Positions 1 to 64,000 of a stretch of 64,000 nt of DNA are shown piece after piece; position 1 is the stretch's first letter; each line of letters opens with the position of its first letter. Where the stretch lies: NCBI RefSeq assembly GCF_000381005.1, contig NZ_KB908379.1, positions 1-64,000 on the forward strand, written 5' to 3'. Both the position numbers and the translations under genes were made by a program. The notes beneath the pieces are model-generated. The model worked only from the letters and a program-made list of their open reading frames with translations, ran no database searches and had not been told where the DNA came from. Origin of the DNA: Selenomonas bovis DSM 23594 (GTDB lineage: Bacteria > Bacillota > Negativicutes > Selenomonadales > Selenomonadaceae).

Positions 1-815
1 AGCTAATGTGTCGGATCAGGTTGAACAGTTTCATAAACGACCAGTCGCCAAGCGATATGCCGTCATCTTTTGTGATGCAATGTATGTCAATCTCCGTCGC
101 GACAGCGTAGCCAAGGAGTCTATCCATGTCCTGCTCGGCATTACGCCGGAAGGACACAAGGAAATTCTTGACTATGCCATTCTGCCTTCAGAGTCAGCGC
201 TGAACTACGCCGATATGCTAAAGAGCTTGAAAACGCGGGGACTGGAACAGGTACTGCTCTTCATCTCGGACGGCCTTGTTGGTCTCCCAGACGCAGTACA
301 GAACGAGTTCCCGCGTGCCAGGCATCAGAGCTGCTGGGTTCATCTCATGCGTGCTGTAAGCCGCCTGGTGCGACCTTCTGATCGGAAGATCGTCCTGGAT
401 ACGCTTAAGCGTGTGTACCGGCAGGAGAATGCCGCACTCGCAAAACAAGAACTGTCAGCCTTTCTCGGCTCGTATGGAACAAAGTACAAGCGACTTCATA
501 AGCCTTTTCAGAATGAGTTCAGCCTCTTCTCGTTTTACGAGTTTCCGAAGAGCATCCGGCAGACAATCTACACGTCAAACCTCATCGAGAACAACAACAA
601 AGGATTTCGTCACAAGGCAAAGCTCAAGGAGCAATTCCCTAATGAGGATTCTCTGGAACGATTCGCCTGCACGGTCTACTGTGATTATAACCGACGATTC
701 TCTGGGAAAGCACATCGCGGATTTCAAGAAGCATATCCAGAGTTGTTGGAAATGTTCACGGATTAATTTTTTCGTCCTACACTATAAAGTTTACACATAA
801 GAGTTGACACTACCA
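1..815 (+). mobile_element. IS256-family insertion sequence, right part only
   Basis: The element runs off the left edge of the window, so only the 3' two-thirds of the transposase and the right end are visible. The end is placed near 815 because an AT-rich stretch at about 779-815, lying just after the transposase stop, resembles IS256-family termini. The matching left terminus is outside the window, so the exact boundary and target duplication cannot be shown. Confidence 0.6.
2..766 (+). CDS. IS256-family (mutator-type) transposase, 5' end cut by window edge
   Basis: This is a DDE transposase that cuts and moves the surrounding IS256-type element. The reading frame is open to the left edge, so the protein is missing its N-terminus. 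A GTG at 8 is probably internal, since family members are about 400 residues and only about 254 are visible. The catalytic triad fits: Asp in FCDAMYV, Asp in ISDGLVG and Glu in SNLIENNNK, with the Cys/His-containing segment SCWVHLMRA typical of the family between the second and third. The frame looks intact to its TAA stop, so the copy could be active. Family assignment is firm; activity is inferred. Confidence 0.88.
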   Translation, partial: ANVSDQVEQFHKRPVAKRYAVIFCDAMYVNLRRDSVAKESIHVLLGITPEGHKEILDYAILPSESALNYADMLKSLKTRGLEQVLLFISDGLVGLPDAVQNEFPRARHQSCWVHLMRAVSRLVRPSDRKIVLDTLKRVYRQENAALAKQELSAFLGSYGTKYKRLHKPFQNEFSLFSFYEFPKSIRQTIYTSNLIENNNKGFRHKAKLKEQFPNEDSLERFACTVYCDYNRRFSGKAHRGFQEAYPELLEMFTD

Positions 816-959
816 ATAAATTAAATCATTGGTTGGCAAGCTGATACCATCTCATGTGGTATCGGTTACCATTCGACCTTTGTTTCTCAATCCGCTATCA
901 TTTTGGGCGCAACTTTGATGCACCCATAGTTCCTCCAGATTCTAAAATCAAACCGGTAT

Positions 960-1006
960 CATCGTTAGGCTGAGGTGTTGACTGTCAACGATGTCTTATA
1001 TATAAT
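960..1006 (+). promoter_or_regulatory. bioB promoter with candidate biotin-repressor operator
   Basis: TTGACT (978-983) and TATAAT (1001-1006) are separated by exactly 17 bases, a near-consensus sigma-70-type promoter 60 bases before bioB. The -35 box sits inside GTTGACTGTCAAC (977-989), a perfect odd palindrome, and between the arms CATCGTT (960-966) and AACGATG (987-993). TGTTGACT also recurs at 1006-1013. BirA operators in Firmicutes are inverted repeats with TTGTTAAC-like halves over the promoter, so a BirA-type site is plausible. The half-sites are not a clean match, so the regulator is inferred. Confidence 0.55.
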
Positions 1007-1065
1007 GTTGACTATAAAATGTTAGTGTTTCCTATTTATTCTGATTATAAAGCGAGGCCATCGAA

Positions 1066-2082
1066 ATGAATCGAAACAACCGTACTCCCGACCAGCTGGC
1101 AACGGATATCATCGCAGGCGACCGCATCCGCCGCTCAAACGATCTTTCCCTCTTCCTCACCGCTCCCCTGGAGGAACTGCAAGAAGGCGCCGGCCGTTTG
1201 CAGCGGCACTTCTGCGGCAAGCATATTGATTTCTGCACCATCATCAACGGCCGGTCGGGACGCTGCGGCGAGAACTGCAAGTACTGCGCGCAGGCGGCAT
1301 GCCATCATACGGGCATCGACGAGTACGGTTTCCTCCCCAAGGAAGAAATCATCCGCAACGCGCGTGCCAACCAGGAAGCCGGTGCGAACCGTTTCGCCAT
1401 CGTGACCTCAGGGCGTGCGCTCACGGGTCGGGATTTTGACAAGGCCATCGAGACATACAAAGAAATGAAGCGAACACTCACGATCGACCTCTGCGCCTCG
1501 CACGGTCTGCTCACGCGCGAGCAGCTGCACCGGCTGCATGAGGCCGGCGTCACGAGCTATCATCACAACATCGAGACGAGCCGCCGCTTCTTCCCGCAGA
1601 TCTGTACGTCGCACACCTACGACGACCGCATCCGTACCATCAAGATGGCGCAGGAGGAAGGTTTCTGCGTCTGCTCGGGCGGTATCATCGGCATGGGCGA
1701 GACCTGGGAGGACCGTCTCGACATGGCGCTCTCCCTGCAGGAGCTCGGCATCGAGTCCATCCCCATCAACGCGCTCATGCCGATTCCTGGCACGGGCATG
1801 GAGGGGCGGCCCCAGCTGCCCGCGGAGGACATCCTGCGCACGATTGCCTTCTTCCGCTACATCAACCCGACGGCGAACATCCGCCTCGCGGCGGGGCGCA
1901 AGCTCCTGCCGCAAAACGGCGCGACGGCGTTCGAGACAGGCGCCTCGGCCTCCATCACGGGCAACATGCTCACGACCTCCGGCACGACCATCAAGGAGGA
2001 TATGCAGATGCTCAAAGATCTCGGCCTCACGAACAAGGATGAGGACTGCACGGCCGCGACCGGCACCTGCGGCGCGCACTGA
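1066..2082 (+). CDS. bioB: Biotin synthase BioB
   Basis: This radical SAM enzyme inserts sulfur into dethiobiotin in the last step of biotin synthesis. The radical SAM cluster motif CGENCKYC places the three cysteines at residues 67, 71 and 74, in the family context GRCGENCKYCAQ. The SAM-binding and barrel motifs YHHNIETS and VCSGGIIGMGE are present, as is NIRLAAGR, which carries the Arg expected to ligand the [2Fe-2S] cluster. At 338 residues it has normal length. The ATG at 1066 follows a weak purine-rich site. No other biotin gene is nearby, so it is a single-gene unit between its own promoter and a terminator. HydE-like enzymes are the main alternative but lack this motif set. Confidence 0.95.
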   Translation: MNRNNRTPDQLATDIIAGDRIRRSNDLSLFLTAPLEELQEGAGRLQRHFCGKHIDFCTIINGRSGRCGENCKYCAQAACHHTGIDEYGFLPKEEIIRNARANQEAGANRFAIVTSGRALTGRDFDKAIETYKEMKRTLTIDLCASHGLLTREQLHRLHEAGVTSYHHNIETSRRFFPQICTSHTYDDRIRTIKMAQEEGFCVCSGGIIGMGETWEDRLDMALSLQELGIESIPINALMPIPGTGMEGRPQLPAEDILRTIAFFRYINPTANIRLAAGRKLLPQNGATAFETGASASITGNMLTTSGTTIKEDMQMLKDLGLTNKDEDCTAATGTCGAH

Positions 2083-2132
2083 CACAACGCGACGTGATGC
2101 ATCTGACAAAAACGTCAACCATATCATTCCCC

Positions 2133-2159
2133 AAAGCCTCGGCAAACGCCGAGGCTTTT
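2133..2159 (+). terminator. Rho-independent terminator after bioB
   Basis: A 10-base stem AAAGCCTCGG (2133-2142) pairs with CCGAGGCTTT (2149-2158) across a six-base loop. The 3' arm itself supplies the T-rich end. It ends the bioB unit. Confidence 0.8.
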
Positions 2160-2177
2160 GACGTACAAAGCTACATG

Positions 2178-2230
2178 CACAAACGTCCATTTCGTGGACA
2201 TTGGGCATCGCCCTTACAGTAAATTCCATA
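2178..2230. repeat. Single copy of a dispersed intergenic repeat
   Basis: This stretch closely matches the junction of the tandem repeat at 35721-35770: both read GCACAAACGTCCAYTTCGTG, continue through GGACATTG and a short variable stretch, and end in a CAGTAAATTCC/CAGTAAATCC segment. GTCCA and TGGAC form a small hairpin at the start. The rest of the 2160-2367 gap holds no recognisable gene or riboswitch. Confidence 0.7.
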
Positions 2231-2367
2231 CGACTGCCCTTACCACAGTCTCTCCTCTGCCGCTTTGTCCCCACAGCGAAATCGGCGCGCATCTGGACAA
2301 ACAAGAATGAATATGGTAGCGTGAAAGGGAATTTTCGTACTCATTATTTTACAAAGGAGTGTTTTCC

Positions 2368-3672
2368 ATGTCTACCCGCCGCGCCATCGGCGTTGAGGAG
2401 CGCCTGCCGCTCCTCGAGACCATCCCGCTTTCGTTGCAGCACCTTTTCGCCATGTTCGGCTCCACGGTGCTCGTGCCGATCCTTTTCAAGGTGAACCCGG
2501 CCACCGTGCTGCTCTTCAATGGCATCGGCACCATTCTCTACCTCATCATCTGTAAAGGGCGCATCCCCGCCTATCTCGGCTCGAGCTTCGCGTTCCTCTC
2601 GCCGGTCTTCCTCGTACTCGCCCAGTACAGCTACGAAGCAGCGCTCGGTGGCTTCATCGTCGTCGGCATCGTCTTCTGCGCCGTCGGGCTGCTGATCCGG
2701 GCGGTCGGCACAGGCTGGATCGACGTCATTTTCCCGCCCGCCTCCATGGGCGCCATCGTCGCCGTCATCGGCCTCGAGCTCATGCCGACGGCTGCCGGCA
2801 TGGCGGGACTCACGGGAGAGAAAACGGATGAGACTGCCATCTTCGTCTCCCTCGCGACGCTCGCCATCACGATCGTCGCCTCCGTCGCGTTCAAAGGCTT
2901 CCTTTCCATCATCCCCATCCTCATCGGCGTCGTTTCCGGCTACATCATCGCGGCCTGCACGGGCATCGTCGACTGGAGCCTCGTCGAGCGCGCGCCGTGG
3001 TTCGCGCTGCCCACGTTCTACCATCCCGTCTTCGAGTCCGGCGCCATCCTCATCATCCTGCCGGCCTCGCTCGTCGTCATCGCCGAGCACATCGGCCACC
3101 TCATCGTGACGGGCAACATCGTCGGCCATGACCTCACCAAGGATCCGGGGCTCGACCGCTCCATCCTCGGCAATGGCATCTCGACCATCATTTCCGGCTT
3201 CTTCGGCTCGACGCCGAACACCACCTACGGCGAGAACATCGGCGTCCTCGCCATCACGCGCGTCTTCTCCACCTGGGTCATCGGCGGTGCGGCCGTATTC
3301 GCCATCCTGCTCTCCTGCCTCGGCAAGCTCGCCGCCCTCATCCAGAGCATCCCCACGCCCGTCATGGGCGGTGTCTCACTGCTACTCTTCGGCCTCATCG
3401 CGGCCTCCGGCATCCGCATCCTCGTCGAGGCGAAGGTCGATTACAACCAGCCGATGAACCTCCTGCTCACCTCCATCGTGCTCGGCATCGGCGTCTCTAC
3501 GGCAAGCATCACGCTCGGCACCGTCACGCTCAAGGGCATGGCGCTCGCGACCGTCGTCGCCATCGTGCTCTCGCTGCTCTTCCGCGTCATCGCCCTGCTG
3601 CGCGGCGAGCCCTTCGCGCCCGCGGGCCAAGGAGCAGCGGACGCCGCGGAGCGCCACGGGCAGCAGTCGTGA
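2368..3672 (+). CDS. uraA: Uracil permease, NCS2 (UraA) family
   Basis: This is a proton-coupled nucleobase transporter of the inner membrane, most likely for uracil. The 434-residue protein has the about 14 hydrophobic segments of the family. Two glutamates align with the substrate-binding residues of E. coli UraA: Glu240 in VVIAEHIGHL and Glu289 in TTYGENIGV. ATG 2368 is chosen over an in-frame GTG at 2359 because AAAGGAG (2353-2359) lies eight bases upstream of the ATG and overlaps the GTG. Its stop overlaps the start of the next gene. No PyrR-type attenuator could be recognised. Uracil rather than xanthine specificity is inferred from overall resemblance. Confidence 0.9.
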   Translation: MSTRRAIGVEERLPLLETIPLSLQHLFAMFGSTVLVPILFKVNPATVLLFNGIGTILYLIICKGRIPAYLGSSFAFLSPVFLVLAQYSYEAALGGFIVVGIVFCAVGLLIRAVGTGWIDVIFPPASMGAIVAVIGLELMPTAAGMAGLTGEKTDETAIFVSLATLAITIVASVAFKGFLSIIPILIGVVSGYIIAACTGIVDWSLVERAPWFALPTFYHPVFESGAILIILPASLVVIAEHIGHLIVTGNIVGHDLTKDPGLDRSILGNGISTIISGFFGSTPNTTYGENIGVLAITRVFSTWVIGGAAVFAILLSCLGKLAALIQSIPTPVMGGVSLLLFGLIAASGIRILVEAKVDYNQPMNLLLTSIVLGIGVSTASITLGTVTLKGMALATVVAIVLSLLFRVIALLRGEPFAPAGQGAADAAERHGQQS

Positions 3673-4589
3673 CGCGCCTCATCGTCAAGCTCCCGGCAGG
3701 ATGTACGGAGCTTCCCACGCGCGCCTACCTCATCCGTCACTACGGCATCTCGAACTCCCAGTGGAAACGCCTCAAGCACACCGGGGACTTCCGCAAAAAC
3801 GGCCTCTCCGCCAACGCCACGCACACAATGGTGCAAAATGGCGACATCCTCACCTTCGAGAGCGAGAAACCGCGCAATCCTGACGCCTATCCCATCGAGC
3901 CGCAGGACCTGCCGCTCGACATCCGCTACGAGGACAACTTCCTGCTCGCCGTGAACAAGCCGGCCGGGCAGCTCGTCCATCCGCTCACCGTCGAGCCGAA
4001 AGGGACGCTCGCCAATGCCGTCCTCGGCTACTATCAGCGCAGAGGGGAAACACATCACTTCCACCCGCTGCACCGCCTCGACCGCCAGACAACAGGCCTC
4101 GTGCTCATCGCCAAGGAACCGCAGATCCAGCACATGCTCACGAAAAACGGCGAGAAAAGATTCCACCGCTTCTATCTCGCCGTCGCCTGTGGTACCTTGC
4201 CAACGGTAGAGGGAACCATTGACAAACCCATCGGGCGCAGCGACGGCAGCTTCATCCGCCAGGAGGTACGCGCGCCTGAGGACGGCGGCAAGGCGGCACG
4301 CACACACTACCGCGTCCTCGCTACCAGCGGCGGCCTCTCACTCGTCCGCCTTGCGCTCGACACAGGCCGCACCCATCAGATCCGCGTCCACCTTGCGAGC
4401 CTCGGCTGCCCTCTGCTCGGCGACGACCTCTACGGAACGCCAGACGCGCGCATCGCGCGCCAGGCGCTCCATGCCGCGCAGCTCTCCTTCCGCCATCCCA
4501 TCACGCACGCGGACTGCTGTATCAACGCGCCGCTGCCGCCGGATATGCAGGCAATTATCACTTCTTCTTTCCCGTTTGCAAGCATTTGA
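3669..4589 (+). CDS. RluA-family RNA pseudouridine synthase
   Basis: This enzyme isomerises uridine to pseudouridine in rRNA or tRNA. The catalytic motif HRLDRQTTG places the essential Asp at residue 138. An S4-like RNA-binding region occupies about residues 15-70, ahead of the catalytic domain, as in RluC/RluD relatives. The 306-residue length is normal. The GTG start overlaps the uraA stop (GTGA), which implies translational coupling, so permease and modification enzyme share one transcript. That pairing looks incidental. Which uridine is modified cannot be read from the sequence. Confidence 0.9.
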   Translation: MTRLIVKLPAGCTELPTRAYLIRHYGISNSQWKRLKHTGDFRKNGLSANATHTMVQNGDILTFESEKPRNPDAYPIEPQDLPLDIRYEDNFLLAVNKPAGQLVHPLTVEPKGTLANAVLGYYQRRGETHHFHPLHRLDRQTTGLVLIAKEPQIQHMLTKNGEKRFHRFYLAVACGTLPTVEGTIDKPIGRSDGSFIRQEVRAPEDGGKAARTHYRVLATSGGLSLVRLALDTGRTHQIRVHLASLGCPLLGDDLYGTPDARIARQALHAAQLSFRHPITHADCCINAPLPPDMQAIITSSFPFASI

Positions 4590-4639
4590 CGGATTTCGAG
4601 AAAATTTGCACAAGGCCTATACACCTGTCCCGCGTTCTA

Positions 4640-4648
4640 TGATATAAT
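4640..4648 (+). promoter_or_regulatory. Extended -10 promoter for fba
   Basis: TGATATAAT is a perfect extended -10 element (TGnTATAAT) 52 bases before the aldolase start. The -35 position (about 4620-4625, TACACC) is poor, which fits an extended -10 promoter. Confidence 0.6.
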
Positions 4649-4699
4649 GAAATAAGTTCATGAATGGTTGAACACAAATTACTAGGGGGTAATGTAAAA

Positions 4700-5698
4700 A
4701 TGCCATTAGTTGGAACAAAAGAAATGTTCAAGAAGGCTTACGAGGGTGGCTACGCCATCGGCGCCTTCAACATCAACAACATGGAGATCGTCCAGGGAAT
4801 CACGGAAGCTGCTGCCGAGCTGAAATCCCCGGTCATCCTCCAGGCATCCGCCGGTGCCCGCAAGTACGCCAAGGGTCCGTATCTCCGTCACCTCGTCGAG
4901 GCTGCCCTCGAGGTCAACGACATCCCTGTCGCCCTGCACCTCGATCACGGCCCGGACTTCGAGACGTGCAAAGCCTGCATCGATGATGGCTTCACCTCTG
5001 TCATGTTCGACGGCTCCAAGTATGAGTTCAAGGAGAACATCAAGCGCACGCAGGAAGTCGTTGCCTACGCGCATGAGCACGGCGTCGTCGTCGAGGCCGA
5101 GCTCGGCAAACTCGCCGGCATCGAGGATGATGTGAAAGTCGCTGCTCACGAGGCAGCCTACACGCAGCCGGAAGAGGTCGAGGAGTTCGTCCGCGAGACG
5201 GGCGTCGACTCCCTCGCCATCGCCATCGGCACGAGCCACGGCGCATTCAAGTTCAAGCCAGAGCAGTGCACGCGCAACGCTGACGGCGTGCTCGTTCCGC
5301 CTGAGCTCCGCTTCGACATCCTCGCTGAGATCGAGAAGAAGATTCCGGAGTTCCCGATCGTCCTCCACGGCGCTTCCTCCGTCATTCCGAAGTACGTGAA
5401 GATCATCAACGACAACGGCGGCAAGCTCGACGATGCTGTCGGCATTCCTGAGGATCAGCTCCGCAAGGCAGCGAAGTCCGCAGTCTGCAAGATCAACATC
5501 GACTCCGATCTCCGCCTCGCGATGACGGCCGGCATCCGCGAGCACTTCATGACTCATCCGGAGCACTTCGACCCGCGCCAGTACATCGCCGACGGCCGCT
5601 CCTATGTCAAGGAGCTCGTCGAGCACAAGATCAAGGACGTCCTCGGATCCAACGGCCGCGCAGATGAGATCCTTGCGCTCGTCAAGGCAAACAAGTAA
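4700..5698 (+). CDS. fba: Class II fructose-bisphosphate aldolase
   Basis: This cytoplasmic zinc enzyme cleaves fructose-1,6-bisphosphate to glyceraldehyde-3-phosphate and dihydroxyacetone phosphate in glycolysis, and runs in reverse in gluconeogenesis. The expected residues are present: catalytic Asp82 and zinc ligand His83 in LHLDHGPD, His180 in GTSHGAFKF and His223 in VLHGASSV. ATG 4700 is preferred because AGGGGG lies about ten bases upstream; an ATG at 4664 in the same frame lacks a ribosome site and would add twelve unrelated residues. At 332 residues, length is normal. It stands alone between its promoter and a terminator. Confidence 0.95.
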   Translation: MPLVGTKEMFKKAYEGGYAIGAFNINNMEIVQGITEAAAELKSPVILQASAGARKYAKGPYLRHLVEAALEVNDIPVALHLDHGPDFETCKACIDDGFTSVMFDGSKYEFKENIKRTQEVVAYAHEHGVVVEAELGKLAGIEDDVKVAAHEAAYTQPEEVEEFVRETGVDSLAIAIGTSHGAFKFKPEQCTRNADGVLVPPELRFDILAEIEKKIPEFPIVLHGASSVIPKYVKIINDNGGKLDDAVGIPEDQLRKAAKSAVCKINIDSDLRLAMTAGIREHFMTHPEHFDPRQYIADGRSYVKELVEHKIKDVLGSNGRADEILALVKANK

Positions 5699-5718
5699 GA
5701 TTTCTTGATACATCCAGA

Positions 5719-5756
5719 AGGTGCAGTGCGAAGATTTTCGCCTGCATCTTTTTTAT
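5719..5756 (+). terminator. Terminator after fba
   Basis: AGGTGCAG plus GCGAA pairs with TTCGC plus CTGCATCT, with one bulged base and one G-U pair. A run of six T follows. Confidence 0.8.
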
Positions 5757-5854
5757 TTGCCTTTTATTTGCTAGTACGGACGCGCAGAATTTCAAAGCGG
5801 ACAGGTTCCCTCTGCCCCAGACTGTTCCCAAGACCTCGCCGCCTGCTGTGCAAA

Positions 5855-5901
5855 CAAAGAGAGGCACCTCTGACGATTCCTCAGCGGTGCCTCTCTTTGT
5901 G
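5855..5901 (-). terminator. Long hairpin terminator after the metal-binding lipoprotein gene
   Basis: A 13-base perfect stem AAAGAGAGGCACC / GGTGCCTCTCTTT surrounds a loop of about 17 bases, directly after the stop of the minus-strand gene. On the minus strand the stem ends in TTTGTTTG. Confidence 0.7.
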
Positions 5902-5910
5902 CGGGCTTTC

Positions 5911-6807
5911 TCACTGCAGTGCCTGTTTCAGCGCCTCCATATTTTTCCGCATGGCCACAAGGTACGCATCCGCCGCCTCCGGCGTCGCCTCCCCCGTCAC
6001 CACAGGATCGAGCTCGTAAATCTTCGCCCCCGTCTCCCGCGCGATGGTCTCAGCGGCGCTCGGGGAATACTGCGGCTCGGTGAAGAGCACCTTGACCGGC
6101 AGCTGGTTCACCTGGTCGATGGTCGCCTCGAGTTCCTCCGGCGTCGGCTCCGAGCCAGGCTCCCGCTCGATGACGCCTACGATATGCAGGCCGAACTCCT
6201 CCGCGAAGTACGGGAACGCCTCGTGGAACGTCACGATGTCCTTATGCGGCACGCCGTCGAGCGCAGCGTGCATCTCATCCTTCAGCGCCGTGAGCTTCTC
6301 GAGATACGCCGCGGCGTTCGCTTCATACGCATCGGCGTGCTCTGGATCTGCTTCTTTGAGCTGCGCGGCGATGTTCTTCACCTGCTCGATGTCCTTCGAG
6401 ATACTGAGCCAGACATGGGGATTCTGCTCCCCCTTCTCCTCGAGGAGCGGGATATCGCGCGAAGCGTCGATGACGACGAGCCCTTTCTGCGCCTTGATGA
6501 CCTTGTCGAGGAAACTCTCCATCCCCGCGCCGTTGACGATGAACGCGTCCGCCTTCTCGAGCGTCTTCATGTCCTCCGTCGTGAGCTGGTAATCATGCAG
6601 ACAGCCTGTCTGCGGCTTCGTCATATTCGTCACCGTCACGCCGTCAACGCCGCGCGTGATATTGATCGCGTCGATGTACATGGGATAAAACGACGTCACG
6701 ATATGGAAATTGCCACTGTGTTCCTTCGTCGCGGTCTGCGCGCCACACCCCGCGAGCAGGATTGTCCCCACCGCCAAGAGGAGCAAAACGATATTCCGAA
6801 CTCTCAA
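5911..6807 (-). CDS. Zinc/manganese ABC transporter substrate-binding lipoprotein (orphan)
   Basis: This is a cluster A-I solute-binding protein that captures Zn2+ or Mn2+ outside the inner membrane for an ABC importer. A lipoprotein signal ends in ILLAGC with the lipidated Cys at 21. Metal-ligand positions of the family are filled by His71 (CLHDYQL), His131 (NPHVWLS), His195 (TFHEAFP) and Glu244 (FTEPQYSP). There is no His-rich loop, so zinc and manganese cannot be separated. No ATPase or permease gene is beside it, which is unusual because these proteins are normally encoded with the transporter. The gene is divergent from panE. The lipobox region is almost identical to that of the lipoprotein at 62182-62784. 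Confidence 0.88.
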   Translation of the reverse strand: MRVRNIVLLLLAVGTILLAGCGAQTATKEHSGNFHIVTSFYPMYIDAINITRGVDGVTVTNMTKPQTGCLHDYQLTTEDMKTLEKADAFIVNGAGMESFLDKVIKAQKGLVVIDASRDIPLLEEKGEQNPHVWLSISKDIEQVKNIAAQLKEADPEHADAYEANAAAYLEKLTALKDEMHAALDGVPHKDIVTFHEAFPYFAEEFGLHIVGVIEREPGSEPTPEELEATIDQVNQLPVKVLFTEPQYSPSAAETIARETGAKIYELDPVVTGEATPEAADAYLVAMRKNMEALKQALQ

Positions 6808-6970
6808 ATGATAACCTCCTCATCTGCCGCACGAGGAACGCAGTGCCCCCCCACACGACTGGAAAAAATTCTCAATACGCTGTCATCATATCATAAATTG
6901 CGAAAAAAAGAAAATATATTGTTCCCAAACATGGTATGATAAGAGCAGACTACTGAATGGAGGAATTTGC

Positions 6971-7897
6971 ATGAAATTCGCTATTCTCGGGACGGGCGGC
7001 ACCGGCGGCTGCCTCGGTGCCTACCTCGCCCATGCCGGAAATGACGTAACATTCCTCGCGCGCGGCAAGAACCTGCAGGCGCTGCGGGAAAACGGCATCA
7101 CCATCCGCCGCGACGCAGCGGCAGACCTGCGCATACCGCAGGTCAAGTCCTGCACCTTGGAGGAATATAGAGATACGCCGGACGTCATCTTCGTCTGCTT
7201 CAAATACAACAGCCTGCAAGCAGCCATAGACTTCGCCCGCCGCACAGCGGACAAAGAGACACTCATCATCCCCATCCTCAACGTCTTCGGCACAGGCGGC
7301 GTCATGCAGCAGGCGCTGCTCGGCCTCACTTGCCTCGACGGCTGCATCTACATCTGGGCACGGCGAGAGGCTCCCGGCATCATCGCGCAATCCGGCAAGA
7401 TCCTGCGCGTCTTCTTCGGGTTCCGCCGCGAGCAAGACGATCGCCTGCGCGCGAAAGCCGCCGAGACCGAGCGCATCCTGCGCGCAGCAGACATCCACGC
7501 GCACTTCACCGATACCATCGAGCGCGATGCACTCCAAAAATTCGCCTTCGTCTCACCGATGGGGGCCGCGGGGCTCTACTGCGACGCCGTGAGCGGCGAC
7601 ATGCAGCCGGGCGGCCGCGCCCGCGACACCTTCATCGCCCTCATCGAGGAAGTCAAAGCCCTCGGCGCGGCCATGGGCCTCACCTTCGAAAAAGACCTCG
7701 TCCAAGAGGGCCTGCGCATCATGGACGCCTCCGCCCCGACGCTCACGACCTCGATGCAGCGCGACGTCGCCGCAGGCAGAACCTCAGAATTCTCCGGCCT
7801 CGTCGACCGCGTCGTCGCCCTCGGCGGAAAATACCACGTCCCCGTCCCGCTCTACACAAAGATCAGCGCCTGGGGACACGAGCAAGGAATAAAATAA
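6971..7897 (+). CDS. panE: 2-dehydropantoate 2-reductase (ketopantoate reductase)
   Basis: It reduces ketopantoate to pantoate with NADPH in pantothenate and coenzyme A synthesis. The N-terminal Rossmann motif GTGGTGG at residues 7-13 binds NADPH, and DALQKFAF carries the Lys expected at the active site. At 308 residues, length is normal. The ATG at 6971 follows GGAGG (6960-6964). No panB, panC or panD gene is nearby. The PanE/ApbA family includes reductases of other 2-oxo acids, and the isolated context leaves that possibility open. Confidence 0.85.
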   Translation: MKFAILGTGGTGGCLGAYLAHAGNDVTFLARGKNLQALRENGITIRRDAAADLRIPQVKSCTLEEYRDTPDVIFVCFKYNSLQAAIDFARRTADKETLIIPILNVFGTGGVMQQALLGLTCLDGCIYIWARREAPGIIAQSGKILRVFFGFRREQDDRLRAKAAETERILRAADIHAHFTDTIERDALQKFAFVSPMGAAGLYCDAVSGDMQPGGRARDTFIALIEEVKALGAAMGLTFEKDLVQEGLRIMDASAPTLTTSMQRDVAAGRTSEFSGLVDRVVALGGKYHVPVPLYTKISAWGHEQGIK

Positions 7898-7920
7898 GAA
7901 TCTGCGCGAAAATGCAGAAT

Positions 7921-7951
7921 AGGCTGGATGCCCGGAATGAGCATCCAGCCT
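7921..7951. terminator. Bidirectional terminator between panE and the feo operon
   Basis: AGGCTGGATGC and GCATCCAGCCT form an 11-base perfect stem. T-rich bases follow on the plus strand and weaker ones on the minus strand, so the hairpin can serve both convergent units. Confidence 0.75.
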
Positions 7952-8011
7952 TTCCTGTCTTATGTTCTATCCAAGAGAGAGAGGATATATGCCCGCATTT
8001 ACGGTTCCCCC

Positions 8012-8167
8012 TCAGGCATGCGGATGGCAGCTGTTGCAGCCGCCATGACAGCCGGGACAGCCGCCGCAGCAATCCTCTTTGCCCTCGCGGAGATTCCGCA
8101 CGACATGGCGCAGCGCGAAATAGAGTGCCACGAGAAGAAGTAGGCCTACAAGCAACGTTGCCATCAT
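8012..8167 (-). CDS. FeoB-associated Cys-rich membrane protein
   Basis: This 51-residue protein has a membrane segment at about residues 4-18 followed by a basic stretch and a Cys-rich tail: EDCCGGCPGCHGGCNSCHPH, with six Cys and three His. Small proteins of this layout, a single membrane helix plus a CCxGC tail, are known to be encoded after feoB in Firmicutes (the FeoB-associated Cys-rich family). Their role in Fe2+ import is not settled. GGAGGG precedes two adjacent ATGs (8167 and 8164), either of which may be used. It follows feoB by 52 bases on the same strand, so it belongs to the iron uptake operon. Confidence 0.85.
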   Translation of the reverse strand: MMATLLVGLLLLVALYFALRHVVRNLREGKEDCCGGCPGCHGGCNSCHPHA

Positions 8168-8219
8168 TTATCCCTCCATTCTAAGGAACTACGGATTCAT
8201 TCACAATATAAGCAGGCGC

Positions 8220-10115
8220 TCAGAAGCCGAGCAGGCGTCCCACCTGATAGACGAGCAGGGAAACCACCCAGGCGATCGCGAACTGGTAGACCGCGGAGAA
8301 GCCGACCCATTTCCAGCCGCCCGCCTCCTTCTTGATCGTACCGAGCGCCGTGACGCAGGGCGTATAGAGCTGGGAGAAGACCATGAACGCGAACGCGGAG
8401 AGGCTCGTGAACGCCGTTGCCATGCTCGTCTGCATCATCGTCGATGCCGTATCGGCGGCATCCTCCGCCTCCGTCGAGACATCGCCTGCGCCGTAGAGGA
8501 TACCGATGGTCGCGACAACCGTCTCCTTTGCCATGATGCCCGAGAGGATGGCCGCGCCGGCCTCCCAGGTGTCGAAGCCCTGCAGCGTGAAGAGTTTCGA
8601 CATCCAGTCACCGAGCGTAGCGAGGATGGAGTCCTCGATCTCGCAGGGGCCGCTGAAATTGTAATTCGACATTACCCAGAGCAGTACGGAGGCCGCGAAG
8701 ATGATGGTACCAGCTTTCACGAGGTAGCCCTTGCCCTTGTCCCAGGTCTCGAGCAGCACCGACTTCATGTCCGGCATGCGGTACGGCGGCAGCTCGAGCA
8801 GGAACGTCGATCCCTTGTCCTTGAACATCGTCGCGCCGAGACCCTTGGCGACGATGATGGCCATCACGACGCCGAGGATGTACATCGCGAAAACGATATT
8901 CGCCGCGTTGTCCGGGAAGAACATCGCCGCGAAGAGCGCCATGATCGGCAGCTTCGCGCCGCAGGTGAGGAACGGCGTGATGAGGATGGATACCATGCGG
9001 TCTTTCTCGGAGTCGAGCGCCCGCGCGCCCATGATGGCCGGCACGCCGCAGCCGAAGCCCATCATGAGCGGCATGATGCCCTTGCCCGTGAGGCCGCAGC
9101 GGCGCATGATCGGATCCATGATGAACGCGATGCGCGCCATGTAGCCTGTACCGTCGAGGAAGGACAGGCAGAAGAACAGGACGAAGATCAGCGGCACGAA
9201 CGTGAGCACTGCACCCACGCCCGCGATGATGCCGTCGCAGACGAGAGAGACGAGCCAGTCGGCAACGCCGGCCTCCGTGAGGAAGCCCGTCATGAAATCG
9301 AGGAAATCCGTATTGATGGCATCATCGAGGAAATCAGCGATCGGCTGCCCGATCCAGGTGAAGGTGATTTGGAATACCCCGTAGAGAATCAGGAGAAATA
9401 TCGGCAGCGCAAGCGCGCCGTTCGCGAGGTAATGGTCGATTTTCTCGGAGCGCGACGGGCCGACATTTCCGATGTCGACCGCATAGTCCATCACCTTATC
9501 GATGAGCGCGTAGCGCGCTTCGGCGAGTTCCTCCTGCTGCTCCGCCTCTGACCTGCCGTTCGCGCGGATGGCCTCGACTTTCCTGATATGCTCCTTCACG
9601 AGATTGCTCGGCTCATACTGCGCCATGACCGTCGACGTGAAGACGTCGAGGAGCCGGCGCGTGCTCTTCTTGCTGCGGCCGACCGTCTCGACGACCGGCA
9701 TGCCGAGCACCTGCTCGAACTTCTTCGTATCGATCCGGATGCCGCGGCGCTTTGCGTCGTCCTGCATATTGAGATCGATGAGCAGCGGGATACCCTGCTC
9801 GAGGAGTTGCACGGTGAGGAAGAGATTGCGCTCGATGTTCGAGCTATCGACGACGTCGACGACGAGATCAAGTTTGTTGTTCAGGAGGAAATCCATGACG
9901 ATTTTCTCCTCCGGGCTGCGCGCGTTGACGCTGTACGTCCCCGGCAGATCGACGACGGAGATCGCGCGATCCTTGTAGCGCGTATAGCCGACCTTCTTGT
10001 CGACCGTGACGCCCGGCCAGTTGCCGATCTTCTGCCGCGCGCCCGTCAGTTCGTTAAAGATTGTAGATTTACCGGTATTCGGATTGCCGGTGAGTGCCAC
10101 TGCTAATGTTGACAT
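8220..10115 (-). CDS. feoB: Ferrous iron transport protein B
   Basis: FeoB is the inner-membrane GTPase-linked Fe2+ importer. The G-protein domain comes first, with the G1 motif GNPNTGKST at residues 10-18 and a G3 region DLPGTYS. A helical spacer follows, then two Gate-like membrane regions containing GCGVPAIMG and LYTPCVTAL. At 631 residues it is at the compact end of the family, without an extra C-terminal domain. The ATG has its best purine-rich site (AAAGGAG) some 13 bases upstream, which is wider than usual. feoA lies upstream and the Cys-rich partner downstream. Confidence 0.96.
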   Translation of the reverse strand: MSTLAVALTGNPNTGKSTIFNELTGARQKIGNWPGVTVDKKVGYTRYKDRAISVVDLPGTYSVNARSPEEKIVMDFLLNNKLDLVVDVVDSSNIERNLFLTVQLLEQGIPLLIDLNMQDDAKRRGIRIDTKKFEQVLGMPVVETVGRSKKSTRRLLDVFTSTVMAQYEPSNLVKEHIRKVEAIRANGRSEAEQQEELAEARYALIDKVMDYAVDIGNVGPSRSEKIDHYLANGALALPIFLLILYGVFQITFTWIGQPIADFLDDAINTDFLDFMTGFLTEAGVADWLVSLVCDGIIAGVGAVLTFVPLIFVLFFCLSFLDGTGYMARIAFIMDPIMRRCGLTGKGIMPLMMGFGCGVPAIMGARALDSEKDRMVSILITPFLTCGAKLPIMALFAAMFFPDNAANIVFAMYILGVVMAIIVAKGLGATMFKDKGSTFLLELPPYRMPDMKSVLLETWDKGKGYLVKAGTIIFAASVLLWVMSNYNFSGPCEIEDSILATLGDWMSKLFTLQGFDTWEAGAAILSGIMAKETVVATIGILYGAGDVSTEAEDAADTASTMMQTSMATAFTSLSAFAFMVFSQLYTPCVTALGTIKKEAGGWKWVGFSAVYQFAIAWVVSLLVYQVGRLLGF

Positions 10116-10219
10116 AATGAAAAATACGTCTCCTTTCGCTGCTCTCGCGGCAGGAAGATTATCTCTCTAGAGAAAAAATCCGCCTGCTCTCGAGCCTTGC
10201 TGCGTTCAACCGGCAGATA

Positions 10220-10444
10220 TCAGCCGACCTGTGCGACCTGGATCTTCGCCGCATCCTCGCGGCGCAGTGCCAAGTTATAAGAACGGATGCCAATGGCGAT
10301 GGGATCGCCGAGCGGCGCAGAGCGCAGGACTTTGACCTGCGTACCGGGGATGAGTCCCATCGTCATGAGCCGATTCTTGAGCGCGGAATCACCGATTTCC
10401 AAGACCTTCACTTTCATGCCTGTCTTGCCATCCTTGAGTGTCAA
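10220..10444 (-). CDS. feoA: Ferrous iron transport protein A
   Basis: FeoA is a small cytoplasmic SH3-like protein needed for FeoB-dependent Fe2+ uptake. The 74 residues contain the typical NRLMTMGLIPGTQVKVL segment and the end motif SYNLALRREDAAKI. The start is a TTG at 10444, supported by GAGGAGG eight bases before it and by the absence of a better in-frame ATG. It is the first gene of feoA-feoB-Cys-rich protein and lies directly behind the Fur-type promoter. Confidence 0.92.
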   Translation of the reverse strand: MTLKDGKTGMKVKVLEIGDSALKNRLMTMGLIPGTQVKVLRSAPLGDPIAIGIRSYNLALRREDAAKIQVAQVG

Positions 10445-10496
10445 GAGAAACGCCTCCTCGTATTGAAAATGATAATAGATGATTTCTACGCTGTTT

Positions 10497-10525
10497 ATGA
10501 TAACCTATATCATTATCATTGTCAA
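10497..10525 (-). promoter_or_regulatory. feo operon promoter with Fur box
   Basis: On the minus strand TTGACA (10525-10520) and TATCAT (10502-10497) are 17 bases apart. The spacer reads ATGATAATGATATAGGT, which with the flanking bases follows the Fur consensus GATAATGATAATCATTATC closely. A second partial site, TGATAATAGATGATTT, lies at about 10469-10484 between promoter and gene. Iron-dependent repression is the natural reading. Confidence 0.82.
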
Positions 10526-10530
10526 ATAAA

Positions 10531-10562
10531 AAATATCCCCCGCCGGTTCCACCAGCGGGGAA
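10531..10562 (-). terminator. Terminator after galE
   Basis: TCCCCGC and GCGGGGGA arms with an internal GG/CC extension form the stem. On the minus strand it is followed by ATATTTTTTATTT. It separates galE from the feo promoter. Confidence 0.8.
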
Positions 10563-10622
10563 TGATGACTTACTCCTATTTCTCTCGTGATTTGCGCAAT
10601 GTCTCACGGCAGCTCATCCATG

Positions 10623-11555
10623 CTACTGCTGCTGCATCTCTTTGAAATAACGATACGTGCGGCGCAGCCCCTCTTCGAGGCTCACTTCCGGCTGCCAGCC
10701 GAGCGCGCGCCGCGCGCGTCCATTGGCGAGCACGGACTGATAGATATCGCCGGAGCGCGCCTCCTTGCAGGAGACGGGAATCTCATGCCCCACTGCCTGC
10801 TCGAGGACGGAGACGAGCTCCTTGAGGCTCGTCTCCGTCTGCGTAGAGAGATTGTAAGCGCGGTTGACCTGCTGCGTCTTGAGCGCGGCGTAAATGCCGC
10901 TTGCGATGTCGCCGGCATAGATGAAATCCCGCGTCTGCCCGCCATCGCCGTAAATCGTCAGCGGTTCCCCCTGCGCGACCTTCTTCGCGAAGATGCTGAT
11001 GACGCCGCCCTCGCCGCCGATGCCCTGTCGTTCGCCATAAACATTGGCAAAACGGAGCACGACGTAGTCGAGTCCGTAGGCGCGCTGATAGAGTGCGAGA
11101 TATTTCTCCACCGTGACCTTGGAAAGGCCATAGAAGGAGAGCGGCGAGAGCGCCTCCGATTCGTCGATGGGCAGGCGCTCCTCTGGCACATCGCCGTAGC
11201 TGGCTGCCGTCGAGGCGAAGATCACACGGGAAACGCCGCACCGCCGCGCTTGCTCCAGAACGTGGATCGAGCCGATAACATTCTGCATGCCGTCGAGCTC
11301 CGGATCCGCCATCGAGACGTGAACGGTCGTCTGCCCCGCCAGATGCACGACGGCATCGAACGCACCCTCATCGAACACATCATTGAGTGCCGGGCTCGTT
11401 ACATCGACCTGGCGACATGTTATCCCATTCGGCAGGTTTTCCCGCCGCCCAGTGCTGAAGTTATCAACGACCGTGACGTCCTCTCCCGCTTTCTGCAGCA
11501 AACGAACGAGATGAGAGCCGATAAAGCCCGCGCCTCCCGTCACCAAGACCTTCAT
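10623..11555 (-). CDS. galE: UDP-glucose 4-epimerase (NAD-dependent epimerase family)
   Basis: It interconverts UDP-glucose and UDP-galactose, or their N-acetylated forms, and so feeds surface polysaccharide synthesis. This is an extended short-chain dehydrogenase of 310 residues: NAD-binding GGAGFIGS near the N-terminus, the S/T-AASYGD segment carrying the catalytic Ser/Thr region, and YGLSK as the YxxxK motif. The ATG at 11555 follows GGGGGA; a longer frame upstream adds 36 residues that look non-coding. No galK or galT is nearby, so a biosynthetic rather than catabolic role is likely. The exact sugar cannot be assigned, as related dTDP- or UDP-sugar enzymes share these motifs. Confidence 0.82.
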   Translation of the reverse strand: MKVLVTGGAGFIGSHLVRLLQKAGEDVTVVDNFSTGRRENLPNGITCRQVDVTSPALNDVFDEGAFDAVVHLAGQTTVHVSMADPELDGMQNVIGSIHVLEQARRCGVSRVIFASTAASYGDVPEERLPIDESEALSPLSFYGLSKVTVEKYLALYQRAYGLDYVVLRFANVYGERQGIGGEGGVISIFAKKVAQGEPLTIYGDGGQTRDFIYAGDIASGIYAALKTQQVNRAYNLSTQTETSLKELVSVLEQAVGHEIPVSCKEARSGDIYQSVLANGRARRALGWQPEVSLEEGLRRTYRYFKEMQQQ

Positions 11556-11696
11556 AAATAATCCCCCTTCACGCATCCATCCCGCCTCTCTGCAACCGAC
11601 GGAAGGACACCCTGACAGCAAGGAACCATACACTCCTTGCAGCTTCTTCTCGTATGGTAACATCCAGTTATGAAAAGATCATGAGCTCCGTCTTCC

Positions 11697-12752
11697 TCAG
11701 GCACAGAGACCGATGATGATATGCTCCAGGAGCTCATTGCCCCCCTGCCCTGTCTTCATCAGATAGTCGGCATCCACAAGGGAGAAGTACGCGTCTTTGA
11801 GCTGAGTATCACTGAACCGACTCGCTGCCTGCCCGAGCTTTTCCGCGATGAACGGATTGAGCTCAAGGGGCTTTGCGAGCGCCCGCCCGCGCACGCCTTG
11901 CGCCATCAGAAGGCGCGCCTGCCAGAGCTGGCGCACATGCCGCGCAAGCAGGGCGAGCAGCACGGTGAAATAGGTGCCGTCACTGAGCTGACGCACGAGG
12001 AGCGCGAGTGCCTTCTGCGCGTCCTTGGCGCTGATGGCGTCGACGAGCGCAAAGACGGAAACCTCCGGCAGGCCGGCAAAGACCTCGATGATTTCCTTTT
12101 TCGTGATGCGAGGCGCTGAGGAAAAAAGCGCGATCTTGTCAAACTCCTGGTCGAGGTACGAGAGCGAGATCTGCTGCATCATGGAGATGGCATTGAGGAA
12201 ATACTCATAGGCATCGCGGTCGAGCTCCTTGCCCAGCGCGCGCAGCTTCGGACGCAGCCAGTCGTTGATATTCCACGCCCGCACGGGCTCCGCCTCAAGG
12301 ATGAGCCCCGCCTGCTCGACGGCCTTTGTGATTTTCTTCCGCTTGTCAGGTTTTTCCTTCATGAGGAAGATCACATAGGAAAAGGAGGGCGGCGACGCGA
12401 TCAGCTGCTGCAGCCGCTCCATTTTCTTGTCCGCCGTCTTTTTTCCCTTGGCAGAATCTGTCGCTTGCGTGTCCTTTTTTTTTCCGCCCGCCGCCTTGAA
12501 AAAGGGCGGCTCCTGCACAATGATGACATTCTTATCGGAGAAGAACGGCACCGTCTCGACGAGGCCAATGAGCTGATCGATGTCCATGTCGCCGGACACC
12601 CGCTCGATGGCGTCCTCGCCAGCCCCATCAGGGAAAAGGCGACGCTTCATGGCATCCACTGCCTTATTCACATAATAATGCTCCTCGCCCGCCAAAAGGC
12701 AGACGTGCGGAATCTCCTTGCGCAGCGCTCCCATAAACTCATTGAATTTCAT
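11697..12752 (-). CDS. holA: DNA polymerase III subunit delta
   Basis: HolA is the clamp-loader subunit that opens the beta sliding clamp. The 351-residue protein starts MKFNEFMGAL and has the family pattern: N-terminal HVCLLAGEEHYYVNKAV, a Lys-rich insertion near residues 105-130, and the C-terminal collar region ending HIIIGL. The ATG at 12752 lies seven bases after GGGGG; another ATG six bases earlier sits too close to it. It appears to be a separate unit, divergent from the small plus-strand gene. Confidence 0.9.
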   Translation of the reverse strand: MKFNEFMGALRKEIPHVCLLAGEEHYYVNKAVDAMKRRLFPDGAGEDAIERVSGDMDIDQLIGLVETVPFFSDKNVIIVQEPPFFKAAGGKKKDTQATDSAKGKKTADKKMERLQQLIASPPSFSYVIFLMKEKPDKRKKITKAVEQAGLILEAEPVRAWNINDWLRPKLRALGKELDRDAYEYFLNAISMMQQISLSYLDQEFDKIALFSSAPRITKKEIIEVFAGLPEVSVFALVDAISAKDAQKALALLVRQLSDGTYFTVLLALLARHVRQLWQARLLMAQGVRGRALAKPLELNPFIAEKLGQAASRFSDTQLKDAYFSLVDADYLMKTGQGGNELLEHIIIGLCA

Positions 12753-12864
12753 TCCCATCCCCCTCGCGGCATCGGACAGTTCTCCTATCAGAGCCATACA
12801 TGCTCACGCAAATGCGAATGTCTTCCGTTTTCCTATTATTTCAGTCGCATGTTACTGTAATATA

Positions 12865-12873
12865 TGGTATAAT
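12865..12873 (+). promoter_or_regulatory. Extended -10 promoter for the small Cys-rich protein gene
   Basis: TGGTATAAT (12865-12873) is a perfect extended -10 element 33 bases upstream of the ATG. The -35 region is weak. Confidence 0.55.
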
Positions 12874-12905
12874 AATACTAAATAAAGTACACGGAAGAGG
12901 TGTTG

Positions 12906-13079
12906 ATGATGTTCTCGATGACAGCTACGACAGCCCTGCTCATGCTGGGACTTGCCCTGGTGTTTTCGCTACTCCCACAGCCGACGCGCATAGCAGCCGA
13001 AAAGCTCCCTGCCTGCCGTGACCGTGCTGCCTGCCCCTATGCGAAGCAATGCGATGGCAGGCATTGCCGTTGGAACTGA
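12906..13079 (+). CDS. Small Cys-rich membrane or secreted protein, unknown function
   Basis: This gene encodes 57 residues with a hydrophobic N-terminal helix (about 8-23, TALLMLGLALVFSLLP) and a short tail with four cysteines spaced C37-x5-C43-x5-C49-x4-C54, ending CDGRHCRWN. I do not recognise the family. Support for a real gene is strong for its size: a perfect extended -10 element, GAAGAGG seven bases before ATG 12906 (a second ATG follows), and a strong terminator 19 bases after the stop. It is the only plus-strand gene among minus-strand neighbours. The four Cys suggest a disulfide-bonded or metal-binding outer domain; that is inference. Confidence 0.65.
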   Translation: MMFSMTATTALLMLGLALVFSLLPQPTRIAAEKLPACRDRAACPYAKQCDGRHCRWN

Positions 13080-13097
13080 GCCGCATCTCTCGAAAGG

Positions 13098-13146
13098 AAA
13101 AGAGCCGGGACTTTCACTCTGTGCGTGAGAGTTTCCCGGCTCTTTT
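13098..13146. terminator. Strong bidirectional terminator
   Basis: AAAAGAGCCGGGA and TCCCGGCTCTTTT form a 13-base perfect stem with a further paired region (CTTTCAC / GTGAGAG) inside. It serves both the small plus-strand gene and the minus-strand pheS-to-aroE operon. Confidence 0.88.
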
Positions 13147-13151
13147 CTGTC

Positions 13152-14024
13152 TCACTCCTGCGCCGTGAGCTGGGCCCGCAGCGTCTTCTTCATGAGCGCG
13201 CGATCCGGTTCCTGACCGAACCAGAGTCGGAACGCCTCCGCGCCCTGCCCCACGAGCATATCCTCACCGTTGCGTGTGGGATGGCCGTGCTCTGCCGCCT
13301 CCCGCAGGAACCGCGTCTGGCGCGGCGTGTAGATGATGTCGTAGACAAACGCCTCCGGATGCACCTGCTCCCAGTCGATGGGCGGCGCCGCCTCTGTCCT
13401 CGGCGCCATGCCGAGCGGCGTCGTGTTGACGAGCAGCGCGGTCTGGGCGAGCTCGGCCTGGAACCGCTCCTCCTCCCAGTGATAGACGGCAAGCTCCGTG
13501 CCAAGCGTCGATGCCTTGGGCGCGAATGCCTGGCGCAGCATCTCCGCCTTTTCCGGATGACGCACGCCGATGGCGACGCGGGAAGCCCCAGATTTGATGA
13601 GGCCCCAGAGCACGGCGCGGGCGGCCCCACCTGCACCGAGCAGCACCACGCGCTTCTGCGCCAGAGAGAAGCCTGCGCCTGCAAGACCCGCGAGAAATCC
13701 CGCGACATCGGTATTGAAGCCCATGAGTCTGCCGTTTTCCTGCACGACTGTGTTCACCGCGCCGATGATCTGCGCGTCCTCGTCGATTTCATCGAGCAAG
13801 TCGATCATCGCCTGCTTGTGCGGTATGGTCACGTTCCAGCCACGGAAACGCAGCGCGCGCAGACCGGCGACGGCCGCTGCGAGGTGTACCGGCTCCACAG
13901 GCAACGCGGTATAAACGTAGTCGATCCCAGCCTTGGCGAGGGCCGCGTTCTGCATCGCAGGCGAGAGGGAATGCGCGATCGGCCAGCCCATGACGCCGAG
14001 ATTTCCAGTCTTTCCAGTCAGCAT
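13152..14024 (-). CDS. aroE: Shikimate dehydrogenase
   Basis: It reduces 3-dehydroshikimate to shikimate with NADPH in aromatic amino acid synthesis. The shikimate-binding SLSP is near residue 18, NVTIPHK carries the catalytic Lys, GFNTD carries the catalytic Asp, and GAGGAARA binds the cofactor. At 290 residues, length is normal. The start at 14024 is chosen because GGAGG lies six bases before it; the ATG six bases further upstream abuts the GGAGG. It is the last gene of the pheS operon, and its ribosome site overlaps the pncB stop region. Confidence 0.95.
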   Translation of the reverse strand: MLTGKTGNLGVMGWPIAHSLSPAMQNAALAKAGIDYVYTALPVEPVHLAAAVAGLRALRFRGWNVTIPHKQAMIDLLDEIDEDAQIIGAVNTVVQENGRLMGFNTDVAGFLAGLAGAGFSLAQKRVVLLGAGGAARAVLWGLIKSGASRVAIGVRHPEKAEMLRQAFAPKASTLGTELAVYHWEEERFQAELAQTALLVNTTPLGMAPRTEAAPPIDWEQVHPEAFVYDIIYTPRQTRFLREAAEHGHPTRNGEDMLVGQGAEAFRLWFGQEPDRALMKKTLRAQLTAQE

Positions 14025-14035
14025 CTCCATCCTCC

Positions 14036-15493
14036 TCAGCCGTGCTGCTTGCGCGTCTCGTAGAGCAGCCCCATCTTCATCTCATAGTAATCCGGCGTCA
14101 TATCGAGATAGTGACGATGCGGGTTCTCGAAGCGCTGCTCCTCCTCCCAGATCTCCGTATCGAGCTGCTGCCTGGCGTAATCGCGGATGGCGTCGAGCTT
14201 CGGCAGCTCGACCGTGCGCTTGCCGTCCTTGACGTAGAGGCGGCGGAGGTTCTTGACCGTGCAGCCCTCGAAGGAACGGTTCTTCCACGGCTTCTGCGGG
14301 TCGACGTAGCGGAACGGCTCCGCCATATCAACCGGCTCGCCACAGAGGGCCAGGAGATCCGCGACGGCATGGCCGTCCGCATCATAGACGCGGTAGAGAT
14401 CCTTGAGCCCCGGATTCGTGATTTTTTCGACGTTCTCCGAGACCTTGATACGCGGCGCGAACTCGCCGTTCTCACCAACGGCCGCGAGCTTGTAGACGGC
14501 ACCGAAGACCGGCTCGGATTTCGCCGTGATGAGCCGCTCGCCGATGCCGAAGCTGTCGATGCACGCTCCCTGCGAGAGCAGAGACGCCACGGTGAACTCG
14601 TCGAGGCTGTTCGAGACGACGATCTTGCAGTCCGGGAGGCCCGCCGCGTCGAGCATCTTGCGCACACGCTTCGAAAGATACGCGAGGTCGCCGGAATCAA
14701 TGCGAATGCCGAGCAGCCGCTTGCCCATCGGCTCGAGAATCTCGTGGGCGACGCGAATGGCATTGGGGATGCCGGAATGGATGACGTCATAGGTGTCGAC
14801 GAGCAGCACCGTCGCATCGGGGTACGTCTGCGCGTATTTCTTGAACGCCTCGTATTCGTCACCGTAGAACATCACCCAGCTGTGCGCCATCGTGCCGCTG
14901 ATGGGGATGCCGAACATCTGTCCCGCAGAGACCGTCGCCGTGCCGACGACGCCGCCGATATAGGCTGCGCGTGCGCCGTACGTCGCCGCGTCCATGTTGT
15001 GCGCGCGCCGCGCACCGAAATCGGAGACGGCGCGCCCTGCCGCCGCCTTGCAGATGCGGCGCGATTTCGTCGCGATGAGCGACTGGTGGTTGATCTGCGC
15101 GAGGATGGCCGTCTCGACGAGCTGCGCGTCGATGAGGGAGCCGACGACGGTGAGAATCGGCTCGTCGGGATACATGACCGTCCCCTCAGGCATCGCGTAG
15201 ATGTCACCCGTGAAGCGGAAATCCCGCAGGTAGTTGAGGAATGCCTCGGAAAACATGTGCTGCGCGCGGAAATACTCGATATCGCTCTCGGAAAACCGCA
15301 TGTTCTCCACATACTCGATGACCTGCTCGAGCCCCGCAAAGATGGCGAAGCCGCCCTCATCCGGGTTCTTGCGGTAAAAGACATCGAACGCGACCTTGGT
15401 ATCCTTGTCATGATCCGCGAAGTAGCCGTTCGCCATCGTCATTTCGTAGAAATCCATCATCATCGAGAGATTTCTCTGATCGAATTGTGTCAT
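14036..15493 (-). CDS. pncB: Nicotinate phosphoribosyltransferase
   Basis: It joins nicotinate and phosphoribosyl pyrophosphate to form nicotinate mononucleotide, salvaging NAD precursors. The 485-residue protein fits the longer bacterial type. Visible family segments include DFYEMTMANGYF at the N-terminus, SDFGARRAHN around the conserved His, HSWVMF, and the PRPP-binding part GIRIDSGDLAYLS. The ATG at 15493 follows GGGG. It sits between zapA and aroE in the pheS operon. Confidence 0.95.
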   Translation of the reverse strand: MTQFDQRNLSMMMDFYEMTMANGYFADHDKDTKVAFDVFYRKNPDEGGFAIFAGLEQVIEYVENMRFSESDIEYFRAQHMFSEAFLNYLRDFRFTGDIYAMPEGTVMYPDEPILTVVGSLIDAQLVETAILAQINHQSLIATKSRRICKAAAGRAVSDFGARRAHNMDAATYGARAAYIGGVVGTATVSAGQMFGIPISGTMAHSWVMFYGDEYEAFKKYAQTYPDATVLLVDTYDVIHSGIPNAIRVAHEILEPMGKRLLGIRIDSGDLAYLSKRVRKMLDAAGLPDCKIVVSNSLDEFTVASLLSQGACIDSFGIGERLITAKSEPVFGAVYKLAAVGENGEFAPRIKVSENVEKITNPGLKDLYRVYDADGHAVADLLALCGEPVDMAEPFRYVDPQKPWKNRSFEGCTVKNLRRLYVKDGKRTVELPKLDAIRDYARQQLDTEIWEEEQRFENPHRHYLDMTPDYYEMKMGLLYETRKQHG

Positions 15494-15503
15494 GCTTGAC
15501 CCC

Positions 15504-15758
15504 TCACTTATCCTCTAACAGCTCGACGAGCTCATCGTAATCCTTCTTGAGCCTAAAATATTCATCCGCGAGCTCGAGCGCCGAAAGAACCGCGATCTTG
15601 CGCGTATCAAGGCTACGCGTCCTCTTCGCGGCGCGCTGCATGTACTTATCCACAAAGGCCGCGAGCTTCTTGAGCTCCTGGGGATCTCCATCCGTACGGA
15701 ACGGATACGTATCGCCAAAGATCTCCACGTTTACTTTCTTGCTTTTCGTCTTGTCCAT
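15504..15758 (-). CDS. zapA: Cell division protein ZapA
   Basis: ZapA is a small FtsZ-binding protein that promotes bundling in the division ring. The 84 residues show the family pattern: an N-terminal VNVEIFGDTYPFRTDGDP strand region, then KLAAFVDKYMQ and a long helix with ALELADEYFRLKKDYDEL that forms the coiled-coil dimer. It lies directly after pheT, the usual position for zapA in Firmicutes. No regulation beyond the pheS T-box is visible. Confidence 0.9.
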   Translation of the reverse strand: MDKTKSKKVNVEIFGDTYPFRTDGDPQELKKLAAFVDKYMQRAAKRTRSLDTRKIAVLSALELADEYFRLKKDYDELVELLEDK

Positions 15759-15770
15759 CCCATCACCCGC

Positions 15771-18206
15771 TTATGCACGAAGTTCGGCGTGGAACTGCTG
15801 CTCGACCGCCGCGAGGATCTGCTGGAAGGCCGCATCGGCTTCCTCGTCCTTGAGCGTGCGATCCTTGCTCTGGAACGTCAGATTGAACGCGAGGCTCTTC
15901 TTGCCAGCCGCGACCTGCTTGCCCGTATAGACATCGAAGAGCGTCACGCCCGTGAAATGCTTGCCGCCGTGCTTCGCGATGACGCGCTCGATGTCCGCCG
16001 CCGCTACATCCTCATCGACGAGCATCGCGAGATCGCGCGCGATGGCCGGATATTTCGGCAGAGACTCGAAATGGAAATTCTTCGCCGTGTATTTCATGAG
16101 CGTCTCGACATCCATCTCGAAGAGATAGACCTTCTGCTTGATGCCGAAATTCTCCGCCGCCTCCGGATGGAGCTCACCGACGACGGCGATTACCTCGCGC
16201 CCTTTCTTGAAGCAGGCCGTCTTGCCCGGATGGAGTGCGAAATGCTCTCCCGCCTCGACCGTATACTTGCTGATGCCGAGCCGCGCGAAGAGTTCCTCGA
16301 CAATGCCTTTCATATCGTAGAAGTCCACCTGCTCATTGCCCTGGTTCCAGCCGACTTCCTGCCTGCGCCCCGTAATGAGGCCGACGAGCTTCGTCTTTTC
16401 CTCCGGCAGTTCCGTGAGCGGCAGCTGCTTCGGATAGAACACCGGCGCCACATCGAAGAGCCTGAGATCCATGTTCTTGCGGGAGAAATTGCGCACGGCG
16501 TTCTCCATGATGCTCGTCAAGAGGCAAGTACGCACGAGCGGCGCCTCGTCCGTGAGCGGATTCATGATGGGGATGGCGCGGCGAAGCTCGCTTTCCTGCG
16601 GCACGCGCAGCTTATCGAAGAGCTCCGTGCTCGTGAAGCTGAAGGAAAGCTCCTCCGTCATGCCGAGCGCGGCAAGGGTCTGCTTGATGCGCTCGATGAA
16701 GGTCTGCCGTGCGCTCTGGCGTCCCTGCATCATGCGGCCGAACGGCGTCGTGCCCGCGATGTTGTCGAAGCCGTAGATGCGCGCGACCTCCTCGGAGAGA
16801 TCCTCCATGTAAGTGCAGTCGTTGCGCCAGGATGGCACGGTCGCGCGGTAACGCCCCTCACCCGTCTCCTCGATGACGAAGCCAAGCTTCGTGAGGATGT
16901 CTACCATGCGGCTCCCGGGCAACTCCGTGCCGAGGCGCCCGTTGATCTGCGCCGCCGTGAAGTCGATGGTCACGGGCGTCTTCGGCTGCGGGTAGCAGTC
17001 CACGATACCCTGTGTGACCGTGCAGGCCCCCATCTCCTGAAGCAGCTGGCAGGCGCGTTCGAGCGCGCGCGGCGTATTCGTCACATCGACGCCGCGCTCG
17101 AAGCGTCCCGATGCCTCGGAGTGCAGGCCGCAGGCGCGCGCCGTGCGGCGGATGCTCGGCCCATAGAAGGACGCCGCCTCGAAAACGACCGTCGTCGTCT
17201 TCTCCGTGACCTCGCTCTCGAGCCCGCCCATGATGCCGGCAAGGCCCGCGGGATGCTCGCTGTCCGCGATGACGAGTTCCTCTCCCTTGGCGACGCGCGA
17301 GCTGTCGTCGAGCGTATGGAGGTTCTCCCCCGCCTTGGCGCGGCGCGCCGTGAGCGTATGTCCCGTGATCTCATCGTAATCATAGGCATGCATCGGCTGC
17401 CCGAGCTCGAGCATGACGAAGTTCGTCACATCGACGACGTTGTTGATGGCGCGAATGCCGGCCCCCTCGAGGCGCTGCTGCATCCACTCAGGAGACGGCG
17501 CGACCTTGACATTCTTCACCATGCGCACGCTGAAGCGATTGCAGAGATCCGTTGCCTCGATGCCCGTCTGGATGAGGTCGGCCGTCTTGGCTGCATCGTT
17601 CTCCTCACAGCGAATAACCGGCCACTTCGGCTCATTGCCCGTGAGCACGGCGATCTCGCGCACGAGACCGAGCACGCTGAAGCAATCACCGCGGTTCGCT
17701 GTGAGCTCGAACTCGAGCACGACATCGTCGAGGCCGAGCACATCCTTCGCCGGTACACCGACCGGCGTATCTGACGGCAGGATGTAGATGCCGTCCTTCT
17801 CCTCCTCTGTGAGCTTCGTGAGGTCGAGGTGCAGCTCTCCCGCCGAGCAGAGCATGCCGTTCGATGGCAGACCGCGCAGCTTGCCCTTCTTGATGTGCAT
17901 GCCATTCGGCAGGTGCGCTCCAACCATCGCCACCGGCACGATCTGCCCCTGCGCGACGTTCTGCGCGCCCGTGATGATCTGGATGCGCTCCTTGCCGCCC
18001 ACATTCATCTGACAGATTTGCAAGTGGTCAGAGTCCGGATGCGGCGTGATTTCCTCGATGCGGCCCGTGACCACATGGTCGAGCCCCTCATCCGCGCGGA
18101 TGACGTTTTCCACCGGCACGCCCGCCATCGTGAAACGATCCGCGAGCTCCTCCGCCGACCAGTCAAAATCAATATAATCCTTCAGCCATTTTATCGAAAC
18201 CTGCAT
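15771..18206 (-). CDS. pheT: Phenylalanine-tRNA ligase beta subunit
   Basis: PheT pairs with PheS in the alpha2-beta2 enzyme that charges tRNA-Phe and edits mischarged Tyr-tRNA. At 811 residues it has the full domain set: an N-terminal tRNA-binding EMAP-like domain (HPDSDHLQICQMNVG), B3/B4 editing region, B5 domain, core domain and a C-terminal FDX-ACB anticodon-binding domain (FESLPKYPAIARDLAML). The start MQVSIKWLKDYIDF is typical. It lies 62 bases after pheS in the T-box operon. Confidence 0.97.
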   Translation of the reverse strand: MQVSIKWLKDYIDFDWSAEELADRFTMAGVPVENVIRADEGLDHVVTGRIEEITPHPDSDHLQICQMNVGGKERIQIITGAQNVAQGQIVPVAMVGAHLPNGMHIKKGKLRGLPSNGMLCSAGELHLDLTKLTEEEKDGIYILPSDTPVGVPAKDVLGLDDVVLEFELTANRGDCFSVLGLVREIAVLTGNEPKWPVIRCEENDAAKTADLIQTGIEATDLCNRFSVRMVKNVKVAPSPEWMQQRLEGAGIRAINNVVDVTNFVMLELGQPMHAYDYDEITGHTLTARRAKAGENLHTLDDSSRVAKGEELVIADSEHPAGLAGIMGGLESEVTEKTTTVVFEAASFYGPSIRRTARACGLHSEASGRFERGVDVTNTPRALERACQLLQEMGACTVTQGIVDCYPQPKTPVTIDFTAAQINGRLGTELPGSRMVDILTKLGFVIEETGEGRYRATVPSWRNDCTYMEDLSEEVARIYGFDNIAGTTPFGRMMQGRQSARQTFIERIKQTLAALGMTEELSFSFTSTELFDKLRVPQESELRRAIPIMNPLTDEAPLVRTCLLTSIMENAVRNFSRKNMDLRLFDVAPVFYPKQLPLTELPEEKTKLVGLITGRRQEVGWNQGNEQVDFYDMKGIVEELFARLGISKYTVEAGEHFALHPGKTACFKKGREVIAVVGELHPEAAENFGIKQKVYLFEMDVETLMKYTAKNFHFESLPKYPAIARDLAMLVDEDVAAADIERVIAKHGGKHFTGVTLFDVYTGKQVAAGKKSLAFNLTFQSKDRTLKDEEADAAFQQILAAVEQQFHAELRA

Positions 18207-18268
18207 AGTTTTCTCCCTTCACTTGCCATGTTCCTGCGCGCACCGGCGCGCAATACCGTCCCGACCGT

Positions 18269-19297
18269 TCAGAACTGGCGCAGGAAACGCATGTCGTTAT
18301 CGTAGAACAGGCGCAGGTCATCCACGCCATAGGAAAGCATCGCGATGCGCTCGACCCCCATGCCGAACGCGAAGCCGCTCACGACCTTCGGGTCGTAGCC
18401 ACTCATCTCGAGCACATGTGGATGCACCATGCCTGCGCCGAGAATCTCCAGCCAGCCCGTACCCTTGCAGACCTTGCAGCCCTTGCCGTGGCACATGACG
18501 CAAGAGATATCTACCTCCGCCGACGGCTCCGTGAACGGGAAAAAGCTCGGACGCAGGCGCACCTTGACATCCTCGCTGAAAATCTGGTGCAGGAACAGCT
18601 CGAGCGTTCCCTTGAGATCCGCCATCGTGATGCCTTTGTCGATGACGAGTCCCTCGACCTGCGTGAACATCGGAGAATGCGTCGCATCGTATTCGTCGCG
18701 GCGATAGACGCGTCCCGGCGCAATCATGCGGATCGGCGTGTTCGGCTCGTTTTTCTGCATCGTGCGCGCCTGCACAGGAGACGTCTGCGAGCGCATGAGG
18801 ATATCCTCCGTGATGTAGAACGAGTCCTGCATATCGCGCGCCGGATGATCCTTCGGCAGGTTGAGCGCTTCGAAATTGAAATAATCTTTCTCGATCTCCG
18901 GCCCTTCCTCGACGGAGAAGCCCATGCGGAAGAAAATATCCTTGATGCGCGCGAGCGTCAGCGTCAGCGGATGAAGGTGTCCAAGCGGCTGGCGACGCCC
19001 CGGAAGCGTCACATCGATCTTTTCGCTCGCGAGTTTCTCGGCGAGCGCACGCTGTCTGAGCTCCTCATTCTTTTCGGCAATCAACGCCTCGATCTGCGCT
19101 TTGGCCTCGTTGACGACCTTGCCGATCTTCGGACGATCCTCCTTCGCGAGCGCGCCCATGCCGCGCAGGATAGAGGTGAACGCTCCCTTCTTGCCGAGGA
19201 ACTTCACGCGGATCTCATCGAGCTCCGTGAGACTGCCCGCCGCCTGCTGGATTGCCTCGGCCGCCTGCGCCTTCAGCTGTTCGATTTTTTCTTCCAT
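18269..19297 (-). CDS. pheS: Phenylalanine-tRNA ligase alpha subunit
   Basis: This is the catalytic subunit of phenylalanyl-tRNA synthetase. The 342-residue class II enzyme has an N-terminal coiled-coil arm (1-90), motif 1 around HPLT, motif 2 ([15 protein letters not shown]) and motif 3 ([14 protein letters not shown]). The ATG at 19297 lies nine bases from GGGAGG; an in-frame TTG two codons upstream is too close to it. Expression is under the Phe T-box leader immediately upstream, so it should rise when tRNA-Phe is uncharged. Confidence 0.97.
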
Positions 19298-19312
19298 GTA
19301 CAATAGCCTCCC

Positions 19313-19549
19313 AAAAATAAAGCCCTCGCCTCTACTGCATCCGCAGCAGGGGCGAAGGCATGTCTTCGCGGTACCACCCTGATTTATCGCTTTGCGGCCT
19401 TAGCGCGGCCAACGTCCGGACTACCACCCGCATGGGCTTCCCCCGGCTGCTCCGAAGGGAACTTCCTCCGCGCCCTGCCATCCCTTTCCAGCGACGGGAC
19501 TCTCTTGCGGCAGCGAGACGGTCTACTTTCCTTCTTCATCACAAGTTAT
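19313..19549 (-). ncRNA. T-box leader (Phe) of the pheST operon
   Basis: On the minus strand the hallmark T-box sequence AGGGTGGTACCGCG occupies 19380-19367. A strong terminator follows (19360-19313: GCCTTCGCC... paired with GGCGAGGGC, then TTTATTTTT). Upstream lies a long structured stem I region with a GAAAGTAG start and AGAGAG segment. A TTC triplet at 19461-19459, in GGAAGTTCCCTTCGG, sits where the specifier codon is expected and codes Phe, matching the genes controlled. Uncharged tRNA-Phe should pair with TTC and with TGGT and prevent termination. Confidence 0.9.
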
Positions 19550-19554
19550 CTTGA

Positions 19555-19583
19555 ATCATATCACAAAACAAGGAGAAATTCAA
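19555..19583 (-). promoter_or_regulatory. Promoter of the pheST T-box operon
   Basis: On the minus strand TTGAAT (19583-19578) and TATGAT (19560-19555) are exactly 17 bases apart. The first base of the -35 box coincides with the edge of the inverted-repeat element at 19583-19743. Confidence 0.75.
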
Positions 19584-19743
19584 GGAAACGCTGATGAAAT
19601 GAGGTGCCCTGGATTTGCGTAGATGCGCTGTATATCTCTAGGAGACAAACCGGAGGCGTAGCAGAGCTACGCTGAGGATTGTCGAGGGCGAGAGGACAGT
19701 GCAGATACGCAAAGGCAGGGTGCCGAATTAATCAGCGTTTCCT
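19583..19743. repeat. Inverted-repeat element (MITE-like), copy 1
   Basis: This 161-base non-coding unit has imperfect terminal inverted repeats of about 28 bases: AGGAAACGCTGAT at the left and ATCAGCGTTTCCT at the right, continuing with matches such as GGTGCCCTG / CAGGGTGCC. An inner hairpin GCGTAGC-AGA-GCTACGC lies at 19656-19672. A second copy of almost the same length and layout occurs at 58576-58735. No open frame is present, so it would have to be moved by a transposase in trans. Confidence 0.82.
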
Positions 19744-19760
19744 CAAGGAACAATATCGCC

Positions 19761-21377
19761 TCAGCGCCTGGAAGTACGCGCAAGCTCGAGCTCCCTCGCA
19801 TACGCTGCGGTATCGCGTCCGTACACCTCGCGGAACGCCTCGCGCTCGCTCCCCAGGCGTCGCACCTGCTGGAGATAGGCACGATAGCTGCTCCAGCCGA
19901 AACGCGTCATGAGCTCGTCCGCAGCAAACTCCGCCAGCTCATTGACGATGTCGTCACCATAGCTTTCCGATGCCTCGCGCATGCCATCTGCTGTCAACAG
20001 CTGCTCAAGAGACGGAACGGCACCTGCCCGGCGCACTGCCTGCTGCCAGCCGCGGCGGTAGTCGGCATAGCGGCCCTGCCCCGCCTGCTCGAGCGCACGG
20101 ATGCCGGCGAGGTAGATCATGCCGCGATCCAGCCATGCCACTGACTCCTCTCTCTTGTCGGCGACCTGCGTCTCCAAGAGGCGCGCGCAAAGCGCATCCA
20201 CGCTGAAGATGCGCTGTTTGCCGTCGCCAAGCTCGCCCGCTTGCACGATAATGGTGCTGCCGTCCTGGATCCAGAGACTGCCCGTGGCCAGTTCCCGCGC
20301 CTTGTCCTGTGTAACGGCGCAGTTCTCCGCAATCGCCTGGATAAAATCTGCCGCATCCGCCGCAAGGATGAGGTCATAGCGTCCACAAAGGCGCTGGCCG
20401 TACATCCCGGCGAGCATGGGCTGCACCGCTGCCGCCTGCGTCTTCACGTCGGCGGCAAGCGCAGCGGAAACGCCAGGGCGTGCGATAACATGCGCCGCGA
20501 ACGGCAGGTGGCGTTCCTGAACATACCACTGCTGAAATTCCTGCAAAAACTGCGCGTGCGTCATGCCGAATGCCTTTGAGAAAGCCTCCTCCCCGCTGCG
20601 CGTATCGGCGAGTGCCTGGAAATAGCGCACGATTGCGGCGAGCTCTGTTCCCTTTGCCTGCTTCTGCACGAGACAGATGACCATGGCATCCGCAAGCTGA
20701 TACGAGTGGTATTTCTTCTCCATGAGCTGCATCCGTCGTTGGGGACTGCAATGCACGAGTTCCTTCGCGTTTACCGTCTCCTGCGCCCTACGCAGGTCAA
20801 ACATGGTGTCCTGCTCCCATTTGTGCAGCGACTTGCCACCGCACCGCTCCGCGACGAGCGCGCCGACATAGTCGGCGCTCCCTTCCTCGAGCCAGAAGAG
20901 CGCCTGCTCAGCCGCATCATTGCCGTGGCTGAGGTCGTACTGGAGCTGATGGAACAGCTCATGCGCCGTCGTGCTCATGCGGCCGCTCCTATCCTGCATG
21001 ACCCCCGCGGCGCCGTTGAGCGCTGTCTTTCCCTGTTTGCCGCCAGTCCAGCCGCCTGAAATCGCGGAAATCTTCGCGGCCTCTTCCTCTGAATGGGAGA
21101 ACTGCTGCGTCAGCACACGCTCATAGTCCTCCTGCGTCGGTGCGACGAAGAGCGTCACGCCATGCGCGAGCGGCACGCCTGCCTCAGCCGCCAAGCGGGA
21201 AACCCCCGCTGCCGCCTCTCTGACATCCGCCATAACATCCGCAGGAACATCCCCTGCCGACTGGATTGCTATCCCCCGTTCGCTCTGCGGGGAACGCGGC
21301 CAGAAGGCATAGGTACAGGCAGCCGCCACCATGAGCAATGCCAGCAGGAAAATCCCTGCAACAAAACGGCGTCTCAT
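19761..21377 (-). CDS. Membrane-anchored gluzincin-type zinc peptidase with a degenerate second domain
   Basis: This 538-residue protein is predicted to be extracytoplasmic. The N-terminus has a hydrophobic segment (5-21) ending VAAAC, so it is either a lipoprotein or a signal anchor. HELFH at 139-143 is an HExxH zinc site, and WLEEGSADY at 162-170 supplies the downstream Glu (164 or 165), the pattern of the peptidase MA-like family. The second half repeats the layout: WLDRGMIYL at 415-423 and EREAFREVYG near 511 mirror WLEEGSADY and SGEEAFSKAFG near 261, but the HExxH position reads DALCA. The second domain should therefore be inactive. GGAGGGG precedes the ATG. Substrate is unknown. Confidence 0.75.
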   Translation of the reverse strand: MRRRFVAGIFLLALLMVAAACTYAFWPRSPQSERGIAIQSAGDVPADVMADVREAAAGVSRLAAEAGVPLAHGVTLFVAPTQEDYERVLTQQFSHSEEEAAKISAISGGWTGGKQGKTALNGAAGVMQDRSGRMSTTAHELFHQLQYDLSHGNDAAEQALFWLEEGSADYVGALVAERCGGKSLHKWEQDTMFDLRRAQETVNAKELVHCSPQRRMQLMEKKYHSYQLADAMVICLVQKQAKGTELAAIVRYFQALADTRSGEEAFSKAFGMTHAQFLQEFQQWYVQERHLPFAAHVIARPGVSAALAADVKTQAAAVQPMLAGMYGQRLCGRYDLILAADAADFIQAIAENCAVTQDKARELATGSLWIQDGSTIIVQAGELGDGKQRIFSVDALCARLLETQVADKREESVAWLDRGMIYLAGIRALEQAGQGRYADYRRGWQQAVRRAGAVPSLEQLLTADGMREASESYGDDIVNELAEFAADELMTRFGWSSYRAYLQQVRRLGSEREAFREVYGRDTAAYARELELARTSRR

Positions 21378-21441
21378 GCCACACCCCTCCTAAAAATACC
21401 GTCCACATGCACGCAGTCTGCTTGTCCGTGGATAAACGAGA

Positions 21442-21461
21442 GGCGCAGCAAAAGCTGCGCC
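21442..21461 (-). terminator. Possible weak terminator hairpin
   Basis: GGCGCAGC-AAAA-GCTGCGCC is a perfect eight-base stem between the coiled-coil protein gene and the peptidase gene. The minus strand has only TCTCGTTT after it, so it may attenuate rather than stop transcription. Confidence 0.4.
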
Positions 21462-21508
21462 TGGCAAAAAACTGCTGATATGTAAAACCGATGCCAGCAG
21501 CCAACGCA

Positions 21509-22318
21509 TCAGCGCTGCAAGATCTTATCTGCAGCGAGCCGGATTCCATCTATGAGATACGTCCCCACGCGATTGATGACATCCTTGTGGTTTTCATAGG
21601 CATCCTGTGCACCTGTGCGGACAGTTTCTGCCGTTTCCTGCAGCTTGCCGTTATGATCGAGCTGCGCGTTGACATCATCGAGCATCTGCTGCGCCTGCGC
21701 AAGGGAAGCATCTACCTGTTGCGCCGCCTGTTTGGCCGCGTCCCTTTCCGTCGTATTGACCGCTTTCTGCTTCTCCTTGTCACCCGTTACCTTGTCCACG
21801 AGCTTGCCGAACAGCGAACCACGATCCTCCGCTAGCTGCTCGTTCTTACCCTCTGCGCGCGCCGCCTGCAGCATGAGCTCCTGCTTCTTTTTCTCAAGTT
21901 CCTGCTTTTCCTGTTCTAATTCCGCCTTTTTCGCTGCCAGAGACGCAGCATCCCTCGCCTGGTTAGCTGCCTGTTCCTGCTGGATACGTGCACGCGTAGC
22001 TTGTTCCTCTTCCTGATGCTGCTTGTAACCGGCAAAAAGAAAACCGAGCAAGAGGGCGCAGAGAAAACCGCCCACGAGAATGGCTTTTTTCTTGCGGCGC
22101 TTCGTCCAGAACGGGACTTTCTCCGGCTGCCTTTGCAGTCTGTCCGGCGGCAAGGGATCGAGCTCATGTACCGTACCGCGCCGCGTTTCCTGCGTCAGCG
22201 CAGTCTCCTCCCCCGCTGGCGGCCGCACAGCCGGCATGGATTGAGTATCCTCACTCCGAGGACGAGAAGGATTCACCTTTTTCAAGAGCACGGTCTCATC
22301 CAGATTATTCTTTCTCAT
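21509..22318 (-). CDS. Single-pass membrane protein with coiled coil, unknown function
   Basis: This 269-residue protein is of no recognised family. A polar, Pro-rich N-terminal region (1-65) precedes a basic patch WTKRRKKK and one membrane helix (ILVGGFLCALLLGFLFAGY). A long Glu/Lys/Gln-rich coiled coil follows, with repeated KKAELEQEKQELEKKKQE, and then a second helical region rich in Ala and Gln. The basic residues before the helix suggest that the N-terminus is cytoplasmic and the coiled coil outside. The ATG at 22318 follows GGAGGGGG by eight bases. It overlaps the end of the DUF3783 gene by 14 bases, so the two are coupled. Confidence 0.7.
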   Translation of the reverse strand: MRKNNLDETVLLKKVNPSRPRSEDTQSMPAVRPPAGEETALTQETRRGTVHELDPLPPDRLQRQPEKVPFWTKRRKKKAILVGGFLCALLLGFLFAGYKQHQEEEQATRARIQQEQAANQARDAASLAAKKAELEQEKQELEKKKQELMLQAARAEGKNEQLAEDRGSLFGKLVDKVTGDKEKQKAVNTTERDAAKQAAQQVDASLAQAQQMLDDVNAQLDHNGKLQETAETVRTGAQDAYENHKDVINRVGTYLIDGIRLAADKILQR

Positions 22319-22730
22319 GCGCCTGCCCCCTCCGTTCCTTTTCCTTCTCTTGCGCAATCATGAAGGAATGTTCCTTCTGCATGGTCTCACAGAGACGCCG
22401 CAACGTCCAGAAAGAATTGAACGGCGTCACAACAGCCTTGTAGTGAAGACCTGGCCGGACGCTCTCCTGCAGGGCGGCGAGCACGGCATCGAGGCGTTTG
22501 CCCTTGATGTTGTCCAGCAAGAGGACCTCATGCGGGAAAATAAAGCCATCGACTTCCGCCGGCAGCGGACGGAACCCCTTTCTGCCGAGCAGGTAACCGA
22601 CCTTCTGCTGATAGGCATCCGGCGGTATGAGCCGCGTCTTGATGCCAAGCCGGTGCAGCGTCTTCTCCACAAGGGCAATGCGTCCCTCATCCTTGAACTG
22701 ATAGAGGAGTGCCTGTTCGTCTCGTTTCAA
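22305..22730 (-). CDS. DUF3783 domain protein
   Basis: This is a 141-residue cytoplasmic protein. The second half fits DUF3783: VLLLDNIKGKRLDAVLAALQ followed by KAVVTPFNSFWTLRRLCETM and a final KEHSFM. The function of this domain is not known. The first half is a small mixed alpha/beta region (ALVEKTLHRLGIKTRLIPP). It sits 24 bases after the NYN gene and overlaps the membrane coiled-coil gene, so the three likely form one transcript. Confidence 0.72.
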   Translation of the reverse strand: MKRDEQALLYQFKDEGRIALVEKTLHRLGIKTRLIPPDAYQQKVGYLLGRKGFRPLPAEVDGFIFPHEVLLLDNIKGKRLDAVLAALQESVRPGLHYKAVVTPFNSFWTLRRLCETMQKEHSFMIAQEKEKERRGQAHEKE

Positions 22731-22754
22731 GATAGCTTACATCCTTTCCAGCAG

Positions 22755-23681
22755 TCAATGCATCATGCCGCGCATGAGCAAGTACGTCACGAGCTCATCA
22801 ATCGACACGCCCTCGGACTGCATGCGCTGCACGAGTTCATGCTGCAGCGTGCGCGGCAGTCGCAGCACCAGAGTTCCTGGCTCCGCAGCCGCAGGTGCTG
22901 TGGCCTGCTCGGCAGTCTTCTGCTCCTGTAGGCCATGCGCCTTCTTCGCAGCTGCTTCCTTCCCCTTGGTCTTGGGCTTTTCCCTACCTTTTTCGTCCTG
23001 CGTCGCCTTATTGCTCACCCGCGGCTTCTTTTCCTCCGCGGGCGCTTTCTCGACCTTGGCGCTCTTTTTCGTCTCCTTCGCCTCCGCTTTTTCCGCCGCG
23101 GCCTTGCGCGACGAACGCTTCGCCTTCTCCTGTGGCTTCTCTTCCTGGGTCTGATGCTCCGCCTTCGCCGCAATCTCTTCCTTCTCTGCTTTCTCATTCT
23201 TCGCCTTGCGTGCGGTCTTTTTCACTGGCTTCACGGGCTTCTCGGGAGGGTAGCAGAGGAACTCGTCATAGGCGTTGCGGAGTGTCTCGCTCGCCTGCCT
23301 CGTACCAACGCCGATGATATAGGATTTCTCCCCCTTATTCAGCGCCTCCGCGATCCGCACGAAATCGGAGTCCGTCGTGATGATGAAGAACCGGCGCACA
23401 CCGTCCTTGTAAAGCAGGACCGCCGAATCATAGAGCGCACTGTCCAGGGAATTCTTCCCAAGATAGGTGCGCGTCACCGAGCGGAACGTGAACCCGGGAC
23501 GGCGGCGCAGGCGTTCCCAACGCTTCTGATCCGTCGGGCACTTCTCCCAATCCGTGACAACGATGATGCGGCACGGCTGGAACCGCCGCGCCTTGCCGAG
23601 TGTATAGTCAAGCATTTCGAACGGTGCATTCTCGATGTCATAGAGGATCGCCACAGTATCATTACTAGAATCAAATGTCAT
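22755..23681 (-). CDS. NYN-domain nuclease-like protein with Lys/Ala/Glu-rich linker and ribbon-helix-helix-like C-terminus
   Basis: The N-terminal domain (about 8-145) is of the NYN/PIN-like RNase fold: YDIEN with Asp15, NSLDSALYD with Asp80, and TTDSDF with Asp104 and Asp106 give the acidic cluster. Residues 146-262 form a low-complexity linker made mostly of Lys, Ala and Glu. The last 40 residues (LVLRLPRTLQHELVQRM, then GVSIDELVTYLLM) resemble a ribbon-helix-helix module, usually a DNA-binding dimer or antitoxin part. RNA cleavage and nucleic-acid targeting are inferred. It has its own promoter and leads the NYN-DUF3783-coiled-coil group. Confidence 0.78.
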   Translation of the reverse strand: MTFDSSNDTVAILYDIENAPFEMLDYTLGKARRFQPCRIIVVTDWEKCPTDQKRWERLRRRPGFTFRSVTRTYLGKNSLDSALYDSAVLLYKDGVRRFFIITTDSDFVRIAEALNKGEKSYIIGVGTRQASETLRNAYDEFLCYPPEKPVKPVKKTARKAKNEKAEKEEIAAKAEHQTQEEKPQEKAKRSSRKAAAEKAEAKETKKSAKVEKAPAEEKKPRVSNKATQDEKGREKPKTKGKEAAAKKAHGLQEQKTAEQATAPAAAEPGTLVLRLPRTLQHELVQRMQSEGVSIDELVTYLLMRGMMH

Positions 23682-23703
23682 AAATCTATTCCCTCTTTAT
23701 CTT

Positions 23704-23722
23704 GCGGGAGGATGCCTCCCGC
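23704..23722 (-). other. Perfect hairpin in the 5' leader of the NYN gene
   Basis: GCGGGAGG-ATG-CCTCCCGC is an eight-base GC-rich stem with a three-base loop, 22 bases before the NYN start and just upstream of its AGAGGG ribosome site. No T run follows. It could affect message stability or translation, perhaps by self-cleavage, but nothing shows this directly. Confidence 0.5.
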
Positions 23723-23743
23723 CGTTTCCATACATTATTTTTC

Positions 23744-23772
23744 ATTATATCCGACTGTCAGCGCTTTCGCAA
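23744..23772 (-). promoter_or_regulatory. Promoter of the NYN gene group
   Basis: On the minus strand TTGCGA (23772-23767) and TATAAT (23749-23744) are separated by 17 bases. The transcript would include the hairpin at 23704-23722. Confidence 0.65.
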
Positions 23773-23849
23773 GGCAAACTCCCCGCTCACGCAGGGCGTG
23801 TTGGCGGGCGCTGCGGGTGAGAGAACGCCGGCAAGGAGATGCCTCGATA

Positions 23850-23880
23850 CGAAAATTGCCTTTCCGCCAAGGGAAAGGCA
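23850..23880 (-). terminator. Terminator after the RelA/SpoT-like gene
   Basis: TGCCTTTCC and GGAAAGGCA pair across a six-base loop. On the minus strand the stem is followed by ATTTTCG. It separates the RelA/SpoT-like gene from the NYN promoter. Confidence 0.7.
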
Positions 23881-23910
23881 TCATACAGGATGTATGCGTG
23901 CGGCGCTATC

Positions 23911-24735
23911 TCATGACGCCAGCGGCCAGTCAATCAGCTCTGCGCCGAGCGGCTTTCTGACCTGGGCATTGTAGGCGAGGCTCAGGCGCGTGGCGCGCTG
24001 AACCTCTTCCGGCGTCGACTGCGGGTCTCTGCGGATCTCATAGACACCGTGAGACGCCTGCTTGATAGAAAAGGACTGCGGCGTATGCAGCTGCAGCTCC
24101 ACCGGCACACCCGCGGGGCTCACGAGCTGCACGTTGATGCCCTGATAGAACTTCCCGCCCCAGGCATTCCGGAATTTCACGACGCGATAGCCCGTGGCCA
24201 CGAGCTTCTGCAGCGCGGTGCGCACTTGCTCATTGTACTGTCCGGAGGATGCGATGAGCGTATAGCGCAAGACGTCACTGACGCCGCTTGCCGCCTCTTC
24301 ATAGCCGAGGGACTTCCCTGCCGCATCGCTCTCAATCTTGCGCGCGAGGCTGTCCTCGCTTTTCAGACGGCAATCGAGCCCCGCGAGACGGCTCGCCGCG
24401 TCTTCCAGGGACTGCATGTCTGCCGTCACGTCTTTTTCTGCAGCTGACGCGCGGGCGATCAGCTGCTTCGCGAGCATATGGCTCTTTATTTTCTTCGCTG
24501 TTACACTTTCCCTATCCTGAGCCCTCTCTTCGAGCAGCTCATCCTTGTCGAGGTCATCCTGATTATAGAGACTGGCCATCTCCGCGAAGACCGTACGATC
24601 CTCCCTAGTCGGCACTGCGGCAAAGCAATGTACGAGCATATAGGGCGCAAAGACGCAGGCCAGCGTGAGAAGCGCCGTCGTGAGGCAGCGCAGGGCATGA
24701 CTGCCGTGCAGCTGCTTCTGAATGTTATTTCCCAT
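23911..24735 (-). CDS. Membrane-anchored or secreted RelA/SpoT-like nucleotidyltransferase-fold protein
   Basis: This 274-residue protein has one hydrophobic N-terminal segment (about 18-40) and a helical linker. Residues 120-235 follow the RelA/SpoT synthetase pattern: CRLKSEDSLARK (Arg123, Lys125, Ser129, Lys133), GVSDVLRYTLI (Asp154) in place of the usual DIxGxR strand, GYRVVKFRNAW, FYQGINV (Tyr197), VELQLHT (Glu213, Gln215) and ASHGVYE (His229, Tyr232). The usual GYxSxH His is replaced by Asn. Known members make (p)ppGpp or act as toxins that modify nucleotides or tRNA. An extracytoplasmic member would be unusual. GGAGGG precedes the ATG. Family by eye only; activity unproven. Confidence 0.62.
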   Translation of the reverse strand: MGNNIQKQLHGSHALRCLTTALLTLACVFAPYMLVHCFAAVPTREDRTVFAEMASLYNQDDLDKDELLEERAQDRESVTAKKIKSHMLAKQLIARASAAEKDVTADMQSLEDAASRLAGLDCRLKSEDSLARKIESDAAGKSLGYEEAASGVSDVLRYTLIASSGQYNEQVRTALQKLVATGYRVVKFRNAWGGKFYQGINVQLVSPAGVPVELQLHTPQSFSIKQASHGVYEIRRDPQSTPEEVQRATRLSLAYNAQVRKPLGAELIDWPLAS

Positions 24736-24787
24736 GAATCGTCCCTCCAGTTTTCATCTCCTGGGCAAGTCTACGACGCAAGAGCGT

Positions 24788-24866
24788 ACCTGCTTCATAC
24801 GAAGCAGGTCCCCTGCATAGCGCAGCATTTGTTTGACAATCATAGGATAGCAGAGGTTCCTCAAAA
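24788..24866 (-). promoter_or_regulatory. Candidate promoter and leader hairpin of the RelA/SpoT-like gene
   Basis: On the minus strand TTTTGA (24866-24861) and TATGAT (24844-24839) are 16 bases apart. The transcript would carry a leader of about 95 bases containing ACCTGCTTC-GTAT-GAAGCAGGT (24809-24788), a perfect nine-base stem with a four-base loop and no T run after it. Confidence 0.5.
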
Positions 24867-24916
24867 CTAGCTGACGATATGTGAAAACCGTCTGAAAGAG
24901 GATATTTCGCGTGCAA

Positions 24917-25495
24917 TCAATTCCCTGGCAGGCGGCCCCTGTCGATGAGAGAAAGCTGCTGCACATCGAGCTGCGCCAGCGCTTCCTCATCTGTCGGCAA
25001 TGACGGCAGATCCTCAAGGCTCTTGAGGCCGAACACCTGCAGGAAACGGTCGGTCGTCCCGTAAAGAATGGGGCGACCGATGGCCTGCTTCCGCCCAACC
25101 TCGGCGATGAGCTCGTATTCAAGCAGGCGCGCCAGCGCCTTTTCCGCACGTACGCCGCGGATGGCCTCAATCTCCGCTTTGGTGATGGGCTGCTTGAACG
25201 CGATGATGGAGAGCGTCTCCATCGTCGGCGCTGTGAGCCGTCGGTCGACGACCTGCGTGAGCTTCTCGATGGCATCATAGTACTCCGGCCGCGTCACGAG
25301 CTGGTAGCCGCCCGCGACCTCGCGCAACGTGAGGCCGCTGCCGCGCGCCTCGAGCCTTTCCTTCAGCTTTTCTGCCAGACGGCGAAGTGTCTCAGGCGGC
25401 TTAGCAAATATCTTTTGCAGCGCGTCGAGCCGTACGGGATCGCCGGCGGCGAAGAGCACTGCCTCCAGCGTGCCGAGTGCATCGCGTTCATCCAT
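24917..25495 (-). CDS. scpB: Segregation and condensation protein B
   Basis: ScpB is a winged-helix kleisin-associated subunit of the SMC-ScpAB condensin that organises the chromosome. The 192-residue protein starts MDERDALGTLEAVLFAAGDPV and has the two tandem winged-helix domains, with ETLSIIAFKQPITKAEIEAIRGV in the second. ATG 25495 is chosen because GGAGGAG lies just upstream and a longer frame adds unrelated residues; it overlaps scpA by eight bases. It is the last gene of the long xseA-to-scpB run. Confidence 0.93.
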   Translation of the reverse strand: MDERDALGTLEAVLFAAGDPVRLDALQKIFAKPPETLRRLAEKLKERLEARGSGLTLREVAGGYQLVTRPEYYDAIEKLTQVVDRRLTAPTMETLSIIAFKQPITKAEIEAIRGVRAEKALARLLEYELIAEVGRKQAIGRPILYGTTDRFLQVFGLKSLEDLPSLPTDEEALAQLDVQQLSLIDRGRLPGN

Positions 25496-26228
25496 GCTGG
25501 CTCTCCTCCTGTTTCCTTCCCCGGACCTGCTCCATGGTAATCTCCTCATAGGCTCCCGCCTGCAACACGCGCACCTCGCCGAGGCGTATGAGTTCAAGGA
25601 GCGCGAGGAATGTCACGATGAGCTCCGTCCGATTCCCAGACGTGAAGGCCTCAGAGAAATAGAGGCAGCGCGGCACGCGTACGAGCAGCTGGCGAAGCTC
25701 ACTCATCTTCTCCTGAACCGTGAACGATTCAGGCTGCACGAGCGCGTCAGGCAGGCGAAGCTCCTCGCGCACGGCGAGCACTGCCTGAAACGCCGCGAGA
25801 AGCCTGCTGAGCGGCAAGCGGTCTGCCAGCACATGATGCGTCGGCAGGTCAAGCGGCTCTCGCGCGCAGAAGCGCGCCTCTGAAACGGCCTGCCCTTGCA
25901 GGAGCTCGCTGACCTGCTGGAACTTCTTGTACTCCAAGAGGCGCGCCACCAGCTCCTGCCGCGGGTCTTCCTCCGCTGTCTCCTTTTCTTTTGACTGCTG
26001 CGGCAGCATCATGCGCGATTTGATCTGCAGCAAGGTCGCAGCCATGACGAGAAAGGAGCTCGCAATCTCCATATCGAGCTCGCGCATGCGGTTCAGATGC
26101 TCCATATATTGGCGCGTGAGCTCCGCGATGGGGATATCATAGATGTCAATCTTGTTTTTCTCGATGAGATGCATCAACAGGTCGAGCGGGCCCTCAAATG
26201 CCGCGAGCTGGATACGGTAGTCGTCCAT
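25488..26228 (-). CDS. scpA: Segregation and condensation protein A (kleisin)
   Basis: ScpA bridges the head domains of the SMC dimer. The 246 residues have the kleisin N-terminal pattern AAFEGPLDLLMHLIEKNKIDIYD (positions 8-30), the helical FLVMAATLLQIKSRMMLP segment, and a C-terminal winged-helix region with LIVTFLALLELIRLGEVRV. It begins directly after the M50 protease gene and overlaps scpB, as in many Firmicutes. Confidence 0.93.
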   Translation of the reverse strand: MDDYRIQLAAFEGPLDLLMHLIEKNKIDIYDIPIAELTRQYMEHLNRMRELDMEIASSFLVMAATLLQIKSRMMLPQQSKEKETAEEDPRQELVARLLEYKKFQQVSELLQGQAVSEARFCAREPLDLPTHHVLADRLPLSRLLAAFQAVLAVREELRLPDALVQPESFTVQEKMSELRQLLVRVPRCLYFSEAFTSGNRTELIVTFLALLELIRLGEVRVLQAGAYEEITMEQVRGRKQEESQHG

Positions 26229-26229
26229 C

Positions 26230-26856
26230 TCAGAAAATCAACTCAATGATGGCGGCAAAGACATGCCAGATCATCTGCTGCATCGGCACGAAGACATACT
26301 GCAGAATGGGCGTCATGATGAAGACGATCATGATGAGCAGACTGTAGCGTTCCAGGCTCGCGAACCGCCAGCCGAGTTCCCGCGGCAGAAGCTGCCGGAG
26401 GATATGCGCGCCATCGAGCGGCGGCACGGGGATGAGGTTGAAAATCGCAAAGTTGATATTGTAAATAATAATGAGGCGGCAGACAAGGATTGTGCCCTGG
26501 GAAAGGTGGAAGCCCATCTGTGAAAATAATACGAGCAGGAAGAGCGTGACAAATGCCGTCAGGAGATTCGCCAGCGGGCCTGCAACCGAGACGAGGATGT
26601 CATCGCGCCGCGGCTGACGGAAATTGTTCGGATTGATGACGACCGGCTTCGCCCAGCCAAACCGGATGAGGAAGAGCATGAGCAGACCCACGGGATCGAT
26701 ATGCGCGCGCGGGTTCAGTGTGAGCCTCCCCATGAGCTTCGGTGTGAAATCGCCAAGCGCCACTGCGACGCGGGCATGTGCGTACTCATGGATGACCATC
26801 GCGATGATGAGGCCCGGAATGCCGGCCAAGAGCGAGATGAGGCTGAAATCAAACAT
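26230..26856 (-). CDS. Site-2-protease-like M50 family membrane metallopeptidase
   Basis: This intramembrane zinc protease of the compact S2P type found beside scpAB in Firmicutes has 208 residues. HEYAH near residue 24 is the HExxH zinc site in the first helix. NLIPVPPLDGAHIL near residue 140 supplies the Asp ligand (NxxPxPxLDG). Four to five membrane segments are evident and there is no PDZ or CBS domain. The start at 26856 follows GGGAGG and overlaps the end of the Nudix gene by eight bases. Substrate unknown. Confidence 0.88.
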   Translation of the reverse strand: MFDFSLISLLAGIPGLIIAMVIHEYAHARVAVALGDFTPKLMGRLTLNPRAHIDPVGLLMLFLIRFGWAKPVVINPNNFRQPRRDDILVSVAGPLANLLTAFVTLFLLVLFSQMGFHLSQGTILVCRLIIIYNINFAIFNLIPVPPLDGAHILRQLLPRELGWRFASLERYSLLIMIVFIMTPILQYVFVPMQQMIWHVFAAIIELIF

Positions 26857-27394
26857 GCAGATCCTCCCAGAGCATAAGAATGGCAACAATAGATTTCGCG
26901 TCAAAGATACGGCCGTCACGCGTCATCTGCACCGCCTCCGCAAGCGGCACCTTCACAACGTTGAGGAACTCATCCTCATCAGGATGCTGCTCGCCAGGCG
27001 TCAGCCCTTCGGCGGCATAGATATGGATATACTCGTTCGAGAAACCGACGGTCGTGCCGATTGTCGTGAGTCTCCGCAGCGTGTCCGCCGTGTAGCCCGT
27101 CTCCTCGCCGAGCTCTCGCTTCGCACAGACGAGCGGATCCTCATCCGGTGCGTCGAGCTTGCCCGCGGGAATCTCGAGCGTCACGCGTCCGACGGGATAA
27201 CGATACTGACGGACGAGGATAATCTCCTGCGTAGGCAGCAGCGGAATGACAGCCGATGCACCCGGATGCTGGATCCACTCCCGCGTCGCCTGCTCGCCAT
27301 TCGGTAGCAGCGCCGTATCGCGCTTGACATGCAGCAGGTTCCCATCGAATATGTCTTCGCTCTTGAGCTTCTTCTCTATCAAATCCTCGTACAC
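26849..27394 (-). CDS. Nudix hydrolase, ADP-ribose pyrophosphatase type
   Basis: It probably hydrolyses ADP-ribose to AMP and ribose-5-phosphate. The Nudix box is visible as GKLDAPDEDP followed by AKRELGEETGY, preceded by the LEIPAG typical of ADP-ribose enzymes. The start is a GTG at 27394, eight bases after GAGGAGG, giving 181 residues; the longer upstream frame runs into non-coding sequence. It is translationally coupled to the M50 gene downstream and follows recN by 73 bases. Confidence 0.87.
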   Translation of the reverse strand: MYEDLIEKKLKSEDIFDGNLLHVKRDTALLPNGEQATREWIQHPGASAVIPLLPTQEIILVRQYRYPVGRVTLEIPAGKLDAPDEDPLVCAKRELGEETGYTADTLRRLTTIGTTVGFSNEYIHIYAAEGLTPGEQHPDEDEFLNVVKVPLAEAVQMTRDGRIFDAKSIVAILMLWEDLHV

Positions 27395-27467
27395 TTCTGA
27401 TTCCTCCTCATGAATGATGGTAGTGCGCCTCAGCGGACAATTTGTTTCTATGACGCGCTGCGGCAGC

Positions 27468-29168
27468 TTAGCGCAAATGCTGCTTGCGGCTGCGGGCATG
27501 GGAGAGCATTTCCCGCGCGTTGTCGAGCGAGGCCGCCGAGACATCCGAGCCGGACGCCATGCGTGCGATCTCGTTGACCTCCTGCGCTTCTGTCAGACGA
27601 ATGACCTCCGTAACCGTATGCCCCTCCTGCGCGTGCTTCGCGATGTAGAGATGGACGTCCGCCATACTCGCGATCTGCGGCAGATGCGTGATGCAGAGCA
27701 CCTGCTTGTATTTTGCCACAAGTGCGATGCGTTCTGCAACCATCTGGGCCGTGCGCCCGCCGATGCCAGTATCTATCTCGTCGAACACCATGCTCGGCAC
27801 CGAACGATCACGCGACGCGGAGACCGCCTTGATGGCGAGCGCGATGCGCGAAAGTTCGCCGCCGGAAGCAACCTTGGCGAGCGGCTTGGGAGCTTCGCCC
27901 TCATTGGCGGAAAACGTCATCTGCACGAGGTCAGCGCCGCGCGGGCCGAATTGCCCTGCCGCGGCAATCTCGATGGCAAAGGCAGCATGCGGCATGCCAA
28001 GGGATTTGAGCTGTCCCGCGATTTCCTCTGTCAGGATCGCCGCCCCCTGCCTGCGCAGCGCCGTAAGGCGCTCCGCGCAGGTGTGCACCTCCTGCTCCGC
28101 CTCGCGGATCGATGCCTTGAGCCTCTCCATATCGTCATCGTAATTCTCGATGGAAGCGAGCTCTGCCTGCACTTTCTGTTGATACGCGAGTACATCCGCA
28201 AGCGTCGCGCCATACTTTTTGCAGAGTTTGTCGATCGTATCCATGCGGCGCTGCAGCTGGTCGAGCCGCTGCGGGCTGAAGTCCATGGCCTCCCCGTAAT
28301 CACGAATCTCATAAGCCGCCTCCTGCAGGGAAACGAACGCCTCATCGACGATTTTCTGCGCGTTGGCCAGGCTCACGTCAAAGCGACTCATATCCTCAAG
28401 GTTTTTCTTGATCTGCGAGAGAGCCGAGAGCACAGCCAAGGAGTTGCGCGCGTCGCTGTCGAGCAGATCATACGATTCTTTGACGTAATCGGCAATCTTC
28501 TCCGCATGCGAGAGCTTCCGGATCTCCTCCTCGAGCGCCTCATCCTCGCCTTCCTTCAGCTGCGCGTCCTCGATTTCCTGGTTCTGCCAGCGCAGCATAT
28601 CGACGCGCTGTGCGTATTCGCGGGCATCCATCTCCTTCTTTGCATACGCCTGCTTCCGTTCCGTCCACGCGGCATACGCCTTGCGGTAGGCGGCAAGCGC
28701 CTGTCCGATGGAAGGATTCTCCCGGTCGAGCAGATCGTACTGGCTCGCCTCCTTGAGCAGCGCGAGGTTCTGGTTCTGTCCGTGGATATCGACGAGCAGC
28801 ATGCCGATCTGCTTGAGCACAGCGAGTGTCACGTGACAGCCGTTCACAAGAACCATGTTGCGTCCCGCACGCGCCACCTGGCGCGTCACGATCAGCACAT
28901 CCTCACTGACGTCGATGGCCTGTGACTGCAGCAACTCCTGCAGCGCCGGCTGCCCATCCAGTGTAAAGACAGCCTCGACGCGCAGCCAATCGCAGCCCGT
29001 ACGGATGGCGTCAGTCGAGATGCGGTGGCCGAGGATGGCACCGAGCGCGTCGATGAGGATGGACTTGCCCGCACCCGTCTCACCTGTGAGGATATTCAGC
29101 CCCGCATCAAACTCGATCTGGACGTGCTCCAGCAGGGCGAAGTTCCAGACTGTCAGCGATTTCAGCAT
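27468..29168 (-). CDS. recN: DNA repair protein RecN
   Basis: RecN is an SMC-like ATPase acting early in double-strand break repair. The 566-residue protein has Walker A GETGAGKS near residue 29, two antiparallel coiled-coil arms in the middle, and the C-terminal ABC signature SGGELSRIALAIK with Walker B MVFDEIDTGIGG. The start MLKSLTVWNFALLEHV is typical. The position after argR and nadK is the common Firmicute order. Confidence 0.96.
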   Translation of the reverse strand: MLKSLTVWNFALLEHVQIEFDAGLNILTGETGAGKSILIDALGAILGHRISTDAIRTGCDWLRVEAVFTLDGQPALQELLQSQAIDVSEDVLIVTRQVARAGRNMVLVNGCHVTLAVLKQIGMLLVDIHGQNQNLALLKEASQYDLLDRENPSIGQALAAYRKAYAAWTERKQAYAKKEMDAREYAQRVDMLRWQNQEIEDAQLKEGEDEALEEEIRKLSHAEKIADYVKESYDLLDSDARNSLAVLSALSQIKKNLEDMSRFDVSLANAQKIVDEAFVSLQEAAYEIRDYGEAMDFSPQRLDQLQRRMDTIDKLCKKYGATLADVLAYQQKVQAELASIENYDDDMERLKASIREAEQEVHTCAERLTALRRQGAAILTEEIAGQLKSLGMPHAAFAIEIAAAGQFGPRGADLVQMTFSANEGEAPKPLAKVASGGELSRIALAIKAVSASRDRSVPSMVFDEIDTGIGGRTAQMVAERIALVAKYKQVLCITHLPQIASMADVHLYIAKHAQEGHTVTEVIRLTEAQEVNEIARMASGSDVSAASLDNAREMLSHARSRKQHLR

Positions 29169-29183
29169 GTTCTCTCTCCTCTC

Positions 29184-29672
29184 TCACCGTTCGCCAGAAC
29201 CATACGTCATATTGGCAAGCAGCTCCAGCACTTCCGGGACTGCCTTTTTCGGCTTGACGATGACGAGGATATTATCATCACCGGCAATCGTGCCGATTAC
29301 CTGCGGCCATTTCGCATAATCTATGGCCGAGGCGACGGCATTGGCCGCCCCAGGCATCGTCTTGACGACGATGAGGTTCTCGCTGTAATCCATGCCGAGC
29401 ACCGTATCGCGGAAGAGCCGCTCCATGCGGCTGCTCGAAAAGACGGCTTCCTTCGTCTCATGCCCTGCCGGATACGCATATCGATAGCGTCCCTGTCCCA
29501 TCGGCACTTTGACGAGCATGAGTTCCTTGATGTCGCGGGAGACCGTTGCCTGCGTCACCTCGATGCCCTGCCGACGCAACGCGTTGGTCAGATCTTCCTG
29601 TGTCTCTATGACCTGACGTGTGATGATTTCATGTATTTTGTCGTAGCGTTCCTCTTTCTTCACCGTCTTCAT
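29184..29672 (-). CDS. argR: Arginine repressor ArgR
   Basis: ArgR is the hexameric arginine-dependent repressor. The N-terminal winged helix carries TQATVSRDIKEL (recognition helix). The C-terminal arginine-binding domain includes GDDNILVI, where the paired Asp residues contact arginine. The ATG at 29672 follows AAAGGAAG; a longer frame adds seven residues without a ribosome site. At 162 residues, length is slightly above the usual 150. No arginine genes are in the window, but argR beside recN is standard. Confidence 0.93.
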   Translation of the reverse strand: MKTVKKEERYDKIHEIITRQVIETQEDLTNALRRQGIEVTQATVSRDIKELMLVKVPMGQGRYRYAYPAGHETKEAVFSSSRMERLFRDTVLGMDYSENLIVVKTMPGAANAVASAIDYAKWPQVIGTIAGDDNILVIVKPKKAVPEVLELLANMTYGSGER

Positions 29673-29683
29673 TTCGCTTCCTT

Positions 29684-30538
29684 TTAATTCCACAGCTTCG
29701 TGCGCAAGATCCGATAATAATCCTGATCCTCAAACTTGACAATACGCGCGGACTGCTGCGCCTTCCTGACTACGACCTCATCGCCCGGCAGCAAGTGGAA
29801 ACTCTCCTGCCCGTCAAAGGTGACGAGGATATCCTGATGTACCGCGGCAATGTGAATATGGATCACATCATGCTCATTGACGACAAGCGGCCGCATGTTG
29901 AACGTATGCGCGCAAATCGGTGTGACGAGCAACGCCTGGATGGTCGGGTTCATGATCGGGCCGCCCGCAGAAAGGGAGTAGGCCGTAGACCCCGTCGGCG
30001 AGGCAACGATGATGCCGTCCGCCTTGTAGTCCATGAGATGCGTCTCATTGATGGACAGCCCGAGGCGCAGCATCCTCGCCATACCGCCCTTCGTAACGAC
30101 AACATCGTTGATGGCATTGCCGAGGAAATGTTCCCGCCCTTTGCTTTTTACAAACCCCGCGAGCAGCAGGCGCTGCTCGATGTAATAGCCGCCGACGAGG
30201 ATTTTCTCCAATCTATCCTCCAGCTCATCGAGTTCGATGTCCGCCATAAATCCCAGCGTGCCGATATTGATGCCGCAGACCGGCACCTCGTTGCGCCCAT
30301 AGCGGTGACAGACCCCGAGGAGGGTCCCATCACCGCCGAGAGAGAGAGCCATGTCGGCTGGTTCCTGCTCGATGTTCTCCACACCGTATGTCTCCGCGCA
30401 GCCGAAGAAGCGCGCCTCATGCATCGGAAGCATCAGCTGGACATCACGCTCAGAGAAAAATCGGAAAATCCTGTCGAGCACCGCGCCCGCATTCGGTTTG
30501 TCCACATTGGGAAACACCGCAATCCGCATCTGTCCCAT
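29684..30538 (-). CDS. nadK: NAD kinase
   Basis: It phosphorylates NAD to NADP. The diagnostic LGGDGTLL near residue 66 carries the catalytic Asp, and ASPTGSTAYSLSAGGPI holds the NAD-binding loop. At 284 residues it is of normal length. It may start at either of two close ATGs (30538 or 30529). It lies between tlyA and argR in the conserved block. Confidence 0.94.
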   Translation of the reverse strand: MGQMRIAVFPNVDKPNAGAVLDRIFRFFSERDVQLMLPMHEARFFGCAETYGVENIEQEPADMALSLGGDGTLLGVCHRYGRNEVPVCGINIGTLGFMADIELDELEDRLEKILVGGYYIEQRLLLAGFVKSKGREHFLGNAINDVVVTKGGMARMLRLGLSINETHLMDYKADGIIVASPTGSTAYSLSAGGPIMNPTIQALLVTPICAHTFNMRPLVVNEHDVIHIHIAAVHQDILVTFDGQESFHLLPGDEVVVRKAQQSARIVKFEDQDYYRILRTKLWN

Positions 30539-30556
30539 CGCCCGTTTGCCCCTTCC

Positions 30557-31366
30557 TCAACGATCCAGTTCCGCGTGCGCCGTCTTCACCGTCTCGGCAA
30601 CGAGATCCTCCGGTACGCCATCTTCTGCTGCCTGATCCTTGGAAAGCCAGATCAGATATTCAATATTCCCTTCTGGCCCTTTAACCGGTGAGAAGGTCAA
30701 CGCCCGCGTGATAAAGCCGAGCGTGCGTGCCAACGATACGACCTTGTGAATCACCGCTTCATGGACGGCGGAATCGCGCACGACACCCTTCTTGCCGACA
30801 TGCTCACGCCCTGCCTCGAACTGCGGCTTGATGAGCGCCAGCACCTCTCCCGTCTCTGAGAGCAGCTGCCAGGCAACGGGCAGCACCTTGTCGAGAGAGA
30901 TGAACGCCACGTCGATTGAGGCGAAATCCAGCAGCTGGCCGATGTCCTCCGGCGTCACGTAGCGGATGTTCGTGCGCTCCATGTTCACGACGCGCGCATC
31001 CGTGCGCAGCTTCCATGCCAGCTGGCCGTAGCCGACATCGATGGCATAGACCTTCGCCGCGCCATTCTGCAGCATACAGTCCGTAAAGCCGCCCGTCGAG
31101 GCGCCGATGTCTGCCGCGGTCTTCCCCTGCAACTGCACGCCGAAGACCTGGATCGCCTTTTCGAGCTTGAGTCCGCCGCGGCTCACATAGGGAAGGTCAT
31201 GCCCGAGCAGGCGGACCTTCGCCTCCGCCTTGACCATCGTCCCCGCTTTCTCGATCTTCTGTTCATCGACGAGCACCTCGCCCGCCATGATCATGCGCTT
31301 CGCGCGCTCCCTGCTGCCCGCAAGGCCGCGCTCCACCAGGAGCGCATCGAGCCTGACTTTTGGCAT
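30557..31366 (-). CDS. tlyA: TlyA family rRNA (cytidine-2'-O)-methyltransferase
   Basis: TlyA methylates ribose of cytidines in 16S and 23S rRNA. An S4 RNA-binding domain comes first (RLDALLVERGLAGSRERAK), followed by an FtsJ-like methyltransferase with the SAM motif DIGASTGGFTDCML and IKPQFEAGRE. At 269 residues it is typical. The old name hemolysin A is misleading. The start lies directly against the dxs stop. Confidence 0.92.
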   Translation of the reverse strand: MPKVRLDALLVERGLAGSRERAKRMIMAGEVLVDEQKIEKAGTMVKAEAKVRLLGHDLPYVSRGGLKLEKAIQVFGVQLQGKTAADIGASTGGFTDCMLQNGAAKVYAIDVGYGQLAWKLRTDARVVNMERTNIRYVTPEDIGQLLDFASIDVAFISLDKVLPVAWQLLSETGEVLALIKPQFEAGREHVGKKGVVRDSAVHEAVIHKVVSLARTLGFITRALTFSPVKGPEGNIEYLIWLSKDQAAEDGVPEDLVAETVKTAHAELDR

Positions 31367-33253
31367 TCAGTCATCCAGTCCTTTCCAAAATTCCTCAACG
31401 CGCGCCGCAATCTGCTGCGGCGTCAGGCCGCAGAGCGCGAGCAATTCTTCCCGCGTTCCCTGCTCCACGAACGTATCGCCAATGCCGAGACGCAAGATGG
31501 GAAGCAGCGCATCCTCGTCTGCGAGCGTCTCAAGCACCGCGGAGCCAAAACCGCCCGCGAGCATATTCTCCTCGAGCGTCACAAAGGCGCGCACTTCCTC
31601 ATCATGAGCCCAGCGGAGCAGAAGCTCCGCATCGAGCGGCTTGATGAATCGCATATTCGCCACGCGGGCAGAAATGCCGTCCGCCTCGAGCTGCTCCGCT
31701 GCCTGCTCCGCCGCAGACACCATGGTGCCAACAGCGAGCAGTGCGACGCTTCCCTGCGCGCGCAGGATCTCCGCCTTCCCGACAGTCAGAGGCGAAAAGC
31801 CTTCCCGGAGCGGCACGCCGACGCCGTGACCGCGCGGATAGCGCAGAGCGACGGGCGTGCCGAGCGAAAGTGCCGTTGCGAGCATATCGCGCAATTCCGC
31901 CTCATCCTTCGGCGCCATGACCGTCATATTGGGCAGCGGGCGGAGATAGCTATAATCAAAGACACCGTGATGCGTCGGCCCATCCTGTCCGACAAGCCCC
32001 GCGCGGTCGAGCGCCAGGACGACGGGGAGCTTTTGCAGGCAGACATCATGGAGGATCTGGTCGTAGGCTCGCTGCGCAAACGTCGAGTAGAGCGCAACCA
32101 CCGGCTTCTTGCCCGCTGCCGCGAGACCCGCGGCGAGCGTCACCGCATGCTCCTCCGCAATGCCCACATCGAAGCACCGGTCAGGGAACCGCTCTCCGAA
32201 CGCCTTGAGTCCTGTGCCCGACGGCATAGCCGCTGTGATGGCGACGATCCCTTGATCTGCAGCCGCCAGCTGCTGGAGCGCCTCACTGAACACGGCCGTA
32301 TACGTCGGCGCCCCCTGCTTTTTCGGACACTCGCCTGTCTTGACGTCGAAACAGCCGATCCCGTGGAACTTCTCCGGTGCCTGCTCGGCGGGAAGATAGC
32401 CCTTGCCCTTCTTGGTATGCACATGGATGAGAATCGGCCCCTGCATCTGCCGCACCTGGGATAATGTCTCAATGAGCAAAGGCAGATTGTGTCCATCGAG
32501 CGGGCCCAAGTAGCGGAACCCCATCTCCTCAAAGAGTCCGCCGGGCACGAGTGCTGTGCGCACGCCGTCTTTAATAGCAGATGCCGTGCGATAAACCTTG
32601 CTGCCGATATGCGGAATGCTCTTGAGCAGATGCTCCACATCGCGCTTGGCGCGATTGTACTGCGGCATCAGACGCAGCTTCGACAGATATTCCGACATCG
32701 CCCCGACATTCTCGTCGATGGATCGACCGTTGTCATTGAGGATCACGATGAGGTTGCGCCCGAGATCGCCGGCGCTATTTAGTCCTTCGAACGCCTCGCC
32801 GCCCGTGAGCGCGCCATCGCCGAGCACGGCAATGACGGCATTCTTCTTCCCGTCCAGATCGCGTGCGAGCGCCATGCCGAGCGCCGCCGAGATCGCCGTG
32901 CTCGCATGCCCGACACCAAACGCGTCGTAGGGCGACTCGAAGCGGTTGGGAAACCCTGTGATGCCGCCCTTGGTGCGAAGCGTCGCAAACCGATCCCTAC
33001 GTCCCGTGAGGATCTTGTGCGTATAGGCCTGATGTCCGACATCCCAGACGAGCTTATCCGTAGGAAAATCAAAAACGTGATAGAGCGCGAGCGTCAGCTC
33101 CACTGTACCAAGGCTCGGCGCGAGATGACCACCTGTCTTAGAGACATGTTTGATCATAAACGAACGAACTTCAGCTGCCAGTGTCTCCAGATCCCGCACC
33201 GTCAATTCCCGCACATCCTGCGGCGTTTTCAACTGTTGTAGTATCTGCGTCAT
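31367..33253 (-). CDS. dxs: 1-deoxy-D-xylulose-5-phosphate synthase
   Basis: This thiamine-diphosphate enzyme makes DXP from pyruvate and glyceraldehyde-3-phosphate, the entry step of the MEP isoprenoid pathway. GDGALTGGEAFEGLNSAG binds thiamine diphosphate and Mg2+, and DRAGLVGQDGPTHHG is the family signature in the transketolase pyrimidine domain. At 628 residues it is full length. It sits beside ispA, so early and chain-elongation steps of isoprenoid synthesis are co-expressed. Confidence 0.97.
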   Translation of the reverse strand: MTQILQQLKTPQDVRELTVRDLETLAAEVRSFMIKHVSKTGGHLAPSLGTVELTLALYHVFDFPTDKLVWDVGHQAYTHKILTGRRDRFATLRTKGGITGFPNRFESPYDAFGVGHASTAISAALGMALARDLDGKKNAVIAVLGDGALTGGEAFEGLNSAGDLGRNLIVILNDNGRSIDENVGAMSEYLSKLRLMPQYNRAKRDVEHLLKSIPHIGSKVYRTASAIKDGVRTALVPGGLFEEMGFRYLGPLDGHNLPLLIETLSQVRQMQGPILIHVHTKKGKGYLPAEQAPEKFHGIGCFDVKTGECPKKQGAPTYTAVFSEALQQLAAADQGIVAITAAMPSGTGLKAFGERFPDRCFDVGIAEEHAVTLAAGLAAAGKKPVVALYSTFAQRAYDQILHDVCLQKLPVVLALDRAGLVGQDGPTHHGVFDYSYLRPLPNMTVMAPKDEAELRDMLATALSLGTPVALRYPRGHGVGVPLREGFSPLTVGKAEILRAQGSVALLAVGTMVSAAEQAAEQLEADGISARVANMRFIKPLDAELLLRWAHDEEVRAFVTLEENMLAGGFGSAVLETLADEDALLPILRLGIGDTFVEQGTREELLALCGLTPQQIAARVEEFWKGLDD

Positions 33254-33263
33254 AATAGCTTCC

Positions 33264-34142
33264 TTATTGCTTTCTGCCTAGCAAGGAACGCAACAGCTCC
33301 CGCAGGAAATCAGCTTCATCGCCGAACGGCTGCAGTGCCGCGATGCCCTGCGCCACGGTCTCCTCTGCCAGACGCTGCGCCCGTTCGAGCGAAAGTAACG
33401 TAACATAGGTGGATTTATGGTTACGCTCATCGCTTCCGATTGGCTTGCCGATAGTGGCTTCATCGCCCGTCACGTCGAGAATATCATCCGTGATCTGGAA
33501 CGCGAGTCCGAACGCCTCCGCATACCGCGTGAGTGCGGCGAGCTGTTCCGTTTTCGCCCCCGCAAGCAGCGCGCCCGAGCGGATGGCCGCGCGGAAAAGC
33601 GCCCCCGTCTTACCGAGGTGCATCTGACGCAACCGCTCAAGTGGAATCTCCTGTCCCTCTGACTCCAGGTCGATGGCCTGTCCGCCCACCATACCATCCC
33701 TGCCTGCCGCCTGGCTCATCTCCCGCACAACAGCGAGACACACCGCATCGCTCACGCCTTGCTGTCGGAGCATGACCTCAAAGGAAAGCGTCAGCAACGC
33801 GTCACCTGCGAGCGTTGCCATGCCAGCGCCGTAGACCTTGTGGTTTGTCAGCTTGCCGCGGCGGTAGTCATCGTTGTCCATAGCAGGCAGGTCATCGTGA
33901 ATCAGCGAATACGTATGGATCATCTCGATGGCGCAGCCCGTCGTGATGAACCGCGTGCCATCAGTGCCGACAGCATCTGCCGCCGCCATGAGCAGGATGG
34001 GGCGCAGGCGTTTCCCACCGGCGAGCAGACTATATGCCATCGCTTCCTCGAGCGTCTTGTCAAGCGGCGCCGCTTCGCGCAATTCTTTTTCCAGATGAGA
34101 CTCCACAAGTTTCTTTCTCGATTCCCACAATTCCTTCAACAT
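33264..34142 (-). CDS. ispA: Farnesyl diphosphate synthase (polyprenyl synthetase family)
   Basis: It condenses isopentenyl and dimethylallyl diphosphates to farnesyl diphosphate. The first aspartate-rich motif is DDLPAMDNDD and the second DDILD, with GGKRLRP near residue 42 as the substrate-binding Lys/Arg motif. The 292 residues match short-chain enzymes of the IspA type. The gene starts one base after the xseB stop. Confidence 0.93.
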   Translation of the reverse strand: MLKELWESRKKLVESHLEKELREAAPLDKTLEEAMAYSLLAGGKRLRPILLMAAADAVGTDGTRFITTGCAIEMIHTYSLIHDDLPAMDNDDYRRGKLTNHKVYGAGMATLAGDALLTLSFEVMLRQQGVSDAVCLAVVREMSQAAGRDGMVGGQAIDLESEGQEIPLERLRQMHLGKTGALFRAAIRSGALLAGAKTEQLAALTRYAEAFGLAFQITDDILDVTGDEATIGKPIGSDERNHKSTYVTLLSLERAQRLAEETVAQGIAALQPFGDEADFLRELLRSLLGRKQ

Positions 34143-34143
34143 G

Positions 34144-34392
34144 TCATTTCCCCTGTTCCTTTTCTATCTCCAGCGGTGTCGTCATTGCTTCGCCGTCCTT
34201 GTCCTGCAGCAGGAGATCCATCGCTTTTTCCGCACGCGAAAGGGACTGCGTACACTGATTCGCAAGCGTGACGCCCTCTGAATATCGCAGGACGAGATCC
34301 TGCAGGTTCAGCTCGCCCTGTTCCATCTCGCCGACAATCTGTTCCAAGCGCGCGAGTGCTTCCTCAAAGCTTGGTTCCTTTTTCCTTGGCAT
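34144..34392 (-). CDS. xseB: Exodeoxyribonuclease VII small subunit
   Basis: XseB is the helical small subunit that binds XseA. The 82 residues show FEEALARLEQIVGEMEQGEL then the YSEGVTLANQC helix, typical of the family. ATG 34392 has GGGAGG upstream. It overlaps the end of xseA by 29 bases, which implies translational coupling, and precedes ispA as in many bacteria. Confidence 0.93.
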   Translation of the reverse strand: MPRKKEPSFEEALARLEQIVGEMEQGELNLQDLVLRYSEGVTLANQCTQSLSRAEKAMDLLLQDKDGEAMTTPLEIEKEQGK

Positions 34393-35593
34393 AGCCTGTA
34401 CCTCCCTCAATCTTCCTGACTTTCGCCTCGATGCGCCCATCCGCAAGGCGTAGGGAAAGCTCATCCCCGACAGCTGCCTCGGCAATGCGCACCAAAGGAT
34501 GTCCATCTTTCTCAACCACGGCATAGCCGCGGCGCAGCACGCGCACGGGATTGAGCAATTCCAGGCGATCAAGCGTCGTCTCGAGTTGTTTCCGCTTCCC
34601 ATCTGCCGCAACAGCTGCGGCGCGTTTCAGGCGCTCTGCGAGGAGATCAAGCGCCTGCACCCTCGTGGCGAGCAAGAGCTCCGGACGCTGCAAAAACGGC
34701 CTCTCTGTCGCATGGCGCAGGCGTTCCCTACGCAAAGAGATTCCATGCTGCCGCGCCTGCTGCAAGCGCGTGCGCAGTGAAAGGACATGCTGCAAGACCT
34801 CCTGCCTATCGGGTACTGCAAGCTCGGCCGCCTGAGACGGCGTCGCCGCGCGCACATCGCTGACCTCGTCTGCCAGCGTGAAATCCGTCTCATGCCCTAC
34901 AGCAGAAATCACAGGGATGCGCGAGGCGAAGATTGCCCGCACAACGCACTCTTCATTGAATGACCAAAGGTCTTCCATAGAGCCGCCACCGCGACCGACA
35001 ATGAGCACATCGACAGGATAATGGCGATTGAAATAGCGGATGGCCGCCGCGATCTCCTCTGCCGAGCCCTCCCCCTGCACCTGCACGGGGAACAACACCA
35101 GTTGGACAGCCGGATTGCGGCGCTTACCGACATGATAAATGTCGCGCAGGACTGCACCGGAAAGAGATGTCACAACACCGATGCGTTTTGGAAAACGCGG
35201 CAAGGGACGCTTGTGCTCGTCAGCAAAGAGTCCTTCCGCCTCGAGACGCGCCCGCAGTTGCCGTAGCGCAAGCGCCAGCTGTCCCTGTCCCTCCGGTGCC
35301 AGACTATTCACATAGAGCTGATAGACGCCGTCACGCTCATAAACGGAAATGCTGCCGCTCGCCACGACCTGCTGGCCATCCTGCGGCACGAAGGACAGAT
35401 ACTGCGCGCGGCTGCGGAACATCACGCACTTAAGAGCAGCGTCCGCATCTTTCAGCGTGAAATAGCAGTGGCCTGAACGGTACGTCTTAAAATTGGAAAT
35501 CTCGCCCCTTACCATGATGCGCTGCAGACTTCCCTCGGCATCTAGCATTCCCTTGATAAAATGGTTGACCTCACTGACACTGTGGATGGCCAT
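34364..35593 (-). CDS. xseA: Exodeoxyribonuclease VII large subunit
   Basis: XseA is the catalytic subunit of the single-strand exonuclease. The N-terminal OB domain (VRGEISNFKTYRSGHCYFTL) is followed by the catalytic region with RIGVVTSLSGAVLRDI, LIVGRGGGSMEDLWSFN and ISAVGHETDFTLAD. At 409 residues it is close to normal. It is the first gene of the run to scpB; no clear promoter is seen in front of it, where the 109-base repeats begin only 37 bases away. Confidence 0.95.
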   Translation of the reverse strand: MAIHSVSEVNHFIKGMLDAEGSLQRIMVRGEISNFKTYRSGHCYFTLKDADAALKCVMFRSRAQYLSFVPQDGQQVVASGSISVYERDGVYQLYVNSLAPEGQGQLALALRQLRARLEAEGLFADEHKRPLPRFPKRIGVVTSLSGAVLRDIYHVGKRRNPAVQLVLFPVQVQGEGSAEEIAAAIRYFNRHYPVDVLIVGRGGGSMEDLWSFNEECVVRAIFASRIPVISAVGHETDFTLADEVSDVRAATPSQAAELAVPDRQEVLQHVLSLRTRLQQARQHGISLRRERLRHATERPFLQRPELLLATRVQALDLLAERLKRAAAVAADGKRKQLETTLDRLELLNPVRVLRRGYAVVEKDGHPLVRIAEAAVGDELSLRLADGRIEAKVRKIEGGTGYAKEKGTKL

Positions 35594-35630
35594 AAACGCC
35601 CCCCTTTCCCTCTAAATCCTTGCATAAAAC

Positions 35631-35833
35631 CATTGTGCGCCTGCCCTTGAAGTAAATCCAGCCAATCGCGCTGCGCCTGCGGCCTGCACTCTTAGGGATT
35701 TCCATAGTAAACTCAACGCACAAACGTCCACTTCGTGGACATTGTGCGCCCGCCCTTGCAGTAAATCCAGCCAATCGCGCTGCGCCTGCGGCTTGCGCTC
35801 TTGGGGATTTACATAGTAAACTACATGCCTTAA
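35631..35833. repeat. Tandem 109-base intergenic repeat, two copies
   Basis: Unit 1 (35631-35739) and unit 2 (from 35740, about 94 bases) share CATTGTGCGC, AGTAAATCCAGCCAATCGCG, a GC-rich run and a final CATAGTAAACT, with few differences. The junction GTCCACTTCGTGGAC forms a small hairpin. A single related copy is at 2178-2230. The repeat covers much of the gap between xseA and the IS110 element and may have separated xseA from its original promoter. Confidence 0.85.
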
Positions 35834-35936
35834 CGGCACCATCATGAACGAAACCACCTCCAACTGTGGTAGAATATAGTTAGACGTTGCAAGGTCGATT
35901 CTTTTTTGGGTCTCGAACTCGCATAGTAAACTGATC

Positions 35937-36005
35937 TGGCCCCTTTTTGCACCACATTTTGTTCCTTCGAGGACGTATAGTAAAATAAGCGAATCATAGG
36001 GGCCA
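35937..36005 (+). ncRNA. Candidate IS110 bridge (guide) RNA structured region
   Basis: TGGCCCC (35937-35943) and GGGGCCA (35999-36005) can pair and enclose a 55-base loop with an inner CCT-TCG-AGG hairpin. The stretch lies in the non-coding 5' region of the IS110 element, where the bridge RNA of IS110-group elements is encoded. Location and fold fit; the target- and donor-binding loops were not matched to flanking DNA. Confidence 0.35.
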
Positions 36006-36030
36006 CATCGTACATTTGGAGGTGGACTTC

Positions 36031-37266
36031 ATGAAAGCGTTGTACGAACGTTGCTGTGGGATTGATGTGCACAAACGAATCGTGGTTGCCTGCTTGAAAT
36101 GTGGCAAGAAGCAGGAAATCCGTGAGTTTGGCACTACGACAGAGGAACTTCGTTCCCTCACTGAATGGCTCTCGGACAGCAAATGCCAGATGATTGCCAT
36201 GGAAAGCACGGGATCTTACTGGAAGCCTCTCTATAACATTTTCGAGCTTTCCTCCTTGGCGGCCATTGTTGTCAATGCCCGCGACATGAGGAACGTTCCT
36301 GGTCGCAAAACGGATATCAAGGATGCCGAATGGATTGCTGATCTCTTGCAGCATGGCCTTCTCCGCGCCAGCTATATCCCAAACAGGGAACAGCGCGAGC
36401 TTCGCGAATTATCCCGTTATAGGAAAAGTCTCATCGAAGAACGTGCCCGTGAGCTGAACCGTCTCCAGAAGATGCTGGAAGGCGGCAACATCAAACTGGC
36501 CAGCGTAGTGTCTGACATCAACGGCAGAAGCGCTCGGAACCTGCTGACACACATGCTCAAGCGCGATACATCCTTAACCAAGGAAGAAGTTTCTTCCTTG
36601 GTACGTGGCCGTTTGCGTCACAAGGTAGAGTCCATCATGAAGGCGCTGGATGGATTCCTCACACCGCTGCAAAAGCAGCTGATGCTCAAGGTTGTCGATC
36701 ACATTGATGACATGACCAAGCGAATAGGGGAAATGGATGACCTGATGAATCAATACCTTACGGAATATCATGAGGCAATCCAGAAACTGGATGAAATCCC
36801 CGGCATCGGTCGCCAGAGCGCCGAGACCATCTTGGCGGAGACAGGGCTTGACATGAACCGTTTTCCTACAGCGAAACATTTCTCCAGCTGGGCGGGCCTG
36901 GCTCCTGGCAGCAATGAAAGTGCAGGGAAGCGACGGTATGGAAGAACAACAAAAGGGAACATCACCTTGAAAACCACCTTGATTCAATGTGCGAAAGCCG
37001 CTGTCAAGAAAACAGATTCCTTCCTTTCCGCACAATATCAGCGACTTGTTGTTCGGCGGGGGGCAAACCGTGCCACGGTCGCTGTTGCCCACACGATGCT
37101 CATATCGATTTATCATATGCTCAAGAACAATGTTCCGTTTACTGATCTTGGTGCAGACTATTACAACCAATTCAACACCCAAAGCAAGATCCAGCATTAT
37201 TTGAAAAAACTCAAACGACTTGGCTGGGAGTTGGATTCCGCCACAATTCCGACCGCAGCCGTATAG
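36031..37266 (+). CDS. IS110-family transposase (DEDD recombinase)
   Basis: This 411-residue recombinase acts with a guide RNA to recombine donor and target DNA. The N-terminal RuvC-like DEDD domain shows Asp in CGIDVHK, Glu in MESTGSYWKP and Asp residues in TDIKDAEWIADLL. The C-terminal domain has LDEIPGIGRQSAETILAE followed by FSSWAGLAPGSNESAGKRRYG, with the Ser used by this family. ATG 36031 has GGAGG nine bases upstream. The frame is intact, so the element may be active. Confidence 0.93.
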   Translation: MKALYERCCGIDVHKRIVVACLKCGKKQEIREFGTTTEELRSLTEWLSDSKCQMIAMESTGSYWKPLYNIFELSSLAAIVVNARDMRNVPGRKTDIKDAEWIADLLQHGLLRASYIPNREQRELRELSRYRKSLIEERARELNRLQKMLEGGNIKLASVVSDINGRSARNLLTHMLKRDTSLTKEEVSSLVRGRLRHKVESIMKALDGFLTPLQKQLMLKVVDHIDDMTKRIGEMDDLMNQYLTEYHEAIQKLDEIPGIGRQSAETILAETGLDMNRFPTAKHFSSWAGLAPGSNESAGKRRYGRTTKGNITLKTTLIQCAKAAVKKTDSFLSAQYQRLVVRRGANRATVAVAHTMLISIYHMLKNNVPFTDLGADYYNQFNTQSKIQHYLKKLKRLGWELDSATIPTAAV

Positions 37267-37335
37267 CGAAAAAAGCTCTATTTCCAGCTATAGGGACTTT
37301 TTGCGCTCTTTTAAGGACTACGTACTATGGTTTCA

Positions 37336-37366
37336 TAATAAAAGGCCAGACACAAGGTTCTGGCCT
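37336..37366 (-). terminator. Terminator after nusB
   Basis: AGGCCAGA and TCTGGCCT pair across an eight-base loop. On the minus strand TTTTATTATG follows. Confidence 0.85.
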
Positions 37367-37393
37367 CTGTGGCTACGATTCAGGAACCACTGA

Positions 37394-37819
37394 TTACTTC
37401 ACCATCGCACCCAAGATGCCGTTGATGAAACGGGCCGACTCATCCGAACCGTATTTCTTCGAGAGCTCGACAGCCTCGTTGATGGCAATGTTCGGCGTGA
37501 GTGCAGGCTCGGCGAACTTCATCTCATAGACAGCGATACGAGCGATATTGCGATCCACAGTCGCCATACGTGTGAGCTTCCAATCGCGAGACGCTTCTTC
37601 GATGCACGCATCGATTTCGCTGATGTGCGCTCTTGTTCCCTCGACAAGCGACCTCGCAAACTCCCGTGTCGCTTGGGACACCTTCGCCTCTGCCTCCTGA
37701 AAAGCAGTATCAAGAGCGAGATTCTCGTACATTTCTTCCTGCTCCGCCGACTCTGCACAATTGATTTCCAACTGGTAGAGTGCCTGCAGAGCGATTTCTC
37801 TTGCTTGTCTACGACTCAT
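37394..37819 (-). CDS. nusB: Transcription antitermination factor NusB
   Basis: NusB joins NusE (S10) in rRNA antitermination complexes. The 141-residue all-helical protein starts MSRRQAREIALQALYQLEIN and ends FINGILGAMVK, both typical. AELSKKYGSDESARFINGIL is the conserved C-terminal block with a Glu replacing some positions. It lies about 200 bases after the DUF2273 gene, in a region where no other gene is seen, and ends at a strong terminator before the IS110 element. Confidence 0.94.
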   Translation of the reverse strand: MSRRQAREIALQALYQLEINCAESAEQEEMYENLALDTAFQEAEAKVSQATREFARSLVEGTRAHISEIDACIEEASRDWKLTRMATVDRNIARIAVYEMKFAEPALTPNIAINEAVELSKKYGSDESARFINGILGAMVK

Positions 37820-38016
37820 ATATCCTAAAACCTTTACTTTCTTTAGAAATCACTAATTTCCTGTACCCTGGTATCTCGCTGTTCCCGTCTCTCGATATAG
37901 GAAAGCCCCTGCGAAGATAAGACATTGCAAGACAGTTCCCTGCTTACGAACGCGACAGCCCTTCCTGTGCTTTGGAACATCTTACCCGACAACGATCTTC
38001 CTGGAGTGACAGCACG

Positions 38017-38262
38017 TCAAAAACGATGCCAGTACTGAAGCCGGTCGGGAAGACGATCCCGTAGTTCCTCGAGGAAATCGCCCCTGTCGAGACGACTGCC
38101 AATGAAAAGGCCGATGCTACCGCAAAGAAGGACGAAAAATGTCCGCCAAAAGCCGAAAACCAGCACGCAGAGACCAAAGAGAACCCCAAGCACTGTGCCG
38201 AGGAACTTGCCACGGTGTTCTGTCCAGAGATAAAGGACTTCCTGCAGGAACTTCTCCTTCAT
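38017..38262 (-). CDS. DUF2273 family small membrane protein
   Basis: This 81-residue protein has two hydrophobic helices (GKFLGTVLGVLFGLCVLVFG and FVLLCGSIGLFIGSRLD) and a charged tail, the layout of DUF2273 proteins encoded with amaP and asp23 in Firmicutes. ATG 38262 is chosen with GAGGTG upstream. Its role in the Asp23 membrane complex is not known. It follows amaP by ten bases. Confidence 0.83.
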   Translation of the reverse strand: MKEKFLQEVLYLWTEHRGKFLGTVLGVLFGLCVLVFGFWRTFFVLLCGSIGLFIGSRLDRGDFLEELRDRLPDRLQYWHRF

Positions 38263-38272
38263 TGCCATCACC

Positions 38273-38842
38273 TCAAGAAACCCGTGGCCGCTGTGGCAGC
38301 CTCTCATTGGAAATCTCCGCTACCTCGACCTCGACCCGCACATCATCCATGTCCAATACATGCGCGAGTTCGCGACGGACGAGCTCAGAAACCGCATCCG
38401 CAGTCTCCCTGACCGATACGCCTGGGCGCAACGTGAGTTTCAGCCTGATCAGCAGCGTCTCCTCTGCGTCCTTGGCTTGCCGTAGCGGCGATATCTTCGC
38501 TGCCACATCGCACACGCCAGGGACGCCGCGCGCCACGCGCAATACGACAGACTGAATGGCAGCGAGAGAGACATGCACCTTTCCAGATGCTTTCGTCAAA
38601 AGGCAGACCTCGGCGCTGTTTTTCGTCTTCTTCGTCGCAAAGGCACAGAGGAACAAATGCACGCCAACAAGGAAATACACTACGATCCCTGCCAGAACCT
38701 CGAGCCGACCGGTCACATACCTTACCTCATTCAGCCATTCCCGTTCCGGCAGAATCGGAACCAGGATTCCCGCCAGCGCCACGGTCAACGCCATCGTCGC
38801 CAATGCGTAGAGCGCGAGCAGCAAACGATTCCCTACTCCCAT
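38273..38842 (-). CDS. amaP: Alkaline shock response membrane anchor protein AmaP
   Basis: AmaP tethers Asp23-type proteins to the membrane. The 189 residues show two N-terminal membrane helices (8-28 and about 50-70) and a cytoplasmic Asp23-like part with KASGKVHVSLAAIQSVVLRVARGVPGV. It lies between asp23 and the DUF2273 gene in the usual order. Function in this lineage is inferred from Staphylococcus. Confidence 0.86.
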   Translation of the reverse strand: MGVGNRLLLALYALATMALTVALAGILVPILPEREWLNEVRYVTGRLEVLAGIVVYFLVGVHLFLCAFATKKTKNSAEVCLLTKASGKVHVSLAAIQSVVLRVARGVPGVCDVAAKISPLRQAKDAEETLLIRLKLTLRPGVSVRETADAVSELVRRELAHVLDMDDVRVEVEVAEISNERLPQRPRVS

Positions 38843-38855
38843 CGAATCGCCTCTT

Positions 38856-39263
38856 TCAACGGACGCGGACTTCTTCTTCCTTCGGGGCTTCTTCAGGGAA
38901 TCCTACCCCCTGGACATGAACGTTCACCTCTACCACGGAGAGTCCGGTCATCGTCTCGATGGCCTGCTTGACATTCTCCTGTGCGGCGAGCGCGATATCA
39001 GGGATACGCACACCATATTTCACGATGATATAGAGATCGACCGCTGCCTCTTTTTCGCCGACTTCCACCTTGACTCCCTTGGCGAAATTCTTCCGGCCAA
39101 GCATCTCCGCAATGCCGCCGACAAGACCACCGCTCATGCCCGCGATGCCATCGACTTCCGTGGCGGCGAGACCAGCGATGATGCTGACGACTTCGTCTGC
39201 AATGCGAATCGAGCCAAGCGAGTTGTCTTTCTTTACGACCTTTACCTGCGTTTCCTTTTCCAT
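38856..39263 (-). CDS. Asp23/Gls24 family envelope stress protein
   Basis: The 135-residue cytoplasmic protein has the Asp23 fold signature GSIRIADEVVSIIAGLAATEVDGIAGMSGG and the later IVKYGVRIPDIALAAQENV. ATG 39263 follows AAGGAGGGC by six bases. Asp23 proteins collect at the membrane through AmaP and are linked to envelope stress. A strong inverted repeat lies about 60 bases upstream. Confidence 0.9.
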   Translation of the reverse strand: MEKETQVKVVKKDNSLGSIRIADEVVSIIAGLAATEVDGIAGMSGGLVGGIAEMLGRKNFAKGVKVEVGEKEAAVDLYIIVKYGVRIPDIALAAQENVKQAIETMTGLSVVEVNVHVQGVGFPEEAPKEEEVRVR

Positions 39264-39324
39264 GGGAAGCCCTCCTTGTACATATATCAGCAAAAGAATT
39301 CCTATCCTGTTTAATTATTCTTCC

Positions 39325-39365
39325 TGCAGGATACTTTTTCCTGCTTACTAAAAAAGTATCCTGCA
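39325..39365. other. Perfect 15-base inverted repeat between efp and asp23
   Basis: TGCAGGATACTTTTT (39325-39339) pairs perfectly with AAAAAGTATCCTGCA (39351-39365) across 11 bases. For the minus-strand efp transcript it could act as a terminator, although no T run follows the stem. It could equally be an operator or leader hairpin for asp23. The internal T5/A5 arms may supply the terminating U tract if the stem is read from inside. Confidence 0.6.
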
Positions 39366-39447
39366 AGAAAGAAACGGATGAGACGACCATCCATCCCAGG
39401 CCTTCCTCACCCGCTTACTTCACACAACAGAAAAAATTGCTACCTTA

Positions 39448-40005
39448 TCAGGCACGCTCAATATAGTTGCCCGTGCGCGTATCAATGCGGAGAGAGTCTC
39501 CCTCATTGACAAAGAGCGGCACGCGAACCTCGTAGCCCGTCTCGACTTTTGCCATCTTCGTCGCGCCCGTCGCCGTGTTGCCCTTGACGCTCGGCTCGCA
39601 TTCCGTGACCTTGAGCGTCACAGAGTTCGGCAGAGAGATACCGATGACACGGCCTTTGAACGTCTGGAGCGTGACTTCCATGTTCTCGAGGAGGAAGTTC
39701 AGCGCATCGCCAAGCGTCTCTTTCGTGAGCTCTTCCTGCTCGTACGTCTCCGTATCCATGAACGTGTACATGCCGTCATTCTCATAAAGATACTGCATCG
39801 TGCGCGTCTCGAGATGCGCTGCCGGCATCTTCTCGTTCGGGTTGAATGTGCGTTCGACGACTGCCCCCGTCTCGACATTCTTGATCTTCGTGCGGACGAA
39901 GGCTGCGCCCTTGCCCGGTTTTACATGCTGAAAATCGACAATCTGCCAAACACCGCCATCGATTTCGATCGTCAGGCCCGTGCGGAAATCTGTACTGTTA
40001 ATCAT
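39448..40005 (-). CDS. efp: Elongation factor P
   Basis: EF-P relieves ribosomes stalled at proline runs. The 185 residues start MINSTDFRTGLTIEIDGGVW, and the tip loop HVKPGKGAAFV carries the Lys that is usually modified. The last segment VPLFVNEGDSLRIDTRTGNYIER is typical. epmA/epmB modification genes are not in the window. It has its own promoter within the end of pepP. Confidence 0.96.
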   Translation of the reverse strand: MINSTDFRTGLTIEIDGGVWQIVDFQHVKPGKGAAFVRTKIKNVETGAVVERTFNPNEKMPAAHLETRTMQYLYENDGMYTFMDTETYEQEELTKETLGDALNFLLENMEVTLQTFKGRVIGISLPNSVTLKVTECEPSVKGNTATGATKMAKVETGYEVRVPLFVNEGDSLRIDTRTGNYIERA

Positions 40006-40044
40006 GAACTTACGCCCTCCAATATTTGCATAGATAACAATACT

Positions 40045-40073
40045 ATTATACCGAATCGCTCAGATAATTTCAA
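40045..40073 (-). promoter_or_regulatory. efp promoter
   Basis: On the minus strand TTGAAA (40073-40068) and TATAAT (40050-40045) are 17 bases apart. The -35 box lies inside the last codons of pepP. Confidence 0.75.
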
Positions 40074-41133
40074 TGAGTTTCTTCGTCGCCTTGGTCAGCG
40101 CCTCAGCGCCGTGCTCTGTCACGAGCACTGTATCCTCGATGCGCAGGCCACCCCAATCCGCGAAATAGACGCCAGGCTCATCTGTAATCAACATACCAGG
40201 AACAAGCTGCTCACAGGTGCTGTGCGGTGAGAGGCGCGGCTCCTCGTGAATCTCGAGGCCGAGGCTGTGCCCGAGGCCATGACCGAAATATGCATTCAAT
40301 CCATACTTTGCGAGGCATTGCCGCACAGCGGCATCCACTGCCTTGCCGGATGCACCTGGCTTGATGAGAGCAAGAGCCAATTCCTGCGCCTCAAGCACAT
40401 GCGCATACGTCTCCCGCTGTCGCGTTGACGCCTTGCCAACACAGAGCGTGCGCGTGATATCTGAGTGATAGCCCTCATAAATGGCGCCATAGTCCATCGT
40501 CACGAAGTCCCCTTCTTCGATGATCTTCTGTGTCGGCGTGCCATGCGGCAGCGCGCCGCGCAGGCCGGAGGCGACAATCGTCGCGAAGGATGGCCCCTCC
40601 GAGCCCTGCGCACGCATGAAATTCTCCATATGCGCCGCCACCTGGAACTCCGTGACGCCGGGGCGCAGGAAGGAAATGACATCCTCATACGCCGCATCGG
40701 CAATCTCGCACGCCTTGCGAATCTTGGCAATCTCACCAGCGTCCTTGACCTGGCGCAGGTCATCGAGATTCAGCGAGACAACAAGTTCTCGCCCCGGCAA
40801 ACGCTTTGCAAGGTCCTGATGCTGCAGATACGTCAGGTGATTGCCCTCGAAGCCGATCCTTTTCGCATCTACCGTCGCCAAAACCTCAGCGGTGCGCAGA
40901 AGTAGTCCGCGCTTCTGCTCGACAAGCTCATAGAGCGGCGCCTGCTGCTTCGCCTGCTCCGTATAACGATTATCCGTGACGAGTATCAGCCGCTGCGGCG
41001 TAATGATGAGTGTCGTATCGTCTCCGCGAAAGCCACTGAAATAAAAAAGGTTGACTTCCTTCGTCACGACAACGGCATCGAGCCCCTGCTCTCTGAGCAG
41101 GGAGCGGAGTGCCTCTACACGCTGCTCGATCAT
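40060..41133 (-). CDS. pepP: Xaa-Pro aminopeptidase, M24B family
   Basis: It removes N-terminal residues preceding proline. The 357-residue protein has an N-terminal creatinase-like domain and a pita-bread catalytic domain with metal ligands in VTMDYGAIYEGYHSDITRT (two Asp), GHGLGHSLGLEIHE (His), ITDEPGVYF (Glu) and LRIEDTVLV (Glu). The start overlaps the aroQ stop (ATGA). The aroQ-pepP-efp order is common in Firmicutes. Confidence 0.93.
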   Translation of the reverse strand: MIEQRVEALRSLLREQGLDAVVVTKEVNLFYFSGFRGDDTTLIITPQRLILVTDNRYTEQAKQQAPLYELVEQKRGLLLRTAEVLATVDAKRIGFEGNHLTYLQHQDLAKRLPGRELVVSLNLDDLRQVKDAGEIAKIRKACEIADAAYEDVISFLRPGVTEFQVAAHMENFMRAQGSEGPSFATIVASGLRGALPHGTPTQKIIEEGDFVTMDYGAIYEGYHSDITRTLCVGKASTRQRETYAHVLEAQELALALIKPGASGKAVDAAVRQCLAKYGLNAYFGHGLGHSLGLEIHEEPRLSPHSTCEQLVPGMLITDEPGVYFADWGGLRIEDTVLVTEHGAEALTKATKKLIEII

Positions 41134-41594
41134 GCCTCTGCATCCCCTTTTTCTTCTTTCGCCGCGAGCTTGCGGATCACAGCCTCCAGTGCCGCCATAT
41201 AGCTGTCAGTGCCCAGGCCGCAGATCTGGCCGAGCACGACAGGAGCGAGCACCGAGGTATGGCGGAACGCCTCTCGCTTGTGGATATTCGAGATATGCAC
41301 CTCGATGACAGGAATCTGCACGGCCGCGATGGCATCGCGCAGGGCAATGCTGTAATGCGTATAGGCTGCGGCATTGAAGATGATGAAATCGTACCGGCCG
41401 CGCGCCTCCTGAATTGCGTCAACGAGCGCTCCCTCGTGGTTCGACTGAAAGAAGTCGATGGCGACGCCCGCTGCCTGCGCGCGCTCCGCCATCATGCGAT
41501 TGATGTCAGATAACGTCGTGCAGCCGTAAATTTCCGGCTCTCTCGTCCCAAGAAGATTGAGATTCGGGCCATGCAACACAAGAACTTTTCCCAT
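41130..41594 (-). CDS. aroQ: 3-dehydroquinate dehydratase, type II
   Basis: It dehydrates 3-dehydroquinate to 3-dehydroshikimate, one step before AroE (13152-14024). The 154-residue protein starts VLVLHGPNLNLLGTREPEIYG, the family signature. NAAAYTHYSIALRDAI carries the catalytic region, and VHISNIHKREAFRHTSVL holds the shikimate-site residues. It is coupled to pepP by a four-base overlap. Confidence 0.96.
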   Translation of the reverse strand: MGKVLVLHGPNLNLLGTREPEIYGCTTLSDINRMMAERAQAAGVAIDFFQSNHEGALVDAIQEARGRYDFIIFNAAAYTHYSIALRDAIAAVQIPVIEVHISNIHKREAFRHTSVLAPVVLGQICGLGTDSYMAALEAVIRKLAAKEEKGDAEA

Positions 41595-41606
41595 AGCGCC
41601 CGCCTC

Positions 41607-41888
41607 TCAGTAACGAATCTTGAAGGTCGTCTCATCAGCAACGACAGGCATCGATTCGAGAGAGAACGCATCCACCCGGATGAAATAATTGCCCTTGCGG
41701 ATGATCTTCTCAAGTTCCTCCACCTTTTCCGGCGTGCCCTGCAGTTCCATGTCTACCGTGCCGTCCTCCATATTGCGAATCCAACCAGTGATACCAAGAT
41801 CCTTCGCATGCTGCTGCACATACATACGGAACCCCACGCCCTGGACATGGCCTTCCGCTTTTCCTGCGTAACGAATCAATTCTGCCAT
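41607..41888 (-). CDS. acyP: Acylphosphatase
   Basis: It hydrolyses acyl-phosphates such as carbamoyl phosphate. The 93 residues contain the signature GHVQGVGFRMYVQQHA with the catalytic Arg, and WIRNMEDGTVDM with the catalytic Asn. ATG 41888 follows AGGGA; eight upstream residues in a longer frame lack a ribosome site. It lies 12 bases before aroQ in the same direction. Confidence 0.92.
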   Translation of the reverse strand: MAELIRYAGKAEGHVQGVGFRMYVQQHAKDLGITGWIRNMEDGTVDMELQGTPEKVEELEKIIRKGNYFIRVDAFSLESMPVVADETTFKIRY

Positions 41889-41946
41889 CTTGAATCCCTG
41901 CTTTCTTTTCATTTCAATTCAACATCTCATATATGTCAACCAACGC

Positions 41947-43170
41947 TCAGACCTTGCTGTCACGGCGCAGGATTGCATACGGTTCCACCGCCTGCTTCAT
42001 GCGGATCCTTATGATCTGCTGCGGATGAGGCGCTGCCTCGATAGGAAAACCGTCCTCATCCTCCATCTCCTCGATGATCTGTCGGAATCCCGGCTGTGTC
42101 GGCTGGAAAATCTCGATCTCCTCTCCGCGGCGTATATGGTTGCGCTGCTCCACTGTCGCCCAGCCAGAGTCATCATACGCGCGGATGAGACCGACGAAAT
42201 CCGATGTCTGCTCATACGATGAGGTGCCATAAATCTGATCAGCCGCCGTCGGCTGGTGAAAGACGAAGCCTGTCGTATACGCGCGGTGCGACACCTTGCC
42301 AAGTTCCTCCAGCCAAGCCGAAAAAACGGCGAAATGCGCAGGATCATCGAAATATCTGTCGATGGCCAGCCGATATGCTTTCGTCACGCTCGCCACATAA
42401 TGCACACTCTTCATGCGGCCCTCGATTTTCAGGCTGTCAACGCCGCTCTCAATGATGTCCGCGATCTGCGGCAGCAGGCAGAGATCCTTCGAGTTCATGA
42501 TATAGGTGCCGCGCTCGTCTTCCTCTATGGGAAAATACTGCCCTGGACGCGTTTCTTCCATAAGCGCGTATTTCCAGCGACAAGATTGCGCACAGGTGCC
42601 GCGGTTGGAGTCGCGCCCCGTGAAATAACTCGAGAGCAGGCAGCGGCCGGAATATGAGATGCACATCGCGCCATGCACGAACATCTCAAGCTCCACAGCA
42701 GAATGCGCACGTATCTCTCGAATCTCCGCGAGCGAAAGCTCCCGCGCGAGGACGACACGCTGCGCGCCCAAGCGCTGCCAGGCTGCAACTGCCGCGTAAT
42801 TCGTGACATTAGCCTGCGTGCTGACGTGAAGTTCCATCTCTGGAATTACCTCGCGACAGAGCGAGAAGACCCCCAGATCAGCGACCAGCAAGGCATCGAC
42901 CTGTATTTCCTGCAAGAAACGCAAGTAGCCAGGCAACTGCGCGATATCTTCATTGTGTGGGAAGATATTCACCGTCACATAGACGCGCTTGCCGTGCGCA
43001 TGTGCGAACGCGACGCCAGCGCGGAGCTCCTCGCGGCTGAAATTCCCCCCGAGCGCACGCAGGCCGAAGGACTTGCCGCCGAGGTAGACGGCATCCGCGC
43101 CATAGAGCAGCGCCATCTTCATCTTTTCCGGCGTCCCGGCCGGTGCCAAAAGTTCAGGTTTCTTCCTCAT
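41947..43170 (-). CDS. U32 family peptidase (RlhA/TrhP-like)
   Basis: The 407-residue protein begins MRKKPELLAPAGTPEKMKMA, typical for U32 proteins. The conserved block ELEMFVHGAMCISYSGRCLL is followed by the Cys cluster GTCAQSCRWKY, which with further cysteines may hold an iron-sulfur cluster. Several U32 proteins act in prephenate- or hydroxylation-based RNA modification (for example TrhP for tRNA 5-hydroxyuridine), so peptidase may be a misnomer. ATG 43170 follows GGAGG and overlaps the methyltransferase gene by 17 bases. Confidence 0.88.
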   Translation of the reverse strand: MRKKPELLAPAGTPEKMKMALLYGADAVYLGGKSFGLRALGGNFSREELRAGVAFAHAHGKRVYVTVNIFPHNEDIAQLPGYLRFLQEIQVDALLVADLGVFSLCREVIPEMELHVSTQANVTNYAAVAAWQRLGAQRVVLARELSLAEIREIRAHSAVELEMFVHGAMCISYSGRCLLSSYFTGRDSNRGTCAQSCRWKYALMEETRPGQYFPIEEDERGTYIMNSKDLCLLPQIADIIESGVDSLKIEGRMKSVHYVASVTKAYRLAIDRYFDDPAHFAVFSAWLEELGKVSHRAYTTGFVFHQPTAADQIYGTSSYEQTSDFVGLIRAYDDSGWATVEQRNHIRRGEEIEIFQPTQPGFRQIIEEMEDEDGFPIEAAPHPQQIIRIRMKQAVEPYAILRRDSKV

Positions 43171-43777
43171 AAATCCTCCGTGTAAGCGCCAGGCCATCCC
43201 CCTTTGCAAAAATCTCCGTTTGGAACGGCGGTGCCTGTACAAGCCGCAGATACGTGCGCAGCCGCTTGACGATGGTACGATAGCGGCGCGGCGGCTTCGC
43301 GTCTGACTGGACATAGCCGCGGAACAAGACATTATCCGCGAGGATGACGCCGTCTGGTGCAAGCAATGGCTGCACCTTGGAAAAATAAACAGGATACTGC
43401 CCCTTTGCCGCATCGATGAACACGAAATCAAAAGGCTGCACCTGCTGCATCGCCAACGCCTCGAGCAATTCCTCCGCGTCTCCCTGCAAGAGCTGCACTC
43501 GTGCCGCGCAGGCGCAGCGTGCGAGGAACGCCTGCGCGGTACGCCAGCGCTCCTCGCTGAGTTCCAGCGAGGTCAGCTGGGCATCCGGCCTCGTATGTGA
43601 AAGCGTCAGCAACGCGGAATAACCGATGGCCGTCCCGATCTCGAGGATGCGCTTGGGACGATATTGTTCGATGAGTTCAACAAATACGCGCCGCCCACCC
43701 GCGTTGATGATGGGAACGCGATGTGCCGCGGCATACTGCTCCATCTCTTGTAAAATCTCCGCTGCTTCCGTCATCAC
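43154..43777 (-). CDS. Class I SAM-dependent O-methyltransferase (TrmR-like)
   Basis: The 207 residues show an O-methyltransferase type 3 domain: ILEIGTAIGYSALLTL (SAM motif I), LTSLELSEERWRTA, FDFVFIDAAKGQYPVYF and ILADNVLFRGYV. In Bacillus the homolog TrmR methylates 5-hydroxyuridine in tRNA, and here the gene overlaps that of the U32 protein that could make the substrate. The pair therefore probably builds 5-methoxyuridine in tRNA. That role is inferred from known partners and this linkage. Confidence 0.85.
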   Translation of the reverse strand: MMTEAAEILQEMEQYAAAHRVPIINAGGRRVFVELIEQYRPKRILEIGTAIGYSALLTLSHTRPDAQLTSLELSEERWRTAQAFLARCACAARVQLLQGDAEELLEALAMQQVQPFDFVFIDAAKGQYPVYFSKVQPLLAPDGVILADNVLFRGYVQSDAKPPRRYRTIVKRLRTYLRLVQAPPFQTEIFAKGDGLALTRRIYEEET

Positions 43778-44850
43778 CGCACCTGCTCCACGACGGCCAG
43801 ATGGTCAGCATAGTTCGTCGAATAGTGGTTATGTCCCTGCCGGTCGGCGACGAAATACAGGTAATCAGTCTGCGCGGGATGGAGCACGGCCTCGATAGCG
43901 GCCATTCCCGGATTGGCAATAGGACCGGGGGGCAGTCCCGCATGCTGATACGTGTTGTAGGGAGAATCTATCTTCGTATCTTCGATAGAGAGATCTTCTT
44001 TCGGCTCGTCTCGCAGATATTGGAGCGTCGTATCCGACTGCAGCGGCATGCCGAGCGCCAGCCGTTTGAAAAAAACCTGCGCGATGATCGGCCGATCCTC
44101 CTCATAGCGCGCCTCTTTTTCCACGAGGGAGGCAAGCGTCACGAGCTCATAAATGGAAAGATGCTTTTCCTCCGCCTGCTGCCGCATCTCCGACGTCAGG
44201 CGTTGGTCGAAGTCAGCCGTCATTTCCTTGAGGATGGTATCCGCATCAATGTCTGAGCCCAACTCATACGTATCTGGGAAGAGAAACCCTTCGCAGGCAT
44301 ATACCGTATGCGCGTGATGGCCGATATAATCGTACGGCGCATACTCCTTCGCCTTCTTCAGGAATTCCTGCTCATCGACGAGCCCTTCCTGCGCCAGACG
44401 CTTCGCGATATCGCGCACGCGGAACCCTTCGGGAATCGTAAACTTCACGCGTGCCGTCTTCCCCTCGACCAAGAGCGACAAGACTTCGCGCGGCTCCATG
44501 CCCGGATGCAACGCATAATTCCCTGCCCGGATCTTATCCTCATAACCATTCAGTTTGGCCACGAGCCAGAACTTCGTACGGCTCTCGATGACGCCATGCT
44601 GCTCTAGCTGCGTACCGATTTCGCGCGTCGTCATGCCAGGCTTGACGTGCAGATAGACCTTCACATTCCCAGGCATCTGCTCCCGGCTCTCCGGGGCAGG
44701 AAGCAAAAAAAAGAGAAAGAGGCACGCCAGAACGATGACGGCCATCACACCGCCGCGCTGCTTCCAGCCCAGCGCCTCCCATCTCTCCCTGATGCCCGTG
44801 GCATAACCTTGCAGCGACTGCAAAACCTCATCCTTTTCCGGTAGCTTCAT
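43774..44850 (-). CDS. mltG: Endolytic transglycosylase MltG
   Basis: MltG cuts nascent peptidoglycan strands to end their growth. The 358 residues have a cytoplasmic N-terminus, one membrane helix (about 35-52), a LysM-like region with YLHVKPGMTTREIGTQLEQ and the catalytic domain. LASLVEKEARYEEDR carries the catalytic Glu, and HAGLPPGPIANPGMAAIEAV is the family signature. The ATG at 44850 is favoured over a TTG two codons earlier. It overlaps the O-methyltransferase gene by four bases. Confidence 0.94.
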   Translation of the reverse strand: MKLPEKDEVLQSLQGYATGIRERWEALGWKQRGGVMAVIVLACLFLFFLLPAPESREQMPGNVKVYLHVKPGMTTREIGTQLEQHGVIESRTKFWLVAKLNGYEDKIRAGNYALHPGMEPREVLSLLVEGKTARVKFTIPEGFRVRDIAKRLAQEGLVDEQEFLKKAKEYAPYDYIGHHAHTVYACEGFLFPDTYELGSDIDADTILKEMTADFDQRLTSEMRQQAEEKHLSIYELVTLASLVEKEARYEEDRPIIAQVFFKRLALGMPLQSDTTLQYLRDEPKEDLSIEDTKIDSPYNTYQHAGLPPGPIANPGMAAIEAVLHPAQTDYLYFVADRQGHNHYSTNYADHLAVVEQVR

Positions 44851-44921
44851 GAACAATATCCCATCTCCCGCCCCTGAGGAAACTTTGCCTTCTCTGCGCT
44901 TCCCCTATGTCATCTTTTTTC

Positions 44922-44950
44922 ATTATACGCAAATTTCTCCAAAACTGCAA
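44922..44950 (-). promoter_or_regulatory. mltG operon promoter
   Basis: On the minus strand TTGCAG (44950-44945) and TATAAT (44927-44922) are 17 bases apart, 72 bases before the start codon. Confidence 0.75.
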
Positions 44951-44983
44951 TCAAGATAGCGGCTGTCGCCTAGCGTGCAGATA

Positions 44984-45012
44984 TGAAAAAACTGCCACTG
45001 GTCAGTGGCAGC
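44984..45012 (-). terminator. Terminator after the DUF1292 gene
   Basis: CTGCCACTG and CAGTGGCAG form a perfect nine-base stem with a two-base loop. On the minus strand TTTTTT follows. Confidence 0.9.
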
Positions 45013-45023
45013 CCGCGGAAAAG

Positions 45024-45353
45024 TCAATCTTTTCCTTCTTCCTCATCCATGAGCGCATCGTAAGCCTTCTGGACAAGAGCAAACTCCTCATCCGTCGGCT
45101 CAACGTATTCCTCTTCTCCCGCCTCATTCGTGACGATCTTGGCAATGAGAACATCCTCTCCGCCATCCTCACAGCCACAGGCGCACCCCGCCTCGTGGTC
45201 GTCCTCGTCATGAAGTCCGACAAGCAATGCATACTGATCATTCCCAACAGGGATGATCATCTCTTCCTCGTAGTAAAAAGCATTGCCATCCTCATCCGTG
45301 AACTCGATGACCGTCGCATCTCCGTCTTCCAGGAATTCTTTCTCATCTGCCAT
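45024..45353 (-). CDS. DUF1292 family protein with a CxCxC insert
   Basis: This is a 109-residue, strongly acidic cytoplasmic protein. The first part fits DUF1292 (VIEFTDEDGNAFYYEEEMIIPVG). A central loop HEAGCACGCEDGGED carries Cys57, Cys59 and Cys61, a possible metal site not part of the basic domain. The usual ending EEFALVQKAYDALM is present. ATG 45353 has AGGTGA upstream. It follows ireB and ruvX, the normal Firmicute order, by about 166 bases in which I see no other gene. Function unknown. Confidence 0.85.
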   Translation of the reverse strand: MADEKEFLEDGDATVIEFTDEDGNAFYYEEEMIIPVGNDQYALLVGLHDEDDHEAGCACGCEDGGEDVLIAKIVTNEAGEEEYVEPTDEEFALVQKAYDALMDEEEGKD

Positions 45354-45519
45354 TGCTATCACCTCTGCTATAAAATATAAAACGACATGCACGAACAACC
45401 GCTCTGCAGCGCTTCGTACCCATCTTCGCGAGCGCTGACATCTTTTTTGCGGACGTCGCGTGCGCCTCACTGACAATAACTTCATCCAACAGCATTCTAG
45501 CGCACGCTGGCGTGTCTTG

Positions 45520-45936
45520 TCAACGGATGCTGTCGAGATATCCCTGCAGGATGAATACCGCCGCCATCTTGTCGATGACCTTTTTCCGCTTCCGCCGCGA
45601 GAGATCCGCCTCGAGCAGGGAACGCGTCGCCGCCACTGTTGATAGGCGTTCGTCCCAAAACATGACATGGATATCCGGATAGACCTTCTTCACCTCATCG
45701 ATGAATGATCTGACCACCTCACAACGCTCCCCCTCCGAACCGTTCATATTCTTCGGATAGCCGGAGACGAGCTCGCGCGTCTCATACTGCTGCATGAGCT
45801 CGCCCAGGCGCGCAATATCACTCGCGAGATTCTTCCTACGGATGGTCTCCACGCCCTGCGCCGTGAGGCCCAGCAAATCAGAGACAGCAACACCGATGGT
45901 CCGATCGCCGATGTCAAGTCCGAGATATCTTTTCAT
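45520..45936 (-). CDS. ruvX: Holliday junction resolvase-like protein RuvX/YqgF
   Basis: This is an RNase H-fold nuclease needed for 16S rRNA maturation and proposed to act on Holliday junctions. The 138 residues start [20 protein letters not shown], with the first catalytic Asp in LDIGDRTIG, and contain [10 protein letters not shown] with the second acidic site. The end [18 protein letters not shown] carries the last Asp. It overlaps ireB by four bases. Confidence 0.94.
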
Positions 45937-46184
45937 TTCTTTGTCTCCAGATAGGAACGCACGAGTTCCTCGAGAAGCTCATCCCGTTCAAGCTGACGAA
46001 TCTTGTTGCGGGCATCCTTATGGCTCGTCACATAAGCGGGATCGCCGGAAAGCAGATACCCCACGAGCTGGTTGATCGGATTATAGCCCTTCTCCTCCAT
46101 CGCCTGACATACCTCGCGGATGATCTTGGCTGCTTTATTCTCGTCCGTCCCGAAACGGAACATCATTGTCTCTTCGCTTACCAT
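45933..46184 (-). CDS. ireB: IreB family regulatory phosphoprotein (DUF965)
   Basis: The 83-residue protein is of the DUF965/IreB family: [43 protein letters not shown] is nearly invariant. In Enterococcus IreB is phosphorylated by the Ser/Thr kinase IreK. No kinase gene is in the window. GGAGGGATT precedes ATG 46184. An extended -10 element (TGATACAAT, minus strand, about 46225-46217) lies just upstream. The usual alaS neighbour is absent. Confidence 0.9.
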
Positions 46185-46251
46185 TGCAATCCCTCCAAAA
46201 GCACTTTTTCTTTCTTATTGTATCATATCCAGAGGAAAAATCCTATCCTCA

Positions 46252-46286
46252 CAAACCAAAGGAGCTGCATCGCAAAATGCAGCTCC
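46252..46286 (-). terminator. Terminator after asd
   Basis: GGAGCTGCAT and ATGCAGCTCC form a perfect ten-base stem with a six-base loop. On the minus strand TTTGGTTTGTG follows. Confidence 0.75.
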
Positions 46287-46320
46287 AGGAACATCTTTAT
46301 ATCACATGTTCAGACACATA

Positions 46321-47352
46321 TCAGAACATGTCATGCGCGATCATATACTCGGCAATCTGCAGCGCATTGAGTGCCGCGCCCTTGCGAATCTGATCGCCGC
46401 ATACCCAGAAATTCAAGCCGTGCTCGATGGACTCATCCTTGCGGATACGACCGACCTCGACATCGTTTTTGCCCGAGGTGAAGAGCGGCATCGGATAGAC
46501 CTGCTCTGCGGGATTGTCCTTGACGACGGCGCCTGGGAAAGCATCGATAGCCTTGCGCGCCGCCTCGACGCTGACCTCATCTTCGAACTCGACATTGACG
46601 GACTCCGCATGACTGCGGTAGACCGGCACACGCACCGTCGTCGCCGTAATGCGCAGGCTGTCATCCTCGAGGATCTTGCGCGTCTCATTGACCATCTTCA
46701 TTTCCTCTTTCGTGTAGAGGTTGTCGTAGAAGACATCAATCTGCGGAATGAGATTGAACGCGATCTGGTAATGTTTCGGGAACTTCGCACCCGGCAGGAT
46801 GTGCGCCTGCGGCTCACGGCCCGCAACGATGTCATCGACCTGCTGCTCGAGCTCCGCCATAGCCTCCTTGCCGCCGCCGGATACTGCCTGATACGTGGAG
46901 ACGACGATGCGCTTGATCTTCGCGACATCATAGAGCGGCTTGAGTGCCATCATCATGATGATGGTCGAGCAGTTCGGGTTCGCGATGATGCCCTTGTGAC
47001 GCGCGATAGCCTGCGGGTTGACCTCGGGGACGACGAGCGGCACCTCAGGATCCATGCGGAACGCGCTGGAATTGTCGATGACGACAGCTCCGGCCTTCAC
47101 CGCAGCAGGTGCGAACGTCTTGCTCGCGGCACCGCCCGCGAAGAGGGCGATCTGCACGTTCTCAAAGGAATCGTTCGTCGCCTCCTCCACTGTGTAGTCC
47201 TTGCCCATGAAGGAGATCACCTTGCCCGCCGAACGCTTGGAGGCCAACAACTTAAGTTCGGCAAACGGGAACTCACGTTCCTCGATGAGACGGAGGAATT
47301 CTTGTCCGACAGCGCCCGTAGCGCCCAGAATCGCAACATTATATTTTTTCAT
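46321..47352 (-). CDS. asd: Aspartate-semialdehyde dehydrogenase
   Basis: It reduces aspartyl phosphate to aspartate semialdehyde, the branch point to lysine, diaminopimelate, threonine and methionine. NADP-binding GATGAVGQEF lies at the N-terminus, and the catalytic Cys is in ANPNCSTI. Other motifs are YQAVSGGGKEA and SHAESVNVEF. At 343 residues, length is normal. It lies 21 bases after dapB, so both enzymes of diaminopimelate supply are made together. Confidence 0.97.
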   Translation of the reverse strand: MKKYNVAILGATGAVGQEFLRLIEEREFPFAELKLLASKRSAGKVISFMGKDYTVEEATNDSFENVQIALFAGGAASKTFAPAAVKAGAVVIDNSSAFRMDPEVPLVVPEVNPQAIARHKGIIANPNCSTIIMMMALKPLYDVAKIKRIVVSTYQAVSGGGKEAMAELEQQVDDIVAGREPQAHILPGAKFPKHYQIAFNLIPQIDVFYDNLYTKEEMKMVNETRKILEDDSLRITATTVRVPVYRSHAESVNVEFEDEVSVEAARKAIDAFPGAVVKDNPAEQVYPMPLFTSGKNDVEVGRIRKDESIEHGLNFWVCGDQIRKGAALNALQIAEYMIAHDMF

Positions 47353-47373
47353 CTATCTTCCAACCTTTCTGTA

Positions 47374-48168
47374 TCAGAACTCCAGCAGCTTATCAAGGCC
47401 GACGGTCAATCCTTTGAGCCCCCGCACCTTCTTGGCAGCGAGCACGACGCCCGGCATGAACGACTCGCGGTTGAGCGAGTCATGACGGATGGTCAGCGTC
47501 TGGCCGAGTCCGCCGAAGATGACCTCTTGGTGCGCGACATAGCCCGGCAACCGCACACTGTGAATGTGCATGCCCTCGTAGTCCGCGCCGCGCGCGCCCG
47601 CGAGCTTTTCCTTCTCATCAGGGTTTCCCTGCACGTGCTTTTTGCGTACCTCGGCAATCATCGCCGCCGTCTGCACCGCCGTGCCAGACGGCGCGTCAAG
47701 CTTCTTGTCGTGATGGAGCTCGATGATTTCCACGTCCGGCATATATTTCGCAGCCTGCTTGCACATGACCATCATGAGCACCGCGCCGATGGCGAAATTC
47801 GGTGCGATGAATGCCGGCGTTGCCTCCTTCTCCGCGAGCGCGGCGATCTCCGCCTTTTGTTCCTCCGAAAGTCCCGTCGTGCCGACGACAGGGGAAACAT
47901 GCGCAGAGAGCGCCTGCTTGACGTTGGAAAAGACGACATCCGGGCGAGTGAAATCCACCATGACTTCCGGCTTGCAGCGCGTAAGCGCCGCCGCAAGATC
48001 CGTTTCCACCGTGACACCGCAGGCAGGCAGCCCGACGAGCTCACCGGCATCCATGCCTCCCTGGAGATCCACCGCACCGACGAGCTTCAGTTCGCTGTCC
48101 TCCTGTACCGCTTTCAGGACCGCCTGTCCCATACGGCCACAGGCACCATTTACCAATACACTAACCAA
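47374..48168 (-). CDS. dapB: 4-hydroxy-tetrahydrodipicolinate reductase
   Basis: It reduces the DapA product in the lysine/diaminopimelate pathway. NAD(P)-binding VNGACGRMGQ lies at the N-terminus. ELHHDKKLDAPSGTA carries the catalytic His and Lys. The start is a TTG at 48168, eight bases from GGAGG, giving 264 residues (MVSVLVNGACGRMG); a longer frame upstream runs through the promoter and is rejected. dapA is not in the window. Confidence 0.95.
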   Translation of the reverse strand: MVSVLVNGACGRMGQAVLKAVQEDSELKLVGAVDLQGGMDAGELVGLPACGVTVETDLAAALTRCKPEVMVDFTRPDVVFSNVKQALSAHVSPVVGTTGLSEEQKAEIAALAEKEATPAFIAPNFAIGAVLMMVMCKQAAKYMPDVEIIELHHDKKLDAPSGTAVQTAAMIAEVRKKHVQGNPDEKEKLAGARGADYEGMHIHSVRLPGYVAHQEVIFGGLGQTLTIRHDSLNRESFMPGVVLAAKKVRGLKGLTVGLDKLLEF

Positions 48169-48198
48169 GGTATCCGCCTCCAAAAAAAATATGTGTTC

Positions 48199-48228
48199 AT
48201 TGTAGCGCATGTCCACCGTTCGTGTCAA
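48199..48228 (-). promoter_or_regulatory. dapB-asd promoter
   Basis: On the minus strand a consensus TTGACA (48228-48223) and TACAAT (48204-48199) are 18 bases apart, 31 bases before the TTG start of dapB. Confidence 0.78.
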
Positions 48229-48260
48229 GATGTGCACGGTGAGAAATATATCCGACACGG

Positions 48261-50327
48261 TCAGGTATCTGTAATATGTAAAAATTGTTCTTTATACTGG
48301 ACGGCGAGGACCGGCAGCACGAAGCTCAGATCCTCGCTCCGCTCCAATGTCTCCTGCGCCGCCTGCCGCGCGGCGAGCAGGAGGTCCGTATCCCTGAGCA
48401 CATCCGCCGCCTTGAGATCCGGCAGACCATGCTGCTGCGCGCCAAAGAACTGTCCTGGGCCGCGCAGCCGCAAGTCCGCCTCCGCGAGTTCGAAACCGTC
48501 CGTCGTCTCCGCCATGATGGCGAGGCGTTCCCTCGCGTTTTCCGTCTTGCTGTCAGAAACAAGAATACAATACGACCGATAGGGGCCGCGCCCGATACGA
48601 CCGCGCAGCTGATGGAGCTGAGCGAGTCCAAAGCGTTCCGCATGCTCGATGACCATAAGAGAGGCGTTCGGCACATTGACACCGACCTCGATGACCGTTG
48701 TCGCCACGAGCAGCTTGATGCGGTTCTCATAGAACGCCTGCATCACCACCTCCTTCTCCGCTGCCTTCATGCGTCCATGCAGGAGACCGCAGGAAATGCC
48801 GCGGAAGATGCCATGTCGCAGTTCCTCGTAGACCTCCTCCGCAGACGGGAGATCCACATCCTCGTTCATCTCGATGAGAGGGCAGACGACGTACGCCTGC
48901 CGCCCCGCCTCAATCTGCTTGCGCACATACTCATAGATGAGCGGGCGCCTGTCCGTCCCGCGCACAAACGTGCGGATTGGCTGGCGCCCCGGCGGCAGAT
49001 GTCGAATCTGCGAGACGTCGAGATCGCCGTAGACCGTCAGCGTCATCGTGCGTGGAATCGGCGTCGCTGTCATCACGAGCACATCAGGAAGCGACTCTCC
49101 CTTCTTCTCGAGCGCCGCCCGCTGTGCGATGCCGAAACGATGCTGTTCATCCGTAACGACGAGGCCGAGCGCGGCGAACTGCACCTTGTCCTCGATGAGC
49201 GCATGCGTGCCGATGACGATATCCACCTCGTGACTGGCGATACGCTCATATATCTCCTCATGCTGTTTCGGCGTCAGATGGCCGGAGAGGAAACCCACGC
49301 AGATCCCCGTCCCGGCCAGCTGACGGGTAAACGACTCGTAATGCTGACGCGCGAGAATCTCTGTCGGTGCCATCAAAGCTCCCTGGAAGCCATTCTCCAC
49401 GGTCTTGACGAGCGCCAGCAAGGCGAGAACAGTCTTTCCCGAGCCGACATCCCCCTGCACGAGCCGCCGCATGGGCACTGGCCGCTCCATATCGCGGCAG
49501 ATTTCCCGCCAGACCGCGGCCTGATCGTCGGTCAGCGCAAATGGCAAAGCCTCGATAACCTGCTGGCTGAGCCTCCCCGCAGCGAGATGGCGCACCCCTC
49601 GCTTCGATTCTCTAGCTTTTCGTTTGAGGAGCAGCAGACCGCACTGGATGAGATAGAGCTCCTCGAACGCCAGCCGTTTCCGCGCCGCCGCGAGCATCGC
49701 CGCATCCTTCGGAAAATGGATGGCTGAAAACGCCTCCCTGCGCGGCATCAGATCATACGCCTTCTCCACAGCAGGCGGCAAGACCTCGCGAAACGGCAGA
49801 TCCAGCGAGAGCAACAGCGCCACCTCGCGGCGGAAAAATGCCTGGTTGAGCTTTTCCGTCGCAGCATAAACAGGCAGGATGCCAAGTTTGCCCTCAGGCT
49901 CCTCCTGCTCCGAGAGGAGCTGATAGGAAGTGAGCTGGCTCATGGCAAACTGTCCCTGCCCGCCATAGGCGTATTCCGCTTTTCCAGTGACAAAGAGCCG
50001 CCGCCCCGGCTGCAGCTGCTTCTTGAGGAATGGTTGATTGAACCAGCTGACCTGCAAGAATCCCGTACCGTCACCTATGAGCGCTGTGAGGATCCTGAGC
50101 CGTCGCTTCCCCGCGACACGCTCCCGTGTGCTCATGACCGTTCCCGTGACCGTCGCCTTCTCACCCGCTTGCAGGTCGCTGATCGGCGTGAGCCGACTCT
50201 GATCCTCATACGCGCGCGGATAATACGTCAGCAGATCATAGATGCGATAAATGCCGAGACGCGCCATCTGCTCCGCCTTCTTCGGCCCAATGCCCTTGAG
50301 ATACTGAATGGAATCCGTAAGCTCCAT
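48261..50327 (-). CDS. recG: ATP-dependent DNA helicase RecG
   Basis: RecG remodels stalled forks and Holliday junctions. The N-terminal wedge/OB region begins [21 protein letters not shown]. Helicase motifs follow: QGDVGSGKT (I), DEQHRFG (II), TATPIPRT (III) and QLRGRIGRG (VI). At about 688 residues it is full length. The ATG at 50327 is preferred to a GTG two codons upstream because of AAGGA spacing. It follows the M20 hydrolase gene by six bases. Confidence 0.96.
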
Positions 50328-50333
50328 CGTCAC

Positions 50334-51461
50334 TCAGTCCTTGTACTCCGCAAAGGATGCCCGGACCAGTGCCGCGAGATAGCTGGCCGTCGGCAGAAGC
50401 GCGCACGGGTCTACGCGGAACTCCGCATTGTGATTGGCCGCAGATGCGCCCGTCCCCGTGAGCACGAAGCACCCCGGCAGGCGTTCCTGATAAAACGCGA
50501 AATCTTCTCCGGCAAGCGAGGTTGGCGCTTCCTCTACGGCCAGATTCTGCTCATGGGCGATTCTGCGCGCGAGCGCCGTCCACTTCTGCGTATTGTCTGT
50601 TGCCGGCGGTCCCTCATACCAATCTGTGACGGCCTCGGCTCCATAAGCCGCAGCAATCTGTTCCGCGAGCTCATGGATGCGTCTGCGGATCAGCGCGCGG
50701 GTCTCCGCAGACAGGCAGCGCGTCGTCCCCTCGACGAGCGCCTCATCAGGGATGACATTCCACGTATTACCTGCCTCGACATGCGTGATGCTCACCAGTC
50801 CCGCCTCCGACGGCTCGATATTCCTGGTCACAATGGTCTGTGCTGCCTGGATAAACGCCGCTGCGACCGGAATCGGATCGATGCCGCGCTCTGGGTGCGC
50901 CGCATGTGTCCCCTTGCCGCGAAAGCAGATAAGGAATCTGTCCACAGATGCCGTCACCGCGCCTTCGCGAATCCCCAACGTACCGACCGGCAGCAGCGGC
51001 GAACAATGCAGACCGAAAATCGCCTGCACATCGTCGAGCACCCCCGTATTCATGATGAGCTTCGCGCCACCTGGCGCCTCTTCCGCAGGCTGGAAAATCA
51101 GGCGCACCGTACCCGGGAGATTCTTCTGCTCACGTAGCAGCATAGTCGCACCGAGCACCGACGCCATATGGAAATCATGTCCGCAGGCATGCATGACGCC
51201 TGTCTTCTCTGACTGATACGGCAGCCCCGTTTGCTCTGTAATCGGCAAAGCATCGATATCGGCGCGCAGCGCCATCACAGGCCTGCCCGCGCCAACCTCC
51301 GCAACAACTCCCGTCTTGAGCGGCAAATCGAGCACACGGACACCGCTCTCTACGAGCAAACTGCGCAGATGTGCCGTCGTCTCTACCTCCTCAAAGGAAA
51401 CCTCCGGATGGCGGTGCAACCAATAAAACTCTTTGCGCAGGAATTCCTCCAGTGCTTCCAT
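50334..51461 (-). CDS. M20 family amidohydrolase (N-acyl-amino acid hydrolase type)
   Basis: This two-metal hydrolase removes acyl groups from amino acids. Metal ligands are visible in MHACGHDFHMA (Cys and His), FQPAEEAPGG (Glu) and FGLHCSP (His), and a dimerisation domain contains FRGKGTHAAHPERGIDPI. The 375 residues fit the HipO/AmhX group. An N-acetyldiaminopimelate deacetylase is possible, given the lysine genes some 2 kb away, but they are on a separate promoter. ATG 51461 lies eight bases from AAGGAG. Confidence 0.88.
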   Translation of the reverse strand: MEALEEFLRKEFYWLHRHPEVSFEEVETTAHLRSLLVESGVRVLDLPLKTGVVAEVGAGRPVMALRADIDALPITEQTGLPYQSEKTGVMHACGHDFHMASVLGATMLLREQKNLPGTVRLIFQPAEEAPGGAKLIMNTGVLDDVQAIFGLHCSPLLPVGTLGIREGAVTASVDRFLICFRGKGTHAAHPERGIDPIPVAAAFIQAAQTIVTRNIEPSEAGLVSITHVEAGNTWNVIPDEALVEGTTRCLSAETRALIRRRIHELAEQIAAAYGAEAVTDWYEGPPATDNTQKWTALARRIAHEQNLAVEEAPTSLAGEDFAFYQERLPGCFVLTGTGASAANHNAEFRVDPCALLPTASYLAALVRASFAEYKD

Positions 51462-51466
51462 ATCCG

Positions 51467-53002
51467 TCACTCCTTCTTCTGTGTATCCAGCTCCATGAAC
51501 AAGGCATTGATGAACCCCTGTTCGGAAAGATACCGCGGATCAAACAATATGCAGTCCAATGCGGTCAGCATCTCGCGCAACCGTTCCACCAAAAGGGTCG
51601 GCGTCGTCCGAAACAGGCGGCACAGCTTATCTTCCTCATGAAGAGAAATAGAATTGACGATAAGGAATACTGTGATCGCAGCCGCCAGCGTATCACCACG
51701 TTTTTTCACCTGCAGTGACAAAGAAGACTGCCTCACAAAATCGGCATAAATCCTCTGGATGATGCCTCTCTCCTCCGCTCCGATACCAAGCGCCAGTGCG
51801 TTGCGCTCCAGACGCTGCTGTGGCGCTGCAAAATTTTGTGGCAGCACTAGAGCGTCCGATTGCTTGCGGCGCGGACGCAGCATGGGCACCACGCGCAGCT
51901 GCGCCAACGATGTCATGAGATGGATGACATGAAGTACCGCTGCCGTGTTCCGCGCAAAAAATTCATCAAACGAAGCCTGCGGACTGCGCCAGCGATAGAT
52001 ATCGAACTGACGTTGGATCTCCTCTTTGATCCTGTGACGCAGTTTCTTCGTTGCCGGCACCGAACAAATATGATTGAGCAACATCGTGTCACGCGCATGC
52101 ATATGCCCATAAAGGAGCACTTTGTCATAATCAGCCATCGGCACATCAGGCAGTGGCAGCACCATATCCTCGTCCGTGAACAAATCACGGCAAAGGACGC
52201 TCTCATCACCAATGGACACAACATAAAAAATCGTAAAACGCGACCGCATGAGATCTTGCACAACCTTCCGGTCAACCCAGTCCATCTCCGTCTGTCTCTG
52301 CACGAAAAAAGCATGCAACGGTGTATTATCATCATCGATCATATGGTAGTCAAACAGGAAATAATCCCAAAAAGAGTGCCAGAACTCCTCTTTCTTCTCC
52401 GGGGAGTCCAAATCCTCCGGACACATCTCAGGCCCGCAGAAACGAAAAATCGCTCGGGCGAGATCCGGCAAATGCTTCTCATCCTTATAAAAAATCTGCA
52501 CGCTGCGCAAGAGACCATCGAGACGGCGGTTGAGTTCTGCAATATCCTCTTCCGACAAGTCATCTTCTACCAGAAGTGACTCACCCGCCCGAGGAAACAA
52601 TTCCTCTTTCTTGGCCAAGCATGTCTTGCGCGCGACATTCAGAATCTCGAAAAGTTCCTCCTCCGCCTCGGGCAAAGCGATCTTGTAAAAATCCCGCAGC
52701 GCATCAAAAGCCCGCTCGATTCCCGCATCATCGAGCGGAAAATCATGCCACCGTTCCCGCGCACGGTAGAGAAGCATCTCATAATCCACCGGTGCCAGAG
52801 AGTCAAACGAGTAAAAGCCACTCTGGTCAATATATTCTATGAGCAAGGAAAACAGGCGCCACTCCATCTCCATGTCGTGACTGCTCGCAGCATGCCACGC
52901 ACGGCGACGGAAATATTGCTCCACTTTCTCCTGCGGCACAATGGCCTCTGCCTCAGGGTTCTCCTGGTAGAAAAACTCCACCCTGCTGTAAATGTTCGCC
53001 AT
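51467..53002 (-). CDS. Conserved-looking 511-residue protein, unknown function
   Basis: I do not recognise the whole. No signal peptide or membrane helix is seen. Residues about 210-330 (FWHSFWDYFLFDYHM, TPLHAFFVQR, then RSRFTIFYVVSIGDESVLCRDLFTDED) resemble the region found beside SEC-C zinc motifs in many bacterial proteins, but the Cys motif itself is missing. The last 110 residues are helical, with KKRGDTLAAAITVFLIVNSI then an LCRLFRTTPTLLVERLREM segment that recalls a cyclin/TFIIB-like repeat. Both comparisons are by eye. It precedes the M20 hydrolase and recG on one transcript. Confidence 0.6.
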   Translation of the reverse strand: MANIYSRVEFFYQENPEAEAIVPQEKVEQYFRRRAWHAASSHDMEMEWRLFSLLIEYIDQSGFYSFDSLAPVDYEMLLYRARERWHDFPLDDAGIERAFDALRDFYKIALPEAEEELFEILNVARKTCLAKKEELFPRAGESLLVEDDLSEEDIAELNRRLDGLLRSVQIFYKDEKHLPDLARAIFRFCGPEMCPEDLDSPEKKEEFWHSFWDYFLFDYHMIDDDNTPLHAFFVQRQTEMDWVDRKVVQDLMRSRFTIFYVVSIGDESVLCRDLFTDEDMVLPLPDVPMADYDKVLLYGHMHARDTMLLNHICSVPATKKLRHRIKEEIQRQFDIYRWRSPQASFDEFFARNTAAVLHVIHLMTSLAQLRVVPMLRPRRKQSDALVLPQNFAAPQQRLERNALALGIGAEERGIIQRIYADFVRQSSLSLQVKKRGDTLAAAITVFLIVNSISLHEEDKLCRLFRTTPTLLVERLREMLTALDCILFDPRYLSEQGFINALFMELDTQKKE

Positions 53003-53036
53003 GAATCAATCCGACTCCATTTCAAAAATTCATTTC

Positions 53037-53045
53037 ATTATACCA
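53037..53045 (-). promoter_or_regulatory. Extended -10 promoter of the 511-residue protein-M20-recG unit
   Basis: On the minus strand TGGTATAAT (53045-53037) is a perfect extended -10 element, 35 bases before the start codon. The -35 position is only a T run. Confidence 0.6.
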
Positions 53046-53134
53046 TAAACAAGATGGCGAAAAAAGAGTGTGAAAAAGCGTCTCCTGCTCCTCCCTGGGA
53101 AAACCATTTTCTGACAAAGGCCAGCGATAGATGC

Positions 53135-53172
53135 AAAAAAGCCAGCTGTTCCTCAGCGAACAGCCAGCTTTT
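53135..53172 (-). terminator. Terminator after the aminotransferase gene
   Basis: GCTGTTC and GAACAGC form the core stem, extended by G-U and further pairs. On the minus strand TTTTTT follows. Confidence 0.78.
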
Positions 53173-53227
53173 GCAGGATAGAGAAAATCCTATCGGGCAT
53201 GAGGCCCACTCATACAGCAGCGTTTCC

Positions 53228-54415
53228 TCACTTGCCGTATTCCGCTGCGAGTTTCTTGAAAAGCGGCAGCGAGCGGCGGATGGTCTCTGTCTTGATACAA
53301 TAGGCAGCACGGAAATAACCGGGGCAACCGAAGTCAGCACCGGGAACGAGCAGCAGGCCGTATTTCTTCGCACGTTCACAGAACGCCGCATCATCCTCCT
53401 CGAGGCATTTCGGAAAAAGATAGAACGCCCCCTGCGGCTTCACGCAGGTGAATCCTGCCGCGATGAGGCCATCGTAGAGGAGCTTGCCATTCTCCACATA
53501 TTTGCTGATATCCGACGGCTTGTCCACGCAGCGCGCGACGACATACTGCCAGAGCGAAGGTGCGTTGACATGCGTGAGTACGCGCGCAGCGCCCGCAATC
53601 GCGCCAAAGACAGCACCGAAGTCCGCAACGCTGTCGGGTACGGCAATATAGCCGATGCGTTCGCCGGGCAGGGAGAACGACTTGCTGTAGGAATAGCAGA
53701 CAAGCGTATTCTCATAATATTTCGGAACATAAGGAACCGTGTAGCCCTCAAAGGCAATCTCCCGATACGGTTCATCAGAAATGATAAAGATTGGATGGCC
53801 GTATGCCTGCTCCTTTTGGCGCAGGATTTCCGCCAGCCGCGCGATGGTCTGCTCAGAATAGACCGCACCGCTCGGGTTATTGGGCGAATTCACAATGATC
53901 GCCTTCGTATTCGGCGTGAGCAGCCGCTCGAACGCAGCAAAGTCGATCTGAAAATCCTCCGTGCGGGCTGGCACGACAACGAGCCTGCCGCCGACGGACT
54001 CCACGAAGCAACGGTACTCCGGGAAAAAAGGAGCGAAGGCGATGAACTCATCCCCCTCTTCGCAAAGCGCCTTAAAGCAGATGGTGATCGCAGCGGCAGC
54101 GCCTGCCGTCATGAAGATATTTTTCCCCTCATAGTCCATGTCAAACCGGCGGTTCAGACTCTCCGCCACCGCCGCGCGCACCTGGGGATGCCCGGGCGCC
54201 ACCGTATAGCCGTGGATCTCATTCGGAGCCTTCGTTTGCAGGATATCCACCGCTGCCTCGCGGATGAAATCCGGCGTCGGTACATTAGGATTGCCCAGGC
54301 TGAAGTCGAACACCTGATCCTCACCGACCTCGGCCGCACGTTTCCTGCCAAATTCAAAGATCGTGCGGATTGTCGATTTTTTCGTACCCAGTTCATACAT
54401 CTTCTCAGAAACCAT
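53228..54415 (-). CDS. Pyridoxal phosphate-dependent aminotransferase, class I/II
   Basis: This is a fold type I aminotransferase of the aspartate aminotransferase family. SYSKSFSLPGERIGY carries the PLP-binding Lys, NSPNNPSGAVY the conserved Asn, and IISDEPYREI the Asp contacting the pyridine nitrogen. GYFRAAYCI holds the C-terminal carboxylate-binding Arg. Start ATG 54415 gives MVSEKMYELG, as in relatives; a GTG three codons earlier is the alternative. The substrate cannot be fixed. It has its own space after the ahbB terminator, so it may be a separate unit. Confidence 0.88.
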   Translation of the reverse strand: MVSEKMYELGTKKSTIRTIFEFGRKRAAEVGEDQVFDFSLGNPNVPTPDFIREAAVDILQTKAPNEIHGYTVAPGHPQVRAAVAESLNRRFDMDYEGKNIFMTAGAAAAITICFKALCEEGDEFIAFAPFFPEYRCFVESVGGRLVVVPARTEDFQIDFAAFERLLTPNTKAIIVNSPNNPSGAVYSEQTIARLAEILRQKEQAYGHPIFIISDEPYREIAFEGYTVPYVPKYYENTLVCYSYSKSFSLPGERIGYIAVPDSVADFGAVFGAIAGAARVLTHVNAPSLWQYVVARCVDKPSDISKYVENGKLLYDGLIAAGFTCVKPQGAFYLFPKCLEEDDAAFCERAKKYGLLLVPGADFGCPGYFRAAYCIKTETIRRSLPLFKKLAAEYGK

Positions 54416-54507
54416 ATCTGCCACCCATCCTCATCTCTCAAGAAATGCAGCAGCGCCGCATCTCGTATAGAACGTCATACACGCGAATATTTTAACATAT
54501 TTACATA

Positions 54508-54557
54508 CAAAAAAAAAGCGAGGAGCACTTTCGAAACCATCGCAGTGTCACTCGCTG
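54508..54557 (-). terminator. Terminator after ahbB
   Basis: The AGCGAG...CACT and AGTG...CTCGCT arms pair, with a run of ten T on the minus strand. The upstream arm overlaps the ahbB stop codon. Confidence 0.75.
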
Positions 54558-55036
54558 AAATATTGCATGGAAGTTTTCTTCCATTCTTTTTTCGAATAAA
54601 GCATGACGCGACGCGATACATGATTCTCTCTGCCGAGGCAATCTGCAATCTGCTCACACTCCGCGCGACTGTGTGCATGAATCATCGTGTAGAGATTGTA
54701 CGGCCATCCCGGCGCGACGTTCCGATCGTAGCAATGCGAGACAGACGCCGATGTCGCCATCGCCTTCGCCACCTCGTCGAGACGCTCCGGCGGGACAGCC
54801 CAGGCACAGAGGACGTTCGCAGAAAATCCAACCTCGCGATGACGCAGTACGGCGCCCATCTTGCGGATCATCTTCTGCTCCGTCATTTCTTTCACGCGGG
54901 CGAGGAATACCTCCTCGCTCACGCCAGCCCGCGCGGCCAGTTCTTTGTACGGCTCCTCGACGAGCGGGAAGTCTCCCTGCAGGGCGCGGATGACATTCTT
55001 ATCCAGCTCGCTGACCTTTTTTCCTGGCTGCATCAT
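54548..55036 (-). CDS. ahbB: Siroheme decarboxylase subunit AhbB-like (Lrp/AsnC fold)
   Basis: The 162 residues consist of an AsnC-type helix-turn-helix (ELAARAGVSEEVFLARVKEM) and a RAM-like domain. MGAVLRHREVGFSANVLCAWAVPPERLDEV matches AhbB/NirD-type decarboxylases rather than true regulators. With AhbA it would convert siroheme to didecarboxysiroheme in the siroheme-dependent heme (or heme d1) route. These proteins are often called Lrp regulators, so a regulatory role remains possible. It lies three bases after ahbA. Confidence 0.8.
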   Translation of the reverse strand: MMQPGKKVSELDKNVIRALQGDFPLVEEPYKELAARAGVSEEVFLARVKEMTEQKMIRKMGAVLRHREVGFSANVLCAWAVPPERLDEVAKAMATSASVSHCYDRNVAPGWPYNLYTMIHAHSRAECEQIADCLGRENHVSRRVMLYSKKEWKKTSMQYFSE

Positions 55037-55039
55037 AAG

Positions 55040-55498
55040 TTACCTCAGCTTGAACTGCACGTTGATCTTGTACTTCTTCCGCGACTTGAGATTCATCATG
55101 CCATGCACACCCGGAAGCGCACGCACCTCGCGCAGGATGGTGCGTTCCTGTTCCGGCGTCTGCGTAAGCAGCGTGAACCAGAGATTGTACTCGCCCTCAC
55201 GCTCGTAGTTGTGCGTGGCACCAACGTACTGATTGACAGCCTCCGCCACGGACTGCATGTGATCCTCGTCGACCTGGAGCGCCACGAGCGTTCCCGCGTA
55301 GCCGAGGCGCGCGGAGTTGAAGAACGTGCCGATGCGACGCAGGTAGCCCGCTTGTTTCAGCCACCTCAGCCGCGTGAGGACAGTCGCTTCATCCGTACCA
55401 AGCTGAGCTGCGAGCTCAGCAAACGGCCTGCTGCAGACGGGAAGATTTCCCTGCAGCAGATTCAGAAGGGCTTTATCGAACGTCGTCAGCTCCGTCAT
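55040..55498 (-). CDS. ahbA: Siroheme decarboxylase subunit AhbA-like (Lrp/AsnC fold)
   Basis: This is a 152-residue partner of the next gene with the same two-part layout. RRIGTFFNSARLGYAGTLVALQV is the AhbA-type signature, and THNYEREGEYNLWFTLL carries the Tyr/His-containing segment of the active site. The two subunits would form a heterodimer acting on siroheme in the cytoplasm. ahbC, ahbD and siroheme synthesis genes are not in the window. AAAGGAG lies ten bases before ATG 55498. A palindromic operator precedes the pair. Confidence 0.8.
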   Translation of the reverse strand: MTELTTFDKALLNLLQGNLPVCSRPFAELAAQLGTDEATVLTRLRWLKQAGYLRRIGTFFNSARLGYAGTLVALQVDEDHMQSVAEAVNQYVGATHNYEREGEYNLWFTLLTQTPEQERTILREVRALPGVHGMMNLKSRKKYKINVQFKLR

Positions 55499-55552
55499 AG
55501 GTCATGCACTCCTTTATCGCACCGTCACCCACAGCAGTGAAAGCGCCTCTAG

Positions 55553-55608
55553 TATGAATCTGATTCATATTTTCCTTTATTGTAGCAGAGTGTCCCATAT
55601 GACGTCAA
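55553..55608 (-). promoter_or_regulatory. ahbAB promoter and 17-base palindromic operator
   Basis: On the minus strand TTGACG (55608-55603) and TACAAT (55584-55579) are 18 bases apart, overlapping the 3' end of ysxC. TATGAATCTGATTCATA (55553-55569) is a perfect palindrome starting about ten bases after the -10 box, where a bound repressor would block transcription. The regulator is unknown. Confidence 0.72.
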
Positions 55609-56206
55609 GTAAATCTGAACGTCCTTCATTTTTTACAGAAGAATATGGCAGGACCGAAAGCTCCGCGACACCGAGCGTCTGCCGGATAAGCGCGACTTGT
55701 TTCGCACAGGCGTTCTTGCCGAGTTTGTCCGCCTTGGTCGCGATAACGAGCACGGGGATGCCGTTCCTCACCAGCCAGGAGAACATCTCGATATCAGAGC
55801 GCATCGGCGCATGGCGGATATCGATGAGCTGACAGACGAACTGCAACTGCGGCGAGTGGAGCAAATAGTCCTCGATGAACGCGGACCACATCTTCCGACG
55901 CTCCTTCCCCGTCTTCGCATAGCCATAGCCAGGGAGATCGACGAGGTAGAAGCTCTTCCTGTCCGCCGTCCCCTCCCCTTTAGCGCCCAATGCGTAGAAA
56001 TTGATGGTCTGCGTCTTGCCCGGCTGCGAGGAAACGCGCGCGAGATTCTTCACGCGCGTGAGAGAATTGATGAGGGAGGACTTGCCGACATTCGAACGTC
56101 CGATGAAAACAATCTCCGGCATCTTTTCCTCCGGATACTGCTCCCGCTTGACGGCCGAAGCAACGTAGACGGCCTGTGTGATGATGACGCGTTCCTGCTC
56201 AGGCAT
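55577..56206 (-). CDS. ysxC: Ribosome biogenesis GTP-binding protein YsxC/EngB
   Basis: This TRAFAC GTPase is needed for large-subunit assembly. [12 protein letters not shown] is G1, the Thr in [10 protein letters not shown] is the G2 region, [10 protein letters not shown] is G3 and TKADK is G4. At 209 residues it is typical. It overlaps the end of lon by eight bases; lon-ysxC is a standard Firmicute pair. Confidence 0.95.
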
Positions 56207-58550
56207 GGTTGTCCTCCTTTCCCTCTTCCCTTGGCATCAGCGCTGTCTTGAGTACCTCGTCCATGTGAGCGACGGGCACGAACTGCAGTTTGCCGCGGAT
56301 CTCCTCTGGGATGTCCTCGATGTCCCTCTGATTCTCCTTCGGCAAGAGGATTGTGCGGATACCCTCCCTGTAGGCTGCGAGGACTTTTTCCTTCAGCCCA
56401 CCGATGGGGAGGACATTGCCGCGTAACGTAATCTCGCCCGTCATCGCCACATCACTGCGCACTTTGCGCTGCGTGAGTGCGGAGATCATCGCTGTCGCCA
56501 TCGTGATGCCTGCGGACGGCCCGTCCTTCGGTATGGCCCCTTCAGGCAGATGGATATGGATATCCACAGTTTCATAAAAATCATCGGCGAGCCCGAGCTC
56601 CTGTGTGCGGCTGCGGATATAGGAAAGTCCGGCCTGGGCCGATTCCTGCATGACATCACCGAGCTGCCCTGTGAGGATCAGCTTGCCCTTCCCCTTCAGC
56701 ACAGAGACCTCTGTAGGCAGGATGTCGCCGCCTACTTCTGTCCAGGCCATGCCTGTCACGACACCGACCTGCGGCTGCTTCTCCGCTTTCGTGCTGAGGA
56801 ACTTCGGCTTGTCGAGAAAAGTGACGAGATTCTTCTTCGTCACACGGATTGGTGCCTCCGCCCCCTCTACGATCTGACGCGCCGCCTTGCGGCAGATACG
56901 TTCAATCTGGCGCAGGAGCTCACGCACGCCAGATTCCCGCGTGTACGCGGTGATGATTTCGCGCAGCACGCCGGCCCCGAACCGGATGTCCTTCGCCTTG
57001 AGCCCATTCGCCTGTCGCGCACGCGCGACGAGGTATTTCTTGGCAATGGCGAGCTTTTCAAACTCCGTATAACTGGAAAGCGTGATGATTTCCATGCGGT
57101 CGCGCAATGGACGCGGAATATTCCCCAGATTGTTCGCCGTAACGATCCAGAGCACCTCGGAAAGATCAAACGGCACATCGAGATAATGATCGACGAAGGC
57201 CTTGTTCTGCTCCGGATCGAGCACCTCGAGCATGGCAGCCGCCGGATCACCGCTGTACTCCTGCGCCATTTTATCAATCTCATCGAGGAGGAAGACAGGA
57301 TTTTTCGTACCGGCTGTGCGAATCCCCTCGAGGATGCGCCCGGGCAGCGAACCGACATACGTCCGACGATGGCCGCGGATCTCCGCCTCATCGCGGACGC
57401 CGCCCAACGAGACATGGACGAATCTGCGACCGAGCGCACGGGCGACAGAAGATGCCAGCGATGTCTTGCCGACGCCCGGCGGCCCGACGAGGCAGAGAAT
57501 AGGAGCTGTCTTCGCCTCAGCGAGCTGATGGACGGCCAGATAATCCAGGATGCGTTCCTTGACTTCCTTCAAGCCGTAATGATCGCGCTCAAGCACCGCC
57601 TGTGCTTGACTGATCTCCACAGTATCTTCCGTTTCCTTTGACCAAGGCAGAGCGAAAATCCAGTCGATATAGCCGCGTACGACACTCGTTTCCGGTGACA
57701 GCGTGCTGAGCGCATCGAGCCGATCGATTTCCTCCGTCAGCTTCTTGCGTACAACGTCGGGGAACTGCTGCCCTTCGAGCCGTTTCCGATACGCCTCGAC
57801 TTCCTCTGCCTTGCGGTCTTTCTCACCCAGTTCCTTGCGAATGGCCTTGATTTTCTCCCGCAAGTAGAAGTCCTTCTGCACCTTATTCATCTGCTGACGG
57901 ACTTCCGTCTCGATTTTCTTTTCGAGCTCAAGAACCTCGAGCTCATGCGCAAGAACGCGGTAGAGCAGGTCGAGCCGCTCCCGCACATCAATGCAGGCGA
58001 GGAGTTGCTGACGCACCTGCAGCTTGAGACTCAGATGGCTGGCGATGAGATCCGCCATCTTCCCCGCGCTGTCGAGGATGGCAATGGAGACAAGTGCTTC
58101 CTCCGGAATCTTGCCGCTGAGCTTCACCCATTTCTCAAAGGCATCCACAACGCTGCGAACCAGCGCGTCAAGTTCCAGAGATTCCTTGTCCTCCGCGGGA
58201 TCATCGACATGCTCGAAAGCGATGGCCTCAGCATACTTCTCGAGACTATGGCACTCCGTGATGGTCGCACGGCTGACTCCCTCGACGAGGATGCGCACAG
58301 AACCATCCGGCATCTTCATCGAGCGGCGGACCTCCGCTACCGTTCCCACCTCGTAGAGATCCTCCTGACCGATCTCATCCTTTTCATCGTCGCGCTGTGC
58401 AACGAGCAAGATTTTCCTGTCCGCGAGCATGGCCTGCTCCAGCGCCGCCACGGAGCGTTCCCTGCCGACATCTAGATTCACCATCATCGCGGGAAAAACC
58501 ACCATGCCGCGCATGGGCAAAAGCGGCAGGCGCACCGTCTGTTCCGGCAT
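56199..58550 (-). CDS. lon: ATP-dependent protease Lon
   Basis: Lon degrades misfolded and regulatory proteins. The 783-residue protein has the N-terminal substrate domain ([15 protein letters not shown]), a coiled coil, the AAA+ module with [11 protein letters not shown] and the Walker B region [10 protein letters not shown], and the C-terminal Ser-Lys protease with KDGPSAGIT (catalytic Ser) and the later Lys in [20 protein letters not shown] precedes the ATG. No clear promoter was found between it and the inverted-repeat element, so readthrough from clpX or a promoter in the repeat is possible. Confidence 0.97.
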
Positions 58551-58575
58551 TCTATTCCCCTCCTTGAAAAACTAA

Positions 58576-58735
58576 AGGAACCGCTGATTAAATGAAGTGC
58601 TCCGGATTTACGCGGATGCGCTGTACTCTTCGGAGACAAACCGCAGGCGTAGCAAAGCTACGCTGAGGATGGCAGGGCGACGAGAGGACAGTGCAGACGC
58701 GTGAAAACGGAGTGCTGAATTAATCAGTGGTTCCT
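58576..58735. repeat. Inverted-repeat element (MITE-like), copy 2
   Basis: This 160-base non-coding unit is the same family as 19583-19743. Left end AGGAACCGCTGATTAAAT, right end ATTAATCAGTGGTTCCT, inner hairpin GCGTAGC-AAA-GCTACGC. The inner part shares GGAGACAAACCG, CTACGCTGAGGAT and GAGAGGACAGTGCAGA with copy 1. The flanks AAAAACTA and AAAAACAA are nearly identical and may be a target duplication. It lies between lon and the clpX terminator. Confidence 0.82.
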
Positions 58736-58765
58736 AAAAACAAGGCGCTGCACTCCGGCAGCGCC
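58735..58765 (-). terminator. Terminator after clpX
   Basis: GGCGCTGC and GCAGCGCC pair across a six-base loop. On the minus strand TTGTTTTT follows, running directly to the edge of the inverted-repeat element. Confidence 0.85.
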
Positions 58766-58780
58766 CCATGTAATCTCCAT

Positions 58781-60055
58781 TCATGCAGAAGCTTCTTGGT
58801 TCTTTCCTGGTTTTGTTTTCTTATCAAGCGTCAGCACGGGATCCTTCTTCTTTTCCACGACCTCTTTCGTGACGCGGCAGGCGGAAACTCCCTCCACGGA
58901 AGGCACATCATACATGACATTGCGCATGATGCCCTCGATGATGGAGCGCAGTCCGCGCGCTCCCGTCTTGCGCTGGAGCGCCTCCTTCGCGATAAGCCGG
59001 AGCGCTCCTTCGTCAAAGGTGAGCTTGACGCCATCCATCTCGAGGAGCTTCTGATATTGCTTCACGAGCGCGTTGCGCGGCTCCGTGAGTATGTTCACGA
59101 GCGCGTCTTCGTCGAGCGCATCGAGCGTCACGACGACGGGCAGACGACCGATGAACTCCGGAATCAATCCGCTCTTGAGCAGATCTTCCGGCAGGACATG
59201 TCGCAGGACCTCGCCGATGTTGCGTTCCTTACGCGATGTGACATTGGCGCCGAAACCGAGTTGTTTCTCGCCAAGACGCGACTCGATGATCTTCTCGATG
59301 CCGTCGAACGCACCGCCGCAAATGAACAGGATGTTCGTCGTGTCGATGGAGATGAGCTCCTGATGCGGATGCTTGCGGCCCCCCTGTGGCGGTACAGAAG
59401 CCGTCGTCCCCTCAAGAATCTTGAGGAGTGCCTGTTGGACGCCCTCGCCTGACACATCGCGGGTAATGGAGGGATTCTCCGATTTACGGGAAATCTTGTC
59501 AATCTCATCGATGTAGATGATGCCGCGCTCCGCACGGTCGATATCGTAGTCGGCCGCCTGGATGAGCTTGAGCAGGATGTTCTCGACATCCTCGCCGACA
59601 TAGCCGGCCTCCGTGAGCGACGTCGCATCAGCAATCGCAAATGGCACGTTGAGGATCTTCGCCAGAGACTGCGCAAGCAACGTCTTGCCGCTGCCCGTCG
59701 GGCCGATCATCAGGATATTCGACTTCTGCAGCTCCACATCGTCTGCTGCTTTCATCAGGCCCTTGTTGATGCGCTTGTAATGGTTGTAGACCGCAACGGA
59801 AAGCGTCTTTTTCGCCTCATCCTGGCCAATGACATACTGGTCGAGGATGGCACGGATATCTTTCGGCTTCGGTACATCCTTGAGCTCTACCTCTACATCC
59901 TCGCTGAACTCTTCTTCGATGATCTCGTTGCAAAGTTCGATGCATTCATCACAAATGTAGACACCCGGGCCAGCTACGAGCTTCCTCACCTGATCCTGCG
60001 TCTTGCCGCAGAATGAACACTTCAGCTGCCCCTTTTCATCGCCGAACTTCAACAT
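58781..60055 (-). CDS. clpX: ATP-dependent Clp protease ATP-binding subunit ClpX
   Basis: ClpX is the AAA+ unfoldase that feeds ClpP. The N-terminal zinc-binding domain has CSFCGKTQ and CDECIELC (four Cys). [12 protein letters not shown] is Walker [11 protein letters not shown] is Walker B, and [11 protein letters not shown] is in the sensor-2 region. The IGF-type ClpP-contact loop appears as LGFGAN. At 424 residues it is normal. It is the last gene of tig-clpP-clpX. Confidence 0.97.
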
Positions 60056-60066
60056 GATACCACCTC

Positions 60067-60687
60067 TCAGCTCTCCGCTTTCGTCTTCGAGGACTTGGCC
60101 GCCTTCTCCTTGCGCGTGATGACCTCATCAATCAGGCCATAGGCTTTCGCCTCATCCGCCGTCATGAAATTATCGCGCTCCGTGTCCTCGATGACCTTCT
60201 CGAGCTTCTGCCTTGTCGTCTTGACGAGGATCTCATTGATGACCTCGCGGATGCGCAGGATTTCCTTCGCCTGGATCTGGATGTCCGTCGACTGCCCCTG
60301 CGCGCCGCCGAGCGGCTGATGAATCATAATGCGCGACATGGGGAGCGCGAAGCGCTTCCCCTTGGCGCCTGCTGTAAGCAGGACAGAGCCCATGCTCGCC
60401 GCCTGACCGATGCAGATGGTCGAGACATCCGGCTTGATGTACTGCATGGTATCGTAGATGGCAAGGCCAGCCGTCACCACACCACCCGGGCTATTGATAT
60501 AGAGGTAGATATCCTTGTCCGGGTCCTCAGACTCGAGGAAAAGGAGCTGCGCCACAACGGTATTCGCCACATTGTCATCAATCGGCCCGCCGAGGAAGAT
60601 GATGCGATCCTTGAGCAGACGCGAATAGATGTCGTAAGCACGTTCCCCGCGGCTTGACGTCTCCACGACCATTGGTACATAACTCAT
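60067..60687 (-). CDS. clpP: ATP-dependent Clp protease proteolytic subunit ClpP
   Basis: ClpP is the tetradecameric serine protease. The catalytic triad is Ser98 (GQAASMGS), His123 (MIHQPLGG) and Asp173 (TERDNFM). ATG 60687 follows GGGGG by eight bases; a longer frame adds five residues. At 206 residues it is typical, with a Lys-rich tail. It lies between tig and clpX. Confidence 0.97.
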
Positions 60688-60708
60688 AATTGATACCCCC
60701 AAAGGGAA

Positions 60709-62004
60709 TTACTCAGCGAGATTGTCAAAGATGAACTGCATCGTCTTGTTGCGCAGGACGGTAGCAGCCAGATCGTTGAGCCTTCCCTGTTCAGCAATGA
60801 TTTTCTTGACCTGCTTCGGCGTAGCGCCGTAAGCAGCAGCCATGACCTCGACCTCTTTGTCAAGATCCGCGGCCTCCACCTTGATATTCTCCGCCTTGGC
60901 AACTTCCTCGAGCATGAGGCCCGTGCGGACGTTCTTCTCCGCCGTCTCACGATACTGCTCGCGGAGCTTCGCAATATCCGTGCCAGCGAACTGCAGATAC
61001 TGCTCGAGCTGCATCCCCTGCTGTGCGAGGCGCATCTCCATCTCGCGAAGCATGCGCGTTACTTCGTTGTCAACCATGACCGGCGGGATGTCGACGGTGA
61101 TGTTCTTGCTCGCCGTCTCGAGTGCCTCTGCCTTGCGGTCGTTCTCTGCCTTGCGCTCCGCGTTCTCCGTGAGGTTCTTGCGGATGTCAGCTTTGAGCTC
61201 ATCGAGCGTCTCGAACTTGCTGGCCGCCTTGGCAAACGCATCGTCGATGGCCGGCAGTTCTTTATGCTTGATGCTGCGGATCGTGCACTTGAACGTCGCG
61301 TCCTTGCCCGCGAGCTCCTTGGCATGGTACTCCTCGGGGAACTTGACGTTTACATCCTTCTCCTCGCCAACCTTCGCGCCGATGAGCTGCGTCTCAAAGC
61401 CCGGGATGAAGCTATTAGAGCCAATCTGCAGCGGGTAGTCCTTGCCCTCGCCGCCTTCGAACGCCTCGCCGTCGACGAAGCCCTTGAAGTCGAGCGTCGT
61501 GAAATCGCCGTCCTCGACAGCCGCACCTTCCGGAGCCTCGACCATCTTCGCCTGATGATCTGCCATGCGCTTAAGCTGGTTGTCGACATCCTCATCCGTG
61601 ACCTTGACCTCATCCTTAGCAATCTTGAGGCCCTTGTACTCGCCGAGTTTAACCTCGGGACGCGGTACGACCGTAGCCTTGAATACGACATCCTTGCCCT
61701 CTTCGAGCGTCACCGTCTCGATATCCGGACGCGTCACGATGTCTTCCATCTTCTGGTCTTTCAGAGCCTCAGCGAGTGCCTCCGGTGCGATGAAATAGTC
61801 AAACGCCTCCTGAAGAACCGTCTGCTTGCCGACGTGCTGCTCGACAATCTTGCGCGGCGCCTTGCCCTTACGGAATCCCGGGATATTCACCTGAGATGCG
61901 AAGCGCTTGCAGGCACGCTCCTCGGCCTTGTCGAGCTCTGCCGCTACGACCTCGATGGTCAGGACGACCTTCTGGTTCTCTATTTTTTCTGCTGAAACTT
62001 TCAT
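60709..62004 (-). CDS. tig: Trigger factor
   Basis: This is the ribosome-bound folding chaperone and peptidyl-prolyl isomerase. The N-terminal ribosome-binding signature GFRKGKAPRK lies at about residues 44-53. The FKBP-like PPIase domain (residues 150-240) includes GDFTTLDFKGFVDGEAF, and a long helical C-terminal domain follows. At 431 residues it is normal. It is first in tig-clpP-clpX, the conserved order. Confidence 0.97.
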   Translation of the reverse strand: MKVSAEKIENQKVVLTIEVVAAELDKAEERACKRFASQVNIPGFRKGKAPRKIVEQHVGKQTVLQEAFDYFIAPEALAEALKDQKMEDIVTRPDIETVTLEEGKDVVFKATVVPRPEVKLGEYKGLKIAKDEVKVTDEDVDNQLKRMADHQAKMVEAPEGAAVEDGDFTTLDFKGFVDGEAFEGGEGKDYPLQIGSNSFIPGFETQLIGAKVGEEKDVNVKFPEEYHAKELAGKDATFKCTIRSIKHKELPAIDDAFAKAASKFETLDELKADIRKNLTENAERKAENDRKAEALETASKNITVDIPPVMVDNEVTRMLREMEMRLAQQGMQLEQYLQFAGTDIAKLREQYRETAEKNVRTGLMLEEVAKAENIKVEAADLDKEVEVMAAAYGATPKQVKKIIAEQGRLNDLAATVLRNKTMQFIFDNLAE

Positions 62005-62076
62005 TGTCTGAAAAGACCTCCTGTTTGATTTCTTTCGTCACGACAGCACACCCCTAGAGCATGCTATACAAAGCAC

Positions 62077-62105
62077 ATCATATCACAAACGGCACGGAAA
62101 CACAA
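62077..62105 (-). promoter_or_regulatory. Promoter of tig-clpP-clpX
   Basis: On the minus strand TTGTGT (62105-62100) and TATGAT (62082-62077) are 17 bases apart, about 70 bases before tig. No CtsR- or CIRCE-type repeat was seen. Confidence 0.65.
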
Positions 62106-62181
62106 GAAAAACGAATCACATGGGAAACGGCATAGAACCGCCGATGCAAGAAGCGCTCCCGCTCTATGCGCACGCCGCCCC

Positions 62182-62784
62182 TCAAAGCAGCTGCTTCATG
62201 CGCGCGAGCGGCTGCGTCAGATCCATGTGACCGCTCAGGGACTCGATGGCCTTGCCGTCGATGAGGATCTGCACGCGCTTCACTTCGGGAAATTCCGTGA
62301 GCGTATCGACGATGGAGCCTACGAGCATCTCTTCCCCCGTAGAGCCGCCGACGAAATTCTTCGAGAGCTCCCTGCTGAAGCTCACCTTCGCCGTACCGTC
62401 CGCGACCTTGACCGACTGGAGCTTCGCCTGCTTCGGGATGATGACAGTCTGCCCCTTTTCCTGCGTTCCTGCAAGCAGAGACCGCATGACCGCCGTGTAC
62501 TTATCCTCCTTGTCCGTCTTGATCTTGCGCGAGACGGCGACGAGCTTCGTCCCATCATCGTTTGGATAGTATACCTTGACCGTGAGCTCCTTCGCAGCTG
62601 TCTCCTTCTTTTCCCCTGAAGCAGGCTGCCCCGCCCTCGCGCCACTCTCTGTTACGACAGAGGCATCACTGCCGTCCTGTGCACCTTTCGTTGCCGTCTG
62701 CGCGCCGCAGCCCGCCACGAGCAACAGGCCGCAGCAAATCACGAGCGGCAGTAGCGCGCCACGAGCGCCACGCAATATCTTCAT
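62182..62784 (-). CDS. GerMN-domain lipoprotein
   Basis: This is a roughly 200-residue extracytoplasmic lipoprotein. The signal ends LLLVAGCG, with the lipidated Cys near residue 26. A Ser/Gly-rich spacer follows, then one GerMN domain (KVYYPNDDGTKLVAVSRKI through SFSRELSKNF and VDTLTEFPEVKRVQILIDGK). GerM-type proteins are linked to cell-wall hydrolase action at division or sporulation. Start 62784 is the third of three adjacent ATGs, best spaced from GGGAG. It follows the amidase gene by 17 bases. The sequence after the lipobox (AGCGAQTATK) matches that of the lipoprotein at 5911-6807. Confidence 0.87.
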   Translation of the reverse strand: MKILRGARGALLPLVICCGLLLVAGCGAQTATKGAQDGSDASVVTESGARAGQPASGEKKETAAKELTVKVYYPNDDGTKLVAVSRKIKTDKEDKYTAVMRSLLAGTQEKGQTVIIPKQAKLQSVKVADGTAKVSFSRELSKNFVGGSTGEEMLVGSIVDTLTEFPEVKRVQILIDGKAIESLSGHMDLTQPLARMKQLL

Positions 62785-62801
62785 CATCATACTCCCAACT
62801 C

Positions 62802-63875
62802 CTATCTAGCCGATTCGCTGAAATATCGTCCGATGCCTTTTGCCAGCGCCAGGGCGAGCTCCCTCTGATACGCGTCGGAGGCGAGCAGCGCCTCCTCCTC
62901 CGGATTCGTGATGAACGCGAGCTCGACGAGACTCGCCGGCATCGCGGAGTGCTTCATGACGTAGAAATTCGCCTGCTTGACGCCGCGGTTGAAGCGGCCG
63001 CCCGCTGCCGCAAGCTCCTCGTTCAGCAGCTCGGCCAGGCGCTCATCACGATCCGTCTTCGGATAGTAATATGTCTCCATGCCATGCGCCCCCGGATTGG
63101 AAAACGCGTTGCAGTGGATGCTGACGAAGATTTCCGCCTCCGGCGCATATGCGCCGACATTCACCCGCGCCTGCAGTTCCTGCCGATCCGTGGCATACGG
63201 CCCATAGACATCGACATCCGCATCGCGCGTCATCACGACGCGCGCACCAGAATTCGTGAGGATATCCCGCAGATCGCGCGCCACTGCCAGCGTGACAGAT
63301 GCCTCTGTCACACCATCCGGCCCGACGGCCCCCGTATCGCTGCCGCCATGGCCAGCATCAAGCACGAGGGCGTGACCTGCCACGCCCTCGACGTTCCCCG
63401 CTGGCGCAGCCTGCGGCTTCTCGAAGATATCGATGGCAATGCGGCTGGGTTTGCGTGCCCTGCGGTCAGGATCGAGCCGCGTCACCTGGTAGGTGCAGCC
63501 CGCGCCCGCCTGCGTCAGGAGCACGCGCACCAACGTATGCCGCGCCTCCAGTTCCTCGATATGGACAGACGAGACATATTTGCTCTTCTGTGCAATCTGC
63601 GCCGCAAGCTGGCCGCGCACCGTGTTCGGCAGGTCGAGGACGAGCTCCTTGCGCAGGAAAGTCTTCTCCCTGACCGTATACTCGGCATTCGCCCGGCTGA
63701 CGCCGATCTCGATGTGCCATGCCGGCCGGCCGTCCACCGTCGTCTCATACGCCTGAAAATAATTTAGTTCATTGACAGGCAGCTGGCGCGCTGCCGACGC
63801 TGTCGGCAGTGCGAAAAGCAGCCCGCACAGACAGCAAAAACAAAGCCGCAACACATATTTTATCTGGTCTTGCAT
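62802..63875 (-). CDS. N-acetylmuramoyl-L-alanine amidase (AMIN plus Amidase_3)
   Basis: This secreted zinc amidase cuts peptide stems from peptidoglycan. A signal peptide ends near ALPTASA (about residue 28). An AMIN-like beta domain (40-155) would hold the wall or membrane. The Amidase_3 domain follows, with LDAGHGGSDTGA (His), GVTEASVTLAVA (Glu), VSIHCNAFSN (His) and SLVELAFITN (catalytic Glu). At 357 residues it is typical of AmiC-like enzymes. The GerMN lipoprotein follows in the same unit. Confidence 0.93.
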   Translation of the reverse strand: MQDQIKYVLRLCFCCLCGLLFALPTASAARQLPVNELNYFQAYETTVDGRPAWHIEIGVSRANAEYTVREKTFLRKELVLDLPNTVRGQLAAQIAQKSKYVSSVHIEELEARHTLVRVLLTQAGAGCTYQVTRLDPDRRARKPSRIAIDIFEKPQAAPAGNVEGVAGHALVLDAGHGGSDTGAVGPDGVTEASVTLAVARDLRDILTNSGARVVMTRDADVDVYGPYATDRQELQARVNVGAYAPEAEIFVSIHCNAFSNPGAHGMETYYYPKTDRDERLAELLNEELAAAGGRFNRGVKQANFYVMKHSAMPASLVELAFITNPEEEALLASDAYQRELALALAKGIGRYFSESAR

Positions 63876-63881
63876 AAAAAT

Positions 63882-64000
63882 CTATCCTTCCTCGTGCAGC
63901 AGCGACAGCGCCTCGTCCTCCGCCGCCTCTGTTCTTTCCTTGTCATAGCGGATATCGATGGTCACATAATCGCCCTCCTGCAACCCGGACGGCAGATAAG
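63882..64000 (-). CDS. C-terminal end of an unidentified gene, cut by window edge
   Basis: The last 38 codons of a minus-strand gene entering from the right are visible, ending in EDEALSLLHEEG and a TAG at 63882. The readable part includes GDYVTIDIRYDKERTEAA. It ends six bases before the amidase start, so it belongs to the same operon. Too little is visible for a family call. Confidence 0.6.
   Translation of the reverse strand, partial: YLPSGLQEGDYVTIDIRYDKERTEAAEDEALSLLHEEG

What the first reader, a model, noticed from the sequence alone, without database searches (positions are those of the whole stretch)
35840..36030. Possible bridge RNA of a new IS110 element
The about 190-base non-coding stretch before the transposase is the position where IS110-group elements encode their guide RNA. 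It contains a TGGCCCC/GGGGCCA stem with an inner hairpin. Each such RNA specifies its own target and donor, so a new sequence would be a new programmable recombinase specificity.
Basis: partly seen in the sequence, partly recalled or inferred. Interest (0 to 1): 0.5.

Follow-up and report, generated by a model that had tools for sequence, protein, structure and literature searches.

The report
Bridge RNA with flipped guides
The stretch very probably encodes a guide ("bridge") RNA that tells a jumping gene where to insert, here a short repeat found dozens of times in this genome, but its two target-reading arms lie in the opposite order from the best-studied example, IS621, which is a testable twist on a known RNA-guided recombination system.

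Summary
A covariance model built from 27 relatives, window excluded, finds one bridge-RNA-like structure in the window, at 35881-36012(+) (79.9 bits, E 5.5e-19). Its helices covary strongly. The element runs from 35818 to 37339 (1522 bp, core AA) and encodes a 411-aa DEDD/serine recombinase. The first loop carries CATAGTAA, identical to left target plus core; the second carries TATAGTAA, resembling the element's right end. Over relatives the target-guide match is far above shuffles (173/210 positions; best of 20,000 shuffles 106) and repeats on loci fetched later (56/72; best shuffle 44). The target is the end of a repeat with 69 similar sites in this genome. The unexpected part is guide order. 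In IS621 the 5' arm of each loop reads the left side and the 3' arm the right. Here, and in relatives from Selenomonas to Streptomyces, the target loop is reversed, and so is the readable arm of the donor loop, although the RNA still lies upstream of the recombinase gene. This is a new IS110-family member with, as far as I could read, an undescribed guide arrangement. Expression and activity were not tested.

The parts
35631..35817 (+). host target: two tandem units of a 109-bp repeat; the second is interrupted by the insertion
   Evidence: two 109-nt copies, 83% alike; 44 matches in the genome, own place included, to the query that contains it
35811..35817 (+). left target (LT) ACATAGT
35818..37339 (+). 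IS110-type element, 1522 bp, one copy of core AA included
   Evidence: ends by homology with multi-copy relatives, joined flanks and an IS-free congeneric locus
35818..35819 (+). left core dinucleotide AA
35867..35875 (+). possible extended -10 promoter TGGTAGAAT for the RNA (no good -35)
   Evidence: read by eye; the sigma-70 scan found none; TGGTACAAT / TGTTACAAT at the same place in L120 / L082
35881..36012 (+). predicted bridge RNA
   Evidence: covariance model built without the window, 79.9 bits, E 5.5e-19
35892..35937 (+). target-binding loop: outer stem AGGUC/GAUCU, apical hairpin GGGU..ACUC (35908-35920)
35900..35905 (+). right target guide (5' arm), UCUUUU, pairs with AA|AAGG of the right target (5 pairs + 1 wobble)
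   Evidence: sequence; RTG-RT shuffles 0 of 5000 at this offset over the set
35922..35929 (+). left target guide (3' arm), CAUAGUAA, 8/8 with left target + core; the following ACU also equals the left end
35938..36004 (+). donor-binding loop, outer stem GGCCCC/GGGGCC, inner stem about 35960-35965 / 35971-35975
35976..35983 (+). left donor guide (3' arm), UAUAGUAA, against right end CATAATAA (6/8 + 1 G-T wobble)
   Evidence: LDG-LD shuffles
36018..36025 (+). ribosome-binding site GGAGGTGG
   Evidence: read by eye; position
36031..37266 (+). recombinase, 411 aa; D12, E58, D95, D98, S297 align with the IS621 DEDD and serine residues
37334..37341 (+). right end / left donor CATAAT with core AA (37340-37341)
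37342..37347 (+). right target AAGGCC

Best explanation
35881-36012 encodes the bridge RNA of a complete IS110-type element (35818-37339). The recombinase (36031-37266) would bind the RNA. The first loop pairs with the genomic target: its 3' arm with the bottom strand of ACATAGT|AA and its 5' arm with the top strand of AA|AAGG. The second loop pairs with the joined ends of the excised circle: its 3' arm with the right end CATAAT|AA. The recombinase then exchanges strands at the AA core and inserts the element in one orientation into the end of a dispersed repeat. Shown by sequence: the RNA structure, the ends, and guide-target and guide-donor covariation. Inferred: transcription, binding, circular intermediate, strand exchange, current activity. 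Compared with IS621 the guide arms are in reversed order (right guide 5', left guide 3'); this too is shown by sequence comparison only, and for the donor loop only on the left-donor side.
For: Recombinase family: Pfam DEDD_Tnp_IS110 4.6e-32 and Transposase_20 1.5e-22, NCBIfam IS110 RNA-guided transposase 280 bits against a cut-off of 140. Held-out model hit; covarying helices. Left target guide against left target: 173/210 positions over 35 sites, best of 20,000 shuffles 106; loci fetched later 56/72 over 12 sites, best shuffle 44; one site per element 42/54, best 39. Right target guide against right target at a fixed offset: 65/120 against 42.9 +/- 4.2, 0 of 5000. Left donor guide against right end: 100/105, best shuffle 82. 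Order: the IS621-like assignment (5' arm as left guide) gives z = 1.25 at best, the reversed one z = 14.0. Two IS621-type elements read the canonical way. Natural reprogramming: L120, 87% identical DNA, has guide GTGTTCTAA and left flank TGATTCTAA where the window has GCATAGTAA and ACATAGTAA.
Against: No RNA or activity data. The right donor guide was not identified. The single-sequence minimum-free-energy fold does not reproduce the outer stem of the target loop. The model alignment of the window marks non-standard pairs in the closing helix and in the outer stem of the donor loop. The right target match is short and A/T-rich, significant only over the set. The left donor guide has one mismatch and one wobble in the window. 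Only one copy in this genome, so mobility is not shown. Rows, guide strings and ends were chosen by hand, also for the loci fetched later; some rows are copies of one element. One later element (L207) matches at only 2/6, and in one Streptomyces relative (L139) no guide match was found. The promoter scan found nothing.
Confidence: 0.88

Rival explanations
1. It is a bridge RNA with the same guide order as IS621 (left guide on the 5' arm); the match on the 3' arm is incidental.
For: IS621 and ISEc21, the two IS110-group members whose order I could read in print, have that order. The 3' arm as complement of the right target reached z = 2.3 (98 of 3000 shuffles as high) at one offset in which few positions were compared.
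Against: The 3' arm reads the left target with z = 14.0; the 5' arm as left guide gives z = 1.25; the 3'-arm signal repeats in later-fetched loci; the 8/8 match in the window is on the 3' arm.
Confidence: 0.04
2. The structure is a leader that regulates recombinase expression, not a guide.
For: It lies directly upstream of the start codon and could be part of the messenger; a 14-nt inverted repeat pairs 35854-35867 with the ribosome-binding site; ISPpu9 has regulatory small RNAs and leader structure (title and abstract in the listing).
Against: A leader does not explain why its most variable positions follow the host flank of each insertion. Both roles could coexist.
Confidence: 0.04
3. A decayed element whose RNA no longer works; similarity to the flank is left over from the original insertion.
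For: Single copy although 69 target-like sites exist; left donor guide imperfect; non-standard pairs in two helices.
Against: Open 411-aa frame with the catalytic residues kept; 8/8 left target guide; the model is matched over its full length; L120 in another genus is 90% identical in protein.
Confidence: 0.1

Closest known systems
IS621 bridge RNA / recombinase (IS110 family, E. coli)
   Same: RNA upstream of the recombinase gene; two internal loops, target first and donor second; guides overlap at a core dinucleotide; DEDD plus serine recombinase; insertion into a dispersed repeat (REP; PMC1525189, passages).
   Different: Here the left guide is the 3' arm and the right target guide the 5' arm; core AA not CT; recombinase 411 aa not 326; the bases that echo the donor follow the left guide, not the right one; 25% protein identity (93/376).
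IS1111-group seekRNA (ISEc11, ISPa11, ISKpn4)
   Same: Guide order: the complement of the top strand precedes the complement of the bottom strand (PMC11187229, passages).
   Different: In IS1111 the RNA lies usually downstream of the gene and the ends have subterminal inverted repeats; here the RNA is upstream and no such repeat was found.
REP-targeting IS110-family elements (IS621, ISPpu9, ISPpu10, ISPa11)
   Same: Target is a repeat spread through the host genome (PMC1525189, passages).
   Different: The repeat here is a 109-bp tandem unit; I made no literature search for a description of it.

Membership tests
IS110 family (DEDD recombinase elements) | DEDD RuvC-like domain plus Transposase_20 domain with catalytic serine | tested here: met
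IS110 family (DEDD recombinase elements) | defined ends that share only a short core | tested here: met
   AA at both ends, ends by homology with nine copies with both flanks in Lachnospiraceae 28-4; the IS-free congeneric locus is not an exact empty site
IS110 family (DEDD recombinase elements) | circular intermediate | not testable with these tools
   needs PCR or reads across the joined ends
IS110 group (as against IS1111) | long non-coding end upstream of the gene | tested here: met
   213 bp before the ATG, 73 bp after the stop
IS110 group (as against IS1111) | bottom-strand guide 5' of top-strand guide (as in IS621 and ISEc21) | tested here: not met
   controls
IS1111 group | long subterminal inverted repeats | tested here: not met
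   the repeat search lists two inverted pairs, neither near the right end
Bridge RNA | two stem-loops with internal loops, conserved structure | tested here: met
Bridge RNA | target loop pairs with both target strands | tested here: met
   in the window the right-target side is short
Bridge RNA | donor loop pairs with both donor strands | tested here: inconclusive
   left donor guide supported; right donor guide not identified
Bridge RNA | transcribed and bound by the recombinase; reprogrammable | not testable with these tools
   needs experiment

The most novel reading that the evidence does not exclude
The roughly 400-aa recombinases of the IS110 group form an undescribed class of bridge recombinases whose RNA is read in mirror image: the 5' arms take the right side and the 3' arms the left, the bases after the left guide pair with the incoming donor strand (a mirrored handshake), and strand exchange therefore starts on the opposite strand from IS621.
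Probability: 0.35. Interest if true: 0.7.

Novelty: new variant of a known kind. Interest (0 to 1): 0.5.

Why it matters
Bridge recombinases are being developed for programmable DNA insertion, and the published design rules I could read come from IS621. If a large, widely spread part of the IS110 group uses the opposite guide order, guides designed by the IS621 rules would fail for it, and its targets would be mis-assigned. It also makes an evolutionary question testable: whether the guide arms swapped when the RNA moved between ends, or before. The window element and L120 are a natural reprogramming pair for a first test.

Tried and rejected
Rfam at gathering thresholds found nothing in the window. 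IS621-like guide order was tested and not supported. Right donor guide: I looked by eye for complementarity between the 5' arm of the donor loop and the left end in about a dozen elements and found no consistent pairing. A handshake on the right-guide side (the two bases before the apical stem against the right end) was looked at by eye: it fits Paenibacillus but not the AA-core elements; no test was run. An apparent tandem pair of bridge RNAs in G164 is joined at an N and looks like an assembly joint. mis-extracted three rows (L039, L051, L076), because the guide string also occurs in the donor loop; corrected. One further IS621-side protein, L214, gave no clear guide match in either order and was not counted as a control. 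Literature: of PMC11208160 I saw the outline, sections 6, 7 and 12 and passages; of PMC11208158, PMC11187229, PMC12045711 and PMC1525189 passages only; the other papers only as listings. Figures (including the one with ISPpu10, ISAar29, ISHne5) are not held, so reversed order may be drawn there without being mentioned in what I read. Rows dropped: one search used 38 hand-picked rows out of the loci then held; one had a usable left flank (L049, L036, L063 dropped) and 30 a usable right flank (L069, L104, L061, L050, L063, L056, L090, L081 dropped). Some rows are copies of one element (L071/L074/L080, L057/L060, L127/L128). Of the copies in Lachnospiraceae 28-4 one (L041) was used. Loci without clear ends, or with truncated flanks, were left out. 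One search used 21 hand-picked elements; one search used 38. In one search, 12 sites of 9 elements were used; L179, L188, L189 (assembly joint or duplicate) and L211, L212, L213 (no left end or degenerate) were left out, as was the degenerate hit L122.

Full report
What is there. The stretch 35840-36030 lies between a host repeat and an IS110 recombinase gene. The protein (411 aa from ATG 36031) matches Pfam DEDD_Tnp_IS110 and Transposase_20 and the NCBIfam model 'IS110 family RNA-guided transposase' at 280 bits, cut-off 140. The two solved structures matched are IS621 and ISCro4; identity to IS621 is 25%. In that alignment D12, E58, D95, D98 and S297 correspond to the DEDD and serine residues (positions; IS621 D102 and S241 are named, the other two aspartates and the glutamate of IS621 are recalled).

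Ends. The nine copies with both flanks in Lachnospiraceae 28-4 (L041-L043, L045-L048, L079, L103) share sequence from CTAAACC at the left to CATAGTAA at the right and differ beyond. By homology the window element starts at TAGT|AA|ACTACATG and ends at CATAAT|AA|AAGG, core AA at 35818-35819 and 37340-37341, 1522 bp. Joining the flanks in a script gives ...GGGGATTTACATAGTAAAAGGCCAGAC..., which resembles how other arrays of this repeat end in the same genome. A congeneric genome (G001, L141) has the orthologous nusB-xseA locus without the element. It carries a shorter remnant of the same repeat next to AGGCCAGACACAAGG (I read it in reverse complement). It is not an exact empty site. The genus is probably Selenomonas: G002, called same genus, holds the same contig (53,685 bases) as a record titled Selenomonas sp..

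Target. The left flank is the last of two 109-bp tandem units. The query containing them had 44 matches in the genome, its own place included. GGATTTACATAGTAAA occurs 69 times with up to two mismatches, 16 exactly, against 0 for the reversed control pattern. The element is present once.

RNA structure. Twenty-seven relatives' upstream regions, window not included, were aligned. RNAalifold gave 28 pairs, 13 with compensatory changes. A covariance model from it finds one match in the window, 35881-36012(+), 79.9 bits, E 5.5e-19 (E-values are rough). On 41 matches from 40 sources, 95.0% of cells pair, 18 of 28 pairs have changes on both sides and the covariation score is 0.417 against 0.193 in shuffles, 0 of 500 reaching it; sliding the partners by 1-3 columns gives 33-41% paired. 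That alignment is fitted to the model, and one of its rows is the duplicate hit in L185 at the assembly joint. The structure is a closing stem, a first hairpin with an internal loop, and a second hairpin with an internal loop. Between the window and L120 this stem changes on both sides (GGCCCC/GGGGCC to GGCCTC/GAGGCC; read). The single-sequence fold is only moderately better than shuffles (z -2.4) and pairs the first hairpin differently, and the model alignment marks non-standard pairs in the closing helix and the outer donor-loop stem of the window.

Guides. In the first loop the 3' arm CATAGTAA (35922-35929) equals the left target plus core (8/8), and the match runs on for ACT into the left end; CATAGTAAACT occurs in the window only at the two repeat units and in the RNA. 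The 5' arm UCUUUU (35900-35905) can pair with AA|AAGG. Over 35 hand-extracted sites the 3' arm matches its own left flank at 173 of 210 positions; the best of 20,000 shuffles was 106. Over 30 sites the 5' arm, read at a fixed offset of two bases from the apical stem, matches its own right flank at 65 of 120 positions, shuffles 42.9 +/- 4.2, 0 of 5000. Offset 1 was weaker (19 of 5000), and offsets 0 and 3 were not clearly above chance (572 and 2363 of 5000) (four positions per site). On 12 sites of 9 elements fetched afterwards the 3'-arm match was 56 of 72, best shuffle 44; with one site per element 42 of 54, best 39; one of them, L207, matched at 2 of 6. Host flanks are not inherited with the element, so shared ancestry does not explain this. 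The second loop's 3' arm matches the right end at 100 of 105 positions over 21 hand-picked elements, best shuffle 82; here both sides belong to the element, so ancestry can contribute.

Natural reprogramming. L120 (genome G032, same family, another genus) is 87% identical in DNA over 1530 bases and 90% in protein. Its guide is GTGTTCTAA and its flank TGATTCTAA, where the window has GCATAGTAA and ACATAGTAA. In G040, two of eight copies carry CCACA in guide and target and the other six CCCCA in both.

Guide order. [quoted passage not shown] I checked this on IS621 itself: ATCGGGCCT then GCGTAG (L130, L132, by eye). I checked it also on an Enterobacter relative: TACCCGGCCTT at offset 44, its right guide at offset 72 (L131). 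In the window clade the assignment is the opposite: 3' arm as left guide z = 14.0; 5' arm as left guide at best z = 1.25; 5' arm as complement of the right target z = 4.1; 3' arm in that role z = 2.3, at an offset where few positions were compared. The longest left-flank match also lies 3' of the apical hairpin in Caballeronia (L133), Streptomyces (L137) and Alicyclobacillus (L138), single 8-9-base matches, but not in L139, where only a 7-base match elsewhere was found. In a tree of 18 recombinases the 15 of about 400 aa (13 read as reversed, two not read) are separated from the three IS621-side proteins (two read as canonical, one not read) by a 100/100 branch. Siddiquee et al. (PMC11187229, passages) report that IS1111 and IS110 elements have opposite order, using one IS110 member (ISEc21), and suggest further families in the IS110 group. 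The window clade has the IS1111 order with the IS110 position. My searches did not turn up a description of this, but they cover open-licence papers only and figures are not held.

Handshake. The two bases after the left guide's core equal the first two bases of the element's own left end in 35 of 38 elements; shuffles reach at most 31. Leaving out the commonest dinucleotide, 7 of 10 are exact, 157 of 20,000 shuffles as high, which is weaker. The earlier run (three rows mis-extracted) found no such relation to the right target. Both sides belong to the element, so ancestry can contribute. In IS621 comparable bases follow the right guide and help strand exchange. By inference, this clade runs the same RNA logic in mirror image.

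Spread. Matches to the model (E up to 0.001) were found in 5 of 60 relatives, 10 of 380 genomes of the class and 8 of 299 genomes of the family of Lachnospiraceae 28-4, own or centre genomes included.

What is inferred. Transcription, binding, circularisation, recombination and present activity. An extended -10 (TGGTAGAAT, 35867-35875) sits where a start near 35882 would be expected, but the promoter scan found no site. The right donor guide was not identified.

Verdict. Interest comes from the order, not from the presence of the RNA.

Noticed in passing
35631-35817; L002-L030: A 109-bp repeat, often in tandem, lies at dozens of sites in this genome; arrays end at TTTACATAGTAAA or close variants, in several places next to a terminator-like hairpin. 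It carries inner inverted repeats (GTAAATCC..GGATTTAC). Not identified.
   Followed up: partly
35854-35867 with 36012-36025: A 14-nt inverted repeat (93% complementary) pairs the region just before the putative RNA start with the ribosome-binding site; L120 has a similar pair (CCTCCAGT / ACTGGAGG). It could keep read-through transcripts from outside from being translated, which would limit transposase expression.
   Followed up: partly
35835-35854 and 35949-35956; similar in many relatives: A motif GGCACCATCATGAACGAAAC near the left end (GGCACCACCATAAATGAAAC in relatives) resembles GCACCACA in the 5' arm of the donor loop. Unexplained.
   Followed up: no
L039, L051: The left target guide (GCAGAGTAA) is identical to the left donor guide, so target and donor look alike in these elements.
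   Followed up: no
L118, L123 against L124-L129 (G040): Two of eight copies differ by one base in the guide, and their targets differ by the same base; the target there also looks like a repeated, palindrome-like sequence.
   Followed up: partly
L070, L072 (Paenibacillus sp. P25): The right end is followed directly by another left end: tandem copies that show the joined-end (donor) sequence in place.
   Followed up: no
L082 / L111+L114 (Selenomonas SUG490): The congeneric element has its recombinase frame split in two (matches in two frames).
   Followed up: no
L113, L116 (G004): A second, distant IS110-type recombinase (about 440 aa, 27% identical) occurs in the same genus; its RNA was not examined.
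   Followed up: no
L179, L185 (G164): Apparent tandem bridge RNAs joined at an N, probably an assembly joint.
   Followed up: yes
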